Shown here: positions 1-34,430 of the stretch, piece by piece | How the letters are laid out: the number at the start of each line of letters is the position of its first letter | Position numbering within the stretch: the first letter of the stretch is position 1 | DNA from: Desulforamulus putei DSM 12395 | Lineage (GTDB): Bacteria > Bacillota > Desulfotomaculia > Desulfotomaculales > Desulfotomaculaceae | NCBI RefSeq assembly: GCF_900129195.1 | Contig: NZ_FQUY01000025.1 | Location: 1 to 34,430 of the forward strand | Direction of reading: 5' to 3' | Length of the DNA stretch: 34,430 nt | Made by a program: the position numbers and the translations under genes | Notes under the pieces: model-generated | Databases searched by the model: none | The model's input: the letters and a program-made list of their open reading frames with translations, nothing else | What the model was told of the DNA's origin: nothing

Positions 1-186
1 CTGGCCGGGGCTAAACATGATGTTTTTAGTGATGTTGCGCTGGGGGCTATTGCTTCCCACTCCCGTGGCTGGCCTCGCTTGGTTAATAATTTAGCTACCC
101 ATTGCCTGTTGTGTGGTTACCAGGCCAAGAAGGAGTTGATTGACGAGGAAGTTGTTCGCCTGGCGATCCAGGAAATGGGGTTGTAG
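1..186 (+). CDS. ExeA/TniB-like AAA ATPase of an insertion element, C-terminal end (partial)
   Basis: The frame is open from the window edge to the TAG at 184-186 and gives 61 residues including GAIASHSRGWPRLVNNLA. This sensor-2/lid-like segment (SxGxPRxxNxLA) is typical of ExeA/TniB-type AAA ATPases, which act with DDE transposases in target selection. The start and the Walker motifs lie outside the window. A terminator follows at once and the element end lies 78 bp further on, so this is probably the last gene of a transposase-ATPase element. It belongs to the insertion element, not to the phage, whose own MuB is at 1281. The assignment rests only on this C-terminal motif. Confidence 0.6.
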   Translation: MAGAKHDVFSDVALGAIASHSRGWPRLVNNLATHCLLCGYQAKKELIDEEVVRLAIQEMGL

Positions 187-196
187 TTATCCCGTT

Positions 197-225
197 CGGT
201 CACACCTTTGTGTGGCCGTTTTTTT
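197..225 (+). terminator. Rho-independent terminator after the element ATPase
   Basis: CGGTCACAC (197-205) pairs with GTGTGGCCG (210-218), with one G-T pair and a CTTT loop, followed by seven T residues (219-225). It starts 11 bp after the ATPase stop and should end transcription of the insertion element before it enters the phage early operon. Confidence 0.85.
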
Positions 226-263
226 GCCATATTAGCATGATATTGTGAAAAAGGATATTACCA

Positions 264-358
264 ATAACCAAATTTATTTGCAAGATTATCATATTATGGC
301 GACATTTTATGCCATTTGTTTGTGAAAAACAGGTGCAGTTTTAATTTGCAAATTCACA
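264..358 (+). repeat. Insertion-element end, left copy (95 bp)
   Basis: These 95 bp are the exact reverse complement of 34336-34430. Identity stops at 358, where the sequence passes into transposase coding DNA (RSIGIQDEI), so 358 is the element boundary. Read from outside in, the end begins TGTGAATTTGCAAATT, and the terminal TG/CA is typical of Mu/Tn7-type DDE elements. Related AT-rich motifs (ATTTATTTGCAAG, ATTTGTTTGTGAA, AATTTGCAAATTC) recur inside and may be transposase-binding sites. The region 187-263 holds only the terminator and AT-rich spacer. Confidence 0.85.
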
Positions 359-1255
359 TTTTACCGGAGCATAGGGATTCAGGACGAAATAAACAGCCTG
401 CCGTTTCAGCCTTGGTCAAAGGCGCAGATTGAGCGGTTCTTCGGGACGATATGCTCAAGCTTCACCAAATGGATGTTCTCCTACACCGGCACTCTGACCG
501 GCTCCAAGACGGCAGCCAAAATCAAGAAGGACATCCCTAAGATGTTGGAGCGTGGGGAGCTCCTCACGATGGAAGAGTTTTACGAGCTTTGGACAAAGTG
601 GTTGAACGAAGTTTACCACAAACGTGAACACTCCGGCCTCAAGCGTCAGGGTGAGAAGTACACGGTTCCGATAGAGCTCTTCATGAAGGCTGAGGACAAG
701 TATTATAAGCCTGCTCCCCCGAAGTCATACGCTTCAATCCTGATGATGAAGGCTGAGAGGGTCACGGTTTACAACATCGGAATCAGGAAATTCGGTTACG
801 AGTACAGGGCTCAGGAGCTTTGCAACTACCACGGGGAAAAGGTTGATATCAAGTATGACCCTGAAGACGTGACAAGGCTCTACGTCTACACCAGGGAAGG
901 CAAGAAGATTTGTGAAGCGGTATCTCAGGAGCTCTTACTGATAGCTCCAAGGGTCTCCCAAAAGGCCCTTGAGGAACACAAGAAAATGCAGAATACGCAG
1001 CTTAGAAACGATAAGGAACTCCTTGAGGAGTTCAGAACGCCGTATGAGCAAAGGGGCAACGTTCCGGGTGATGTTGTCGGGGCTCTTGATTTGATGGTCA
1101 AGGGTAAGGGCGACAAGGTGGTTGCTCTCCCGCAGGACAAGCAGTTTGCCTCAGAACTCAGAGATAAAAAGAACAGGCAGAAACAAGACGCTGAAGACGA
1201 GTTCTTCAGCAGGAAGGCCCAGGATGCGCTCTCTAAGCTGAGGCAGCTTGGGTAA
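359..1255 (+). pseudogene. Mu-like phage transposase (MuA family), C-terminal fragment cut by an insertion element
   Basis: The frame is open across the element junction to TAA at 1253-1255. From about 365 it reads RSIGIQDEI, NSLPFQPWSKAQIERFFGTI and YHKREHSGL. These are the end of an rve/DDE catalytic domain, with the third acidic residue in QIERFF, followed by a Mu-transposase C-terminal barrel and a charged tail. The N-terminal DNA-binding domains and the first two catalytic aspartates are missing. An ATG at 473 could start a 260-residue product, but it lies after the catalytic glutamate and has no good ribosome site. MuA normally cuts and joins phage ends in integration and replicative transposition, so this copy cannot do so unless it is supplied in trans. 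The missing 5' part presumably lies beyond the element, upstream of the window. Confidence 0.85.
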
Positions 1256-1280
1256 AAATTAGAAAGCGAGGGATAAAGTG

Positions 1281-2252
1281 ATGGAAGCTGTAGCGACGAT
1301 TTACACGGGTGAAATGAGGTCACTGGCCCAAAGGGTCAATGAGTACCTGGCGGTAAACAAGAAGACCAAAGCGGAACTGGCAAACGAGCTGAACTATTCG
1401 AGGACAACCATATCAAGGTATTTGTCAGGCAAGTATGACAGCGACACGACGGAGCTTGAGGCAAGGCTTGAGGACTACCTCAAGAGCAAGGCCGGACAAA
1501 AAGAAGACACTCCGGCAGTAACCGAAACACCGGTTTTGAGGCTGCCGAAAAAGAGAGGGTTCTTTGAGTGCCGGGATGCGGAGAGCGTGATTGGACTTTG
1601 CAGCTCCTGCCAGGAAGACATGGGCCTCGGGATTGTGGTCGGCAAGTCGGGGTTCGGCAAGACCCACGCTCTGAAGCACTACGCTAAACTGCCCCGTGTG
1701 GCCTATGTCGAGTGTGACGATATCATGTCAAGCCGGGATTTGGTCGAGGCCATTGAGAAGGCCATCGGCATTCCTCAGACGTACGGGACGATTTGGAAAA
1801 GGGTCAACGGCATCCGGGAGTTTTTCAATGTGAATCACGGGTATTTGCTCATCATCGACGAGGCTGACAAGCTCATCAGCAAGTACACTCAGAAGAAAAT
1901 GGAAATCCTCCGGGGTATTTTTGACCAGGCCGATGTCGGGATTGTCATTGCCGGTGAGCCGAAGCTTGAAGCTCAGATAAAGAGTTATCTCACACGGTTT
2001 GCCAACAGGATTGACTTCTATGTTTCCCTGAAGGGGCTGACCCGGCAGGAAGTGGAGAAATACCTTGAGGGGTACAAGGTCGAGCCGGACGCAATGAATG
2101 AGCTGGTCTCCAGGGCCTGCAACCATCAGACGGGATGTTTCCGGCTGCTGGGGAGGACACTGGACAACGTTATCAGGATTATGAATGACACCGGTCAGGA
2201 AGTCATTACTCTCAAAATAATCAATCAGGCAAGCAAAATGATGATGCTTTAA
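1281..2252 (+). CDS. MuB-like transposition target/activator ATPase
   Basis: AAA+ ATPase that in Mu-like phages binds target DNA, recruits the transpososome and gives target immunity. An N-terminal helix-turn-helix is visible (about residues 15-50, KAELANELNYSRTTISRYLSG). The ATPase core follows, with Walker A GKSGFGKTH near 121-129 and Walker B YLLIIDEADK near 188-197. The C-terminal lid contains HQTGCFRLLGR. At 323 aa it matches the usual MuB length. GTG at 1278 and ATG at 1281 are adjacent; GAGGG at 1268-1272 favours the ATG. It directly follows the transposase remnant, the A-B order of Mu. It is intact although its partner is truncated. Confidence 0.92.
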   Translation: MEAVATIYTGEMRSLAQRVNEYLAVNKKTKAELANELNYSRTTISRYLSGKYDSDTTELEARLEDYLKSKAGQKEDTPAVTETPVLRLPKKRGFFECRDAESVIGLCSSCQEDMGLGIVVGKSGFGKTHALKHYAKLPRVAYVECDDIMSSRDLVEAIEKAIGIPQTYGTIWKRVNGIREFFNVNHGYLLIIDEADKLISKYTQKKMEILRGIFDQADVGIVIAGEPKLEAQIKSYLTRFANRIDFYVSLKGLTRQEVEKYLEGYKVEPDAMNELVSRACNHQTGCFRLLGRTLDNVIRIMNDTGQEVITLKIINQASKMMML

Positions 2253-2265
2253 GGAGGCGTGAACA

Positions 2266-2499
2266 ATGATGGGTTTAAATGAAACGGTAGCTTGTGCGGT
2301 AAACGGCCTGACAGCCGGGGTATTTAGCAAGGAAGAGGTTAAAGAGTCAATCACCGGATTTGTGAATAAGAACTACTTCAGGATTAGCGAGGAGCTTCCC
2401 GTCAGTGTATTCCAGGCACTGCATGAAGCCTTTGGAATAACCTTTGAGATACACGACGGGAAGGTCTCGGGGGTCAACGTCGAGGGAGGTTTGATGTAG
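2266..2499 (+). CDS. Small early phage protein, unknown function
   Basis: A 77-residue protein behind a strong AAGGAGG site, ending one base before the Gam start, so it is translated in the early operon. It is acidic and mixed helical (SKEEVKESITGFVNKNYF) and has no motif that I recognise. By position between B and gam it corresponds to the small accessory genes of the Mu semi-essential early region. No membrane segment or cysteine cluster is visible. Confidence 0.7.
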   Translation: MMGLNETVACAVNGLTAGVFSKEEVKESITGFVNKNYFRISEELPVSVFQALHEAFGITFEIHDGKVSGVNVEGGLM

Positions 2500-3012
2500 A
2501 TGGCAAGAAAGCGAATCAAGAATCAGCCGGTTCTCAGGAACTGGGCTGAAGTGGATGCGGCCCTCAGAGAGATAGCTGAAAAGGAAATCCAGATTGAGGA
2601 AATCGAGGGCGAAATGAACAGGCAAATAAACGGCATAAAGATATCCGCAGGGCTTGAGGCAAAGCCGCTTCAGGACAGGATTGACAAGCTGGGCAAGGAT
2701 GTCAAGGAGTTTGTCACGGAACACAAAGAGGAGCTGGACGGCAAGACAATGACTCTTAATTTTGGGAGCGTCGGCTTCCGGCTGAGTACGTCGGTCATCA
2801 TCCCCAAGGCCAAGGAGAAGGTTGCTGAAATCATCAAGAGCCTGAAAATCCGCAGGATGACGGACTGCATCAATGTTGTGGAGACGGTCAACAAGGAAGT
2901 CCTCAAGAAGTACGGTGAGGAGGAAATTATCAAGGTCGGGGCAAGGCTCAAAAAAGAGGATGTCTTTTGGTACGAGACGGCTCGGGAGAAGCTCAAGGAT
3001 ATGCATCAATAA
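2500..3012 (+). CDS. gam: Gam-like host-nuclease inhibitor, DNA-end binding protein
   Basis: Mu Gam binds double-stranded DNA ends as a Ku-like dimer and protects them from exonucleases. This 170-residue protein has the family layout. A long charged helical N-terminal half (residues 10-85, IAEKEIQIEEIEGEMNRQI) is followed by a strand region (MTLNFGSVGFRLST), then paired KIRRMTDCI and VNKEVLKK segments and a C-terminal VGARLKKEDVFWYE strand. The length is close to Mu Gam. The start abuts the preceding stop, suggesting coupled translation. Position in the early operon after the A-B pair also fits. Confidence 0.9.
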   Translation: MARKRIKNQPVLRNWAEVDAALREIAEKEIQIEEIEGEMNRQINGIKISAGLEAKPLQDRIDKLGKDVKEFVTEHKEELDGKTMTLNFGSVGFRLSTSVIIPKAKEKVAEIIKSLKIRRMTDCINVVETVNKEVLKKYGEEEIIKVGARLKKEDVFWYETAREKLKDMHQ

Positions 3013-3024
3013 GGGGGTGGCGTG

Positions 3025-3531
3025 ATGGGATACAGCAAGGGGCGGTCTTATGCCCCTACTTTTACTATTAAGACCATATGGGGGCTGGCGAAGTCGCCAG
3101 AGCTGGCTCTTGACGATGATACCCTCTACTCCATCATATACCGGGAGACCGGCAAGGACAGCATGAGGCAGCTCAGCCAGAAAGAAATCAACAAGGTTTG
3201 CCATGCCCTCTCTGCCCTGAAGGACTCGGCCAAGGGCAATGGCGGCAGCGGCAGGACTGACACCGGGGGCAATAAGCTCACCAAGGCGAAAAGACAAAAG
3301 ATATACCGGCTCACTGGTGAGCTCGGGTGGAACAACAACAACGCAAGAATCAACGGTTTTGTCAAAAAGATGTTCGGGGTTGAACGGCTTGAGTGGCTGA
3401 ACAACGAGCAGTGCAGCAAGCTCATTGAAATGCTCAAGAAAATGGTGGAAAGGGAAACTGCCAAGAAGGACGGTGATGGTGTTGAAGGAAAAGCTTCGCC
3501 GGTACACGCCGGAGCAGATAAAGGTCATTGA
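3025..3531 (+). CDS. GemA/gp16-like early regulatory protein (DUF1018)
   Basis: A 168-residue protein of the phage Mu gp16 family. Visible signatures are an N-terminal KTIWGLAKSPELALDDDTLY segment, a second block with LTKAKRQKIYRLTGELGW and a final segment with FVKKMFGVERLEWLN and KLIEMLKKMVERE. In Mu, GemA affects host gene expression and DNA supercoiling; its role here is inferred from family only. GTG at 3022 precedes ATG at 3025, and the AAGGGGGTGG ribosome site at 3011-3020 suits the ATG better. The 3' end overlaps the next gene by 56 bp. Confidence 0.85.
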   Translation: MGYSKGRSYAPTFTIKTIWGLAKSPELALDDDTLYSIIYRETGKDSMRQLSQKEINKVCHALSALKDSAKGNGGSGRTDTGGNKLTKAKRQKIYRLTGELGWNNNNARINGFVKKMFGVERLEWLNNEQCSKLIEMLKKMVERETAKKDGDGVEGKASPVHAGADKGH

Positions 3532-3847
3532 GCAGTACTGGGACACCTTGCGTTTTACCAGGAAGACGGGGCAAATAGCTGACGGCATCAAAGAGCGGGA
3601 ATATGAATACTGGGAACGGTTTGACCCGGCCCTGGTCATCGAGGCCCTGACAATCCATATCAGGAAATACCCGAATATCCGGGAGAATTATACCCGTGGA
3701 ATATTGCGGAATCTAAAAGGGGGTGCATCTCTTGGAAGTAACGGCAAAAGTATTAACCCAAAACATGGAACGGCTCAGAACACAAGCGGAACAAAGAGGG
3801 ATGAACGGGCCGAAGAAGCCTTCAGGAGAAGACTTGCGGGTCTATGA
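3476..3847 (+). CDS. DnaD-like/replisome-organizer-type small phage protein
   Basis: A 123-residue protein. I chose ATG 3476 because AAGAAGGA lies 6-13 bp upstream; longer in-frame starts lie inside gemA. The core reads YWERFDPALVIEALTIHIRK then ENYTRGILRNLK, resembling the terminal helix motif of DnaD-type phage replication proteins (YxxxIlrN). The tail is basic and low in complexity. It overlaps the following DnaC-like gene by over 100 bp in another frame, a tight pairing that suggests joint action in helicase loading. The role is inferred from this motif and from the neighbour. Confidence 0.6.
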   Translation: MVLKEKLRRYTPEQIKVIEQYWDTLRFTRKTGQIADGIKEREYEYWERFDPALVIEALTIHIRKYPNIRENYTRGILRNLKGGASLGSNGKSINPKHGTAQNTSGTKRDERAEEAFRRRLAGL

Positions 3848-4586
3848 ATGTGAGTTATGCCGGGACTCAGGCGTTATCTTCAACCTTGAGAAAAACGTTG
3901 GTTATGTGTGTAGCTGCCAGGAGCGGAAGAAGCTGAAAAGGCTTTTAAAATCCTGCAACATCAGCGACGAGTTTGTTCACAAGAATTTTGGCAACTTTAC
4001 CCTTAAAGGCATGGACAAGCGAGTGGTCAACGCTTACAGGATTGCAAAGGAGTATTCTGACGGCCTGGTGGACAGGGTTAAGCGGGGAGAAGGTCTGAGG
4101 GGTGCGCCGTGGATGGGCCTCTTGGGGACATCGGGATGCGGCAAGACTCACCTGGTCACGGCGGCAGCGTATCCGCTCATAGAGCTTGGAATGTTCCCCA
4201 TGTTCTTTAACTGGGTGCAGAGCTTTACGGAGTGGTTCGCCTACTACAATAAGCCGGAAGAGGCTTACAAAGTGGACGAAATCCGGCAACGGATTTACAA
4301 CTGTGACATCCTGATTGTGGACGATATCTGCAAGGAAAGCCAGAAAGACACCTGGATTAAAGAGTTCTACGGCATTGTTGATTACCGATACCGGAAGCAA
4401 CTGCCTATTATCTATACAAGCGAATATTTTTATCAACTGGTCGGCTTCTTATCCAAGGCCACAGCCGGAAGGCTCTTTGAAAAAACCAAAAACCCGGAAA
4501 CAGGAAAGATGTATTTAGCCAAGATGCTCTTAGCTGAGAATGAAGACCCCCTGGCCCTCGATTACCGGTTCAGGGATATCTTTTAA
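3732..4586 (+). CDS. DnaC/DnaI-like helicase-loader ATPase
   Basis: Start chosen at TTG 3732, with AAAAGGGGG at 3715-3723; downstream ATG codons lack a well-spaced site. Near the N-terminus a CELC...CSCQ set forms a likely zinc site, as in DnaI-type loaders. The AAA+ core has Walker A GTSGCGKTHL, Walker B DILIVDDICK, a sensor-1-like IIYTSEY and an arginine in ATAGRLFEKTK. Such proteins load the replicative helicase onto DNA; here the role would be loading host DnaB-type helicase during phage replication. Mu itself relies on host DnaC, so a phage-encoded loader is a Firmicute-style addition. At about 284 aa it has family length. Confidence 0.82.
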   Translation: MEVTAKVLTQNMERLRTQAEQRGMNGPKKPSGEDLRVYECELCRDSGVIFNLEKNVGYVCSCQERKKLKRLLKSCNISDEFVHKNFGNFTLKGMDKRVVNAYRIAKEYSDGLVDRVKRGEGLRGAPWMGLLGTSGCGKTHLVTAAAYPLIELGMFPMFFNWVQSFTEWFAYYNKPEEAYKVDEIRQRIYNCDILIVDDICKESQKDTWIKEFYGIVDYRYRKQLPIIYTSEYFYQLVGFLSKATAGRLFEKTKNPETGKMYLAKMLLAENEDPLALDYRFRDIF

Positions 4587-4601
4587 GAGGAGGGGATAAA
4601 A

Positions 4602-5003
4602 ATGGCAACAAAGAAAAAGCAGAAGAAGCTCACAAACAAAGAGAAACGAGCTCTCAAAGAGTTAAGGACTGAACTGAGAGAGAAAGGAATTCTCCCTCCG
4701 GTAAAGCCTAAACTCAACAGAAACAAATTCGCTATTGAAACTGTTAACGAGTTTAGAGAGAATTTTGGAGCCTTTGGCGACATTGTATATTTACTTAAAG
4801 CAATTAGCTGTATGGCTCCTGATGTGGATATGAATTTAAAGCCCAGACCCCAAATAACTCCTGAGCAGGTCGGGGTCGTAAAGGTAATGAAGCTTGCAAT
4901 GGAAATCAAGAAGTTTGAAAAAGACATTATAGCAAAAGGTGAAACGAAATATAGCGTCGGAGAGTTATACGATAAGGTTGTCGCTCCGATAGTGAATCTT
5001 TAA
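4602..5003 (+). CDS. Unknown early phage protein, basic N-terminus
   Basis: A 133-residue protein with a very good ribosome site (AAGAGGAGGGG). The first 30 residues are strongly basic and lysine-rich (MATKKKQKKLTNKEKRALKE), suggesting nucleic-acid contact. The rest is amphipathic helical, with no domain that I recognise. It is the fourth gene of the tight early operon after gemA. It could be a replication accessory or a host-takeover protein; neither is shown by the sequence. Confidence 0.65.
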   Translation: MATKKKQKKLTNKEKRALKELRTELREKGILPPVKPKLNRNKFAIETVNEFRENFGAFGDIVYLLKAISCMAPDVDMNLKPRPQITPEQVGVVKVMKLAMEIKKFEKDIIAKGETKYSVGELYDKVVAPIVNL

Positions 5004-5017
5004 GGGAGGGAATTGAG

Positions 5018-5332
5018 TTGAGCAAAAACAATAAGACGCTGAGTGATTTTAAAGTCTTTGAAGAGATGGGCTCTCTTATCAGAGAGAATCTGATATCAGA
5101 AGCAATCAGAATGAATAATACTGCTAATTTCATGGATTCTGAGGAATTTAAGAAAAAGATTAGGTGCCTGAGCAACTGGCAGATTGCCGAAATCACAAAG
5201 GATATAGGATTATGGCATATGAACAGGATGTTCAATGTCAGCTATAAAGACAGCGAGAGAGACAAGCTCAAACTAAGGGAAAGCGAAAAAATTATGGAAG
5301 AGTTAATGAGCAGGATTAAAAGGGGGCATTAA
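5018..5332 (+). CDS. Unknown early phage protein
   Basis: A 104-residue all-helical, charged protein starting at TTG 5018 behind AAGGGAGGG (5002-5010). It has no recognised domain and no membrane segment. It ends one base before the endolysin start, so the two are probably translationally coupled. Confidence 0.65.
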   Translation: MSKNNKTLSDFKVFEEMGSLIRENLISEAIRMNNTANFMDSEEFKKKIRCLSNWQIAEITKDIGLWHMNRMFNVSYKDSERDKLKLRESEKIMEELMSRIKRGH

Positions 5333-5333
5333 A

Positions 5334-6710
5334 ATGACGACAATCGAAAAAAAGCTTATAAAATACAATTTTTCAACCGGCAATGACCCGAAGTATATCG
5401 TCGTTCATGATACAGGCAATCCCGGCAAGGGTGCGGATGCTGACGCTCACTACAGGTATTTTAACGGCGGCAACCGGAATGCCTCGGCCCATTACTTTGT
5501 AGATGACCATTCAATCATCCAAACTGTGGAGGATGCAAATGCCTCCTGGCATTGCGGGGATGGCAAAGGCCAGTACGGCATCACTAACTATAACTCCATA
5601 GGGATTGAGATTTGCATCAACAGTGACGGGGATTATAACAAGGCCGTCCAAAATGCTATTGAGCTTGTCAAGTTCCTGATGAAGAAGCATAACATCCCCT
5701 TGGACAAGGTTGTAAGGCACTACGACGCAAGCCGGAAGAATTGTCCGGGGACTATGAGCTCAAACAACTGGGAGAAATGGAATTGGTTTAAGAGCCAGCT
5801 TAAAGAGGAGGCCGCTCCTGCCGCGGGGCTCTACAGGGTGAGAAAGTCTTGGGATGACGCAAAGTCTCAGGTCGGGGCCTACAAAGTCCTCGAGAACGCC
5901 AAGGCAGAATGTGACAAGAATCCAGGATACAGCGTCTTTGACGAAAAAGGAAACAAGGTCTATCCCCTTCCCTTCTCCGCTCCTGAGCAGCCGGGAGAGA
6001 CGCAGCCGGAGCAACAGCTCACTCTCATCATGGGCAAGACGGAAGCAACGGTGGCTCAGATGGTCTCCTATGCTCTGAAGAGCAATGCAAACCCTCTCCT
6101 GCCGAACTGCACAATTGAAGAGCTTGCACAGGTATTCATTGAGGAGGCAGAGGTTGAAGGCGTGAGGGCTGACGTTGCTTGGGCTCAGGCCCTGAAAGAA
6201 ACAGGGTATTTCAAATATGGCGGTATCGTCCTTCCTGAGCAGAACAATTACAGCGGCATCGGAGCCCTCAACAACAACTCAAAGGGTGAGGCAGCCGTCT
6301 TTGAAAGCCCACGGATAGGGGCAAGGGCGCAAATACAACACCTGAAAGCCTACGCAAGCACTGAGGCCCTTAAGCAGCCGTGTGTTGACCCACGGTTCCA
6401 CCTAGTCAAGAGAGGCTCTGCAAAATATGTTGAGTGGCTCGGATACGAGGACAATCCCAACGGTACGGGCTGGGCCTGGCCCGGCAAGGGATACGGTTAC
6501 AGCATCGTCGGCATCCTGAAAGGAATCCTCCAGGAACCGAAGGAAAGCAAAGAGGCAACGGATACCGGCAATGTCCCCCAGTGGCAGAAGGACGCTTTCA
6601 AGAAGCTTGTCGAGAAGAAGATTATCAACTCCCCTGAGTTTTGGGAGGGCAGGCTCGGGGAGACAATTACCATCGGTGAGGTCATGGGTATCCTGGCGAA
6701 TACGCTTTAA
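5334..6710 (+). CDS. Endolysin: N-acetylmuramoyl-L-alanine amidase plus glucosaminidase-like domain
   Basis: A peptidoglycan hydrolase of 458 aa with at least two enzyme domains. Residues about 17-145 form an Amidase_2 domain with zinc ligands H25 (YIVVHDTG), H129 (VVRHYDASR) and C137 (NCPG). Residues about 165-205 (YRVRKSWDDAKSQVGAYKV and following) look like a short SPOR-like cell-wall binding unit. Residues about 255-400 resemble a GH73 glucosaminidase, with ALKETGYFKYGG carrying the likely catalytic Glu and NNYSGIGAL. The C-terminus has a small helical repeat (WQKDAFKKLVEKKIINSPEFW). There is no signal peptide, so export would need the holin at 7207. It lies before mor, in the early or middle transcript. 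Confidence 0.88.
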   Translation: MTTIEKKLIKYNFSTGNDPKYIVVHDTGNPGKGADADAHYRYFNGGNRNASAHYFVDDHSIIQTVEDANASWHCGDGKGQYGITNYNSIGIEICINSDGDYNKAVQNAIELVKFLMKKHNIPLDKVVRHYDASRKNCPGTMSSNNWEKWNWFKSQLKEEAAPAAGLYRVRKSWDDAKSQVGAYKVLENAKAECDKNPGYSVFDEKGNKVYPLPFSAPEQPGETQPEQQLTLIMGKTEATVAQMVSYALKSNANPLLPNCTIEELAQVFIEEAEVEGVRADVAWAQALKETGYFKYGGIVLPEQNNYSGIGALNNNSKGEAAVFESPRIGARAQIQHLKAYASTEALKQPCVDPRFHLVKRGSAKYVEWLGYEDNPNGTGWAWPGKGYGYSIVGILKGILQEPKESKEATDTGNVPQWQKDAFKKLVEKKIINSPEFWEGRLGETITIGEVMGILANTL

Positions 6711-6741
6711 GCAAAACGGCTCATGAAAGGGGGTGGCCGCA

Positions 6742-7095
6742 GTGGACGGCTTAATTGATGAGCTGACACCGGAAATGATTCCTCAAGGCATCTATCGTGA
6801 TATTGTCGAAAAGATTGGAGTCGCCAATTTTATCAAGCTTGCTGAGCTCGTGGGGGGAGCGACAATCTACATACCGAAGGCAGAATCTTTCCTCCGTCCG
6901 GCAAGAGACCTCCGTATCAAGCAAGAGTTCAACGGCTACAACCATGCGGAGCTTGCAAAAAGATACAACCTGAGTGAACGTTGGATAAGGGCGATATGCG
7001 GAGAGGGTCACGCCGAAGGTCAGATAAGTTTGTTTGACTTAGATTATAGCCAGGAGGAGAATACAGAAGAAATCAAGGAATCGGCAACAGCTTAG
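6742..7095 (+). CDS. mor: Mor/C-family middle-late transcription activator
   Basis: A 117-residue DNA-binding activator. The Mor signature is clear: an N-terminal dimerisation part (IYRDIVEKIGVANFIKLAELVGG), the strand YIPKAES, then a helix-turn-helix (RIKQEFNGYNHAELAKRYNLSERWIRAI). In Mu, Mor and C recruit RNA polymerase to middle and late promoters. Only one family member is present here, so it may run the whole late block. GTG 6742 is preferred because AAAGGGGGTG at 6726-6735 covers the upstream in-frame GTG at 6733. It is the last gene before the only gap and terminator between the early and head blocks, which places its target promoter in 7096-7206. Confidence 0.9.
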   Translation: MDGLIDELTPEMIPQGIYRDIVEKIGVANFIKLAELVGGATIYIPKAESFLRPARDLRIKQEFNGYNHAELAKRYNLSERWIRAICGEGHAEGQISLFDLDYSQEENTEEIKESATA

Positions 7096-7101
7096 AAGTA
7101 A

Positions 7102-7152
7102 TTTTCAGAAGTGCTTTGAATATAAGGTACTGGAAAAGCCTGCTAACATGAT
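7102..7152 (+). promoter_or_regulatory. Candidate Mor-dependent late promoter
   Basis: Directly after mor there is an imperfect dyad, TTTTCAG (7102-7108) against CTGGAAAA (7130-7137), centred near 7119. A weak -10-like CATGAT follows at 7147-7152, and no good -35 hexamer is visible. An activator dyad centred about 40 bp upstream of the start is the arrangement known for Mor/C promoters. The predicted start near 7160 falls inside the terminator stem. This is inference from position and pattern only. Confidence 0.4.
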
Positions 7153-7189
7153 AAGTGTTAAGAACATAGTTCTTAACACTTATTTTTTT
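7152..7189 (+). terminator. Rho-independent terminator between early and late blocks
   Basis: TAAGTGTTAAGAAC (7152-7165) and GTTCTTAACACTTA (7169-7182) form a perfect 14-bp stem with a 3-nt ATA loop, followed by seven T residues (7183-7189). It separates the early operon from the late genes. The perfect dyad could also serve as an operator. Confidence 0.8.
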
Positions 7190-7206
7190 CAAAGGAGGGA
7201 GAAAGT

Positions 7207-7638
7207 GTGGAAACAATGCAGCAGCTCTTCAACCAGGTTGTTATTGACATTGCAATGGCGGCTCTTGCTTTGCTGGCGGCTTATGCCATTAATGCTCTGC
7301 ACAAGCTGACGGAAAAGGCAAAGCTTGAGACAAAGCGGCTCAAGGACGAGGAGCAAAGGAAACTCTTGATTGACGCACTGGAAGACATCGAAATCCTGAC
7401 AACAAAGACGGTGACGGAGATTGAGCAGACAACGGCGAAGGCCCTGAGAGAAGCGGTCAAAAGCGGAGTCAGGGACAGAGCGGAGCTTGAAGCGTTATCC
7501 AAGAAGGCTTTTGACGAGATTGCCGATGCGTTGAAGCCGGAGGCCAAGGCTCTGATTGAAAAGCATTTCGGGAACTTCTCAAAATATCTGACAAAAGCGA
7601 TTGAGACAAAAGTATTTGAAGTCAAGAACGGCCTGTAA
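7207..7638 (+). CDS. Phage holin, LLH-type
   Basis: A 143-residue protein starting at GTG 7207 behind AAAGGAGGGAG. One N-terminal membrane segment (about 9-30, VVIDIAMAALALLAAYAINAL) precedes a long charged coiled-coil region. The C-terminal segment (ALIEKHFGNFSKYLTKAIETKVFEVKN) matches the end of LLH-family holins. Holins open the membrane for the endolysin, whose gene lies just before mor. It is the first late gene after the terminator. Confidence 0.75.
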   Translation: METMQQLFNQVVIDIAMAALALLAAYAINALHKLTEKAKLETKRLKDEEQRKLLIDALEDIEILTTKTVTEIEQTTAKALREAVKSGVRDRAELEALSKKAFDEIADALKPEAKALIEKHFGNFSKYLTKAIETKVFEVKNGL

Positions 7639-7652
7639 GGGGATAACGACGT

Positions 7653-7973
7653 ATGGAACTAAGTTGGATTCTACAAACAATCACGGCCCTTGCGATTGGT
7701 GTCATCGGTTATTTTCTCAGGAACACGATGGCTGAAATCAAAGAAGGCATCAAAGAAAACGATATGAAGGTCAAAGAAATCGAGGCGAGACTATCAAAGG
7801 ACATTGCCGGAGTCAAGGACGAGCTCCATGACTTAAAAAGCGATTTGCCCTTTGTTTACGTTTTGAGAGAGGACTTCATCCGCTCCCTCAACAACGTGGA
7901 CACCAAGATGGGTAACATAGACAGCAAGATTGACAAGCTGCTGCACTTCAAGGGCAATAGTAAGGGGGAATGA
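7653..7973 (+). CDS. Membrane-anchored coiled-coil phage protein (Mu gp25 position)
   Basis: A 106-residue protein with one N-terminal membrane segment (SWILQTITALAIGVIGYFL) followed by a coiled coil with heptad-like spacing (MKVKEIEARLSKDIAGVKDEL and LNNVDTKMGNIDSKIDKLL). Mu-like phages have a DUF2730 membrane protein (gp25) at this place, just before the gp26 and gp27 genes. A lysis-accessory or spanin-like role is possible; Gram-positive hosts need no spanin, so I leave the function open. Confidence 0.6.
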   Translation: MELSWILQTITALAIGVIGYFLRNTMAEIKEGIKENDMKVKEIEARLSKDIAGVKDELHDLKSDLPFVYVLREDFIRSLNNVDTKMGNIDSKIDKLLHFKGNSKGE

Positions 7974-7976
7974 TGC

Positions 7977-8291
7977 ATGGATGAACGTACAGAACGGGAG
8001 GTCAAGCAAAATAAGGCGATAAGGGGTTATATCATCCGCTCATTAGTCAAAGGACATCAAAACTCTTTATTGCTCAGACAGATAACCAATGCACTTGTGG
8101 CAGACGGTTTAATCGTATCTCCCGACATATCGAAACACCTGGATTATCTCTTGGAAGCCGGGTACATCAGCTTTACCGACAAGACGGTCAATGCCTATAA
8201 CGCATACAGAAAAGATGCAGTAATTAAGCTCACGAGGAAAGGTGTTGACCTGGTTGAGGGGACGCTTGATGACCCGGGAGTTGATGTCTGA
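7977..8291 (+). CDS. Winged-helix-like phage protein (Mu gp26 position)
   Basis: A 104-residue protein with AAGGGGG at 7962-7968. It reads as a small winged helix: LLLRQITNALVADGLIVSPDISKHLDYLLEAGYISF followed by a wing with AVIKLTRKGVDLVEGT. The order gp25-gp26-gp27-terminase is conserved in Mu-like phages. It may bind DNA at packaging or in gene control; this is not established. Its stop overlaps the next start (TGATG). Confidence 0.65.
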   Translation: MDERTEREVKQNKAIRGYIIRSLVKGHQNSLLLRQITNALVADGLIVSPDISKHLDYLLEAGYISFTDKTVNAYNAYRKDAVIKLTRKGVDLVEGTLDDPGVDV

Positions 8292-8854
8292 TGGGCAAGG
8301 AAAGAGCAAGGACAAGAATCAACTCCAAAATTGACTCCCTGCCGGACGAAATCCGGGCCAAAGTGGACGAAATGATTGTTGACACAAGCAACACCTACCA
8401 GGAGATTGCTGACTGGGTAAAGTCCCAGGGATACGAGGTCAGCAAGAGCAGTGTCGGCAGGTATGCCATGAGGACAACGGCGGCAACACAAAGGCTGATT
8501 GAAGCCCAAAAGCAGACGGAGGCCCTTGTCAGCGTGGTCAAAAGAAACCCTGACATTGACTACACGGATGCAGGGCTCATGATGCTGATGGACGGCCTGG
8601 TCAAGAAGCTGACAACCGCAGAGGAAGAGTTTGACCGGATGCCCCTCGACAAGGCCGGGAGGCTGATAACGGCAATCAGCCGGACGAAGGTCTATAAAGA
8701 CAGGGTTAAGCAGGACATGAAAAAGAAAGTCGAGCTTGCCTTTCAGGGTATGGAAAGTGAGCTGATGGCCGCTATCAAGTCAGACCCGGAACTTGCCAAG
8801 GAATTGAAATCAGTGCTTGAAAGAGCCAAAGAAAAGATGATGCAGGATGATTAA
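8291..8854 (+). CDS. DUF3486 protein, probable small terminase subunit (Mu gp27-like)
   Basis: A 187-residue protein. The N-terminal helix-turn-helix NTYQEIADWVKSQGYEVSKS with SVGRYAMR is the DUF3486 hallmark, and a long helical region with a charged C-terminus follows. In Mu-like phages this protein precedes the large terminase and is thought to recognise the packaging site. It overlaps the terminase start by 8 bp, supporting coupled synthesis. Confidence 0.85.
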   Translation: MGKERARTRINSKIDSLPDEIRAKVDEMIVDTSNTYQEIADWVKSQGYEVSKSSVGRYAMRTTAATQRLIEAQKQTEALVSVVKRNPDIDYTDAGLMMLMDGLVKKLTTAEEEFDRMPLDKAGRLITAISRTKVYKDRVKQDMKKKVELAFQGMESELMAAIKSDPELAKELKSVLERAKEKMMQDD

Positions 8855-10604
8855 GCTTGATGAATATATCCAGCGGTTAGAGGAGCAAGACACCGAACTC
8901 ATACAAAACATGGAATACCAAAAGCGGTTATTTGAAGACTATGTGATGCGAAACAGCCAACACCTTGAGGTCAGAGAGAAGCTCCTGAAGGAGTACAGGG
9001 CCGGGGCAGAACTGACAGGCCAGAAGGGTCTCAGGAAAAAACTTGCCGCTATAGACCTCGGATATTTCGGAAGGGCTTATCTCCCCCATTACTTTGTCCG
9101 GGAATCCCCTCCCTTCCATGAGCGGCTGGATGATATATGGACTCAGGGAGTCATGAAGGGCAAGAATCCCCTCACCCAGCACAAGGAAATTGCCAGGGAC
9201 AAGGGATGCAGGAGAGGAACTGCCGCTCCCCGTGGACACGCAAAGTCAACAAACTTCACTTTCAAAGACACGCTGCACGCTATCCTCTACCAGTACAAGC
9301 ATTACCCCATCATCCTTTCCGACAGCTCGGAGCAAGCGGAAGTCTTCCTGACGGACATCAAGACGGAGCTTGAAGAAAACAGAAACATCATTGAGGACTT
9401 TGGAAACCTCAAGGGCAGGGTCTGGAAAAGCAGCGTCATCCTGACCTCGACGGACATCAAGGTTGAGGCCATAGGCTCAGGCAAGAAAATCCGTGGCCGG
9501 AGACACCGGAATTGGAGACCTGACCTCATCGTCCTTGACGATATTGAAAACGATGAGAATGTCAACACGCCGGAGCAGCGGAAGAAGCTTGAGAACTGGT
9601 TTTATAAAGCGGTATCGAAGGCCGGGGACACCTATACGGACATTGTTTACATCGGGACTATCCTCCACTATGACTCCCTGCTTTCCAAGGTTCTCAAGAA
9701 TCCTGAGTATCATTGCGTCAAATACCGGGGCGTTATCAGCTTTGCAAGCAATCAAGAACTGTGGGCCGCTTGGGAGGCTATATACACAGACCTTGAAAAC
9801 GAGCGGAGACAAGAGGACGCACGGGAGTTCTTTGAAGCAAACAAGGAGGAAATGCTTGAAGGAACTGAGGTCTTGTGGGAGGCGAAGCTCTCTTACTATG
9901 ACCTGATGATAGTCAGGATATCAGAAGGCGAAGCGGCCTTTAACAGCGAGATTCAGAATGACCCGATTGACCCGGACTCATGTACCTTTAACGAGGAGTG
10001 GTTTGACTTCTATGATGAGAGCTCAATCAACTTCTCAGACCCGGAGTTTATCATTGTAGGCGCAAATGACCCGTCTCTCGGCAAGAACAAAAAGAGTGAC
10101 ACGTCCTCCATTATTGCGCTGGCTAAAAGTCTGAGGACTGGCTACATGTACATTGTGGAGGCTTCCATCGAGAAGAGGAAACCGGATGTAATTATTGATG
10201 ATGCCATTGAGATGTCCAAACGGATGAAGCGAGACCTCAAAAAGCCGTTCTATAAGTTCGGGGTGGAGACGGTTCAATTCCAGTATTACTTCAAGGACAT
10301 CATGGTCAAGAAAAGCGTGGAGGTTGGAGAGTACCTCCCCATTGAGGAAATCCCGAACGTGCAAAACAAGCATGTGAGGATTGAATCCTTGCAGCCGTTT
10401 ATTAAAAACAAATACCTGAAGTTTAATGCAAAGCACAAGACCCTTTTGCAGCAGTTTAAAGAGTATCCAATGGGTAAAAACGACGACGGCCCGGACGGTG
10501 TTGAAATGGCGGTCAGGCTGGCCCTCGGCATCAAAGGCAACACCAAGGTTGACTATAAATCTGTGCTCGGCAGGATGTTGAAGTTCAAAAGAGGGGCTTA
10601 TTAA
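8847..10604 (+). CDS. Terminase large subunit (Mu gp28-like)
   Basis: Motor and nuclease for DNA packaging, 585 aa. The ATPase half has a Walker A-like APRGHAKST near residues 127-135 and Walker B LIVLDDIEN near 227-235. The nuclease half has VGANDPSLGKNKKSDTSS around residues 405-420, with the first metal-binding Asp at about 408, and a further acidic stretch NDDGPDGVEMA near the end. Length and motif spacing fit Mu-like terminases. Packaging in this group is headful from an integrated copy. Confidence 0.93.
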   Translation: MIKLDEYIQRLEEQDTELIQNMEYQKRLFEDYVMRNSQHLEVREKLLKEYRAGAELTGQKGLRKKLAAIDLGYFGRAYLPHYFVRESPPFHERLDDIWTQGVMKGKNPLTQHKEIARDKGCRRGTAAPRGHAKSTNFTFKDTLHAILYQYKHYPIILSDSSEQAEVFLTDIKTELEENRNIIEDFGNLKGRVWKSSVILTSTDIKVEAIGSGKKIRGRRHRNWRPDLIVLDDIENDENVNTPEQRKKLENWFYKAVSKAGDTYTDIVYIGTILHYDSLLSKVLKNPEYHCVKYRGVISFASNQELWAAWEAIYTDLENERRQEDAREFFEANKEEMLEGTEVLWEAKLSYYDLMIVRISEGEAAFNSEIQNDPIDPDSCTFNEEWFDFYDESSINFSDPEFIIVGANDPSLGKNKKSDTSSIIALAKSLRTGYMYIVEASIEKRKPDVIIDDAIEMSKRMKRDLKKPFYKFGVETVQFQYYFKDIMVKKSVEVGEYLPIEEIPNVQNKHVRIESLQPFIKNKYLKFNAKHKTLLQQFKEYPMGKNDDGPDGVEMAVRLALGIKGNTKVDYKSVLGRMLKFKRGAY

Positions 10605-10618
10605 GGGGGTGAGAAACG

Positions 10619-12199
10619 TTGGCGAAGAAACGCAATAAAGCAAAAGACAAGGAAGTAACCAAGAAACCTGAACTCTTTGAAATTGCGGTGGCTCAGGTTC
10701 AGGACAAATATTCAACCTACCCCTCTAACGGGCTGACACCGGTCAGGTTGGCGCAGATATTCAGGGAAGCCGATGCCGGGGACGTTTTAAGACAGATGGA
10801 ACTATTTGAGGAGATGGAAGAGAAAGACCCTCATTTGTTCTCCCAGCTTCAGACCAGGAAGAACGCAGTCACTGGACTGGATTATGAGATTATCCCCTTC
10901 TCTGACGATGAGGCCGACAAGGAGATTGCTGAGTTTGTCAAGCAGGAGATTGAGAGTCTGGAAAACCTTGAGGATGTCCTCATGGACTTGCTGGATGCCA
11001 TAGGCAAAGGGATTGCCATAAGTGAAATCATTTGGGCCTATGACGAGGGCAAAGTCACCATTCAGGATATCAAATGGCGGCATCAAAAGAGGCTGTTTTG
11101 GGACGAAAACGACATCCTGAAAATCACGACAAAGGACTTCCCCTCCGGGATTGAGATTCCTGAAAACAAGTTTATCATCCACCGGTACAAAGCGAAGTCG
11201 GGACATCCTGCCAGGGCCGGAGTGCTCCGCGTGGTGGCTTGGATGTATTTATTCAAGAACTATGACCTCAAGGACTGGGTGAGCTTTTGTGAAGTCTTCG
11301 GGATGCCTTTGAGGTTAGGGAAATACAATCCTTCGGCAAGCGAAGAAGACAAGCTGGCCCTTATGAGGGCACTGGTACAGATTGGGACGGATGCAGCCGG
11401 TATCATCCCGGACGGGACGGAGATTGAGTTCAAGGAAAGCGCAAAGACAACCTCAATCAATGTTTATGAGTCCCTGGCCCGGTTCTGTGACGAGCAGATA
11501 TCAAAGGCCGTGCTCGGTCAGACCCTTACCTCTGATTCGGGAAGCGGCTCCTATGCCCAGTCAAAGACCCATAACGAGGTAAGGCATGATTTGACGGTTG
11601 CGGACTGCAAGGCCCTGGCCGCTACTCTCAGGAGGGATTTAATCCGTCCCCTGGTACTCTTCAACTACGGGGAAGACAAGAGAATCCCGTATCTGAGGTT
11701 TGACTCTGAGGAGGCCGATGACCAAAAGGAAACGGTTGACATCTATGAAAAGCTTATTTGCAAGATAGGCTTAAAGGTGCCAACGGCTCACCTGTACAAA
11801 AAATTCAGTATTCCAAAACCTGAGGAAGGAGAAGAAGTGGCAACTCCTCCAGGAGGAGCGTCCGGTGTACCCCTTAGAGAGGCACTAAAGTTTATGAGGA
11901 ATAAAAGCGACAGGGAGCTTGAGCGGATTGATAAAGAGTACCAGGTGCAAATTGACAAACTGGCTGACGTGGCCGCTGCCCAAAGTTCAAGTATTTTTGC
12001 CAAAATCTTTGAGCCGGTAATGGAACTGCTTAATAATTCGGAAAGCCTGGAAGAAATCAAAAAGCAGCTTGAAGATGAAAATTTTGTCGAGGCCCTCTAT
12101 AAGAAGATGGACATCAAAGACCTTGACGAGCTCCTTCAAAAGGCAATGTTCTATGCTGATATGCTCGGAAGGATGAAGGAAAATGAAAGACCTGTTTGA
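10619..12199 (+). CDS. Portal protein (DUF935, Mu gp29-like)
   Basis: A 526-residue protein starting at TTG 10619, behind AAGGGGGTGAG. Family signatures include LFEEMEEKDPHLFSQLQTRK, the KGIAISEIIWAY segment and VLGQTLTSDSGSGSYAQSKTH. The dodecameric portal is the packaging and ejection channel. It lies directly after the terminase and overlaps the minor head gene by 17 bp, as in Mu. Confidence 0.93.
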   Translation: MAKKRNKAKDKEVTKKPELFEIAVAQVQDKYSTYPSNGLTPVRLAQIFREADAGDVLRQMELFEEMEEKDPHLFSQLQTRKNAVTGLDYEIIPFSDDEADKEIAEFVKQEIESLENLEDVLMDLLDAIGKGIAISEIIWAYDEGKVTIQDIKWRHQKRLFWDENDILKITTKDFPSGIEIPENKFIIHRYKAKSGHPARAGVLRVVAWMYLFKNYDLKDWVSFCEVFGMPLRLGKYNPSASEEDKLALMRALVQIGTDAAGIIPDGTEIEFKESAKTTSINVYESLARFCDEQISKAVLGQTLTSDSGSGSYAQSKTHNEVRHDLTVADCKALAATLRRDLIRPLVLFNYGEDKRIPYLRFDSEEADDQKETVDIYEKLICKIGLKVPTAHLYKKFSIPKPEEGEEVATPPGGASGVPLREALKFMRNKSDRELERIDKEYQVQIDKLADVAAAQSSSIFAKIFEPVMELLNNSESLEEIKKQLEDENFVEALYKKMDIKDLDELLQKAMFYADMLGRMKENERPV

Positions 12200-12923
12200 G
12201 CTATTAACCAAAGAAATTGTCTTTGAAGAAGCGGTGAGCTACTTTGGGGATAAGCTCCCGTTGAAGCCCTCGGAGTTTTACAAGCTGGCTGACGAGTACA
12301 GGAACAAGGCTTTCACGGTTTCGGGATACTCCAAAATCCAGGTGCTCAACAAATTCCATGACGAGCTCTTGAAGGCAATCAAGGAAGGCACAACCTTGAG
12401 GGACTTCAAGGACAGCATGAATGAGTTCCTGGAAAACAAGGGTTATAAGGGCATCACAAACTTTCAGGCCGACAACATCTTTAGGACAAACATTCAAACA
12501 TCCTACCAGGTCGGCCACTACAGGCAGATGACCTCACCGGAGGTTTTGAGGCTCCGGCCCTATTGGGAGTATGACGCAGTAGGCGACACGCACACAAGGC
12601 CCTCTCATTTGGCGATGGACGGCAGGGTTTTCAGAGCGGATGACCCTGTTTGGGATACCTGGTATCCCCCGAACGGCTTCCGGTGCCGGTGCGGGGTGAA
12701 GACATTGTCGGAAAGACAGGTCAGAGAAAGAGGTCTCAAGGTGGAGACGGGGGCTCCCCAGGCCGCTGAGGTTGACGGGAAGTTTGTGAACATACTTCCT
12801 GACCCGAACTTCGCAAACAATCCGGCAAAGGTGCCGTTTAAGCCTGACCTGAAGGACTATCCTGAGCCGCTCAAAAAAGCGTTTGAAAGGAGAGAGGCAT
12901 CAAAGAAAAAGACGAGCAAATAA
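12183..12923 (+). CDS. Minor head morphogenesis protein (Mu gp30/F-like)
   Basis: A 246-residue protein of the phage Mu F-like/SPP1 gp7 family. The typical block is NIFRTNIQTSYQVGHYRQM, then YWEYDAVGDTHTRPSHLAMDG and WYPPNGFRCRCGVKTLSER with the conserved Cys pair. It is shorter than Mu gp30, having only the core and a basic tail (RREASKKKTSK). It probably sits at the portal vertex during head assembly. Confidence 0.88.
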   Translation: MKDLFELLTKEIVFEEAVSYFGDKLPLKPSEFYKLADEYRNKAFTVSGYSKIQVLNKFHDELLKAIKEGTTLRDFKDSMNEFLENKGYKGITNFQADNIFRTNIQTSYQVGHYRQMTSPEVLRLRPYWEYDAVGDTHTRPSHLAMDGRVFRADDPVWDTWYPPNGFRCRCGVKTLSERQVRERGLKVETGAPQAAEVDGKFVNILPDPNFANNPAKVPFKPDLKDYPEPLKKAFERREASKKKTSK

Positions 12924-12986
12924 AAGCCTAAATTTAATAGTTTTTCCACTCGGTAAGGTATTTATACCTGAAACAAATTTAACCCC

Positions 12987-13012
12987 CGTTATAACGCGTG
13001 CTAACGGCGTTA
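12987..13012. promoter_or_regulatory. Nested palindromes in the only head-block gap
   Basis: CGTTATAACG (12987-12996) is a perfect 10-bp palindrome. TAACGC (12992-12997) also pairs with GCGTTA (13007-13012). They lie in a 113-bp gap (12924-13036), while neighbouring head genes overlap or nearly touch. The gap also has a small GGTAT-TT-ATACC dyad (12957-12968). It may hold an internal promoter or an RNA processing site; no convincing -35/-10 pair is visible. Confidence 0.3.
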
Positions 13013-13036
13013 GAAACGATATTGAGAGGTGGGTGT

Positions 13037-14074
13037 ATGGCAAAGGGATTAGTTTTGAGCATGAGCTCTTCGACAATAGAAGGAGTCCCCGATGTGGTCA
13101 ACCTCCTGCCGCTCGGGAAGGTCAAGTCGCAAAAGGGAGACTTCATTGTTGACAAAGAGAGCTTTGAGCGAATCAGGAACACCTTCAAGGAAAGGGGTAT
13201 CGACATTGTTATTGACTATGAACACCAGACCCTTGAGGATGTTCAGGCTCCTGCCGGTGGATGGATAAAGGATTTGTTCATCCGGGACGGAGCGATTGCG
13301 GCAAAAGTGGAGTGGACTCCCAAGGCCCAGGAGTACATCAAGAACAAGGAATACAAGTACCTCTCCCCTGTTGTCCTGGTGAGAAAGAGTGACCAAAAGG
13401 CGGTTGTTCTCCATTCCGTGGCGTTGACAAACACACCGGCGATAGACGGTATGTTTGCGATAGTAAACTCAATAAACCTTGATGATTTTGAAGAAGGAGG
13501 AAAGGACATGGATTTATTAAAGAAACTGGCGGCTCTCCTCGGCCTGGCTGAAGACGCTACAGAGGAGCAAGTAATGCAGGCTATCAAGACAGCCGTTGGC
13601 GAAGTCGAGAAGCTGAAAGAGGAAGCCAAGAAACAGGAAGAAGGCACGGAGCCGGTTGCCAACAAAGTCATTTGCGGCCTGCTGGGGCTCGACAGTAAGG
13701 ACGCAAAGACTGAGGACGTGGCTGCCGCTATCATGGCCTTGAAAAACCCGGCAAACTTTGTGCCGGTGGCAGAGTTCAACAAGCTCAAAGAGAGGCTGGA
13801 CAAAAAGGACAGCGAGGAGCTTGTGACCAAGGCGTTAAAGGCGGGCAAAATCTCGGCGGCTCAAAAAGAATGGGCTGAGGAGTACGCCTTAAAAGACCCT
13901 GAAGGCTTCAAGAAGTTTGTTGAAAAGGCCCCTCAAGCCGTCCCGATGGGAGAGTTAGGAATAGAAGACACCAAACAGAGCGACGGCAGGCTTGAGGAAA
14001 CCACAATGGCCGTGTGCAAGATGCTCGGGGTGTCCAAGGAAGACGTTGAGAAATACGGAAAGGATGTGAAGTAA
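13037..14074 (+). CDS. Head maturation protease and scaffold (Mu gpI-like)
   Basis: A 345-residue protein starting at ATG 13037 behind GAGAGGTGG; an upstream in-frame ATG has no site. The N-terminal half matches Mu I proteases: GVPDVVNLLPLGKV, IDIVIDYEHQTL with the active-site region, APAGGWIKDL, and YLSPVVLVRK with VALTNTPAIDG. The C-terminal half is helical and charged (VEKLKEEAKKQEE), as expected for a scaffold. It would process head proteins after shell assembly. It contains a second start for a separate scaffold (13508). Confidence 0.9.
   Translation: MAKGLVLSMSSSTIEGVPDVVNLLPLGKVKSQKGDFIVDKESFERIRNTFKERGIDIVIDYEHQTLEDVQAPAGGWIKDLFIRDGAIAAKVEWTPKAQEYIKNKEYKYLSPVVLVRKSDQKAVVLHSVALTNTPAIDGMFAIVNSINLDDFEEGGKDMDLLKKLAALLGLAEDATEEQVMQAIKTAVGEVEKLKEEAKKQEEGTEPVANKVICGLLGLDSKDAKTEDVAAAIMALKNPANFVPVAEFNKLKERLDKKDSEELVTKALKAGKISAAQKEWAEEYALKDPEGFKKFVEKAPQAVPMGELGIEDTKQSDGRLEETTMAVCKMLGVSKEDVEKYGKDVK
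13508..14074 (+). CDS. Nested in-frame scaffold protein (Mu gpZ-like)
   Basis: AAGGAGG at 13494-13500 lies 7 bp before ATG 13508, in frame with the protease. It is one of the strongest ribosome sites in the head block and would give a 188-residue protein (residues 158-345 of the protease), just the helical scaffold part. Mu is known to make scaffold Z from an internal start in gene I. The internal site is read from the sequence; separate synthesis is inference. Confidence 0.75.
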   Translation: MDLLKKLAALLGLAEDATEEQVMQAIKTAVGEVEKLKEEAKKQEEGTEPVANKVICGLLGLDSKDAKTEDVAAAIMALKNPANFVPVAEFNKLKERLDKKDSEELVTKALKAGKISAAQKEWAEEYALKDPEGFKKFVEKAPQAVPMGELGIEDTKQSDGRLEETTMAVCKMLGVSKEDVEKYGKDVK

Positions 14075-14075
14075 C

Positions 14076-14477
14076 ATGGCACTGACAGCAGGAAGGAACA
14101 CCGTTGAAGTCCAGGACGGGAAAACCCTGGTGCTCCCGGTAAAGGCCAACGCCAAGATTTTTGAAGGCTCCCTGGTTGTGCTTGATGCAACGGGGTACGC
14201 CGTTCCGGGGAGTACGGCTGAAGGACTGAAGGCTGCCGGGAGAGCTGAGGAGTTTGTTGACAACACCGGGGGCGCAGACGGGGCCAAGACGGTCAGAGTC
14301 AGGCGGGGCGTTTTCAAGTGGAATAATGACAATGCCAATCCTGTGACCGAAGCGGACTTAATGAAAGACTGCTACATCAAGGATGACGAAACCGTCACCA
14401 TGCTGGCGGTGGGAACGTCCGTCGCCGGTAAGGTGATAAGGCTTGACAACGGCGAGGTCATTGTTGAAACGCTTTAA
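14076..14477 (+). CDS. Small capsid decoration-like protein (DUF2190-like)
   Basis: A 133-residue beta-rich protein (TVEVQDGKTLVLPVKANAK, FEGSLVVLDATGYAVPG, VRVRRGVFKWNND), like the DUF2190 group encoded between the protease and major head genes of Mu-like phages. It probably coats or stabilises the capsid. It begins one base after the protease stop, and no cleavage site is evident. Confidence 0.7.
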   Translation: MALTAGRNTVEVQDGKTLVLPVKANAKIFEGSLVVLDATGYAVPGSTAEGLKAAGRAEEFVDNTGGADGAKTVRVRRGVFKWNNDNANPVTEADLMKDCYIKDDETVTMLAVGTSVAGKVIRLDNGEVIVETL

Positions 14478-14516
14478 TGCCAAAACATTTTAATTCTGAA
14501 GGAGGCTAAAAAGGCT

Positions 14517-15404
14517 ATGATAGTTAACCAACAGGCGTTACACGGAATTACAACAGGCTTTAAGACCATCTTCAACAAGGTCTTTAGCGAGACAAAAGTC
14601 CTTTGGGACAAGATTGCAACCAAAGTCCCCAGCGAGACCGGGGAAGAGAATTACAAATGGCTCGGAAAGATTCCCCGGATGAGGGAATGGATTGGAGACA
14701 GGGAGATTCAAAACCTTGCTGCCTCCGATTACACCATCAAGAACAAGGACTTTGAGCTCACCATCGGCGTTGACCGGAACGACATCGAGGATGACAAGAT
14801 TGGTGTCTACAATCCGGTTATCCAAGATATAGCTCAAAGCACGGCAACATTCCCGGACGACCTTGTTTTTGAGCTCCTGAAAGGCGGCTTTGAAAACAAG
14901 TGCTATGACGGGCAGCCGTTCTTCTCTACCACTCACAAGGTAGGTAAAAAGACGGTCAGCAACAAGGGCACAAATAAGCTCTCTCCTATATCCTATGCGG
15001 CAGCAAGAAGCGGCATGATGTCATTGACCGACGAACACGGACGGAGCCTGAAGCTCATTCCCAACCTGCTTGTAGTTGCCCCTGGCAATGAAGAAATGGG
15101 GAGAAAAATCCTCCTGGCTGAGCAGATTGACGGCTCAACAAACATTTACAAAGGCACGGCTGAGCTGCTTGTTGTTCCTGACCTGGCCGGAAGTGATGAT
15201 GCGTGGTTCCTGCTTTGCACTACAAAGCCTCTGAAGCCGCTCATCTTCCAGGAGAGAAAGGCTCCGAAGTTCGATGCCCTGATTGACGACAAGGACGAGA
15301 ATGTCTTCATGAGAAAACAGTACCTCTATGGAGTGCATTGCAGGGCTAATGCCGGTTACGGCTTTTGGCAGATGGCCTTTGGCAGTACTGGCGAAGTTGC
15401 GTAA
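14517..15404 (+). CDS. Major head (capsid) protein, Mu gpT-like
   Basis: A 295-residue protein with AAGGAGG at 14500-14506. The gpT family block is clear: ALHGITTGFKTIFNKVF, ENYKWLGKIPRMREWIGDR, YTIKNKDFELTIGVDRNDIE and CYDGQPFFSTTH. It forms the icosahedral shell. The length is close to Mu gpT, and the site before it is strong, fitting a high-copy product. Confidence 0.94.
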   Translation: MIVNQQALHGITTGFKTIFNKVFSETKVLWDKIATKVPSETGEENYKWLGKIPRMREWIGDREIQNLAASDYTIKNKDFELTIGVDRNDIEDDKIGVYNPVIQDIAQSTATFPDDLVFELLKGGFENKCYDGQPFFSTTHKVGKKTVSNKGTNKLSPISYAAARSGMMSLTDEHGRSLKLIPNLLVVAPGNEEMGRKILLAEQIDGSTNIYKGTAELLVVPDLAGSDDAWFLLCTTKPLKPLIFQERKAPKFDALIDDKDENVFMRKQYLYGVHCRANAGYGFWQMAFGSTGEVA

Positions 15405-15418
15405 AGGGATGATGCGTA

Positions 15419-15868
15419 ATGCCTTACTGCACGGTTGAAGAAGTCAGGGGAATGATAAAGGCCGATGCCCTCAACATGATAATCGGTGATGAGTACATTG
15501 AGGACGAAACGGAAAGAGAAGCCAGAATCATACCTATTATCGAGGAGGCAATCAAGGACGCAGACGGGGAGATTGACGGGTATCTTGTCAAGAGGTACTC
15601 CGTCCCCCTCTCCCCTACCCCGAAGGTAATCAATAAATTCAGCAAAGACATTGCAGTTTACAACCTCTTTTCAAGAGCCGGAATTGATGAAGGAGAGAAA
15701 GAAAAGAACTTCTTAAACAGGTACAAAGCCGCAGTGAAGTTCCTGGAGAATGTGGCGAAGGGCGTTGTCGATATCGGCATCACTGACAACACCAAAAAGG
15801 CAAACACCGGATTCTCCGCAAACTCAAACACAAGGCTGTTTTCAAGGGACAGCATGAAAGGGATGTAA
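15419..15868 (+). CDS. Head-tail connector protein, DUF1320 (Mu gp36-like)
   Basis: A 149-residue protein with the DUF1320 pattern: a short start with YCTVEEVRGMI, a central IEEAIKDADGEIDGYLVKRYSVPL and a late helix NRYKAAVKFLENVAKGVVDIG. It follows the major head gene, as in Mu, where gp36 belongs to the neck or connector. Confidence 0.88.
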   Translation: MPYCTVEEVRGMIKADALNMIIGDEYIEDETEREARIIPIIEEAIKDADGEIDGYLVKRYSVPLSPTPKVINKFSKDIAVYNLFSRAGIDEGEKEKNFLNRYKAAVKFLENVAKGVVDIGITDNTKKANTGFSANSNTRLFSRDSMKGM

Positions 15869-15871
15869 CCC

Positions 15872-16372
15872 ATGTACAGTATTAGACTTGAGGGAGACGT
15901 TAGAAAACTCATGAAGAAACTGAGGGGCCTGGAAAACGTTGATTTAAAAGGCGCAGGACTGACGTTGGCTGAGGCTCTCAGAACTTCCACTAGAGAAAGG
16001 TTTCAGCAGCAAAAGAGCCCGGAGGGGAAGCCCTGGAAGAAGTCAATCCGAGCTATCCAGGAAGGCGGCGCAACACTGACGGACAGCGCAGGTCTGAAAA
16101 ACTCCATCAAGTCAACTGCTGACAGCACGGGTTTTGCGGTAGGCACAAACAAGGTCTATGCCAGGACTCACCAGTTTGGAGAGAAGGGCCGAAAGGTCAC
16201 AATCAGGGCCAAGACATCCAGGGGCCTCATCTTCCAGGTAGGCGGCAGATGGATTCGCAAGAAGCAAGTAACCGTCAATATTAAAATCCCGGCACGTCCC
16301 TTCTTGGGTATCTCTGAGGAGGACATGCAGGAAATCAGGGGAACCCTCGAAGATATCATAGCGGAGGCATAA
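15872..16372 (+). CDS. Virion morphogenesis/tail completion protein (Mu gpG-like)
   Basis: A 166-residue protein of the Phage_tail_S/gpG group. RERFQQQKSPEGKPWKK is the family motif, followed by LTDSAGLKNSIKS, YARTHQFGEKGRK and the ending IPARPFLGISEEDMQEI. It takes part in joining heads and tails. Confidence 0.88.
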   Translation: MYSIRLEGDVRKLMKKLRGLENVDLKGAGLTLAEALRTSTRERFQQQKSPEGKPWKKSIRAIQEGGATLTDSAGLKNSIKSTADSTGFAVGTNKVYARTHQFGEKGRKVTIRAKTSRGLIFQVGGRWIRKKQVTVNIKIPARPFLGISEEDMQEIRGTLEDIIAEA

Positions 16373-16375
16373 GAG

Positions 16376-16864
16376 ATGATTGGACAATGCAGAGAGTATC
16401 TGATACAAAAGCTCAAAGATGCAGGCATTAAGTCAAAAGTGCATACCAGCATGAAGACTCTTGAAAAATCCAATGAAAGTCATGTCGGAGCTGTGTTGTT
16501 TGAAGGTGATAGCTATACCCGAAGCGGCTCAAAAACCATCTATGTAGACCAAGAGGGCGTCAAGCGTAAGAGGGTCAAGGTATTCAACCGGAAAACAAGC
16601 TTCATGGTTGTCATTGGAGAGTATGAAGAGAGCAAATGCGAGAGCATCTTTGAGAGTTTCGTTGCCCTGCTGGACAGAGGGATTATGGTTGACGGGAACT
16701 TCACAGGCATTGAGGTCGAGGATGCTGACTGGGTGGACGAAAACGACAGCATCTTAAAAGCAAAAATAGCCGTCCAGGTTAAAATCACCTTTGACGGCGG
16801 CATATACAAAGACTCTGCACTCGGCACAATGAGCGAGTTAGAGCAAACACTTGAAAAGGAGTGA
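16376..16864 (+). CDS. Probable tail terminator/neck protein
   Basis: A 162-residue alpha/beta protein placed between the gpG-like and sheath genes, where Mu-like phages encode a tail terminator (gp37 region). It has strand-rich stretches (VGAVLFEGDSYTRSG, KTSFMVVIGEYEE, LKAKIAVQVKITFDGGIY). I recognise no specific motif; the call is by position and size. Confidence 0.6.
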   Translation: MIGQCREYLIQKLKDAGIKSKVHTSMKTLEKSNESHVGAVLFEGDSYTRSGSKTIYVDQEGVKRKRVKVFNRKTSFMVVIGEYEESKCESIFESFVALLDRGIMVDGNFTGIEVEDADWVDENDSILKAKIAVQVKITFDGGIYKDSALGTMSELEQTLEKE

Positions 16865-16868
16865 GACA

Positions 16869-17096
16869 ATGGCGACGAATAAACCCGCAGCCGAAACTCC
16901 TCCTGAGCTCCTCACCATAGAGGAGCTGAAGAGGATAAACAAAACGCCTGACCGGGTGTTTGAAGGCATGAAGGCCGCTGAGAATTGGAAGACCGGGAAG
17001 TCGGTGACTCAAGCGGATTATGAGAAGGCATTGAAGGGATTCTTAGAGTCCCCAATGGGAGGAAAGAAGGTGAAGAAAGATGCTAAGGGACGTTAA
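16869..17096 (+). CDS. Small protein before the sheath gene (Mu gp38 position)
   Basis: A 75-residue protein starting at ATG 16869 behind AAAAGGAGTGAG. It has a helical core (LLTIEELKRINKTPDRVFEGMKAA in part) and a lysine-rich tail. It overlaps the sheath start by 17 bp, so the two are translated together. The function is unknown. Confidence 0.65.
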   Translation: MATNKPAAETPPELLTIEELKRINKTPDRVFEGMKAAENWKTGKSVTQADYEKALKGFLESPMGGKKVKKDAKGR

Positions 17097-18504
17097 TACC
17101 ATCATCACAGACGGCGGGCTTGGGGTGGATACCGCCAAGGGCGAAGGGATTCACTTCAAGATAGGGGTCTCCCCCGTTGTGTCCGATGCGCCGATTGTCA
17201 TAACCGGCAGTATGAACGCCAAAAAAATCAAGGAAAAGCTGGGGCTCTCCCCCCTTGCCGATGCCTGCATGGACAGTGTGGAAAACGGGTCAAGCATGAT
17301 TTATTGTCTGCCGGTGGCTGCATCCATCCCCGGCACGGTCGGGGAAGTCGTGAAGGCCGGGACGGGGCTCGGGACATGCACGGTGCAGGGGACACCGAAC
17401 AACGCCTATGAAATCATCGTGAAGTTTACCGGGGCAGGCGGGTTCAATCAGGCGGTGCTCAGGTACTCGGTGGACGGAGGATATTCCTTCTCTGAAGAGA
17501 TTACCCTTGCAGTCAACGGAGAGCTTGACATTCCATCCACCGGCTTGAAGTTTGTCTTCACGGAGGATGCGGCAACTCCGGCAGACTCCTACAAGATAGG
17601 CGACACCTACACCGTGAAGACCGAAGCTCCGCAGATGACCAATGATGACGTGCTCACGGCAATAGATAAGTTGAGGACTGTCAACTATTCATTTGAGTAC
17701 GTGCATGTCGTGGGAGAGTCAACAAAGGCTCTTTGGGCGGCAATCTCCACGGAGCTGGGAAGACTCTTCGGGATATACAAAAAGCCGATGTTTTTCGTGC
17801 TTGAAGCAAGGAACATCCAGGAAGGGGAAACCCTTGACGAATACGCTCAGTATCTCGTCAATGAGAGGGTTGGGCTCCAAAACACCGACATCCAGATTGT
17901 AACGGCCCGGTCGCTCTATACAAGGATGGACGGCACGGTCAAGGACATCAACAACGCCGGGATTGTGTGCGGCCTGTATTCCAGGGCAAAAATCCAGCAG
18001 TCCATTGGCGAAGTGAAGAGCTTCAGCATAGCGGAGAACAAAATGCTTGAACTGCTTCCCAGGGGAATTGAGGACTACCTCTCCCTGCTGGATGAAACGA
18101 AGTACCTGACATTCAGGAAGTACGAAGGAATTGAGGGCTTTTACGTCACCAACGCAAGGATGATGTGTCCTGACGGTTCTGACTACAGATATGCTGAAGA
18201 TGTCAGGGTCAAAAACAAGATTATCAGGGAAACAAGGAAGCAGGCCCTCCAGGAGTTGCAAAGCGACATCGACATGGAAGATGTCCAGGGCAGCCTTGAA
18301 ACGATAGCCAAGTTCATCCTGGCTCCGGTTGACACGATGGTAAGAAACAAGGAAATCTCTTCTGCAAGAATTATTGTCCCCGAAGGCCAGGACATCCTTG
18401 TGACCGAAAAGCTCAACGTCATTATCAGGTTTGTCCCCATCGGCCATGTGAGGGAAATCGAGATTGACCTTGGAATGGAGAACCCATTCAGGACACAACA
18501 GTAA
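17080..18504 (+). CDS. Contractile tail sheath protein (Mu gpL-like)
   Basis: A 474-residue protein. The order, size and C-terminal block (VTEKLNVIIRFVPIGHVREIEID) fit Mu L-type sheaths, as do YVHVVGESTKALWAAI and VNERVGLQNTDIQIVTAR. It makes this a myovirus-type, contractile-tailed phage. The tube gene follows 13 bp later. Confidence 0.92.
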   Translation: MLRDVNTIITDGGLGVDTAKGEGIHFKIGVSPVVSDAPIVITGSMNAKKIKEKLGLSPLADACMDSVENGSSMIYCLPVAASIPGTVGEVVKAGTGLGTCTVQGTPNNAYEIIVKFTGAGGFNQAVLRYSVDGGYSFSEEITLAVNGELDIPSTGLKFVFTEDAATPADSYKIGDTYTVKTEAPQMTNDDVLTAIDKLRTVNYSFEYVHVVGESTKALWAAISTELGRLFGIYKKPMFFVLEARNIQEGETLDEYAQYLVNERVGLQNTDIQIVTARSLYTRMDGTVKDINNAGIVCGLYSRAKIQQSIGEVKSFSIAENKMLELLPRGIEDYLSLLDETKYLTFRKYEGIEGFYVTNARMMCPDGSDYRYAEDVRVKNKIIRETRKQALQELQSDIDMEDVQGSLETIAKFILAPVDTMVRNKEISSARIIVPEGQDILVTEKLNVIIRFVPIGHVREIEIDLGMENPFRTQQ

Positions 18505-18517
18505 GGAGGGATGAAAA

Positions 18518-18952
18518 GTGGCTATTATAAACGGCAAGGTTTATGACTGGTCTGACGTGTCGGTCAAGCTTCCGGGCCTTGAGATTGAAGTCCAGGAAAT
18601 CTCTTATGATGATGAGCTGGAAAAAGAGGCTGCCTATGGGAAGGGCAGCAGGCCCAGGGGTTACGGCACGGGCAACTATAAGTCGGAGGGTAAGTTGAGC
18701 CTGCTCAAGGATGACTTTGATGACCTGGTTGCTTACTGCAAGCGGAAAGGGGTTTCGTTGTACAAGCTCGTCATCCCCAAAATCATTGTGAGCTATGCCA
18801 ACCAGACCTCAAAGACCAAGACGGACGAGCTGGACACGGTTACTTTCACCAAGACCAGCCAGAAGAATGCCCAGGGCGACAAGTCCCTGAAGGTGGACAT
18901 GGACTTTATCATCGTCAACGGCATCATCAGAGACGGCTTGAAGCCCGTTTAA
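18518..18952 (+). CDS. Tail tube protein (Mu gpM-like)
   Basis: A 144-residue protein from GTG 18518 with AAGGAGGG. It contains GKVYDWSDVSVKLPGLEIEVQEISYDD in pieces and the typical ending LKVDMDFIIVNGI. The conserved Gly-rich ASRPRGYGTGNYKSEG-like stretch (here KGSRPRGYGTGNYKSEG) is a tube-family feature. It forms the inner tail tube beneath the sheath. Confidence 0.88.
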   Translation: MAIINGKVYDWSDVSVKLPGLEIEVQEISYDDELEKEAAYGKGSRPRGYGTGNYKSEGKLSLLKDDFDDLVAYCKRKGVSLYKLVIPKIIVSYANQTSKTKTDELDTVTFTKTSQKNAQGDKSLKVDMDFIIVNGIIRDGLKPV

Positions 18953-18997
18953 TGAGCGTTAATCTCAAAATAATTGACAAATAGGAGGATGAGGAAC

Positions 18998-19363
18998 GTG
19001 GAAGACAAGAACAAAACGGCGGCAGAAACCACGAAAGCCAAGGACGATTTTGAAGCCTATAAAGCCAAATACGGGAAGCTTTACCGGGTAAACGCAACCG
19101 TTGAGCCGGACGATTCGACAACGGTCGAACTGGTGTATTTATTCCAAAAGCCCGCAACGGCATCCTATGACAGGTATGTCAAGAGCACGGCGCAGAGCCC
19201 GACAAAGGCACTCAGGGCGTTTGTCCTGGATAACGTCATCGAAGAGCAGCATCAAAAGCTTGAGGCTGACCTTGAGGAATACCCGGCCCTTGCTCTCAGT
19301 GTCGGTGAGAAACTGCTGAACATGCTGGGGTTGTCTAAAGACATAAATTTAAAGCTGCTTTAG
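18998..19363 (+). CDS. Tail assembly chaperone, short form (Mu gp41 position)
   Basis: A 121-residue zero-frame product from GTG 18998; the site AGGAGG (18984-18989) rules out the upstream TTG and ATG. It reads AYKAKYGKLYRVNATVEPDD and VYLFQKPATASYDRYVKS, typical of the small chaperone before the tape measure gene. It ends just after a -1 slippery site, so most ribosomes should make this form, as with lambda gpG. Confidence 0.85.
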   Translation: MEDKNKTAAETTKAKDDFEAYKAKYGKLYRVNATVEPDDSTTVELVYLFQKPATASYDRYVKSTAQSPTKALRAFVLDNVIEEQHQKLEADLEEYPALALSVGEKLLNMLGLSKDINLKLL

Positions 19364-19569
19364 AAGAGCAACTCCAGGAGGTAAAGGGTAATTTCATCGA
19401 AGCCGGTTCGCTTGAAATTTACAGGTATCTACCTCCTGCTCTTCTAAAGAAACCTGTGGGAGAGATGGATATTGAGGAGTTTTTGAGAGCCCTTGCTCAA
19501 GCTAGATATATCCAGGAGCTTGAGAAAAACGTGGTCGCAAGGGCCGTCTCGGAAGTCTTCTCAGAATAA
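18998..19569 (+). CDS. Tail assembly chaperone, frameshifted long form (-1 at 19345-19351)
   Basis: A -1 shift on A AAT TTA joins 118 zero-frame codons to 72 codons of the overlapping frame, ending at TAA 19567-19569, for 190 residues. The added domain (EEQLQEVKGNFIEAGSLEIY, DIEEFLRALAQARYI) has no start codon or ribosome site of its own that would fit. It matches the gpGT pattern of long-tailed phages, where the extension binds the tape measure. The frames are read directly; the shift itself is strongly inferred. Confidence 0.88.
19345..19449 (+). promoter_or_regulatory. Programmed -1 frameshift signal: slippery heptamer plus stem-loop
   Basis: A AAT TTA occupies 19345-19351, in phase with the chaperone. 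After a 6-nt spacer, CTTTAGAAGAGC (19358-19369) and AGGAGGTA (19376-19383) together pair perfectly with 19430-19449, giving 12 + 8 bp with one 6-nt bulge. The loop is 46 nt. The zero-frame TAG (19361-19363) lies inside the stem. Spacing and strength are those of a classic stimulatory structure. Confidence 0.88.
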
Positions 19570-19573
19570 AGAA

Positions 19574-19598
19574 AACCGGCCTCTTTAAAAGGTCGGTT
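19574..19598. terminator. Bidirectional terminator between converging genes
   Basis: AACCGGCCT (19574-19582) pairs with AGGTCGGTT (19590-19598), with one G-T pair and a 7-nt loop. A T-rich run follows on the minus strand and a weaker one (CTTTCC) on the plus strand. It overlaps the 3' end of the minus-strand gene and mainly serves it. Confidence 0.65.
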
Positions 19599-19830
19599 CT
19601 TTCCTTAAAATCCAGCTCTTATATAGGATTGTGGCGTGCTTTGCGGTCTTAAAAACGCCCTCCTTCATCTTGTCCTTATGCCTGCCAAGAGTGTGTTGAT
19701 GACCTACCCACAAGCAATATGGGGCAACGTAAATGGTCAGGGGCACAAAGACAATAAAGGATATGACAACTCCGGCGCAGAGGGCGAAGACGATGAGTTT
19801 TAGGACGAACAGAAGACCTACCAGCAACAT
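19585..19830 (-). CDS. Small antisense membrane protein, likely moron
   Basis: An 81-residue minus-strand protein inserted between the tail chaperone and tape measure genes. On its strand AAAAAAGGAGGT lies about 8 bp before the ATG. Residues about 2-42 are two close hydrophobic segments (LVGLLFVLKLIVFALCAGVV and ISFIVFVPLTIYVAPYCLW); the rest is basic. It is the only phage gene here on the minus strand and has its own promoter-like and terminator-like sequences. This suits a lysogenic-conversion gene, perhaps superinfection exclusion. I do not recognise the family. Confidence 0.7.
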   Translation of the reverse strand: MLLVGLLFVLKLIVFALCAGVVISFIVFVPLTIYVAPYCLWVGHQHTLGRHKDKMKEGVFKTAKHATILYKSWILRKEPTF

Positions 19831-19853
19831 GACATCAACCTCCTTTTTTCTTT

Positions 19854-19882
19854 ACTATAGCACAGGTTAGAAATTTTTAACA
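19854..19882 (-). promoter_or_regulatory. Promoter of the antisense membrane gene
   Basis: On the minus strand an extended -10, TGC-TATAGT (19862 down to 19854), lies 24 bp before the ATG. The -35 hexamer is poor (TGTTAA, 17-bp spacing), as is common for extended -10 promoters. It would work independently of late phage activation. Confidence 0.5.
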
Positions 19883-19898
19883 GGGGGTGAGAGACAGC

Positions 19899-22205
19899 GT
19901 GAGTTTAGATACAATTTTTAAACTAAGTGTAATCGTCGGGATGATTGACCACTTGACCGGCCCAATGGCAAGGGTCAACAGCTCGGTCAGCAACTCGGTA
20001 AGCAGAATAGACAGGCTCAATCAGTCCTTTGGCGAAATGACCAAGACCGGGATTGCAATGGCGGCGGTAGGGGCTCAGATAACAGGCGCAGTGCTCTCCC
20101 CTGTGGCAGCAACCTTTGAAACACGGAGAGCCCTCGGGGAACTGTCCTCGGTCGGCGTTAAAGACCTTGTAGCCCTTAAAAAAGCAGCCAAAGACTTTTC
20201 GGACACTTGGGCCGGGACAACAAAGGCGCAGTTCGTTTCGGCGGCCTATGACATCAAGTCCGGTATATCCTCCCTGACTGATGAAGGGGTTGCAAAATAC
20301 ACGGAGTTTGCCGGTATCACGGCCAAGGGCACAAAGTCAACCATTGCCGAAATGACGAGCCTGTTCGCAACCGGGTACGGGATATACAAGGACTTTTACA
20401 AGGACATGAGCGACATCGAGTTTGGGGAGATGTTCTCTGCCGGGATAGCAAAATCAGTGCAGCAGTTCAAAACAACCGGCTCAGGCATGGCCCAGGCCAT
20501 TCAGACCTTGGGGGCATCGGCAACCACGGCAAACGTGCCCCTTGAAGAGCAGCTCTCCATCCTTGGTATGTTGCAAGCAACTATGAGCGGCGGTGAGGCG
20601 GGAACAAAATACAAGGCTTTCCTGGCATCGGCGGCCAGAGCCGGGGACGAATTGGGGCTCAGGTTCACCGATGCGAATAATCAACTCCTGTCCATGCCGG
20701 AAATCCTTGAAACGCTCAGGGCCAAGTTCGGAAGCACGTTGGATGCCGCAGAAAAGATGCAGATACAAAAAGCCTTCGGCACGGATGAAGCGGTTGCCTT
20801 GATTGACCTGCTCTATAACAAAACGGGAGACCTGCAAAACAATATTGTCGGCATGTATGGTGAACTGGGCAAAGGGATTGAGGTCGCTCGGGGCATGGCG
20901 AACGCTATCAACGAAACCGAAGGAGAGAAATATGTCAGGCTGACGCAGAGAATCCACAACGTCACAGAAGAAATCGGGAATCAACTGCTCCCAACGGTGA
21001 ACATGCTGCTAGGCAAGGGTGAAGCGGTTCTCGACAAGATAAGCGGATGGATTAGCCGGAATCAGCAGCTCGTCAAGGTGCTTGCCATTATTGTGATGAT
21101 GATAGGGCTGACCCTGACGGCCTTGGGGACTTTCATTACAGTTGTCGGCGGCGTGGGCCTTGCGTTCACAAAAACGGCTCAGATGGCAACCGGCTTTTGG
21201 TCTACTCTTAGGAAAATACCGGACACGCTAACCACTATCAGGATACAGGCCATGTATGCCGGTGATGCCATAAGGAACGGGTTTGCCTCAGCCAAGACCT
21301 TTGCTTCAACGGCGGCGACGAGCATCAGGAACGTGGCGACATCCATCGTCAGCATGGGGAGAGCTGCCGTTGTCAATGGGGCGGCGGCGGTCAAAAACTT
21401 TGTGCTCAGCCTGGTGTCAATGGCAAGGCAGGCGGTTGTCACGGCGGCCACGGCCATGCCCGGCCTGATAGCTTCAGTATGGTCTTTCACTGCTGCTTTG
21501 CTGGCTAACCCTATCACCTGGATTATCATTGGGATTGTGGCGTTGATTGCGGCCCTGGTGCTCCTATGGAGAAACTGGGACACGGTTGTTAACTTCCTTC
21601 AGGGTGCTTGGAACTCCGCTGTCACCGGCGTTGCCAACGGGTTTAACAGGATTAGGGAAATATTCGCAAGCGGTATTCAGTGGATTAAAGAATTCATAAC
21701 CGGGTCTTTGGCCTGGTTCAGGGAGTCGGGCTCAAAGATACTGACAACGTTCACGGAAGGGATTAAGAGCGCAATATCGGCCCCCGTTGAGGCTGTCAAG
21801 GGCGGCCTTGCCAAAATCAGAAACCTGCTCCCCTTCTCGGATGCTAAAGAAGGCCCTCTCTCATCTCTTACCTTGTCGGGGAGAAGGGTGTTTGAGACAA
21901 TCACAAGCGGTATGGTGCAGACTCAAAATCTTCCCGCTGAAGCAACTGAGAACGCCTTCTCCCATGTTGACCTGACTGCCCAGGAAGGCATTAAAAAGGT
22001 CAACCTGAAGGAAATAACCAGGGAGAAATCGGAAAGCAGTGAAAGCTCCAAGGAGAAAGAGAATGGAACAATCATCCAAAGGCTCATTGTCCAGACAGAT
22101 ATCAGTAAACTCAAAGACCTTCAAATGCTGTTTAAGTTGCTGAAAGAGATAGAGGACTATATAAACAGCAACGGAGGAGAACCAACACCGGTCGGGGAGG
22201 GATAA
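19899..22205 (+). CDS. Tail tape measure protein (TP901-type)
   Basis: A 768-residue protein. GTG 19899 is used because GGGGGTGAGAG at 19883-19893 covers the upstream GTG. It has an N-terminal helical part (MIDHLTGPMARVNSSVSNSV) and the TP901 core (FSDTWAGTTKAQFVSAAYDI, LGMLQATMSGGEAGTKYKAF). Two hydrophobic regions follow, about residues 390-425 (VLAIIVMMIGLTLTALGTF) and 530-555 (NPITWIIIGIVALIAALVLL). It sets tail length and is threaded through the tube at ejection. Confidence 0.93.
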   Translation: MSLDTIFKLSVIVGMIDHLTGPMARVNSSVSNSVSRIDRLNQSFGEMTKTGIAMAAVGAQITGAVLSPVAATFETRRALGELSSVGVKDLVALKKAAKDFSDTWAGTTKAQFVSAAYDIKSGISSLTDEGVAKYTEFAGITAKGTKSTIAEMTSLFATGYGIYKDFYKDMSDIEFGEMFSAGIAKSVQQFKTTGSGMAQAIQTLGASATTANVPLEEQLSILGMLQATMSGGEAGTKYKAFLASAARAGDELGLRFTDANNQLLSMPEILETLRAKFGSTLDAAEKMQIQKAFGTDEAVALIDLLYNKTGDLQNNIVGMYGELGKGIEVARGMANAINETEGEKYVRLTQRIHNVTEEIGNQLLPTVNMLLGKGEAVLDKISGWISRNQQLVKVLAIIVMMIGLTLTALGTFITVVGGVGLAFTKTAQMATGFWSTLRKIPDTLTTIRIQAMYAGDAIRNGFASAKTFASTAATSIRNVATSIVSMGRAAVVNGAAAVKNFVLSLVSMARQAVVTAATAMPGLIASVWSFTAALLANPITWIIIGIVALIAALVLLWRNWDTVVNFLQGAWNSAVTGVANGFNRIREIFASGIQWIKEFITGSLAWFRESGSKILTTFTEGIKSAISAPVEAVKGGLAKIRNLLPFSDAKEGPLSSLTLSGRRVFETITSGMVQTQNLPAEATENAFSHVDLTAQEGIKKVNLKEITREKSESSESSKEKENGTIIQRLIVQTDISKLKDLQMLFKLLKEIEDYINSNGGEPTPVGEG

Positions 22206-22207
22206 TC

Positions 22208-22810
22208 TTGATATACATTGATGACAGTACCGTTAAAGTTGGAGGGGTTGTCCTCCCCGGCCTCTTCAAGAGTATCGAGATAAAAGGTGATGCGCTAATT
22301 GAGGAGCAAGAAGTTGAAGGCAGGAGCACGAAACCGAAGCAGGCAACGGGATATGAGGACGCAAAGATTAACTTGGAACTGATTCTCCATGATGGGCCGG
22401 TTCTGACAAAGCTCCAAAAGCTTGAAGCAATCCAGAACCTCTTCAAGAAAAAGGGGCAGGCAAAGCCCATCATATACGAGATAGTCAACGAGCACACGGC
22501 GGCCAGGGGTATCACACAGGTTCTGTTTAAGAACCTGACAACCAAAGAGCAGAGCAAAAACGACGAGCTCACAGTCATGATTGAATTTTGGGAGTACATC
22601 CCGATGACCATCACTGCAACGAAGGCGGGAAGTACTTCCGGCACTTCGGCGGCAAGCACGGCAAAGGCGAATCTGACTTCCGAATACCAGGGATATTTGA
22701 GCAGCCGTGGGACGGCTCCGAAGCTTCATGACAAGACCGCAAAAACAGCGGCGACAGACAACGCAGAGACCCAGGCATACAAAAGCAAGCTTGCTGCAAT
22801 GCCTTATTAG
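22208..22810 (+). CDS. Baseplate/tail-hub connector protein (Mu gp43 position)
   Basis: A 200-residue protein starting at TTG 22208 two bases after the tape measure stop, with GGGGAGGG upstream. It has a beta-rich N-terminal part (VKVGGVVLPGLFKSIEIKGD, INLELILHDG, LTVMIEFWEYIPMTI) and a low-complexity Ala/Thr/Ser tail. It occupies the place of Mu gene N but is less than half as long. It may form the hub ring between tube and baseplate; this rests on position. Confidence 0.6.
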   Translation: MIYIDDSTVKVGGVVLPGLFKSIEIKGDALIEEQEVEGRSTKPKQATGYEDAKINLELILHDGPVLTKLQKLEAIQNLFKKKGQAKPIIYEIVNEHTAARGITQVLFKNLTTKEQSKNDELTVMIEFWEYIPMTITATKAGSTSGTSAASTAKANLTSEYQGYLSSRGTAPKLHDKTAKTAATDNAETQAYKSKLAAMPY

Positions 22811-22822
22811 TGAGGTGAGAAA

Positions 22823-23578
22823 GTGGAAACAAGTGAGCTTTTTTATCCCGAAACCAATATCAACATCGGGGGCTATGGCTTTCAAAAGGGCGTTGAGATA
22901 GAGGTTTTCTCCTCGAAAGATTCATACTTTGACTGGGCAAAAGTCAGGTTTACCCAGCAGTTTAACGAGAAAATAACCCTCAGCAAAAAGGACAAGGCCC
23001 TGATTCAGCTCGGTTATAACGGGGTTTTCGATGAGGTATTTGAGGGATACGTGGTCAATCCCATGAGTGAGGGCAGCTACTCAAATGAGGTTGTGCTCAA
23101 GGATGACATGATACGACTTGAAGAGACGTACATCACAAACACTTTCCTGGACGCAACTCCTCAAGAGATATTAAGGTTCTGCCTGAACAAAGCTGGAATC
23201 ACGAATATGAGAATATCCTCGAAGGTCTACCAAAAGAAGAAAGTTGTTCCTGTCTTCAGGAAAAACGTTATAGCGGTCATTGAGGAGATTCACTCTATTT
23301 GGAAAATCAAAGAGGCGTTCTTCTTCTCGGGAGGGGTGTTTTACTGGGGAGAAAAGCCGGAGCAAAAGAAGGTATATGAGTTTGAGTATGGTGTAAACAT
23401 TATTTCCCTTGAGAGGCCGGGCGGGGTTTGGGTGCTTGAAACGGTGTCAACGCCTTTCATCAAGCACTCACAGAAAATTATTGTACGGCATCCAAAGATA
23501 ACAGGAGAGTTCGAGACAAAGAAGGTTGTCTTTACTACCAACGATGCGGGGTTTATAAGGACGTACATCTATTTTTAA
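22823..23578 (+). CDS. Baseplate hub protein (Mu gp44/gpP, P2 gpD type)
   Basis: A 251-residue protein from GTG 22823. It has VRFTQQFNEKITLSKKDKALIQLGYNG-type strands, DEVFEGYVVNP and the DATPQEILRFCLNKAGI segment, which is characteristic of hub proteins of the gpD/gp44 group. It sits between the connector and spike genes, as in Mu. Confidence 0.8.
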   Translation: METSELFYPETNINIGGYGFQKGVEIEVFSSKDSYFDWAKVRFTQQFNEKITLSKKDKALIQLGYNGVFDEVFEGYVVNPMSEGSYSNEVVLKDDMIRLEETYITNTFLDATPQEILRFCLNKAGITNMRISSKVYQKKKVVPVFRKNVIAVIEEIHSIWKIKEAFFFSGGVFYWGEKPEQKKVYEFEYGVNIISLERPGGVWVLETVSTPFIKHSQKIIVRHPKITGEFETKKVVFTTNDAGFIRTYIYF

Positions 23579-23590
23579 GGAGGGAGAGAA

Positions 23591-23875
23591 ATGTTGGAGC
23601 AGATGATTCAAAACGTCATTGAAAAGCTCATAAAGACGAAATATGCACACATCAAGCTCCCCTCTGCCGTGTACGCAAAGGTTACGAAGGTTCAGCAATA
23701 CCCGGACTATTATCTTTACAATCTCAAAATACTTGACGAAAACAAGGCGGTCAATGCTGAATTTCCTGAGATTCCTGAAGTAAAGTCAAAGGTTGTGCTT
23801 GAAAGCGGGGATGTGGCGGCGGTGCTTCTCCTCTACGGCCAACTAAATGTTTATATCGTGGGGAAGGTGGTTTGA
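23591..23875 (+). CDS. Small baseplate spike-type OB-fold protein (Mu gp45 position)
   Basis: A 94-residue protein behind AAGGAGGGAG. Its beta-strand pattern (AVYAKVTKVQQYPDYYLYNL, SKVVLESGDVAAVLLLYGQL) is that of the OB fold found in gp45/gpV proteins. It lacks the long spike helix, so the piercing tip must be short or lie in another protein. The stop overlaps the next start. Confidence 0.65.
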   Translation: MLEQMIQNVIEKLIKTKYAHIKLPSAVYAKVTKVQQYPDYYLYNLKILDENKAVNAEFPEIPEVKSKVVLESGDVAAVLLLYGQLNVYIVGKVV

Positions 23876-24279
23876 TGGCTGGTCTATATGATACGGACAT
23901 AAAACTTGATGAAGATTGGCAATTGACGGCTGCTGCCAATGGTGACGCTCCCCTCTCCTCTGATACGGACTGCTTTATTCAGGATATCAGGCTTGAGGCA
24001 TTGTCCCAGGAGGGAGAGCTCTTCTATGACGAGACTTGGGGATGGTCGCTTCTTGACTTCATTCAAGCGGATGATGACGAGCTGGTAAGGCTTGAAATCG
24101 AGCAAAGGATTCGGACGAAGCTCTCAAGGCGTGAAGAAATTGATAGCGAGACAATACAAACAAAGCTAAGTTTTGAGGATGATAAGATATCCGTCAAGGT
24201 GGCGTTTAAGTTTACTAATGACTCGAAGCAGTACATCTTAGATATTGTACTGGATAGGGTCGAGGTGGTGATGGTGTAA
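23875..24279 (+). CDS. Baseplate wedge protein, gp46/XkdS-like (DUF2634/gpW group)
   Basis: A 134-residue protein starting at ATG 23875 in a TGATG overlap. Features include DTDCFIQDIRLEALSQEGELFYDETWGWSLLDFI in sections, the tract RLEIEQRIRTKLSRREEID and a final strand pair ending DIVLDRVEV. This is the sheath-initiator wedge protein found before gpJ. Confidence 0.82.
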   Translation: MAGLYDTDIKLDEDWQLTAAANGDAPLSSDTDCFIQDIRLEALSQEGELFYDETWGWSLLDFIQADDDELVRLEIEQRIRTKLSRREEIDSETIQTKLSFEDDKISVKVAFKFTNDSKQYILDIVLDRVEVVMV

Positions 24280-25409
24280 TGATTGACGAGCAAATATTGG
24301 ATGAAATCCTTCCGGTGCCTGACAGAGAGGAATTGAAAAACTCAATCGTGCAGGAACTTAAAGACGAGGGCTTCAGGATATCCAACTTCAACTCAGGGGG
24401 AATCTTCTATACCCTGCTGATGATAGTCATCCAGATTAGAATCGAGCTGGTGAAGCTTCTGAGAAAGGTTCTAAACAATGTATTCCTGTCCCATGCTGAA
24501 GACGTGTGGTTGGAACTGAAGGCGGCAGACTTCTCCAAAAAGAGAAAGCAGCCGACAAAGACAAAAGGATATGTAACCCTTGAAAGGGACGCTCCCGGAG
24601 ATGCGGTCAAGATAGCCAAGGGGGACATATTCAAGACGGAGCAGGATATCAACGGAGAGGAGCTCCGGTTCCTGGCGGTCGAGGACACGGTTCTGCAAAA
24701 GGACTCCTTAAGCCAAAAGGTTCTTGTCCTGGCTGAGAAGGAAGGTGCAAAATACAACGTTCCACCGGGACAGATAAACAAGTCGCTCACTCACATTGAG
24801 GGCATTGACAGGATATTCAATGATTCTGACTGGCTTGTTCAGGAAGGGAGTGACCTTGAGGATATCGAGAGCCTGAGAGATAGAACCCTGAACTCATGGG
24901 CAGAGCTCTCCACCATGCCCATAGCTGACAAATACAAGAATGTTTGTGAAGGAGTCGAAGGGGTTCTGTTTGTAAAGGTTGATGATATGCATCCACGAGG
25001 CCAGGGGACTATCGACATCATCGTGACCTCGACGGCGGGAGCCGCAACTCAAGACCTGCTTGACAAGGTTGAGGCCCAGGCCGTCACCATAAAGGGGCCA
25101 TATGACAACCTGCTGGTGAAGTCTTCGGAGATTGTGGAGCAGGATTTTGATATCGTCATTTATATTGCGGAGGATGCAAGCGACGAGGGCGTTAAAGAGA
25201 AAGGTGAAGCAATTATCACCGATTTGATGAAAATCAGGAAAGACAGGGAGCTCAACCGGCTTTACTTAGATGACATCAGGTATGCCCTGAAAAGCGGAAT
25301 CCAGGTTTACAAGAAGTCAGACATTATCTCCCCTGCCGATGACGTAATCCTGAGCAATGACAAAGTGATTATGCTCGGTTTGCTCAATATAACCGTTGAG
25401 AGGGTGTAG
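24279..25409 (+). CDS. Baseplate wedge protein gpJ-like (Mu gp47)
   Basis: A 376-residue Baseplate_J protein starting in a TAATG overlap. The hallmark middle block is present: TKGYVTLERDAPGDAVKIAKGDIF, then GAKYNVPPGQINKSL and DLEDIESLRDRTLNSWAELST. Its oligomer makes the outer baseplate ring and passes on the contraction signal. Confidence 0.92.
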   Translation: MIDEQILDEILPVPDREELKNSIVQELKDEGFRISNFNSGGIFYTLLMIVIQIRIELVKLLRKVLNNVFLSHAEDVWLELKAADFSKKRKQPTKTKGYVTLERDAPGDAVKIAKGDIFKTEQDINGEELRFLAVEDTVLQKDSLSQKVLVLAEKEGAKYNVPPGQINKSLTHIEGIDRIFNDSDWLVQEGSDLEDIESLRDRTLNSWAELSTMPIADKYKNVCEGVEGVLFVKVDDMHPRGQGTIDIIVTSTAGAATQDLLDKVEAQAVTIKGPYDNLLVKSSEIVEQDFDIVIYIAEDASDEGVKEKGEAIITDLMKIRKDRELNRLYLDDIRYALKSGIQVYKKSDIISPADDVILSNDKVIMLGLLNITVERV

Positions 25410-25413
25410 AGGT

Positions 25414-26250
25414 ATGTTTGAAAAGTTTCAGGACTATATGTATTACCTGCTCTTTGGCCCTCTCAAAAAAGTCGCCAAGGCAAAAAACCAGTTTTATATA
25501 CTCTTCAAGGTGCTCGGGAAGCTGTTTGACCAGACAAAACAAGATATCTTCCGGGTCAGAGCGGAGTCGATGGTAATCAGTGCAAGCAGTCTTATGCTTG
25601 AAGAGCATGGGCGTGACCGTCGCATGAAGAGACTCAAAGGGGAAAGCGTTGAAAACTATAGAATGAGGCTTTCAATGAAAAATATTATTGCTGAGAAAGC
25701 CGGAACGAATGAAGGTATCCTCCTTGCACTCAAGGCTCTTGGATATGAACAATCACGAATTGAGCCATTTTACATCCATGACCCTGAAAGGTGGGCTGAG
25801 TTCCTGGTCTATCTCTCGTCAAAGCAGCAAGTCGGCATCAATGACATGGCGGTTATCGACAAGGAAGTCATGAAGGTCAAGCCTGCAAGTGGAAAGCCCA
25901 GTTATGGGATAGAGGAATATACGCAGGTTGAAGCCAGGTCGGAGTTTAAGGGCGGCCTTTACCGGTATCCATTATGCAACACCTTCCTTTGCGGGGTGTG
26001 GCCCTACAACAATGATAATGTGGGCTATCTGCTCAGGACTGACTTGAGTCATGAATCGACGTACAGAGAAGGCAACTTCTCCTATCCCCTGGCCGGGACG
26101 ATTGCTGCATCCGAAAGACTGTATCAAGAAACGGACTTTGTGCAGTGCAACCATGAGAGCTCAACAATAGAGGCAGAAACGGAGTATGAGGGTAATACAT
26201 TCAACTATCCTCTCTGTAATCAAATAAGGGCGGGAGAATATCCAAACTAA
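25414..26250 (+). CDS. Tail protein gpI-like (Mu gp48 position) with C-terminal repeats
   Basis: A 278-residue protein. ATG 25414 is the best start, just after the gpJ stop. The N-terminal 170 residues fit gpI/DUF2313-type proteins that hold tail fibres to the baseplate (LGKLFDQTKQDIFRVRAESM, MKNIIAEKAGTNEGILLALK). From residue 170 three imperfect repeats of about 40 aa follow, each with a Tyr-Pro-Leu motif at residues 185, 224 and 265 (RYPLCNTF, SYPLAGTI, NYPLCNQI). The repeats may form the fibre-docking part. Confidence 0.75.
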   Translation: MFEKFQDYMYYLLFGPLKKVAKAKNQFYILFKVLGKLFDQTKQDIFRVRAESMVISASSLMLEEHGRDRRMKRLKGESVENYRMRLSMKNIIAEKAGTNEGILLALKALGYEQSRIEPFYIHDPERWAEFLVYLSSKQQVGINDMAVIDKEVMKVKPASGKPSYGIEEYTQVEARSEFKGGLYRYPLCNTFLCGVWPYNNDNVGYLLRTDLSHESTYREGNFSYPLAGTIAASERLYQETDFVQCNHESSTIEAETEYEGNTFNYPLCNQIRAGEYPN

Positions 26251-26264
26251 AGGAGGTTTGATGG

Positions 26265-26573
26265 ATGAAGACATTAACTGCAACGGGTATTACCAAACAG
26301 CTCACAAGGCTGAAAGACTCATTGTCACATGCAACCTATCTGCTGAACGGGCAGCAAAGACAGACTGATATCTTTAAAACGGAGATAAACCAGGACTTTA
26401 TAAGGATATTCGTCTACCTGGATGACACTGTTTCGGGAACGGTCAGCAATATCAGTTTAGTTGACAGGGACGGTGATGTGGTGGCTCTTGCAACCAGAGA
26501 GTTTATAAAACCTCAATCCAAAGGGCTGTATTCGGTCTTTGCTTATAAATTCGTGGAAGTGGAGGTGAGCTAA
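26265..26573 (+). CDS. Small tail-associated protein, unknown function
   Basis: A 102-residue protein behind AAAGGAGG. It starts with a helical segment (ITKQLTRLKDSLSHATYLLNG) and continues as strands (FIRIFVYLDDTVSGTVSNIS, LVDRDGDVVALATREFI). Similar proteins are common between the gpI-like gene and fibres in Firmicute phages. A fibre-assembly or baseplate-decoration role is inferred. Confidence 0.65.
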   Translation: MKTLTATGITKQLTRLKDSLSHATYLLNGQQRQTDIFKTEINQDFIRIFVYLDDTVSGTVSNISLVDRDGDVVALATREFIKPQSKGLYSVFAYKFVEVEVS

Positions 26574-26574
26574 A

Positions 26575-27021
26575 ATGAAGCCTTACAATCTCAAGCAATG
26601 GCAAGACCATATTGTTGACGAACTAACGGGAGAGGTGATTCAGGAAGGGACTCCCGTCAGTGCGACAAACTTAAACAATATGGAGACCGGTATTCTTGGA
26701 GCTGACGGTTTTGCCTCGGTTCTGATTCAACAGGCAATGCAGTCCAAAAGAAGCATAGCTGACCTGGAAGGAGAGCTTGTGGAAGTGTCATTGAGCAATA
26801 CAATGAGCTATCCCTTTAACAACTCAGAGACAACCGTTGCCCTCCAAAAGGCAAGGGACACCTTGAATTACAGGGTGCTCACTGAGGTTCTAAGCTCCAA
26901 CGGGTTTGTCGGAGACATTGAGGTGTACGACAAGGCCCTGAACGGCTTTAAAATCCGGTACACAGGCAGCGCAACGAGTGCAACAATCAAATGTTTTATC
27001 CAAGGGGGTATGTTTCAATAA
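26575..27021 (+). CDS. Tail fibre-associated protein, phage structural
   Basis: A 148-residue protein starting one base after the previous stop. The N-terminus (QWQDHIVDELTGEVIQEGTPVSATNLNNME) is a recurring start of Firmicute tail appendage proteins (GTxxSAtNLNxmE). The rest is strand-rich. It is probably a short fibre or an adaptor between baseplate and the variable tip protein. Confidence 0.7.
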   Translation: MKPYNLKQWQDHIVDELTGEVIQEGTPVSATNLNNMETGILGADGFASVLIQQAMQSKRSIADLEGELVEVSLSNTMSYPFNNSETTVALQKARDTLNYRVLTEVLSSNGFVGDIEVYDKALNGFKIRYTGSATSATIKCFIQGGMFQ

Positions 27022-27191
27022 TGGCGAACGTGATAATTAAGAGCAGCGAGAGGCAAGAAAGGACGAACAGGGTCTTGAGGGACTTTGGACACAACAGCTC
27101 AACGGCCAACAAGCAAACAAGGGAATACGCTGAGTGCATTGCTCAGAGGAGTCATGAAGTGATTAAGAAAGCGGAGGGATTGAAAAGATGA
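27021..27191 (+). CDS. Very small phage protein, unknown function
   Basis: A 56-residue basic, helical protein from ATG 27021, overlapping the previous stop (TAATG), with AAGGGGGT at 27002-27009. It is rich in Arg and Ser (SERQERTNRVLRDFGHNSST). Position suggests a chaperone or adaptor for the tail tip; nothing more can be read. Confidence 0.55.
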   Translation: MANVIIKSSERQERTNRVLRDFGHNSSTANKQTREYAECIAQRSHEVIKKAEGLKR

Positions 27192-27535
27192 ACGGTCAGG
27201 TAAATATCGTTGAAAAGAACGAAGGGCCAAAAATCAACATCGTGCAGGACGGGACAAAGGTCATCCTGGATGAAATCATGACCCTTGACCTTGAGAAGTA
27301 CGAAAGGGACTTTGATGTTCATATTAACATTTGCACTAATGAGTTCGGGTTCCTGACCTTCGGGCTCAATAAATGGTATGTTGCACAGATAGACATACCG
27401 GCAAGGGCATACGATACCGTCATTGACGGTGAGGATGAGAATGGCAATCCAATGGAAAAGCAATTCCCCATCCCATTTGATATGGGCAAGGTGACAATAA
27501 CATTATGGGCTAAAGGAGGAGCAACCAATGAGTAA
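27188..27535 (+). CDS. Small tail-tip region protein, unknown function
   Basis: A 115-residue acidic, strand-rich protein (EFGFLTFGLNKWYVAQIDIPARAY). It overlaps the DGR target start by 8 bp, so the two are translated together. It may be a chaperone or adaptor for the variable receptor-binding protein. No family was recognised. Confidence 0.6.
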   Translation: MNGQVNIVEKNEGPKINIVQDGTKVILDEIMTLDLEKYERDFDVHINICTNEFGFLTFGLNKWYVAQIDIPARAYDTVIDGEDENGNPMEKQFPIPFDMGKVTITLWAKGGATNE

Positions 27536-28631
27536 TTTTGATGACATGAAATTAGCGGTTGAAGCGTTGTCGGGCGGGAAAAATACGGTCTTGTTTGATG
27601 ATATGGGGCTCCCTTCAATCATGGTGAGGATACCGCTATTCAAAAGCATTGACGTGATGACCGGTGGAGAAGATGCGGCTCATCCAATGTTTGTTGTGAA
27701 TGGAGTTCAGAAATCTGAAGTGATGGTCTCCAAGTATCAAAATATTGTCATGTATGACCGAGCCTACAGCCTGCCCTTTAAAGACCCGAAAACAAGCGTG
27801 AACTTCGATACAGTAAAAGCCTACTGTGAAAATAAGGGCTTAGGATGGCATCTGATGACGAATGCTGAATGGGCCGGGATTGCGCTTTGGTGTAAGAAAA
27901 ACGGCTTTATGCCCAGGGGGAACAATAACTATGGAGCTGACCATTCCGCTCCCCATGAGAAGGGTGTGGGAACCTACTTTGACAGTGGAGCCGGGAAGAC
28001 CGGCAGGGTTGCAACCGGAAGTGGCCCGGCAAGTTGGGCTCACGACAACACCAACGAGGGCATATTTGACCTCAACGGCAACGTGTGGGAATGGGTCGGA
28101 GGCTTGAGGCTTAACAACGGGGAGATACAAATTATCCCTAACAACGATGCCGCTGCTGCTGTTGACCAAACGGCGACAAGTGCGTTGTGGAAGGCCATGT
28201 TGCAGGACGGAAGCCTTGTGGCCCCCGGCACGGCCAACACTCTAAAGGTGGACAATACCACGGCAGGCGATGCAACCGCTACCTCTCATGATGTTGGTGG
28301 AGACCCGAGGATAAACACGGCGGTTGAAAACCAGATGTATACACCGGGAGGCCAGTATGATTACGGATATTCATACACAACCTTCGAAACACTGGCTGCT
28401 GAAGCAGGAGTAACAATCCCGAATCTCCTCAAAGCTTTAGGAATGTTTCCGATTGATGCGGCGCATGGGGCAGACGGTTTTTATGCTCGTAACTATGGAG
28501 AAAGGCTCCCGATTCGTGGCGGCGCTTGGGGTGGCACTTCCCATGCGGGCGTGTTCCGCGTCGACCTGTACTACTCTCGTGCGCGCGTCAGTGCGAATAT
28601 CGGTTTCCGCTCCGCTTTTGTTACTCTGTAA
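27528..28631 (+). CDS. DGR variable target: FGE-sulfatase/C-type-lectin-fold tail tip protein
   Basis: A 367-residue protein behind AAAGGAGGAG. The C-terminal two thirds show formylglycine-generating-enzyme-type motifs: WHLMTNAEWAGIALWCKKNG, GIFDLNGNVWEWVGGL and the end RGGAWGGTSHAGVFR with IGFRSAF. The fold is used here as a scaffold; a true FGE active site is not expected. The last 42 residues are the variable repeat. Diversified positions are A333, G336, H339, R344, D346, Y348, Y349, R353 and A356, on the ligand-facing end of this fold in known DGR targets. It follows the baseplate and fibre genes, where Mu has its S fibre, so it is most likely the receptor-binding tip. It has no signal peptide. 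Confidence 0.9.
   Translation: MSNFDDMKLAVEALSGGKNTVLFDDMGLPSIMVRIPLFKSIDVMTGGEDAAHPMFVVNGVQKSEVMVSKYQNIVMYDRAYSLPFKDPKTSVNFDTVKAYCENKGLGWHLMTNAEWAGIALWCKKNGFMPRGNNNYGADHSAPHEKGVGTYFDSGAGKTGRVATGSGPASWAHDNTNEGIFDLNGNVWEWVGGLRLNNGEIQIIPNNDAAAAVDQTATSALWKAMLQDGSLVAPGTANTLKVDNTTAGDATATSHDVGGDPRINTAVENQMYTPGGQYDYGYSYTTFETLAAEAGVTIPNLLKALGMFPIDAAHGADGFYARNYGERLPIRGGAWGGTSHAGVFRVDLYYSRARVSANIGFRSAFVTL
28505..28616 (+). repeat. DGR variable repeat (VR)
   Basis: These 112 bp match 29082-29193 with 13 differences and no gaps. Every difference lies opposite an A in the template (7 to G, 4 to C, 2 to T). The last 36 bp of the match, from 28581, hold three of these changes, and the final GGTTTCCGCTCCGCT is unchanged, as expected for the initiation (IMH) end. 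Divergence begins right after 28616. Confidence 0.95.
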
Positions 28632-28652
28632 TCTGTTTTCTGAATATCTGTC

Positions 28653-28674
28653 GGGGAGAGCGATAGCTCTCCCC
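28653..28674 (+). promoter_or_regulatory. DGR hairpin/cruciform downstream of VR
   Basis: GGGGAGAGC (28653-28661) and GCTCTCCCC (28666-28674) form a perfect 9-bp GC-rich stem with the 4-nt loop GATA, 36 bp after VR. Known DGRs of Bordetella phage type need such a hairpin for efficient target recognition. It could also act as a weak terminator, but no T run follows. Confidence 0.85.
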
Positions 28675-28702
28675 CCACCCTGAAGTAAGAGAGGAGTTTT
28701 AG

Positions 28703-29044
28703 ATGGAGCAATTAAAGATATACCAAAAAATCTATGACATGATAGTCTACGGAAACAACTGCCTACTTCAGTTTCCCAGGTCAGAAAGATATGCGCTTGC
28801 AACGGAGATTAAGAAAAGCATGTATACGCTGCTGAGGTTGGCGATAGTGGCAAACAAGAAGTATTATAAAAAGACAACTCTTCAGGAAATGGATGTTGAG
28901 CTGGAAACATTAAAAACCTTTATAAGGGTTGCGGCAGACCCTAAATTCAAATACTTGGGACTGAAGCAATATGAAAATTGGAGCAAGATGCTCAGCGAAA
29001 TCGGGCGCATGTTGGGAGGATGGATGAAGGCAGTAAAGCAGTAA
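28703..29044 (+). CDS. avd: DGR accessory variability determinant (Avd)
   Basis: A 113-residue basic helical protein between VR and TR, behind AGAGGAG. It has the four-helix pattern of Avd/S23-type proteins: IYQKIYDMIVYGNNCLLQFP with RSERYALATEIKKSMYTLL, LLRLAIVANKKYYKKTTLQE, and LETLKTFIRVAADPKFKYL. Avd forms a barrel pentamer that binds the RT and template RNA, needed for cDNA priming. Order (target, avd, TR, RT) is that of the Bordetella phage DGR. Confidence 0.93.
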   Translation: MEQLKIYQKIYDMIVYGNNCLLQFPRSERYALATEIKKSMYTLLRLAIVANKKYYKKTTLQEMDVELETLKTFIRVAADPKFKYLGLKQYENWSKMLSEIGRMLGGWMKAVKQ

Positions 29045-29081
29045 ATAAATAAACAAAAACTATGGGGGATGAGTCTATTGA

Positions 29082-29193
29082 GCTCCCGATTCGTGGCGGC
29101 AATTGGGGTAACACTTCCAATGCGGGCGTGTTCAACGTCAACCTGAACAACTCTCGTGCGAACGTCAGTACGAATATCGGTTTCCGCTCCGCT
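29082..29193 (+). ncRNA. DGR template repeat (TR) and its RNA region
   Basis: The 112-bp non-coding donor copy holds 23 adenines, mostly in AAC/AAT codon positions aligned with the variable codons of the target. Read in the VR frame it would give Asn at eight of the nine variable sites and Thr at the ninth. Transcription from upstream should yield an RNA spanning TR and the spacer to the RT, which is reverse transcribed with errors at A. The gap from 29045 to 29315 holds only TR and the spacer. Confidence 0.95.
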
Positions 29194-29212
29194 CTGCTCT
29201 CATAGTCAATGG

Positions 29213-29234
29213 CTATAACCTCATGGGGTTATAG
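29213..29234 (+). other. Hairpin in the TR-RT spacer
   Basis: CTATAACC (29213-29220) pairs perfectly with GGTTATAG (29227-29234) around a 6-nt loop. It lies 20 bp after TR. In the Bordetella DGR the RNA spacer after TR is bound by RT-Avd and primes cDNA synthesis, so this may be part of that structure. The role is inferred from location. Confidence 0.55.
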
Positions 29235-29315
29235 ATAGCACAGAGAGAACAAAGGGGCTCATTCCCCTGCTGAAAAAGCAAAATATTGAATTGCTATAGA
29301 AGCATCGAGTAAGTA

Positions 29316-30494
29316 ATGAAAGATGCTACATATAGTACTAATAAAAACAAGGGGATGCAAAAATTGTCTCAGAAATTAAAGAACCTTTTTCCGAAAATCA
29401 TTGATTTTGAAAACTTGTACATAGCGGCCCTTGAAGCGAGAAAAGGGAAACGTTTTAGGGATGAAATATTAAAATTTAACAGCCAGCTTGAGGAAAACTT
29501 GATTATTATTCAAAATGAGCTTTTATATAAAACCTATGAAGTAGGCAAATATAGGCAGTTCTTTATACATGACCCTAAAAAGAGATTAATCATGGCACTG
29601 CCTTTCAAAGATAGAGTTGTTCAATGGGCCGTATACAGGATTTTATACCCGCTCTATGACAAACAGTTTATTTTTGATAGTTATGGTTGCAGAGTCGGAA
29701 AAGGCACTCATAAAGCGGCAGACAGGCTTCAATACTGGTTGCGGCAGGTAGACCGCAAGAGTCAAAAATACTATTACCTTAAGCTTGATATCTCGAAGTA
29801 TTTTTATAGAGTCAACCATGCGATATTACTTGACATCCTAAGAAAGAAGATTGTTGATAATGACTTGATGTGGCTGCTTGAGACCATAGTCAACAGTGAG
29901 GACGTGGCCTTTGGGCTCCCTGCCGGAATGGAAGCCGATGACTGCCCGGAAGAAGAGAGACTGTTTGATACAGGGATGCCAATAGGAAACCTTACCTCAC
30001 AACTCTTTGCAAATGTCTACTTAAACGAGCTTGACCAGTATGTAAAGCACAAATTGAGGATACATTACTACATCAGGTATATGGATGATATAATAATCCT
30101 GTCGGATGATAAGAAATACTTACACAAGGTCAAGGAAGACATTGGAACATTCCTGAAATCGGCTCTTGCGCTTGACCTAAACAACAAGACTGCTATCAGA
30201 CCCATATCTTTAGGTGTTGAGTTCGTGGGCTTTAAGATATGGCCTACCCATAGGAAGCTAAAGAAAAAGACTCTGAAGAAGATTAAGAGGAGGGTCAAAA
30301 CGCTTCAAAAAGCCTATGAAAAGGGGTTGATTGCCTTCGATAAGGTGAATGCCTCAATGCAGTCCTATTTCGGCATCATGAGGCACTTCAACAGCTATAA
30401 CTTCAAAACAAAACTCCTGAACGAGTGCGTATTTCAACGGGGCGAAGACCAGCACGTCCAGGAGCGTTATTCTCAAAATAATTGGCAAGAGTAA
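29316..30494 (+). CDS. DGR reverse transcriptase
   Basis: A 392-residue RT. Motif A is YLKLDISKYFYRVNH with catalytic D158. The DGR-type motif 4 is IGNLTSQ at 223-229, whereas group II introns have QGGPLSP-like residues. The active site is YMDD at 255-258 (RYMDDIIIL). A thumb-like basic region follows (LKKKTLKKIKRRVKTLQKAY). There is no maturase or endonuclease domain. No strong ribosome site precedes ATG 29316; ATG 29355 has AAGGGG too close, so the start is uncertain. It copies TR RNA with errors at adenines. Confidence 0.95.
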   Translation: MKDATYSTNKNKGMQKLSQKLKNLFPKIIDFENLYIAALEARKGKRFRDEILKFNSQLEENLIIIQNELLYKTYEVGKYRQFFIHDPKKRLIMALPFKDRVVQWAVYRILYPLYDKQFIFDSYGCRVGKGTHKAADRLQYWLRQVDRKSQKYYYLKLDISKYFYRVNHAILLDILRKKIVDNDLMWLLETIVNSEDVAFGLPAGMEADDCPEEERLFDTGMPIGNLTSQLFANVYLNELDQYVKHKLRIHYYIRYMDDIIILSDDKKYLHKVKEDIGTFLKSALALDLNNKTAIRPISLGVEFVGFKIWPTHRKLKKKTLKKIKRRVKTLQKAYEKGLIAFDKVNASMQSYFGIMRHFNSYNFKTKLLNECVFQRGEDQHVQERYSQNNWQE

Positions 30495-30511
30495 AGCCAA
30501 AGACCCTCAGA

Positions 30512-30584
30512 AATAGTTCTAAAAACCAGCGTTATTTTTGCCAAAAATCATGAGAATTTTTGCCAAAAATTTTGAGCGGCTACA
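30512..30584 (+). other. Probable right end of the prophage (attR) with 22-bp transposase-site repeats
   Basis: Two copies of ATTTTTGCCAAAAAT, each followed by six bases ending TGAG, start at 30534 and 30556, exactly 22 bp apart. The motif is a dyad around one central C. A degenerate third copy starts at 30512 (11 of 22 bases match). Mu right ends also carry a tandem of 22-bp MuA sites. A CA at 30583-30584 is a plausible terminus, and host coding sequence is open just beyond it. The exact end and the 5-bp duplication cannot be checked because the left end is outside the window. Confidence 0.65.
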
Positions 30585-31454
30585 GAGAGTAGTGGGGAAG
30601 TTGATATTAGGTTATATTCAGTTACCGGTAAATTTTTATCCGACTACCGGGGTGAATGGGGGGACGGACTCAGGGAGGGAGGAACCAGATTCGAATTTGC
30701 CATTCCAATGGAGGATCTCAATGTTTACCCGTCTCAACCGGTAAATTTTTACTTAACGGGTATTGGGAGTGCCGGTGATCGCTTACCTGATTATGGCGAT
30801 ATCATGTGGACACCTTTTCCTGTTATGGTTAAGAACAAATTAAGTCTTACCGCTGTATCAATCTTTTGGATAGCGGTAACAGTATTTTTTTACAGACACC
30901 GTATTTGGCTTTTTTATTATATCTGGGGCGCCGTGGGTTTTACCCTCCTACTGGTTTCCTTTTTGCGCGGTTCTTTTGTGGAATACCAGTTGGAACACCA
31001 GGCGGCCATGTTCCTGCACCAGTTGTTAAACTATTTTGATATAGAAACCGCTGTTTTTGACCGTGCAGTATGTACTCTTTTAATTATGACCGAGGTAGAC
31101 AATAGCTGGACTGTCCTTAATGTTGACATCGAAAACTCAGGTCTCCTGGAAATGTGTATCTTACTGGGGTTGATTATATTCTACCCTCCTTACAAACCTA
31201 CCAGAAAGGCGATATTCTCTCTGGTGGCTGTGGTCTGTGTTTACGCCATTAATCTCTTACGTCTTTTTATCGTTATATTTTCTATTCACTGGTTTGGCCG
31301 CGATATTGCTTCTATTGCCCATTCAATTTTGGGCAGGCTGGTATTCTTTATCCTGATTGTTGCCCTGTACTGGGAGATTTTGACCAAACCATCATTAAAA
31401 ATAGTCCGGGAGAACATCGAAAATGACGCAAGTATTACTGGAAAGGGCACTTGA
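30585..31454 (+). pseudogene. xrtG: Host gene interrupted by the prophage: extracytoplasmic domain fused to XrtG-like exosortase (3' part)
   Basis: The frame is open from the prophage end. Residues before about 30800 (VDIRLYSVTGKFLSDYRGEW, TRFEFAIPMEDLNVYPSQPV, FYLTGIGSAGDRLPDYGDI) resemble a DOMON-like beta-sandwich. After 30825 (MVKNKLSL) come the membrane segments of an XrtG-type exosortase: FWIAVTVFFYRHRIW, ILLGLIIFYPPY, INLLRLFIVIF and IAHSILGRLVFFIL. The expected Arg (31260-31262) and His (31320-31322) are present. The site where I expect Cys (CSG) reads Asn (31134-31136, ENSGLLEMC). Exosortase-family enzymes cleave C-terminal sorting signals at the membrane. No ribosome site precedes the exosortase part, so it is either a true fusion or a decayed gene; ATG 30708 or 30825 could still give a shorter product. 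Confidence 0.65.
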
Positions 31455-32748
31455 CTTTATGATCTTTTGGGGGATCTGGCTGTTAGTGCCCCTGGTTGCA
31501 GATATTTCTGTGGCGGTGGGTTATTTTACAACCTTGCTCTTTTATGGTGAGGAAAAGCTGGGGAAAAAGGAACATTTAACGTATTACCCCTATGTCACCA
31601 TTGTTGTTCCTGTATACAATTCCGCTGCGACCCTGGAAAAATGCCTGCTGTCCATCATCAATCAAACCTACCCTGTAGAATATATTCAGGTTATCTGTGT
31701 GGATAATGGCAGTAAAGATAACAGTTTTGAGGTGTTCCAGCAATTTCAATACAAATACCGGAACATGTCCCTTATGTGGACCTCGGTGGACCGACCCAGT
31801 AAATCGATTGCCTTAAATGTTGGCATGTATTCCGGTCAGGGGACCTATTTAATCAATTTGGATTCCGATAGCTGGCTGGATAAAGATGCGGTCATGCATA
31901 TTGTTCAAACATTTGAAAATGACACCGCACTGGTTGCGGCAACCGGAAGCATCCGGGTTGATAAGGAAGTTAAGGGAAACCCCCGGCTGATCGACATAAT
32001 TAATTACTGTGAAATGATAGAGTATCTGGTGGCTTTCGATGTAGGCAGGCGTTACCAAACCATTACCAATACCCTTTTTACCTTATCCGGCGCCTTTTCT
32101 ATATTCCGCCGGGAAACCATGCTACAATCCTTTTTATACCAGGAACGGACAGTTTCAGAAGATACCGATTTGACTTTTCATATCAGAAACATTACTAAAT
32201 CTACTGGGAGGCGGATTGGCAGCGTGGTGGATGCAATTGCCTATGTTGAGCCAATCGAATCATTAGCCCGGTTGTATTCCCAACGGGTCCGTTGGCAGCG
32301 GGGAGAAATTGAAGTGATTGCCATGTATAACAAGACGATTCCCGTAGCCTTTCGGGCAATGCGAGATTTTGTGGGGCGGATCCTGATCCTGGACCATACG
32401 CTGGCCTTTTCAAGACTGGTATGGACTTTCTTGACTCCCTTTTTATACTTTCTTGGTTACTCCCTGCCGTTGGTGTTGGTGGCAATGATCGGATTATTTG
32501 TTTGTTACCTGATACTTGAAATTTTGTATTTTATCGTGTCTTACCACAGTGTGAAAGATTCTTACAGGGAAAAATTAAAAAAAATATGGTGGGTCATATT
32601 TTTCTTGCCCTTCTACCGCTATTTGGCTTACTGGTTCCGCCTGGCCGGCATTGTCCAAGGAGTGACTGAGCCAAAAAGCTGGCGAGTGGAAAATCCTGTC
32701 AAGCAAACAATTGAGGCACTGAAGAGTTATTGTACCCAAAGGAAATGA
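31423..32748 (+). CDS. Exosortase-associated family 2 glycosyltransferase, membrane bound
   Basis: A 441-residue processive-type GT2 enzyme. An N-terminal membrane segment (FMIFWGIWLLVPLVADISVA) precedes the catalytic domain with VTIVVPVYNSAATLEKCLLS, the DSD metal site (INLDSDSWLDKD), SEDTDLTFHIRN and the QRVRW motif. Two to three membrane segments follow (FLYFLGYSLPLVLVAMIGLF, LEILYFIVSYHS, WVIFFLPFYRYLAYWF). It overlaps the exosortase gene by 32 bp. Gram-positive XrtG loci are known to pair with such a glycosyltransferase, so it likely makes a surface polysaccharide or glycoprotein sugar linked to the sorted protein. Confidence 0.85.
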   Translation: MTQVLLERALDFMIFWGIWLLVPLVADISVAVGYFTTLLFYGEEKLGKKEHLTYYPYVTIVVPVYNSAATLEKCLLSIINQTYPVEYIQVICVDNGSKDNSFEVFQQFQYKYRNMSLMWTSVDRPSKSIALNVGMYSGQGTYLINLDSDSWLDKDAVMHIVQTFENDTALVAATGSIRVDKEVKGNPRLIDIINYCEMIEYLVAFDVGRRYQTITNTLFTLSGAFSIFRRETMLQSFLYQERTVSEDTDLTFHIRNITKSTGRRIGSVVDAIAYVEPIESLARLYSQRVRWQRGEIEVIAMYNKTIPVAFRAMRDFVGRILILDHTLAFSRLVWTFLTPFLYFLGYSLPLVLVAMIGLFVCYLILEILYFIVSYHSVKDSYREKLKKIWWVIFFLPFYRYLAYWFRLAGIVQGVTEPKSWRVENPVKQTIEALKSYCTQRK

Positions 32749-32853
32749 TGTAACATTCATCAATAACTTTCTGCTATGGCAGGACTGCACAGAAATAAAC
32801 GGTTAGTCCCGCTGGTAAACCAAAAACCGGGCTTAGCTTGCAGTTAACGATAT

Positions 32854-32906
32854 TTGTCGAATTGTATTTATTGAATTATGAAACAAAATAATCTATTATT
32901 TTGTTT
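32854..32906 (+). promoter_or_regulatory. Promoter and palindromic operator-like site before trpB
   Basis: TTGTCG (32854-32859) and TATGAA (32877-32882) are 17 bp apart, four of six matches each. Directly after, AAACAAAATAA (32881-32891) and TTATTTTGTTT (32896-32906) form a perfect 11-bp dyad around TCTA, overlapping the -10 and start. No T run follows, so an operator is more likely than a terminator. The rest of the 193-bp gap shows nothing clear. Confidence 0.45.
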
Positions 32907-32941
32907 AATCTGCCCAGTTTAGATGAGAGGAGAAAAACGAG

Positions 32942-34303
32942 ATGAGTAAACAAATAACAAAAATTCTGCTCAACGAAAGTGAAATGCCCACCCGCTGGTA
33001 CAACATCCAGGCAGATATGCCCAACTTGCCCAAACCTCCGCTCCATCCCGGTACCAGGAAGCCTATCGGCCCCCAGGATTTATCGGCAATCTTTCCGGAT
33101 GAATTAATTAAACAGGAAGTCAGCCAGGAAAGATGGATTGACATTCCGGAAGAAGTGCAAGAAATCTACCGGTTATGGAGGCCGTCTCCCCTGTACAGGG
33201 CCAGACGCTTAGAAAAAGCTCTGGATACCCCTGCGCGTATTTATTATAAGTATGAAGGGGTTAGCCCGGCCGGGAGTCACAAACTTAATACAGCTGTACC
33301 GCAGGCCTATTATAACAAGATGCAGGGGATTAAACGTCTGGCCACCGAGACCGGCGCCGGACAATGGGGTATTGCTTTATCACAGGCATGCACATTCTTT
33401 GGGTTAGCGTGCACTGTCTACATGGTTAAGATTAGTTACCAACAAAAGCCGTACCGCCGGACAGTGATGAACATTTTTGGTTCTGAGGTATTTGCCAGCC
33501 CAAGTAACCAAACTGAATGTGGCAGAAAAATACTGGAACAGGACCCCGGTAATCCCGGCAGCCTTGGCATAGCCATCAGTGAAGCGGTTGAGGATGCAGC
33601 GCTTCACCCCGATACCAATTACGCTCTGGGCAGCGTCCTGAACCACGTGATTCTGCACCAGACCGTAATAGGGCTGGAAGCCAAAGAGCAGATGGCAAAG
33701 GTTAATGACTACCCGGATATCGTAATAGGCTGCTGTGGCGGCGGCAGCAATTTTGCGGGAACAGCATTTCCCTTTGCCCATGACAAGCTGGTTGACGGGA
33801 AAAACGTTCGTTTAATAGCAGCTGAGCCAAGCGCCTGTCCCACCTTAACCAAAGGAAAACTTAGTTACGATTTTGGCGATGTGAGTGGGTTGACACCCCT
33901 GCTGTATATGTATACCCTTGGCAAAGACTTTATGCCGCCCGGCATTCATGCAGGCGGCTTAAGGTATCACGGCGATTCACCTCTGGTCAGCCAACTGGTA
34001 CATGACGGAATTATCGAAGCCAAAGCCTTTGGCCAAACTGCTATTTTTAACGCAGCGACGCTGTTTGCCAAAAACGAAGGAATTATTCCCGCCCCCGAAT
34101 CAGCCCACGCCGTTTGTTGCGCCATAGAAGAGGCCTTGATCTGTAAGGAAGCCGGAGAGGCAAAAACCATATTGTTTACCCTGAGCGGTCACGGTTTATT
34201 AGATTTGCCGTCTTACGAGAAATTTTTGGACAACAAGATACAGGATTACAATTTAAGCGACGAAGAAATTACCAAATATTTGAAAAATTTACCTCAGGTA
34301 TAG
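32942..34303 (+). CDS. trpB: Tryptophan synthase beta chain, TrpB2 type
   Basis: A 453-residue PLP enzyme joining indole and serine to tryptophan. The PLP lysine is K114 in AGSHKLNTA. The phosphate-binding loop is [23 protein letters not shown] carries the catalytic Glu, and LSGHGLLDL ends the domain. The long N-terminus ([19 protein letters not shown]) and overall length mark the TrpB2 class, which is often encoded apart from trpA and may salvage free indole. It has GAGAGGAG upstream and stands alone here, after its own promoter-like region. Confidence 0.95.
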
Positions 34304-34335
34304 CACATTTTAAACCACTCCATACTGGCCCATGG

Positions 34336-34430
34336 TGTGAATTTGCAAATTAAAACTGCACCTGTTTTTCACAAACAAATGGCATAAAATGTCGCCATAA
34401 TATGATAATCTTGCAAATAAATTTGGTTAT
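34336..34430 (-). repeat. Insertion-element end, right copy (inverted)
   Basis: It is identical to the reverse complement of 264-358 over all 95 bp up to the window edge, so the true match may go on. The terminal TG is at 34336-34337, and the element body lies beyond the window. It sits 32 bp after the trpB stop. The short stretch 34304-34335 shows nothing notable. Confidence 0.85.

Follow-up and report, generated by a model that had tools for sequence, protein, structure and literature searches.

The locus considered here, part of a 34,430-nucleotide stretch of Desulforamulus putei DSM 12395 DNA (hereafter the window), raises the question of how a diversity-generating retroelement (DGR) tells the variable repeat (VR), which receives mutated sequence, from the template repeat (TR). 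In passages of PMC12875486, the route of the mutated cDNA into VR is still termed incompletely understood. We consider it very probable that the locus is a standard DGR of a Mu-like prophage, in which Avd and the reverse transcriptase (RT) misread adenines and VR is marked by its 3' end, CTG boxes and a hairpin. The features of the cassette are as follows.

27528..28631, plus strand: DGR target gene (367 aa), homologue of TaqVP (PDB 5vf4) and by homology of FGE-type C-type-lectin fold
28505..28616, plus strand: VR, differing from TR at 13 positions, each a TR adenine
28594..28616, plus strand: 3' end of VR, identical to TR, a GC-rich terminal run, IMH-like by inference from BPP-1 (passages of PMC3240598 and PMC12875486)
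28625..28650, plus strand: CTG ladder, four TCTG boxes with spacing 7-7-8
28625-28628, 28632-28635, 28639-28642 and 28647-28650, plus strand: the TCTG boxes, between VR and hairpin
28653..28674, plus strand: hairpin/cruciform, 9-bp stem, GATA loop
28703..29044, plus strand: avd, accessory variability determinant, 113 aa
29082..29193, plus strand: TR, 23 adenines, 9 AAY codons
29194..29315, plus strand: TR-RT spacer, putative template-RNA region by analogy with BPP-1
29316..30494, plus strand: DGR RT, 392 aa, PIGNLTSQ and YMDD motifs

The cassette and its carrier phage

The initial annotation had described a complete DGR cassette, and the coordinates, order and single strand of target, VR, hairpin, avd, TR and RT were all borne out, together with an adenine-only TR/VR pair. 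The RT gene begins 122 nt past TR. The hairpin gave a z of -3.8 for a 59-nt stretch, none of 200 shuffles being equally stable, and its GATA loop fits the GRNA consensus that section 10 of PMC3240598 gives for phage DGR hairpins. The avd product matched bAvd (1.9e-35, above the cut-off) and the NCBIfam family DivGenRetAVD (127 bits; cut-off 80), and the RT matched RVT_1 (1.2e-24) and phrog_1423 (5e-144).

Profile matches of the target protein were found to the FGE-sulfatase domain PF03781 (1.2e-8) and to phrog_2889 (1.1e-140). The target also matched TaqVP (5vf4) at 3.1e-77 across residues 5-365, and sequence homology to this structure places VR at the 3' end of the gene for a C-type-lectin fold. 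The target would presumably bind the host surface. The proposed tail-fibre position stood in part: the target does lie past the baseplate and tail genes, but no tail-fibre domain was matched in the domain profile search of this C-type-lectin-like protein. Nor does the target follow the baseplate genes directly, as four small ORFs (26265-27535) intervene.

The carrier was identified from the following additional features.

1..357, plus strand: end of an insertion sequence (IS) inside the transposase gene, end position approximate
358..1255, plus strand: MuA-like transposase gene, C-terminal part, severed from the N-terminal part by the IS
30521..30584, plus strand: phage right end, with 22-nt repeats and terminal CA
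30585..30589, plus strand: GAGAG, the 5-bp duplication of the target site as seen by eye, with its left copy on contig C48

A Mu-like carrier had been proposed, and this was supported by matches to a MuA-type transposase and to Mu-type head families (Mu-transpos_C, 8.3e-21; Mu-like_gpT, 3e-102; Portal_Mu, 7.2e-119; Mu F, 2.9e-21; Mu-like_Pro, 1.7e-82). The right end is common to the window and to the related loci L015, L018 and L019, beyond which the sequences diverge into four different right flanks. Such varied insertion sites, together with the 5-bp duplication GAGAG seen by eye on both sides, are a trait of Mu-type insertion. As to the contractile tail of the initial annotation, Baseplate_J and DUF2586 matches lie, by eye, about where BalMu-1 has its annotated tail sheath; no sheath family was matched among the proteins scanned. 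The Firmicute host was supported indirectly, the near relatives being in MAGs labelled Bacillota and Thermincola ferriacetica, of the same phylum as the window's genome.

The initial annotation had set this carrier apart from the podovirus in which DGRs were first described, but comparison with known systems gave no support for regarding it as remarkable. BalMu-1 (NC_030945) is also a Mu-like Firmicute phage with target, avd, TR and RT after the tail genes, a SUMF1/FGE-type target, an RT 59% identical over 93%, and phased TCTG boxes, although three rather than four. It differs in its host, Bacillus alcalophilus, and in carrying holin and endolysin genes after the RT, whereas the window has an amidase gene (5334-6710) early in the phage. 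Transposable phages with DGRs also include Mushu of Faecalibacterium and hankyphage of Bacteroides, although the Mushu target is a Hoc-like protein and the hosts of hankyphage are Bacteroides; Lagaffe (Faecalibacterium) shares a DGR with Avd and an FGE-type target. BPP-1 of Bordetella, a podovirus and the mechanistic archetype, shares avd, TR, RT and a GRNA-loop hairpin behind VR, but has an Mtd target, a hairpin close behind VR, and just CCTG and CTTG 7 nt apart instead of a full CTG ladder. The TaqVP DGR of a Thermus aquaticus prophage has a target homologous over nearly its full length (3.1e-77) and is likewise prophage-borne with avd (passages of PMC6328139), in a host of another phylum. 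The cassette is therefore of a known type and ordinary for such phages, and the window adds a further example to the DGRs of Firmicute Mu-like prophages, which have been known since 2013 to judge by a title of Toussaint cited from that year.

Adenine-specific variation and past activity

Upon alignment of VR with TR, 112 bp were matched without gaps, and the 13 mismatches claimed to lie opposite template adenines were confirmed to do so: 13 of the 23 TR adenines were changed and none of the 89 other positions. The chance of all 13 mismatches falling on the 23 adenines at random is 3.4e-11. Eight of the nine template AAY codons are altered in VR, plus one ACG codon.

Non-A mismatches, which the initial annotation had named as counter-evidence, were sought in related copies. 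In five related cassettes the mismatches between their own VR and TR fell on adenines in 13/13, 10/10, 15/15, 11/11 and 10/11 cases, that is, with one exception among 60. Relatives show an occasional non-A mismatch: 1 was found in L019 and L017, which are near relatives, and across the 81 loci where a TR/VR pair was identified no pair has more than two, in a scan that demanded at least four times as many A mismatches as others. The sister phage in L015 provides a clean natural experiment. It is 94.8% identical to the window in DNA across 6.6 kb, and its TR differs from that of the window at 1 of 112 positions. Its VR differs at 14 of the 23 shared adenine-templated positions and at none of the 88 shared non-A positions; across the remainder of the target gene, 92 of 977 positions differ. 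Because the two TRs are nearly identical and the VRs differ solely at adenine-templated positions, these sequences argue that the DGR has worked in the past, on a TaqVP homologue, in agreement with the adenine-specific retrohoming first proposed. This analysis thus demonstrates the parts, the adenine-only pattern and, across relatives, past activity.

It is possible, if somewhat doubtful, that this activity belongs to ancestors and that the DGR is inactive in this genome, the prophage having been grounded by the IS in its transposase gene. As assembled, that gene is not intact: the IS splits it between contigs C48 and C59, with the IS end at 1-357 inside the gene and the N-terminal part at the end of contig C48. 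On the other hand, the cassette genes are all open and the VR changes form a coherent in-frame set, and we know of no requirement of DGR action for transposition.

A CTG ladder between VR and the hairpin

The four TCTG boxes lie in the VR-hairpin interval, the length of which is said to vary rather freely, from 4 to 34 bp, in section 10 of PMC3240598. We think it reasonably probable that DGR recipients of a large phage clade carry a third cis element beside the IMH and the hairpin, namely a ladder in which four NCTG boxes are spaced 7-7-8 (or 7-8-8, 7-8-7) nt within this interval. Each VR, even one separated from the RT by 15 to 35 kb, would carry this mark, and TR would not; a single trans factor, possibly Avd and RT in complex, would read it box by box, so that the ladder would contribute to the choice of recipient and to the direction in which copying runs. 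That the ladder instead has no role in homing, and represents either inherited 3'-UTR sequence or a simple repeat of heptamers, appears unlikely, and the evidence below bears on both readings.

Ladder discovery and the first counts used one RT-retrieved set of 90 loci, from which L008-L014, seven loci whose RTs are more distant and which lack a TR/VR pair, had been excluded beforehand. Nine of the 90 were without a TR/VR pair, five were dropped with alignments under 85 nt, and the remaining 76 were collapsed to 46 non-redundant relatives. A CTG ladder stands behind VR in 33 of these 46 and behind TR in none, and shuffles gave 0; both the absence after TR and the failure of shuffles to yield a ladder speak against a sequence without a role. 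In the set examined, the ladder is recurrent and restricted to VR. With spacings of 6-7, at least three boxes were found in 21/46 and four in 2; with spacings of 8-9, the numbers were 10/46 and 0. These neighbouring spacings also score because they share 7 or 8. As the ladder loci were retrieved or recognised by one RT profile, ancestry contributes to these counts and also to the likeness of boxes within a ladder, which favours simple inheritance; against this, the spacer bases vary across the 33 full ladders, whose CTG columns are fixed by the selection of ladders. Seven of 16 named phage DGRs have no visible ladder, a point for the reading without a role. A pairing between the T/A state of the boxes and the RNA spacer past TR was looked for by eye and not seen.

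A search of 299 genomes for Avd-like loci gave 30, of which 22 had no TR/VR pair and one had a spurious 39-nt pair. The other seven comprised four known loci (the window, L018, L006 and L019) and three new DGRs; full ladders in two of the new ones and a partial ladder in the third argue against a sequence without a role. The loose ladder pattern gave 41 matches in the host genome, the window's own site alone being at a VR. Many of the 40 outside the window overlap within the same GCTGANN heptamer arrays, as the simple-repeat reading would expect; yet in 39 of the 40 the second box is preceded (by eye) by G, a position that in ladders is mostly T or A. As further VR sites these matches were rejected, since most look like GCTGANN simple repeats.

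In blind scans of viral contigs with the ladder motif, 82 of 167 testable matches lay on DGRs, as did 55 of 140 on sites outside the earlier set; 27 of the 167 were shared with earlier sites, and near-copies were left uncollapsed. The altered-spacing control, a pattern spanning 6 nt more, gave 0/136 on DGRs among the matches listed. The 85 of 167 testable matches with no RT within 4 kb favour the reading without a role, although some may be chance and some remote VRs. A GRNA hairpin at most 16 nt behind the ladder accompanied 35 of 41 RT-positive ACTG matches versus 8 of 41 RT-positive TCTG matches; many TCTG-type DGRs therefore have another hairpin or none of the tested type.

Blind ladder matches lying at a distance from the RT, or on a separate contig, turned out in five viral records or record pairs to be second VRs of the DGR concerned. 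Those on other contigs were paired by the same IMG sample number; the second VRs were picked by the ACTG pattern, making their box conservation circular, and L257 was left uncounted because overlapping contig ends suggest that it and L229 are one site. A search with TR in four long records gave one remote VR, one weak TR-like match without a ladder, and nothing further in two. The remote VR, in L550, was found by TR rather than by the ladder; it lies about 33 kb from its cassette and has 3 of 4 boxes in phase, which argues against a ladder without a role, with three non-A mismatches in a BLAST alignment that starts at TR position 5. No further VRs were found inside the RT-retrieved loci, and in the window's own genome only VR and TR matched in a search for a second VR.

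CTG is the preferred template of Escherichia coli DnaG, and in phage G4 it is combined with a stem-loop. It is nevertheless very unlikely that the ladder is a primase start site, at which CTG on the lagging-strand template would put Okazaki primers beside VR. The primases of Firmicutes prefer other trinucleotides, yet phages of Bacillus and Faecalibacterium carry CTG boxes, and those of Aeromonas and Pseudoalteromonas carry TTG boxes (by eye). Passages of PMC12875486 cut both ways: in E. coli, homing is more efficient into targets where the strand complementary to the cDNA serves as lagging template, but a DnaG change had no measured effect in BPP-1, a result that its authors call inconclusive.

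Finally, that the RT is of a group II intron, retron or antiphage class and the repeat an unrelated duplication was rejected as exceedingly improbable: NCBIfam matches to group_II_RT_mat, Drt3a, Drt5 and a retron RT were found, but all four fell under their cut-offs, the best solved relative is 8ub7 (named 'Reverse transcriptase' and presumably the BPP-1 RT) at 1.5e-52, where a group II RT scores 1.3e-20, and the adenine-only mismatches together with Avd argue against these classes, the same pattern in relatives having already refuted them.

Recipient recognition and its significance

In the standard DGR that we favour, Avd and RT would copy the TR part of an avd-TR-RT transcript, misreading its adenines, and VR, not TR, would be marked as the recipient by its invariant GC-rich 3' end together with the phased boxes of the CTG ladder and the hairpin with its GATA loop. 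Priming of the cDNA, its integration and the role of the hairpin would be as in the BPP-1 work. We infer a part for the ladder in recognising the recipient.

No description of the ladder was found in section 10 and further passages of PMC3240598, in passages of PMC12875486, PMC6642488, PMC10743442, PMC7290462 or PMC4372165, or by a search for related terms in PMC8144416; the search covered neither subscription papers, preprints nor figures, so the ladder may already be in print elsewhere. The ladder is the part of the finding that could matter. It serves as a search tag for remote VRs, and as a recurrent, phased, VR-only element in the VR-hairpin interval it offers a direct and small mutational test.

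The retroelement and its phage carrier

The initial annotation of a diversity-generating retroelement (DGR) was confirmed in full: the variable repeat (VR) and template repeat (TR), their adenine-only mismatches, the target gene, the hairpin, the accessory gene avd and the reverse transcriptase (RT) were all in place.

Features of the DGR (window coordinates)
27528-28631, target gene with an FGE-sulfatase domain
28505-28616, VR
28625, 28632, 28639 and 28647, four TCTG boxes between VR and hairpin
28653-28674, hairpin (GC-rich stem of 9 bp, GATA loop)
29082-29193, TR; TR and VR rank first among the repeat families of this region

The VR and TR aligned without gaps over 112 positions, and all 13 VR mismatches (13/13) lay opposite the 23 TR adenines, with a probability of 3.4e-11 under random mismatch placement. 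The TR contained nine AAY codons, in which changes at adenines never give stops according to PMC6328139; eight of these were altered in the VR, together with one ACG codon. Residues 5-365 of the target matched PDB 5vf4 (3.1e-77). The same source identifies 5vf4 as TaqVP, which has a C-type-lectin fold and is the variable protein of a DGR in a Thermus prophage. Both avd and the RT were supported by Pfam and PHROGs, avd additionally by NCBIfam, and solved relatives were found for both, that of avd (4dwl) being a weak match (0.019). The GATA loop agreed with GRNA, the hairpin loop consensus of phage DGRs (PMC3240598). A second RT was present in the host genome (G000:C20:1531-2463; 33% identity, E 1.3e-28).

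The carrier is Mu-like, with genes for a MuA C-terminus, gpT head protein, Mu portal, F, protease and Baseplate_J. Its right end lay at 30584, where the window, the sister phage L015 and the related loci L018 and L019 were alike up to ...GGCTACA and continued into unrelated DNA, and its left end was found on another contig of this genome, C48. Read by eye, GAGAG was present at both flanks and the termini were TG...CA. At window 30585-31454, the host reading frame interrupted by the prophage continued without a stop into an XrtG-like exosortase ORF, which scored 99.1 bits with the XrtG model, slightly below the cut-off of 102.75; a TIGR03111 XrtG-associated glycosyltransferase followed this ORF.

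Window positions 1-357 formed an IS end with an identical copy on contig C46, and an inverted end was located at 34354-34430. Both contig ends (1-357 and about 34337-34430) were thus ends of one IS facing opposite ways, with the copy on the left inside the phage transposase gene. The N-terminus of a relative's transposase (residues 1-391, 90% identity) was matched only on C48, where it gave way, at the end of the contig, to different DNA interpreted as the opposite end of the IS. On the relative's gene, the two transposase halves shared 4 nt, as expected after insertion with a short duplication. With its own gene interrupted by the IS in this assembly, the prophage is hardly able to transpose through that gene in this genome.

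The same cassette occupies the corresponding position in the Bacillus phage BalMu-1, whose RT is 59% identical. According to PMC5883640, Mushu is a Mu-like transposable phage carrying a DGR, and Lagaffe combines Avd with an FGE-family target; the hankyphage is described in PMC12135933 and PMC6199706 as transposable, its active DGR targeting the tail fibre. Given these comparisons, the DGR of the window belongs to an already known kind. The earlier interpretation was right about the mechanism and overstated the novelty of such a carrier, as BalMu-1, Mushu and the hankyphage precede it.

Adenine positions in related cassettes

When related copies were checked for non-adenine mismatches, the pattern held, with A positions dominating the mismatches between each VR and its own TR in five cassettes (13/13 in the window, 10/10 in L015, 15/15 in L018, 11/11 in L022 and 10/11 in L019). 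The TRs of the window and L015 differed at 1/112 positions, and their VRs at 14/23 shared-A and 0/88 shared non-A positions, with 92/977 differences in the target gene outside the VR. Across all ten pairs, 0 or 1 VR differences fell at shared non-A positions. Since the VRs of relatives differ at shared-A and hardly at shared non-A positions, these alignments suggest repeated refreshing of the VR from the TR. In the Bacillota MAG Ch109 copy (L018 6423-6550), the RT gene was frame-broken, either by recent decay or by an assembly error, yet the VR differed from the TR at 15/23 A.

A CTG ladder behind the variable repeat

The TCTG boxes of the window are spaced 7-7-8. Scanning of 90 RT-retrieved loci, leaving out 9 without a TR/VR pair and 5 with too short an alignment, gave 76 loci, which were reduced to 46 non-redundant downstream regions with the window and L015 in one group. 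Chains of four or more CTG at 7- or 8-nt steps followed the VR in 33/46 regions and of three or more in 37/46, against means of 0 and 0.18 regions in dinucleotide shuffles (100 rounds); no chains were found in the 60 nt around and after the TR end (0/46). CTG scored 37 among all 64 trinucleotides, and the runner-up 11. Spacings of 5-6, 9-10, 10-11 and 11-12 gave no CTG chains in the 46 regions, while 6-7, which shares 7, gave 21 chains of three and 2 of four, and 8-9, which shares 8, gave 10 and 0. Two of three new DGRs retrieved through Avd had a full ladder, and the third a partial one.

Of the 33 full ladders, 30 had T or A before CTG in boxes 1, 2 and 4, and in 29 the base was the same in all three boxes, versus 8.8 expected under independence, a count inflated by common ancestry. 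In the RT tree (47 rows), all A-type rows fell in one 15-row fork (12 A and 3 other; support 95/89) that branched from within the T-types; because of this confinement, all boxes seem to have switched base together, once.

Viral contigs were also scanned by the TCTG and ACTG 7-7-8 patterns alone, counting matches with at least 1.5 kb downstream (80 TCTG, 87 ACTG; near-copies kept separate). An RT matching the profile of the window's clade (E < 1e-10, within 4 kb, same strand) accompanied 41/80 TCTG and 41/87 ACTG matches, or 36/75 and 19/65 without previously known sites; with a control spacing of 9-9-10, it accompanied 0/91 TCTG among the matches listed and 0/45 ACTG. A GRNA hairpin lay at most 16 nt away in 8/41 TCTG-type and 35/41 ACTG-type RT-positive matches. 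By eye, the hairpins after the VR in L029, L030, L033 and L103 had longer loops with CACCAA in place of the GRNA tetraloop and may represent another hairpin class of ladder-bearing DGRs.

Five viral records or record pairs had a ladder at a distance from the RT or on a different contig sharing the IMG sample number, and in each it followed a second VR of that DGR (A and non-A mismatches: L221, 9 and 0; L280, 15 and 0; L242, 15 and 1; L233, 16 and 0; L309, 11 and 0). Another remote VR, located solely through its TR and some 33 kb away from the cassette, had mismatches at 11 A and 3 other positions; three of four boxes stood in phase, and the hairpin had a GATA loop. A weak TR-like match (77% over 69 nt) without a following ladder lay at L556 751-864, the opposite end of the L036 record, and may belong to a second DGR.

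Not every phage DGR has the ladder. Among 16 named ones, it was full in Mushu and Dulem virus 37, reduced to three boxes in Lagaffe and two in VHML and VP585, present by eye as TTG or CTT variants in phiARM81mr, ACA2, ZX4290 and nd12, and not found in BPP-1 (only CCTG and CTTG, 7 nt apart), YPCBV-1, ANMV-1, Versailles, Bise, vB_Sb_QDWS or Magia. Loose ladder patterns by themselves are weak evidence, because the host genome contains GCTGANN heptamer arrays on C12, C37 (about 15 copies), C41 and other contigs. No description of a CTG ladder was found in the open-access passages on DGRs that were searched. The ladder, a putative recipient element of DGRs, is the part of this work worth following.
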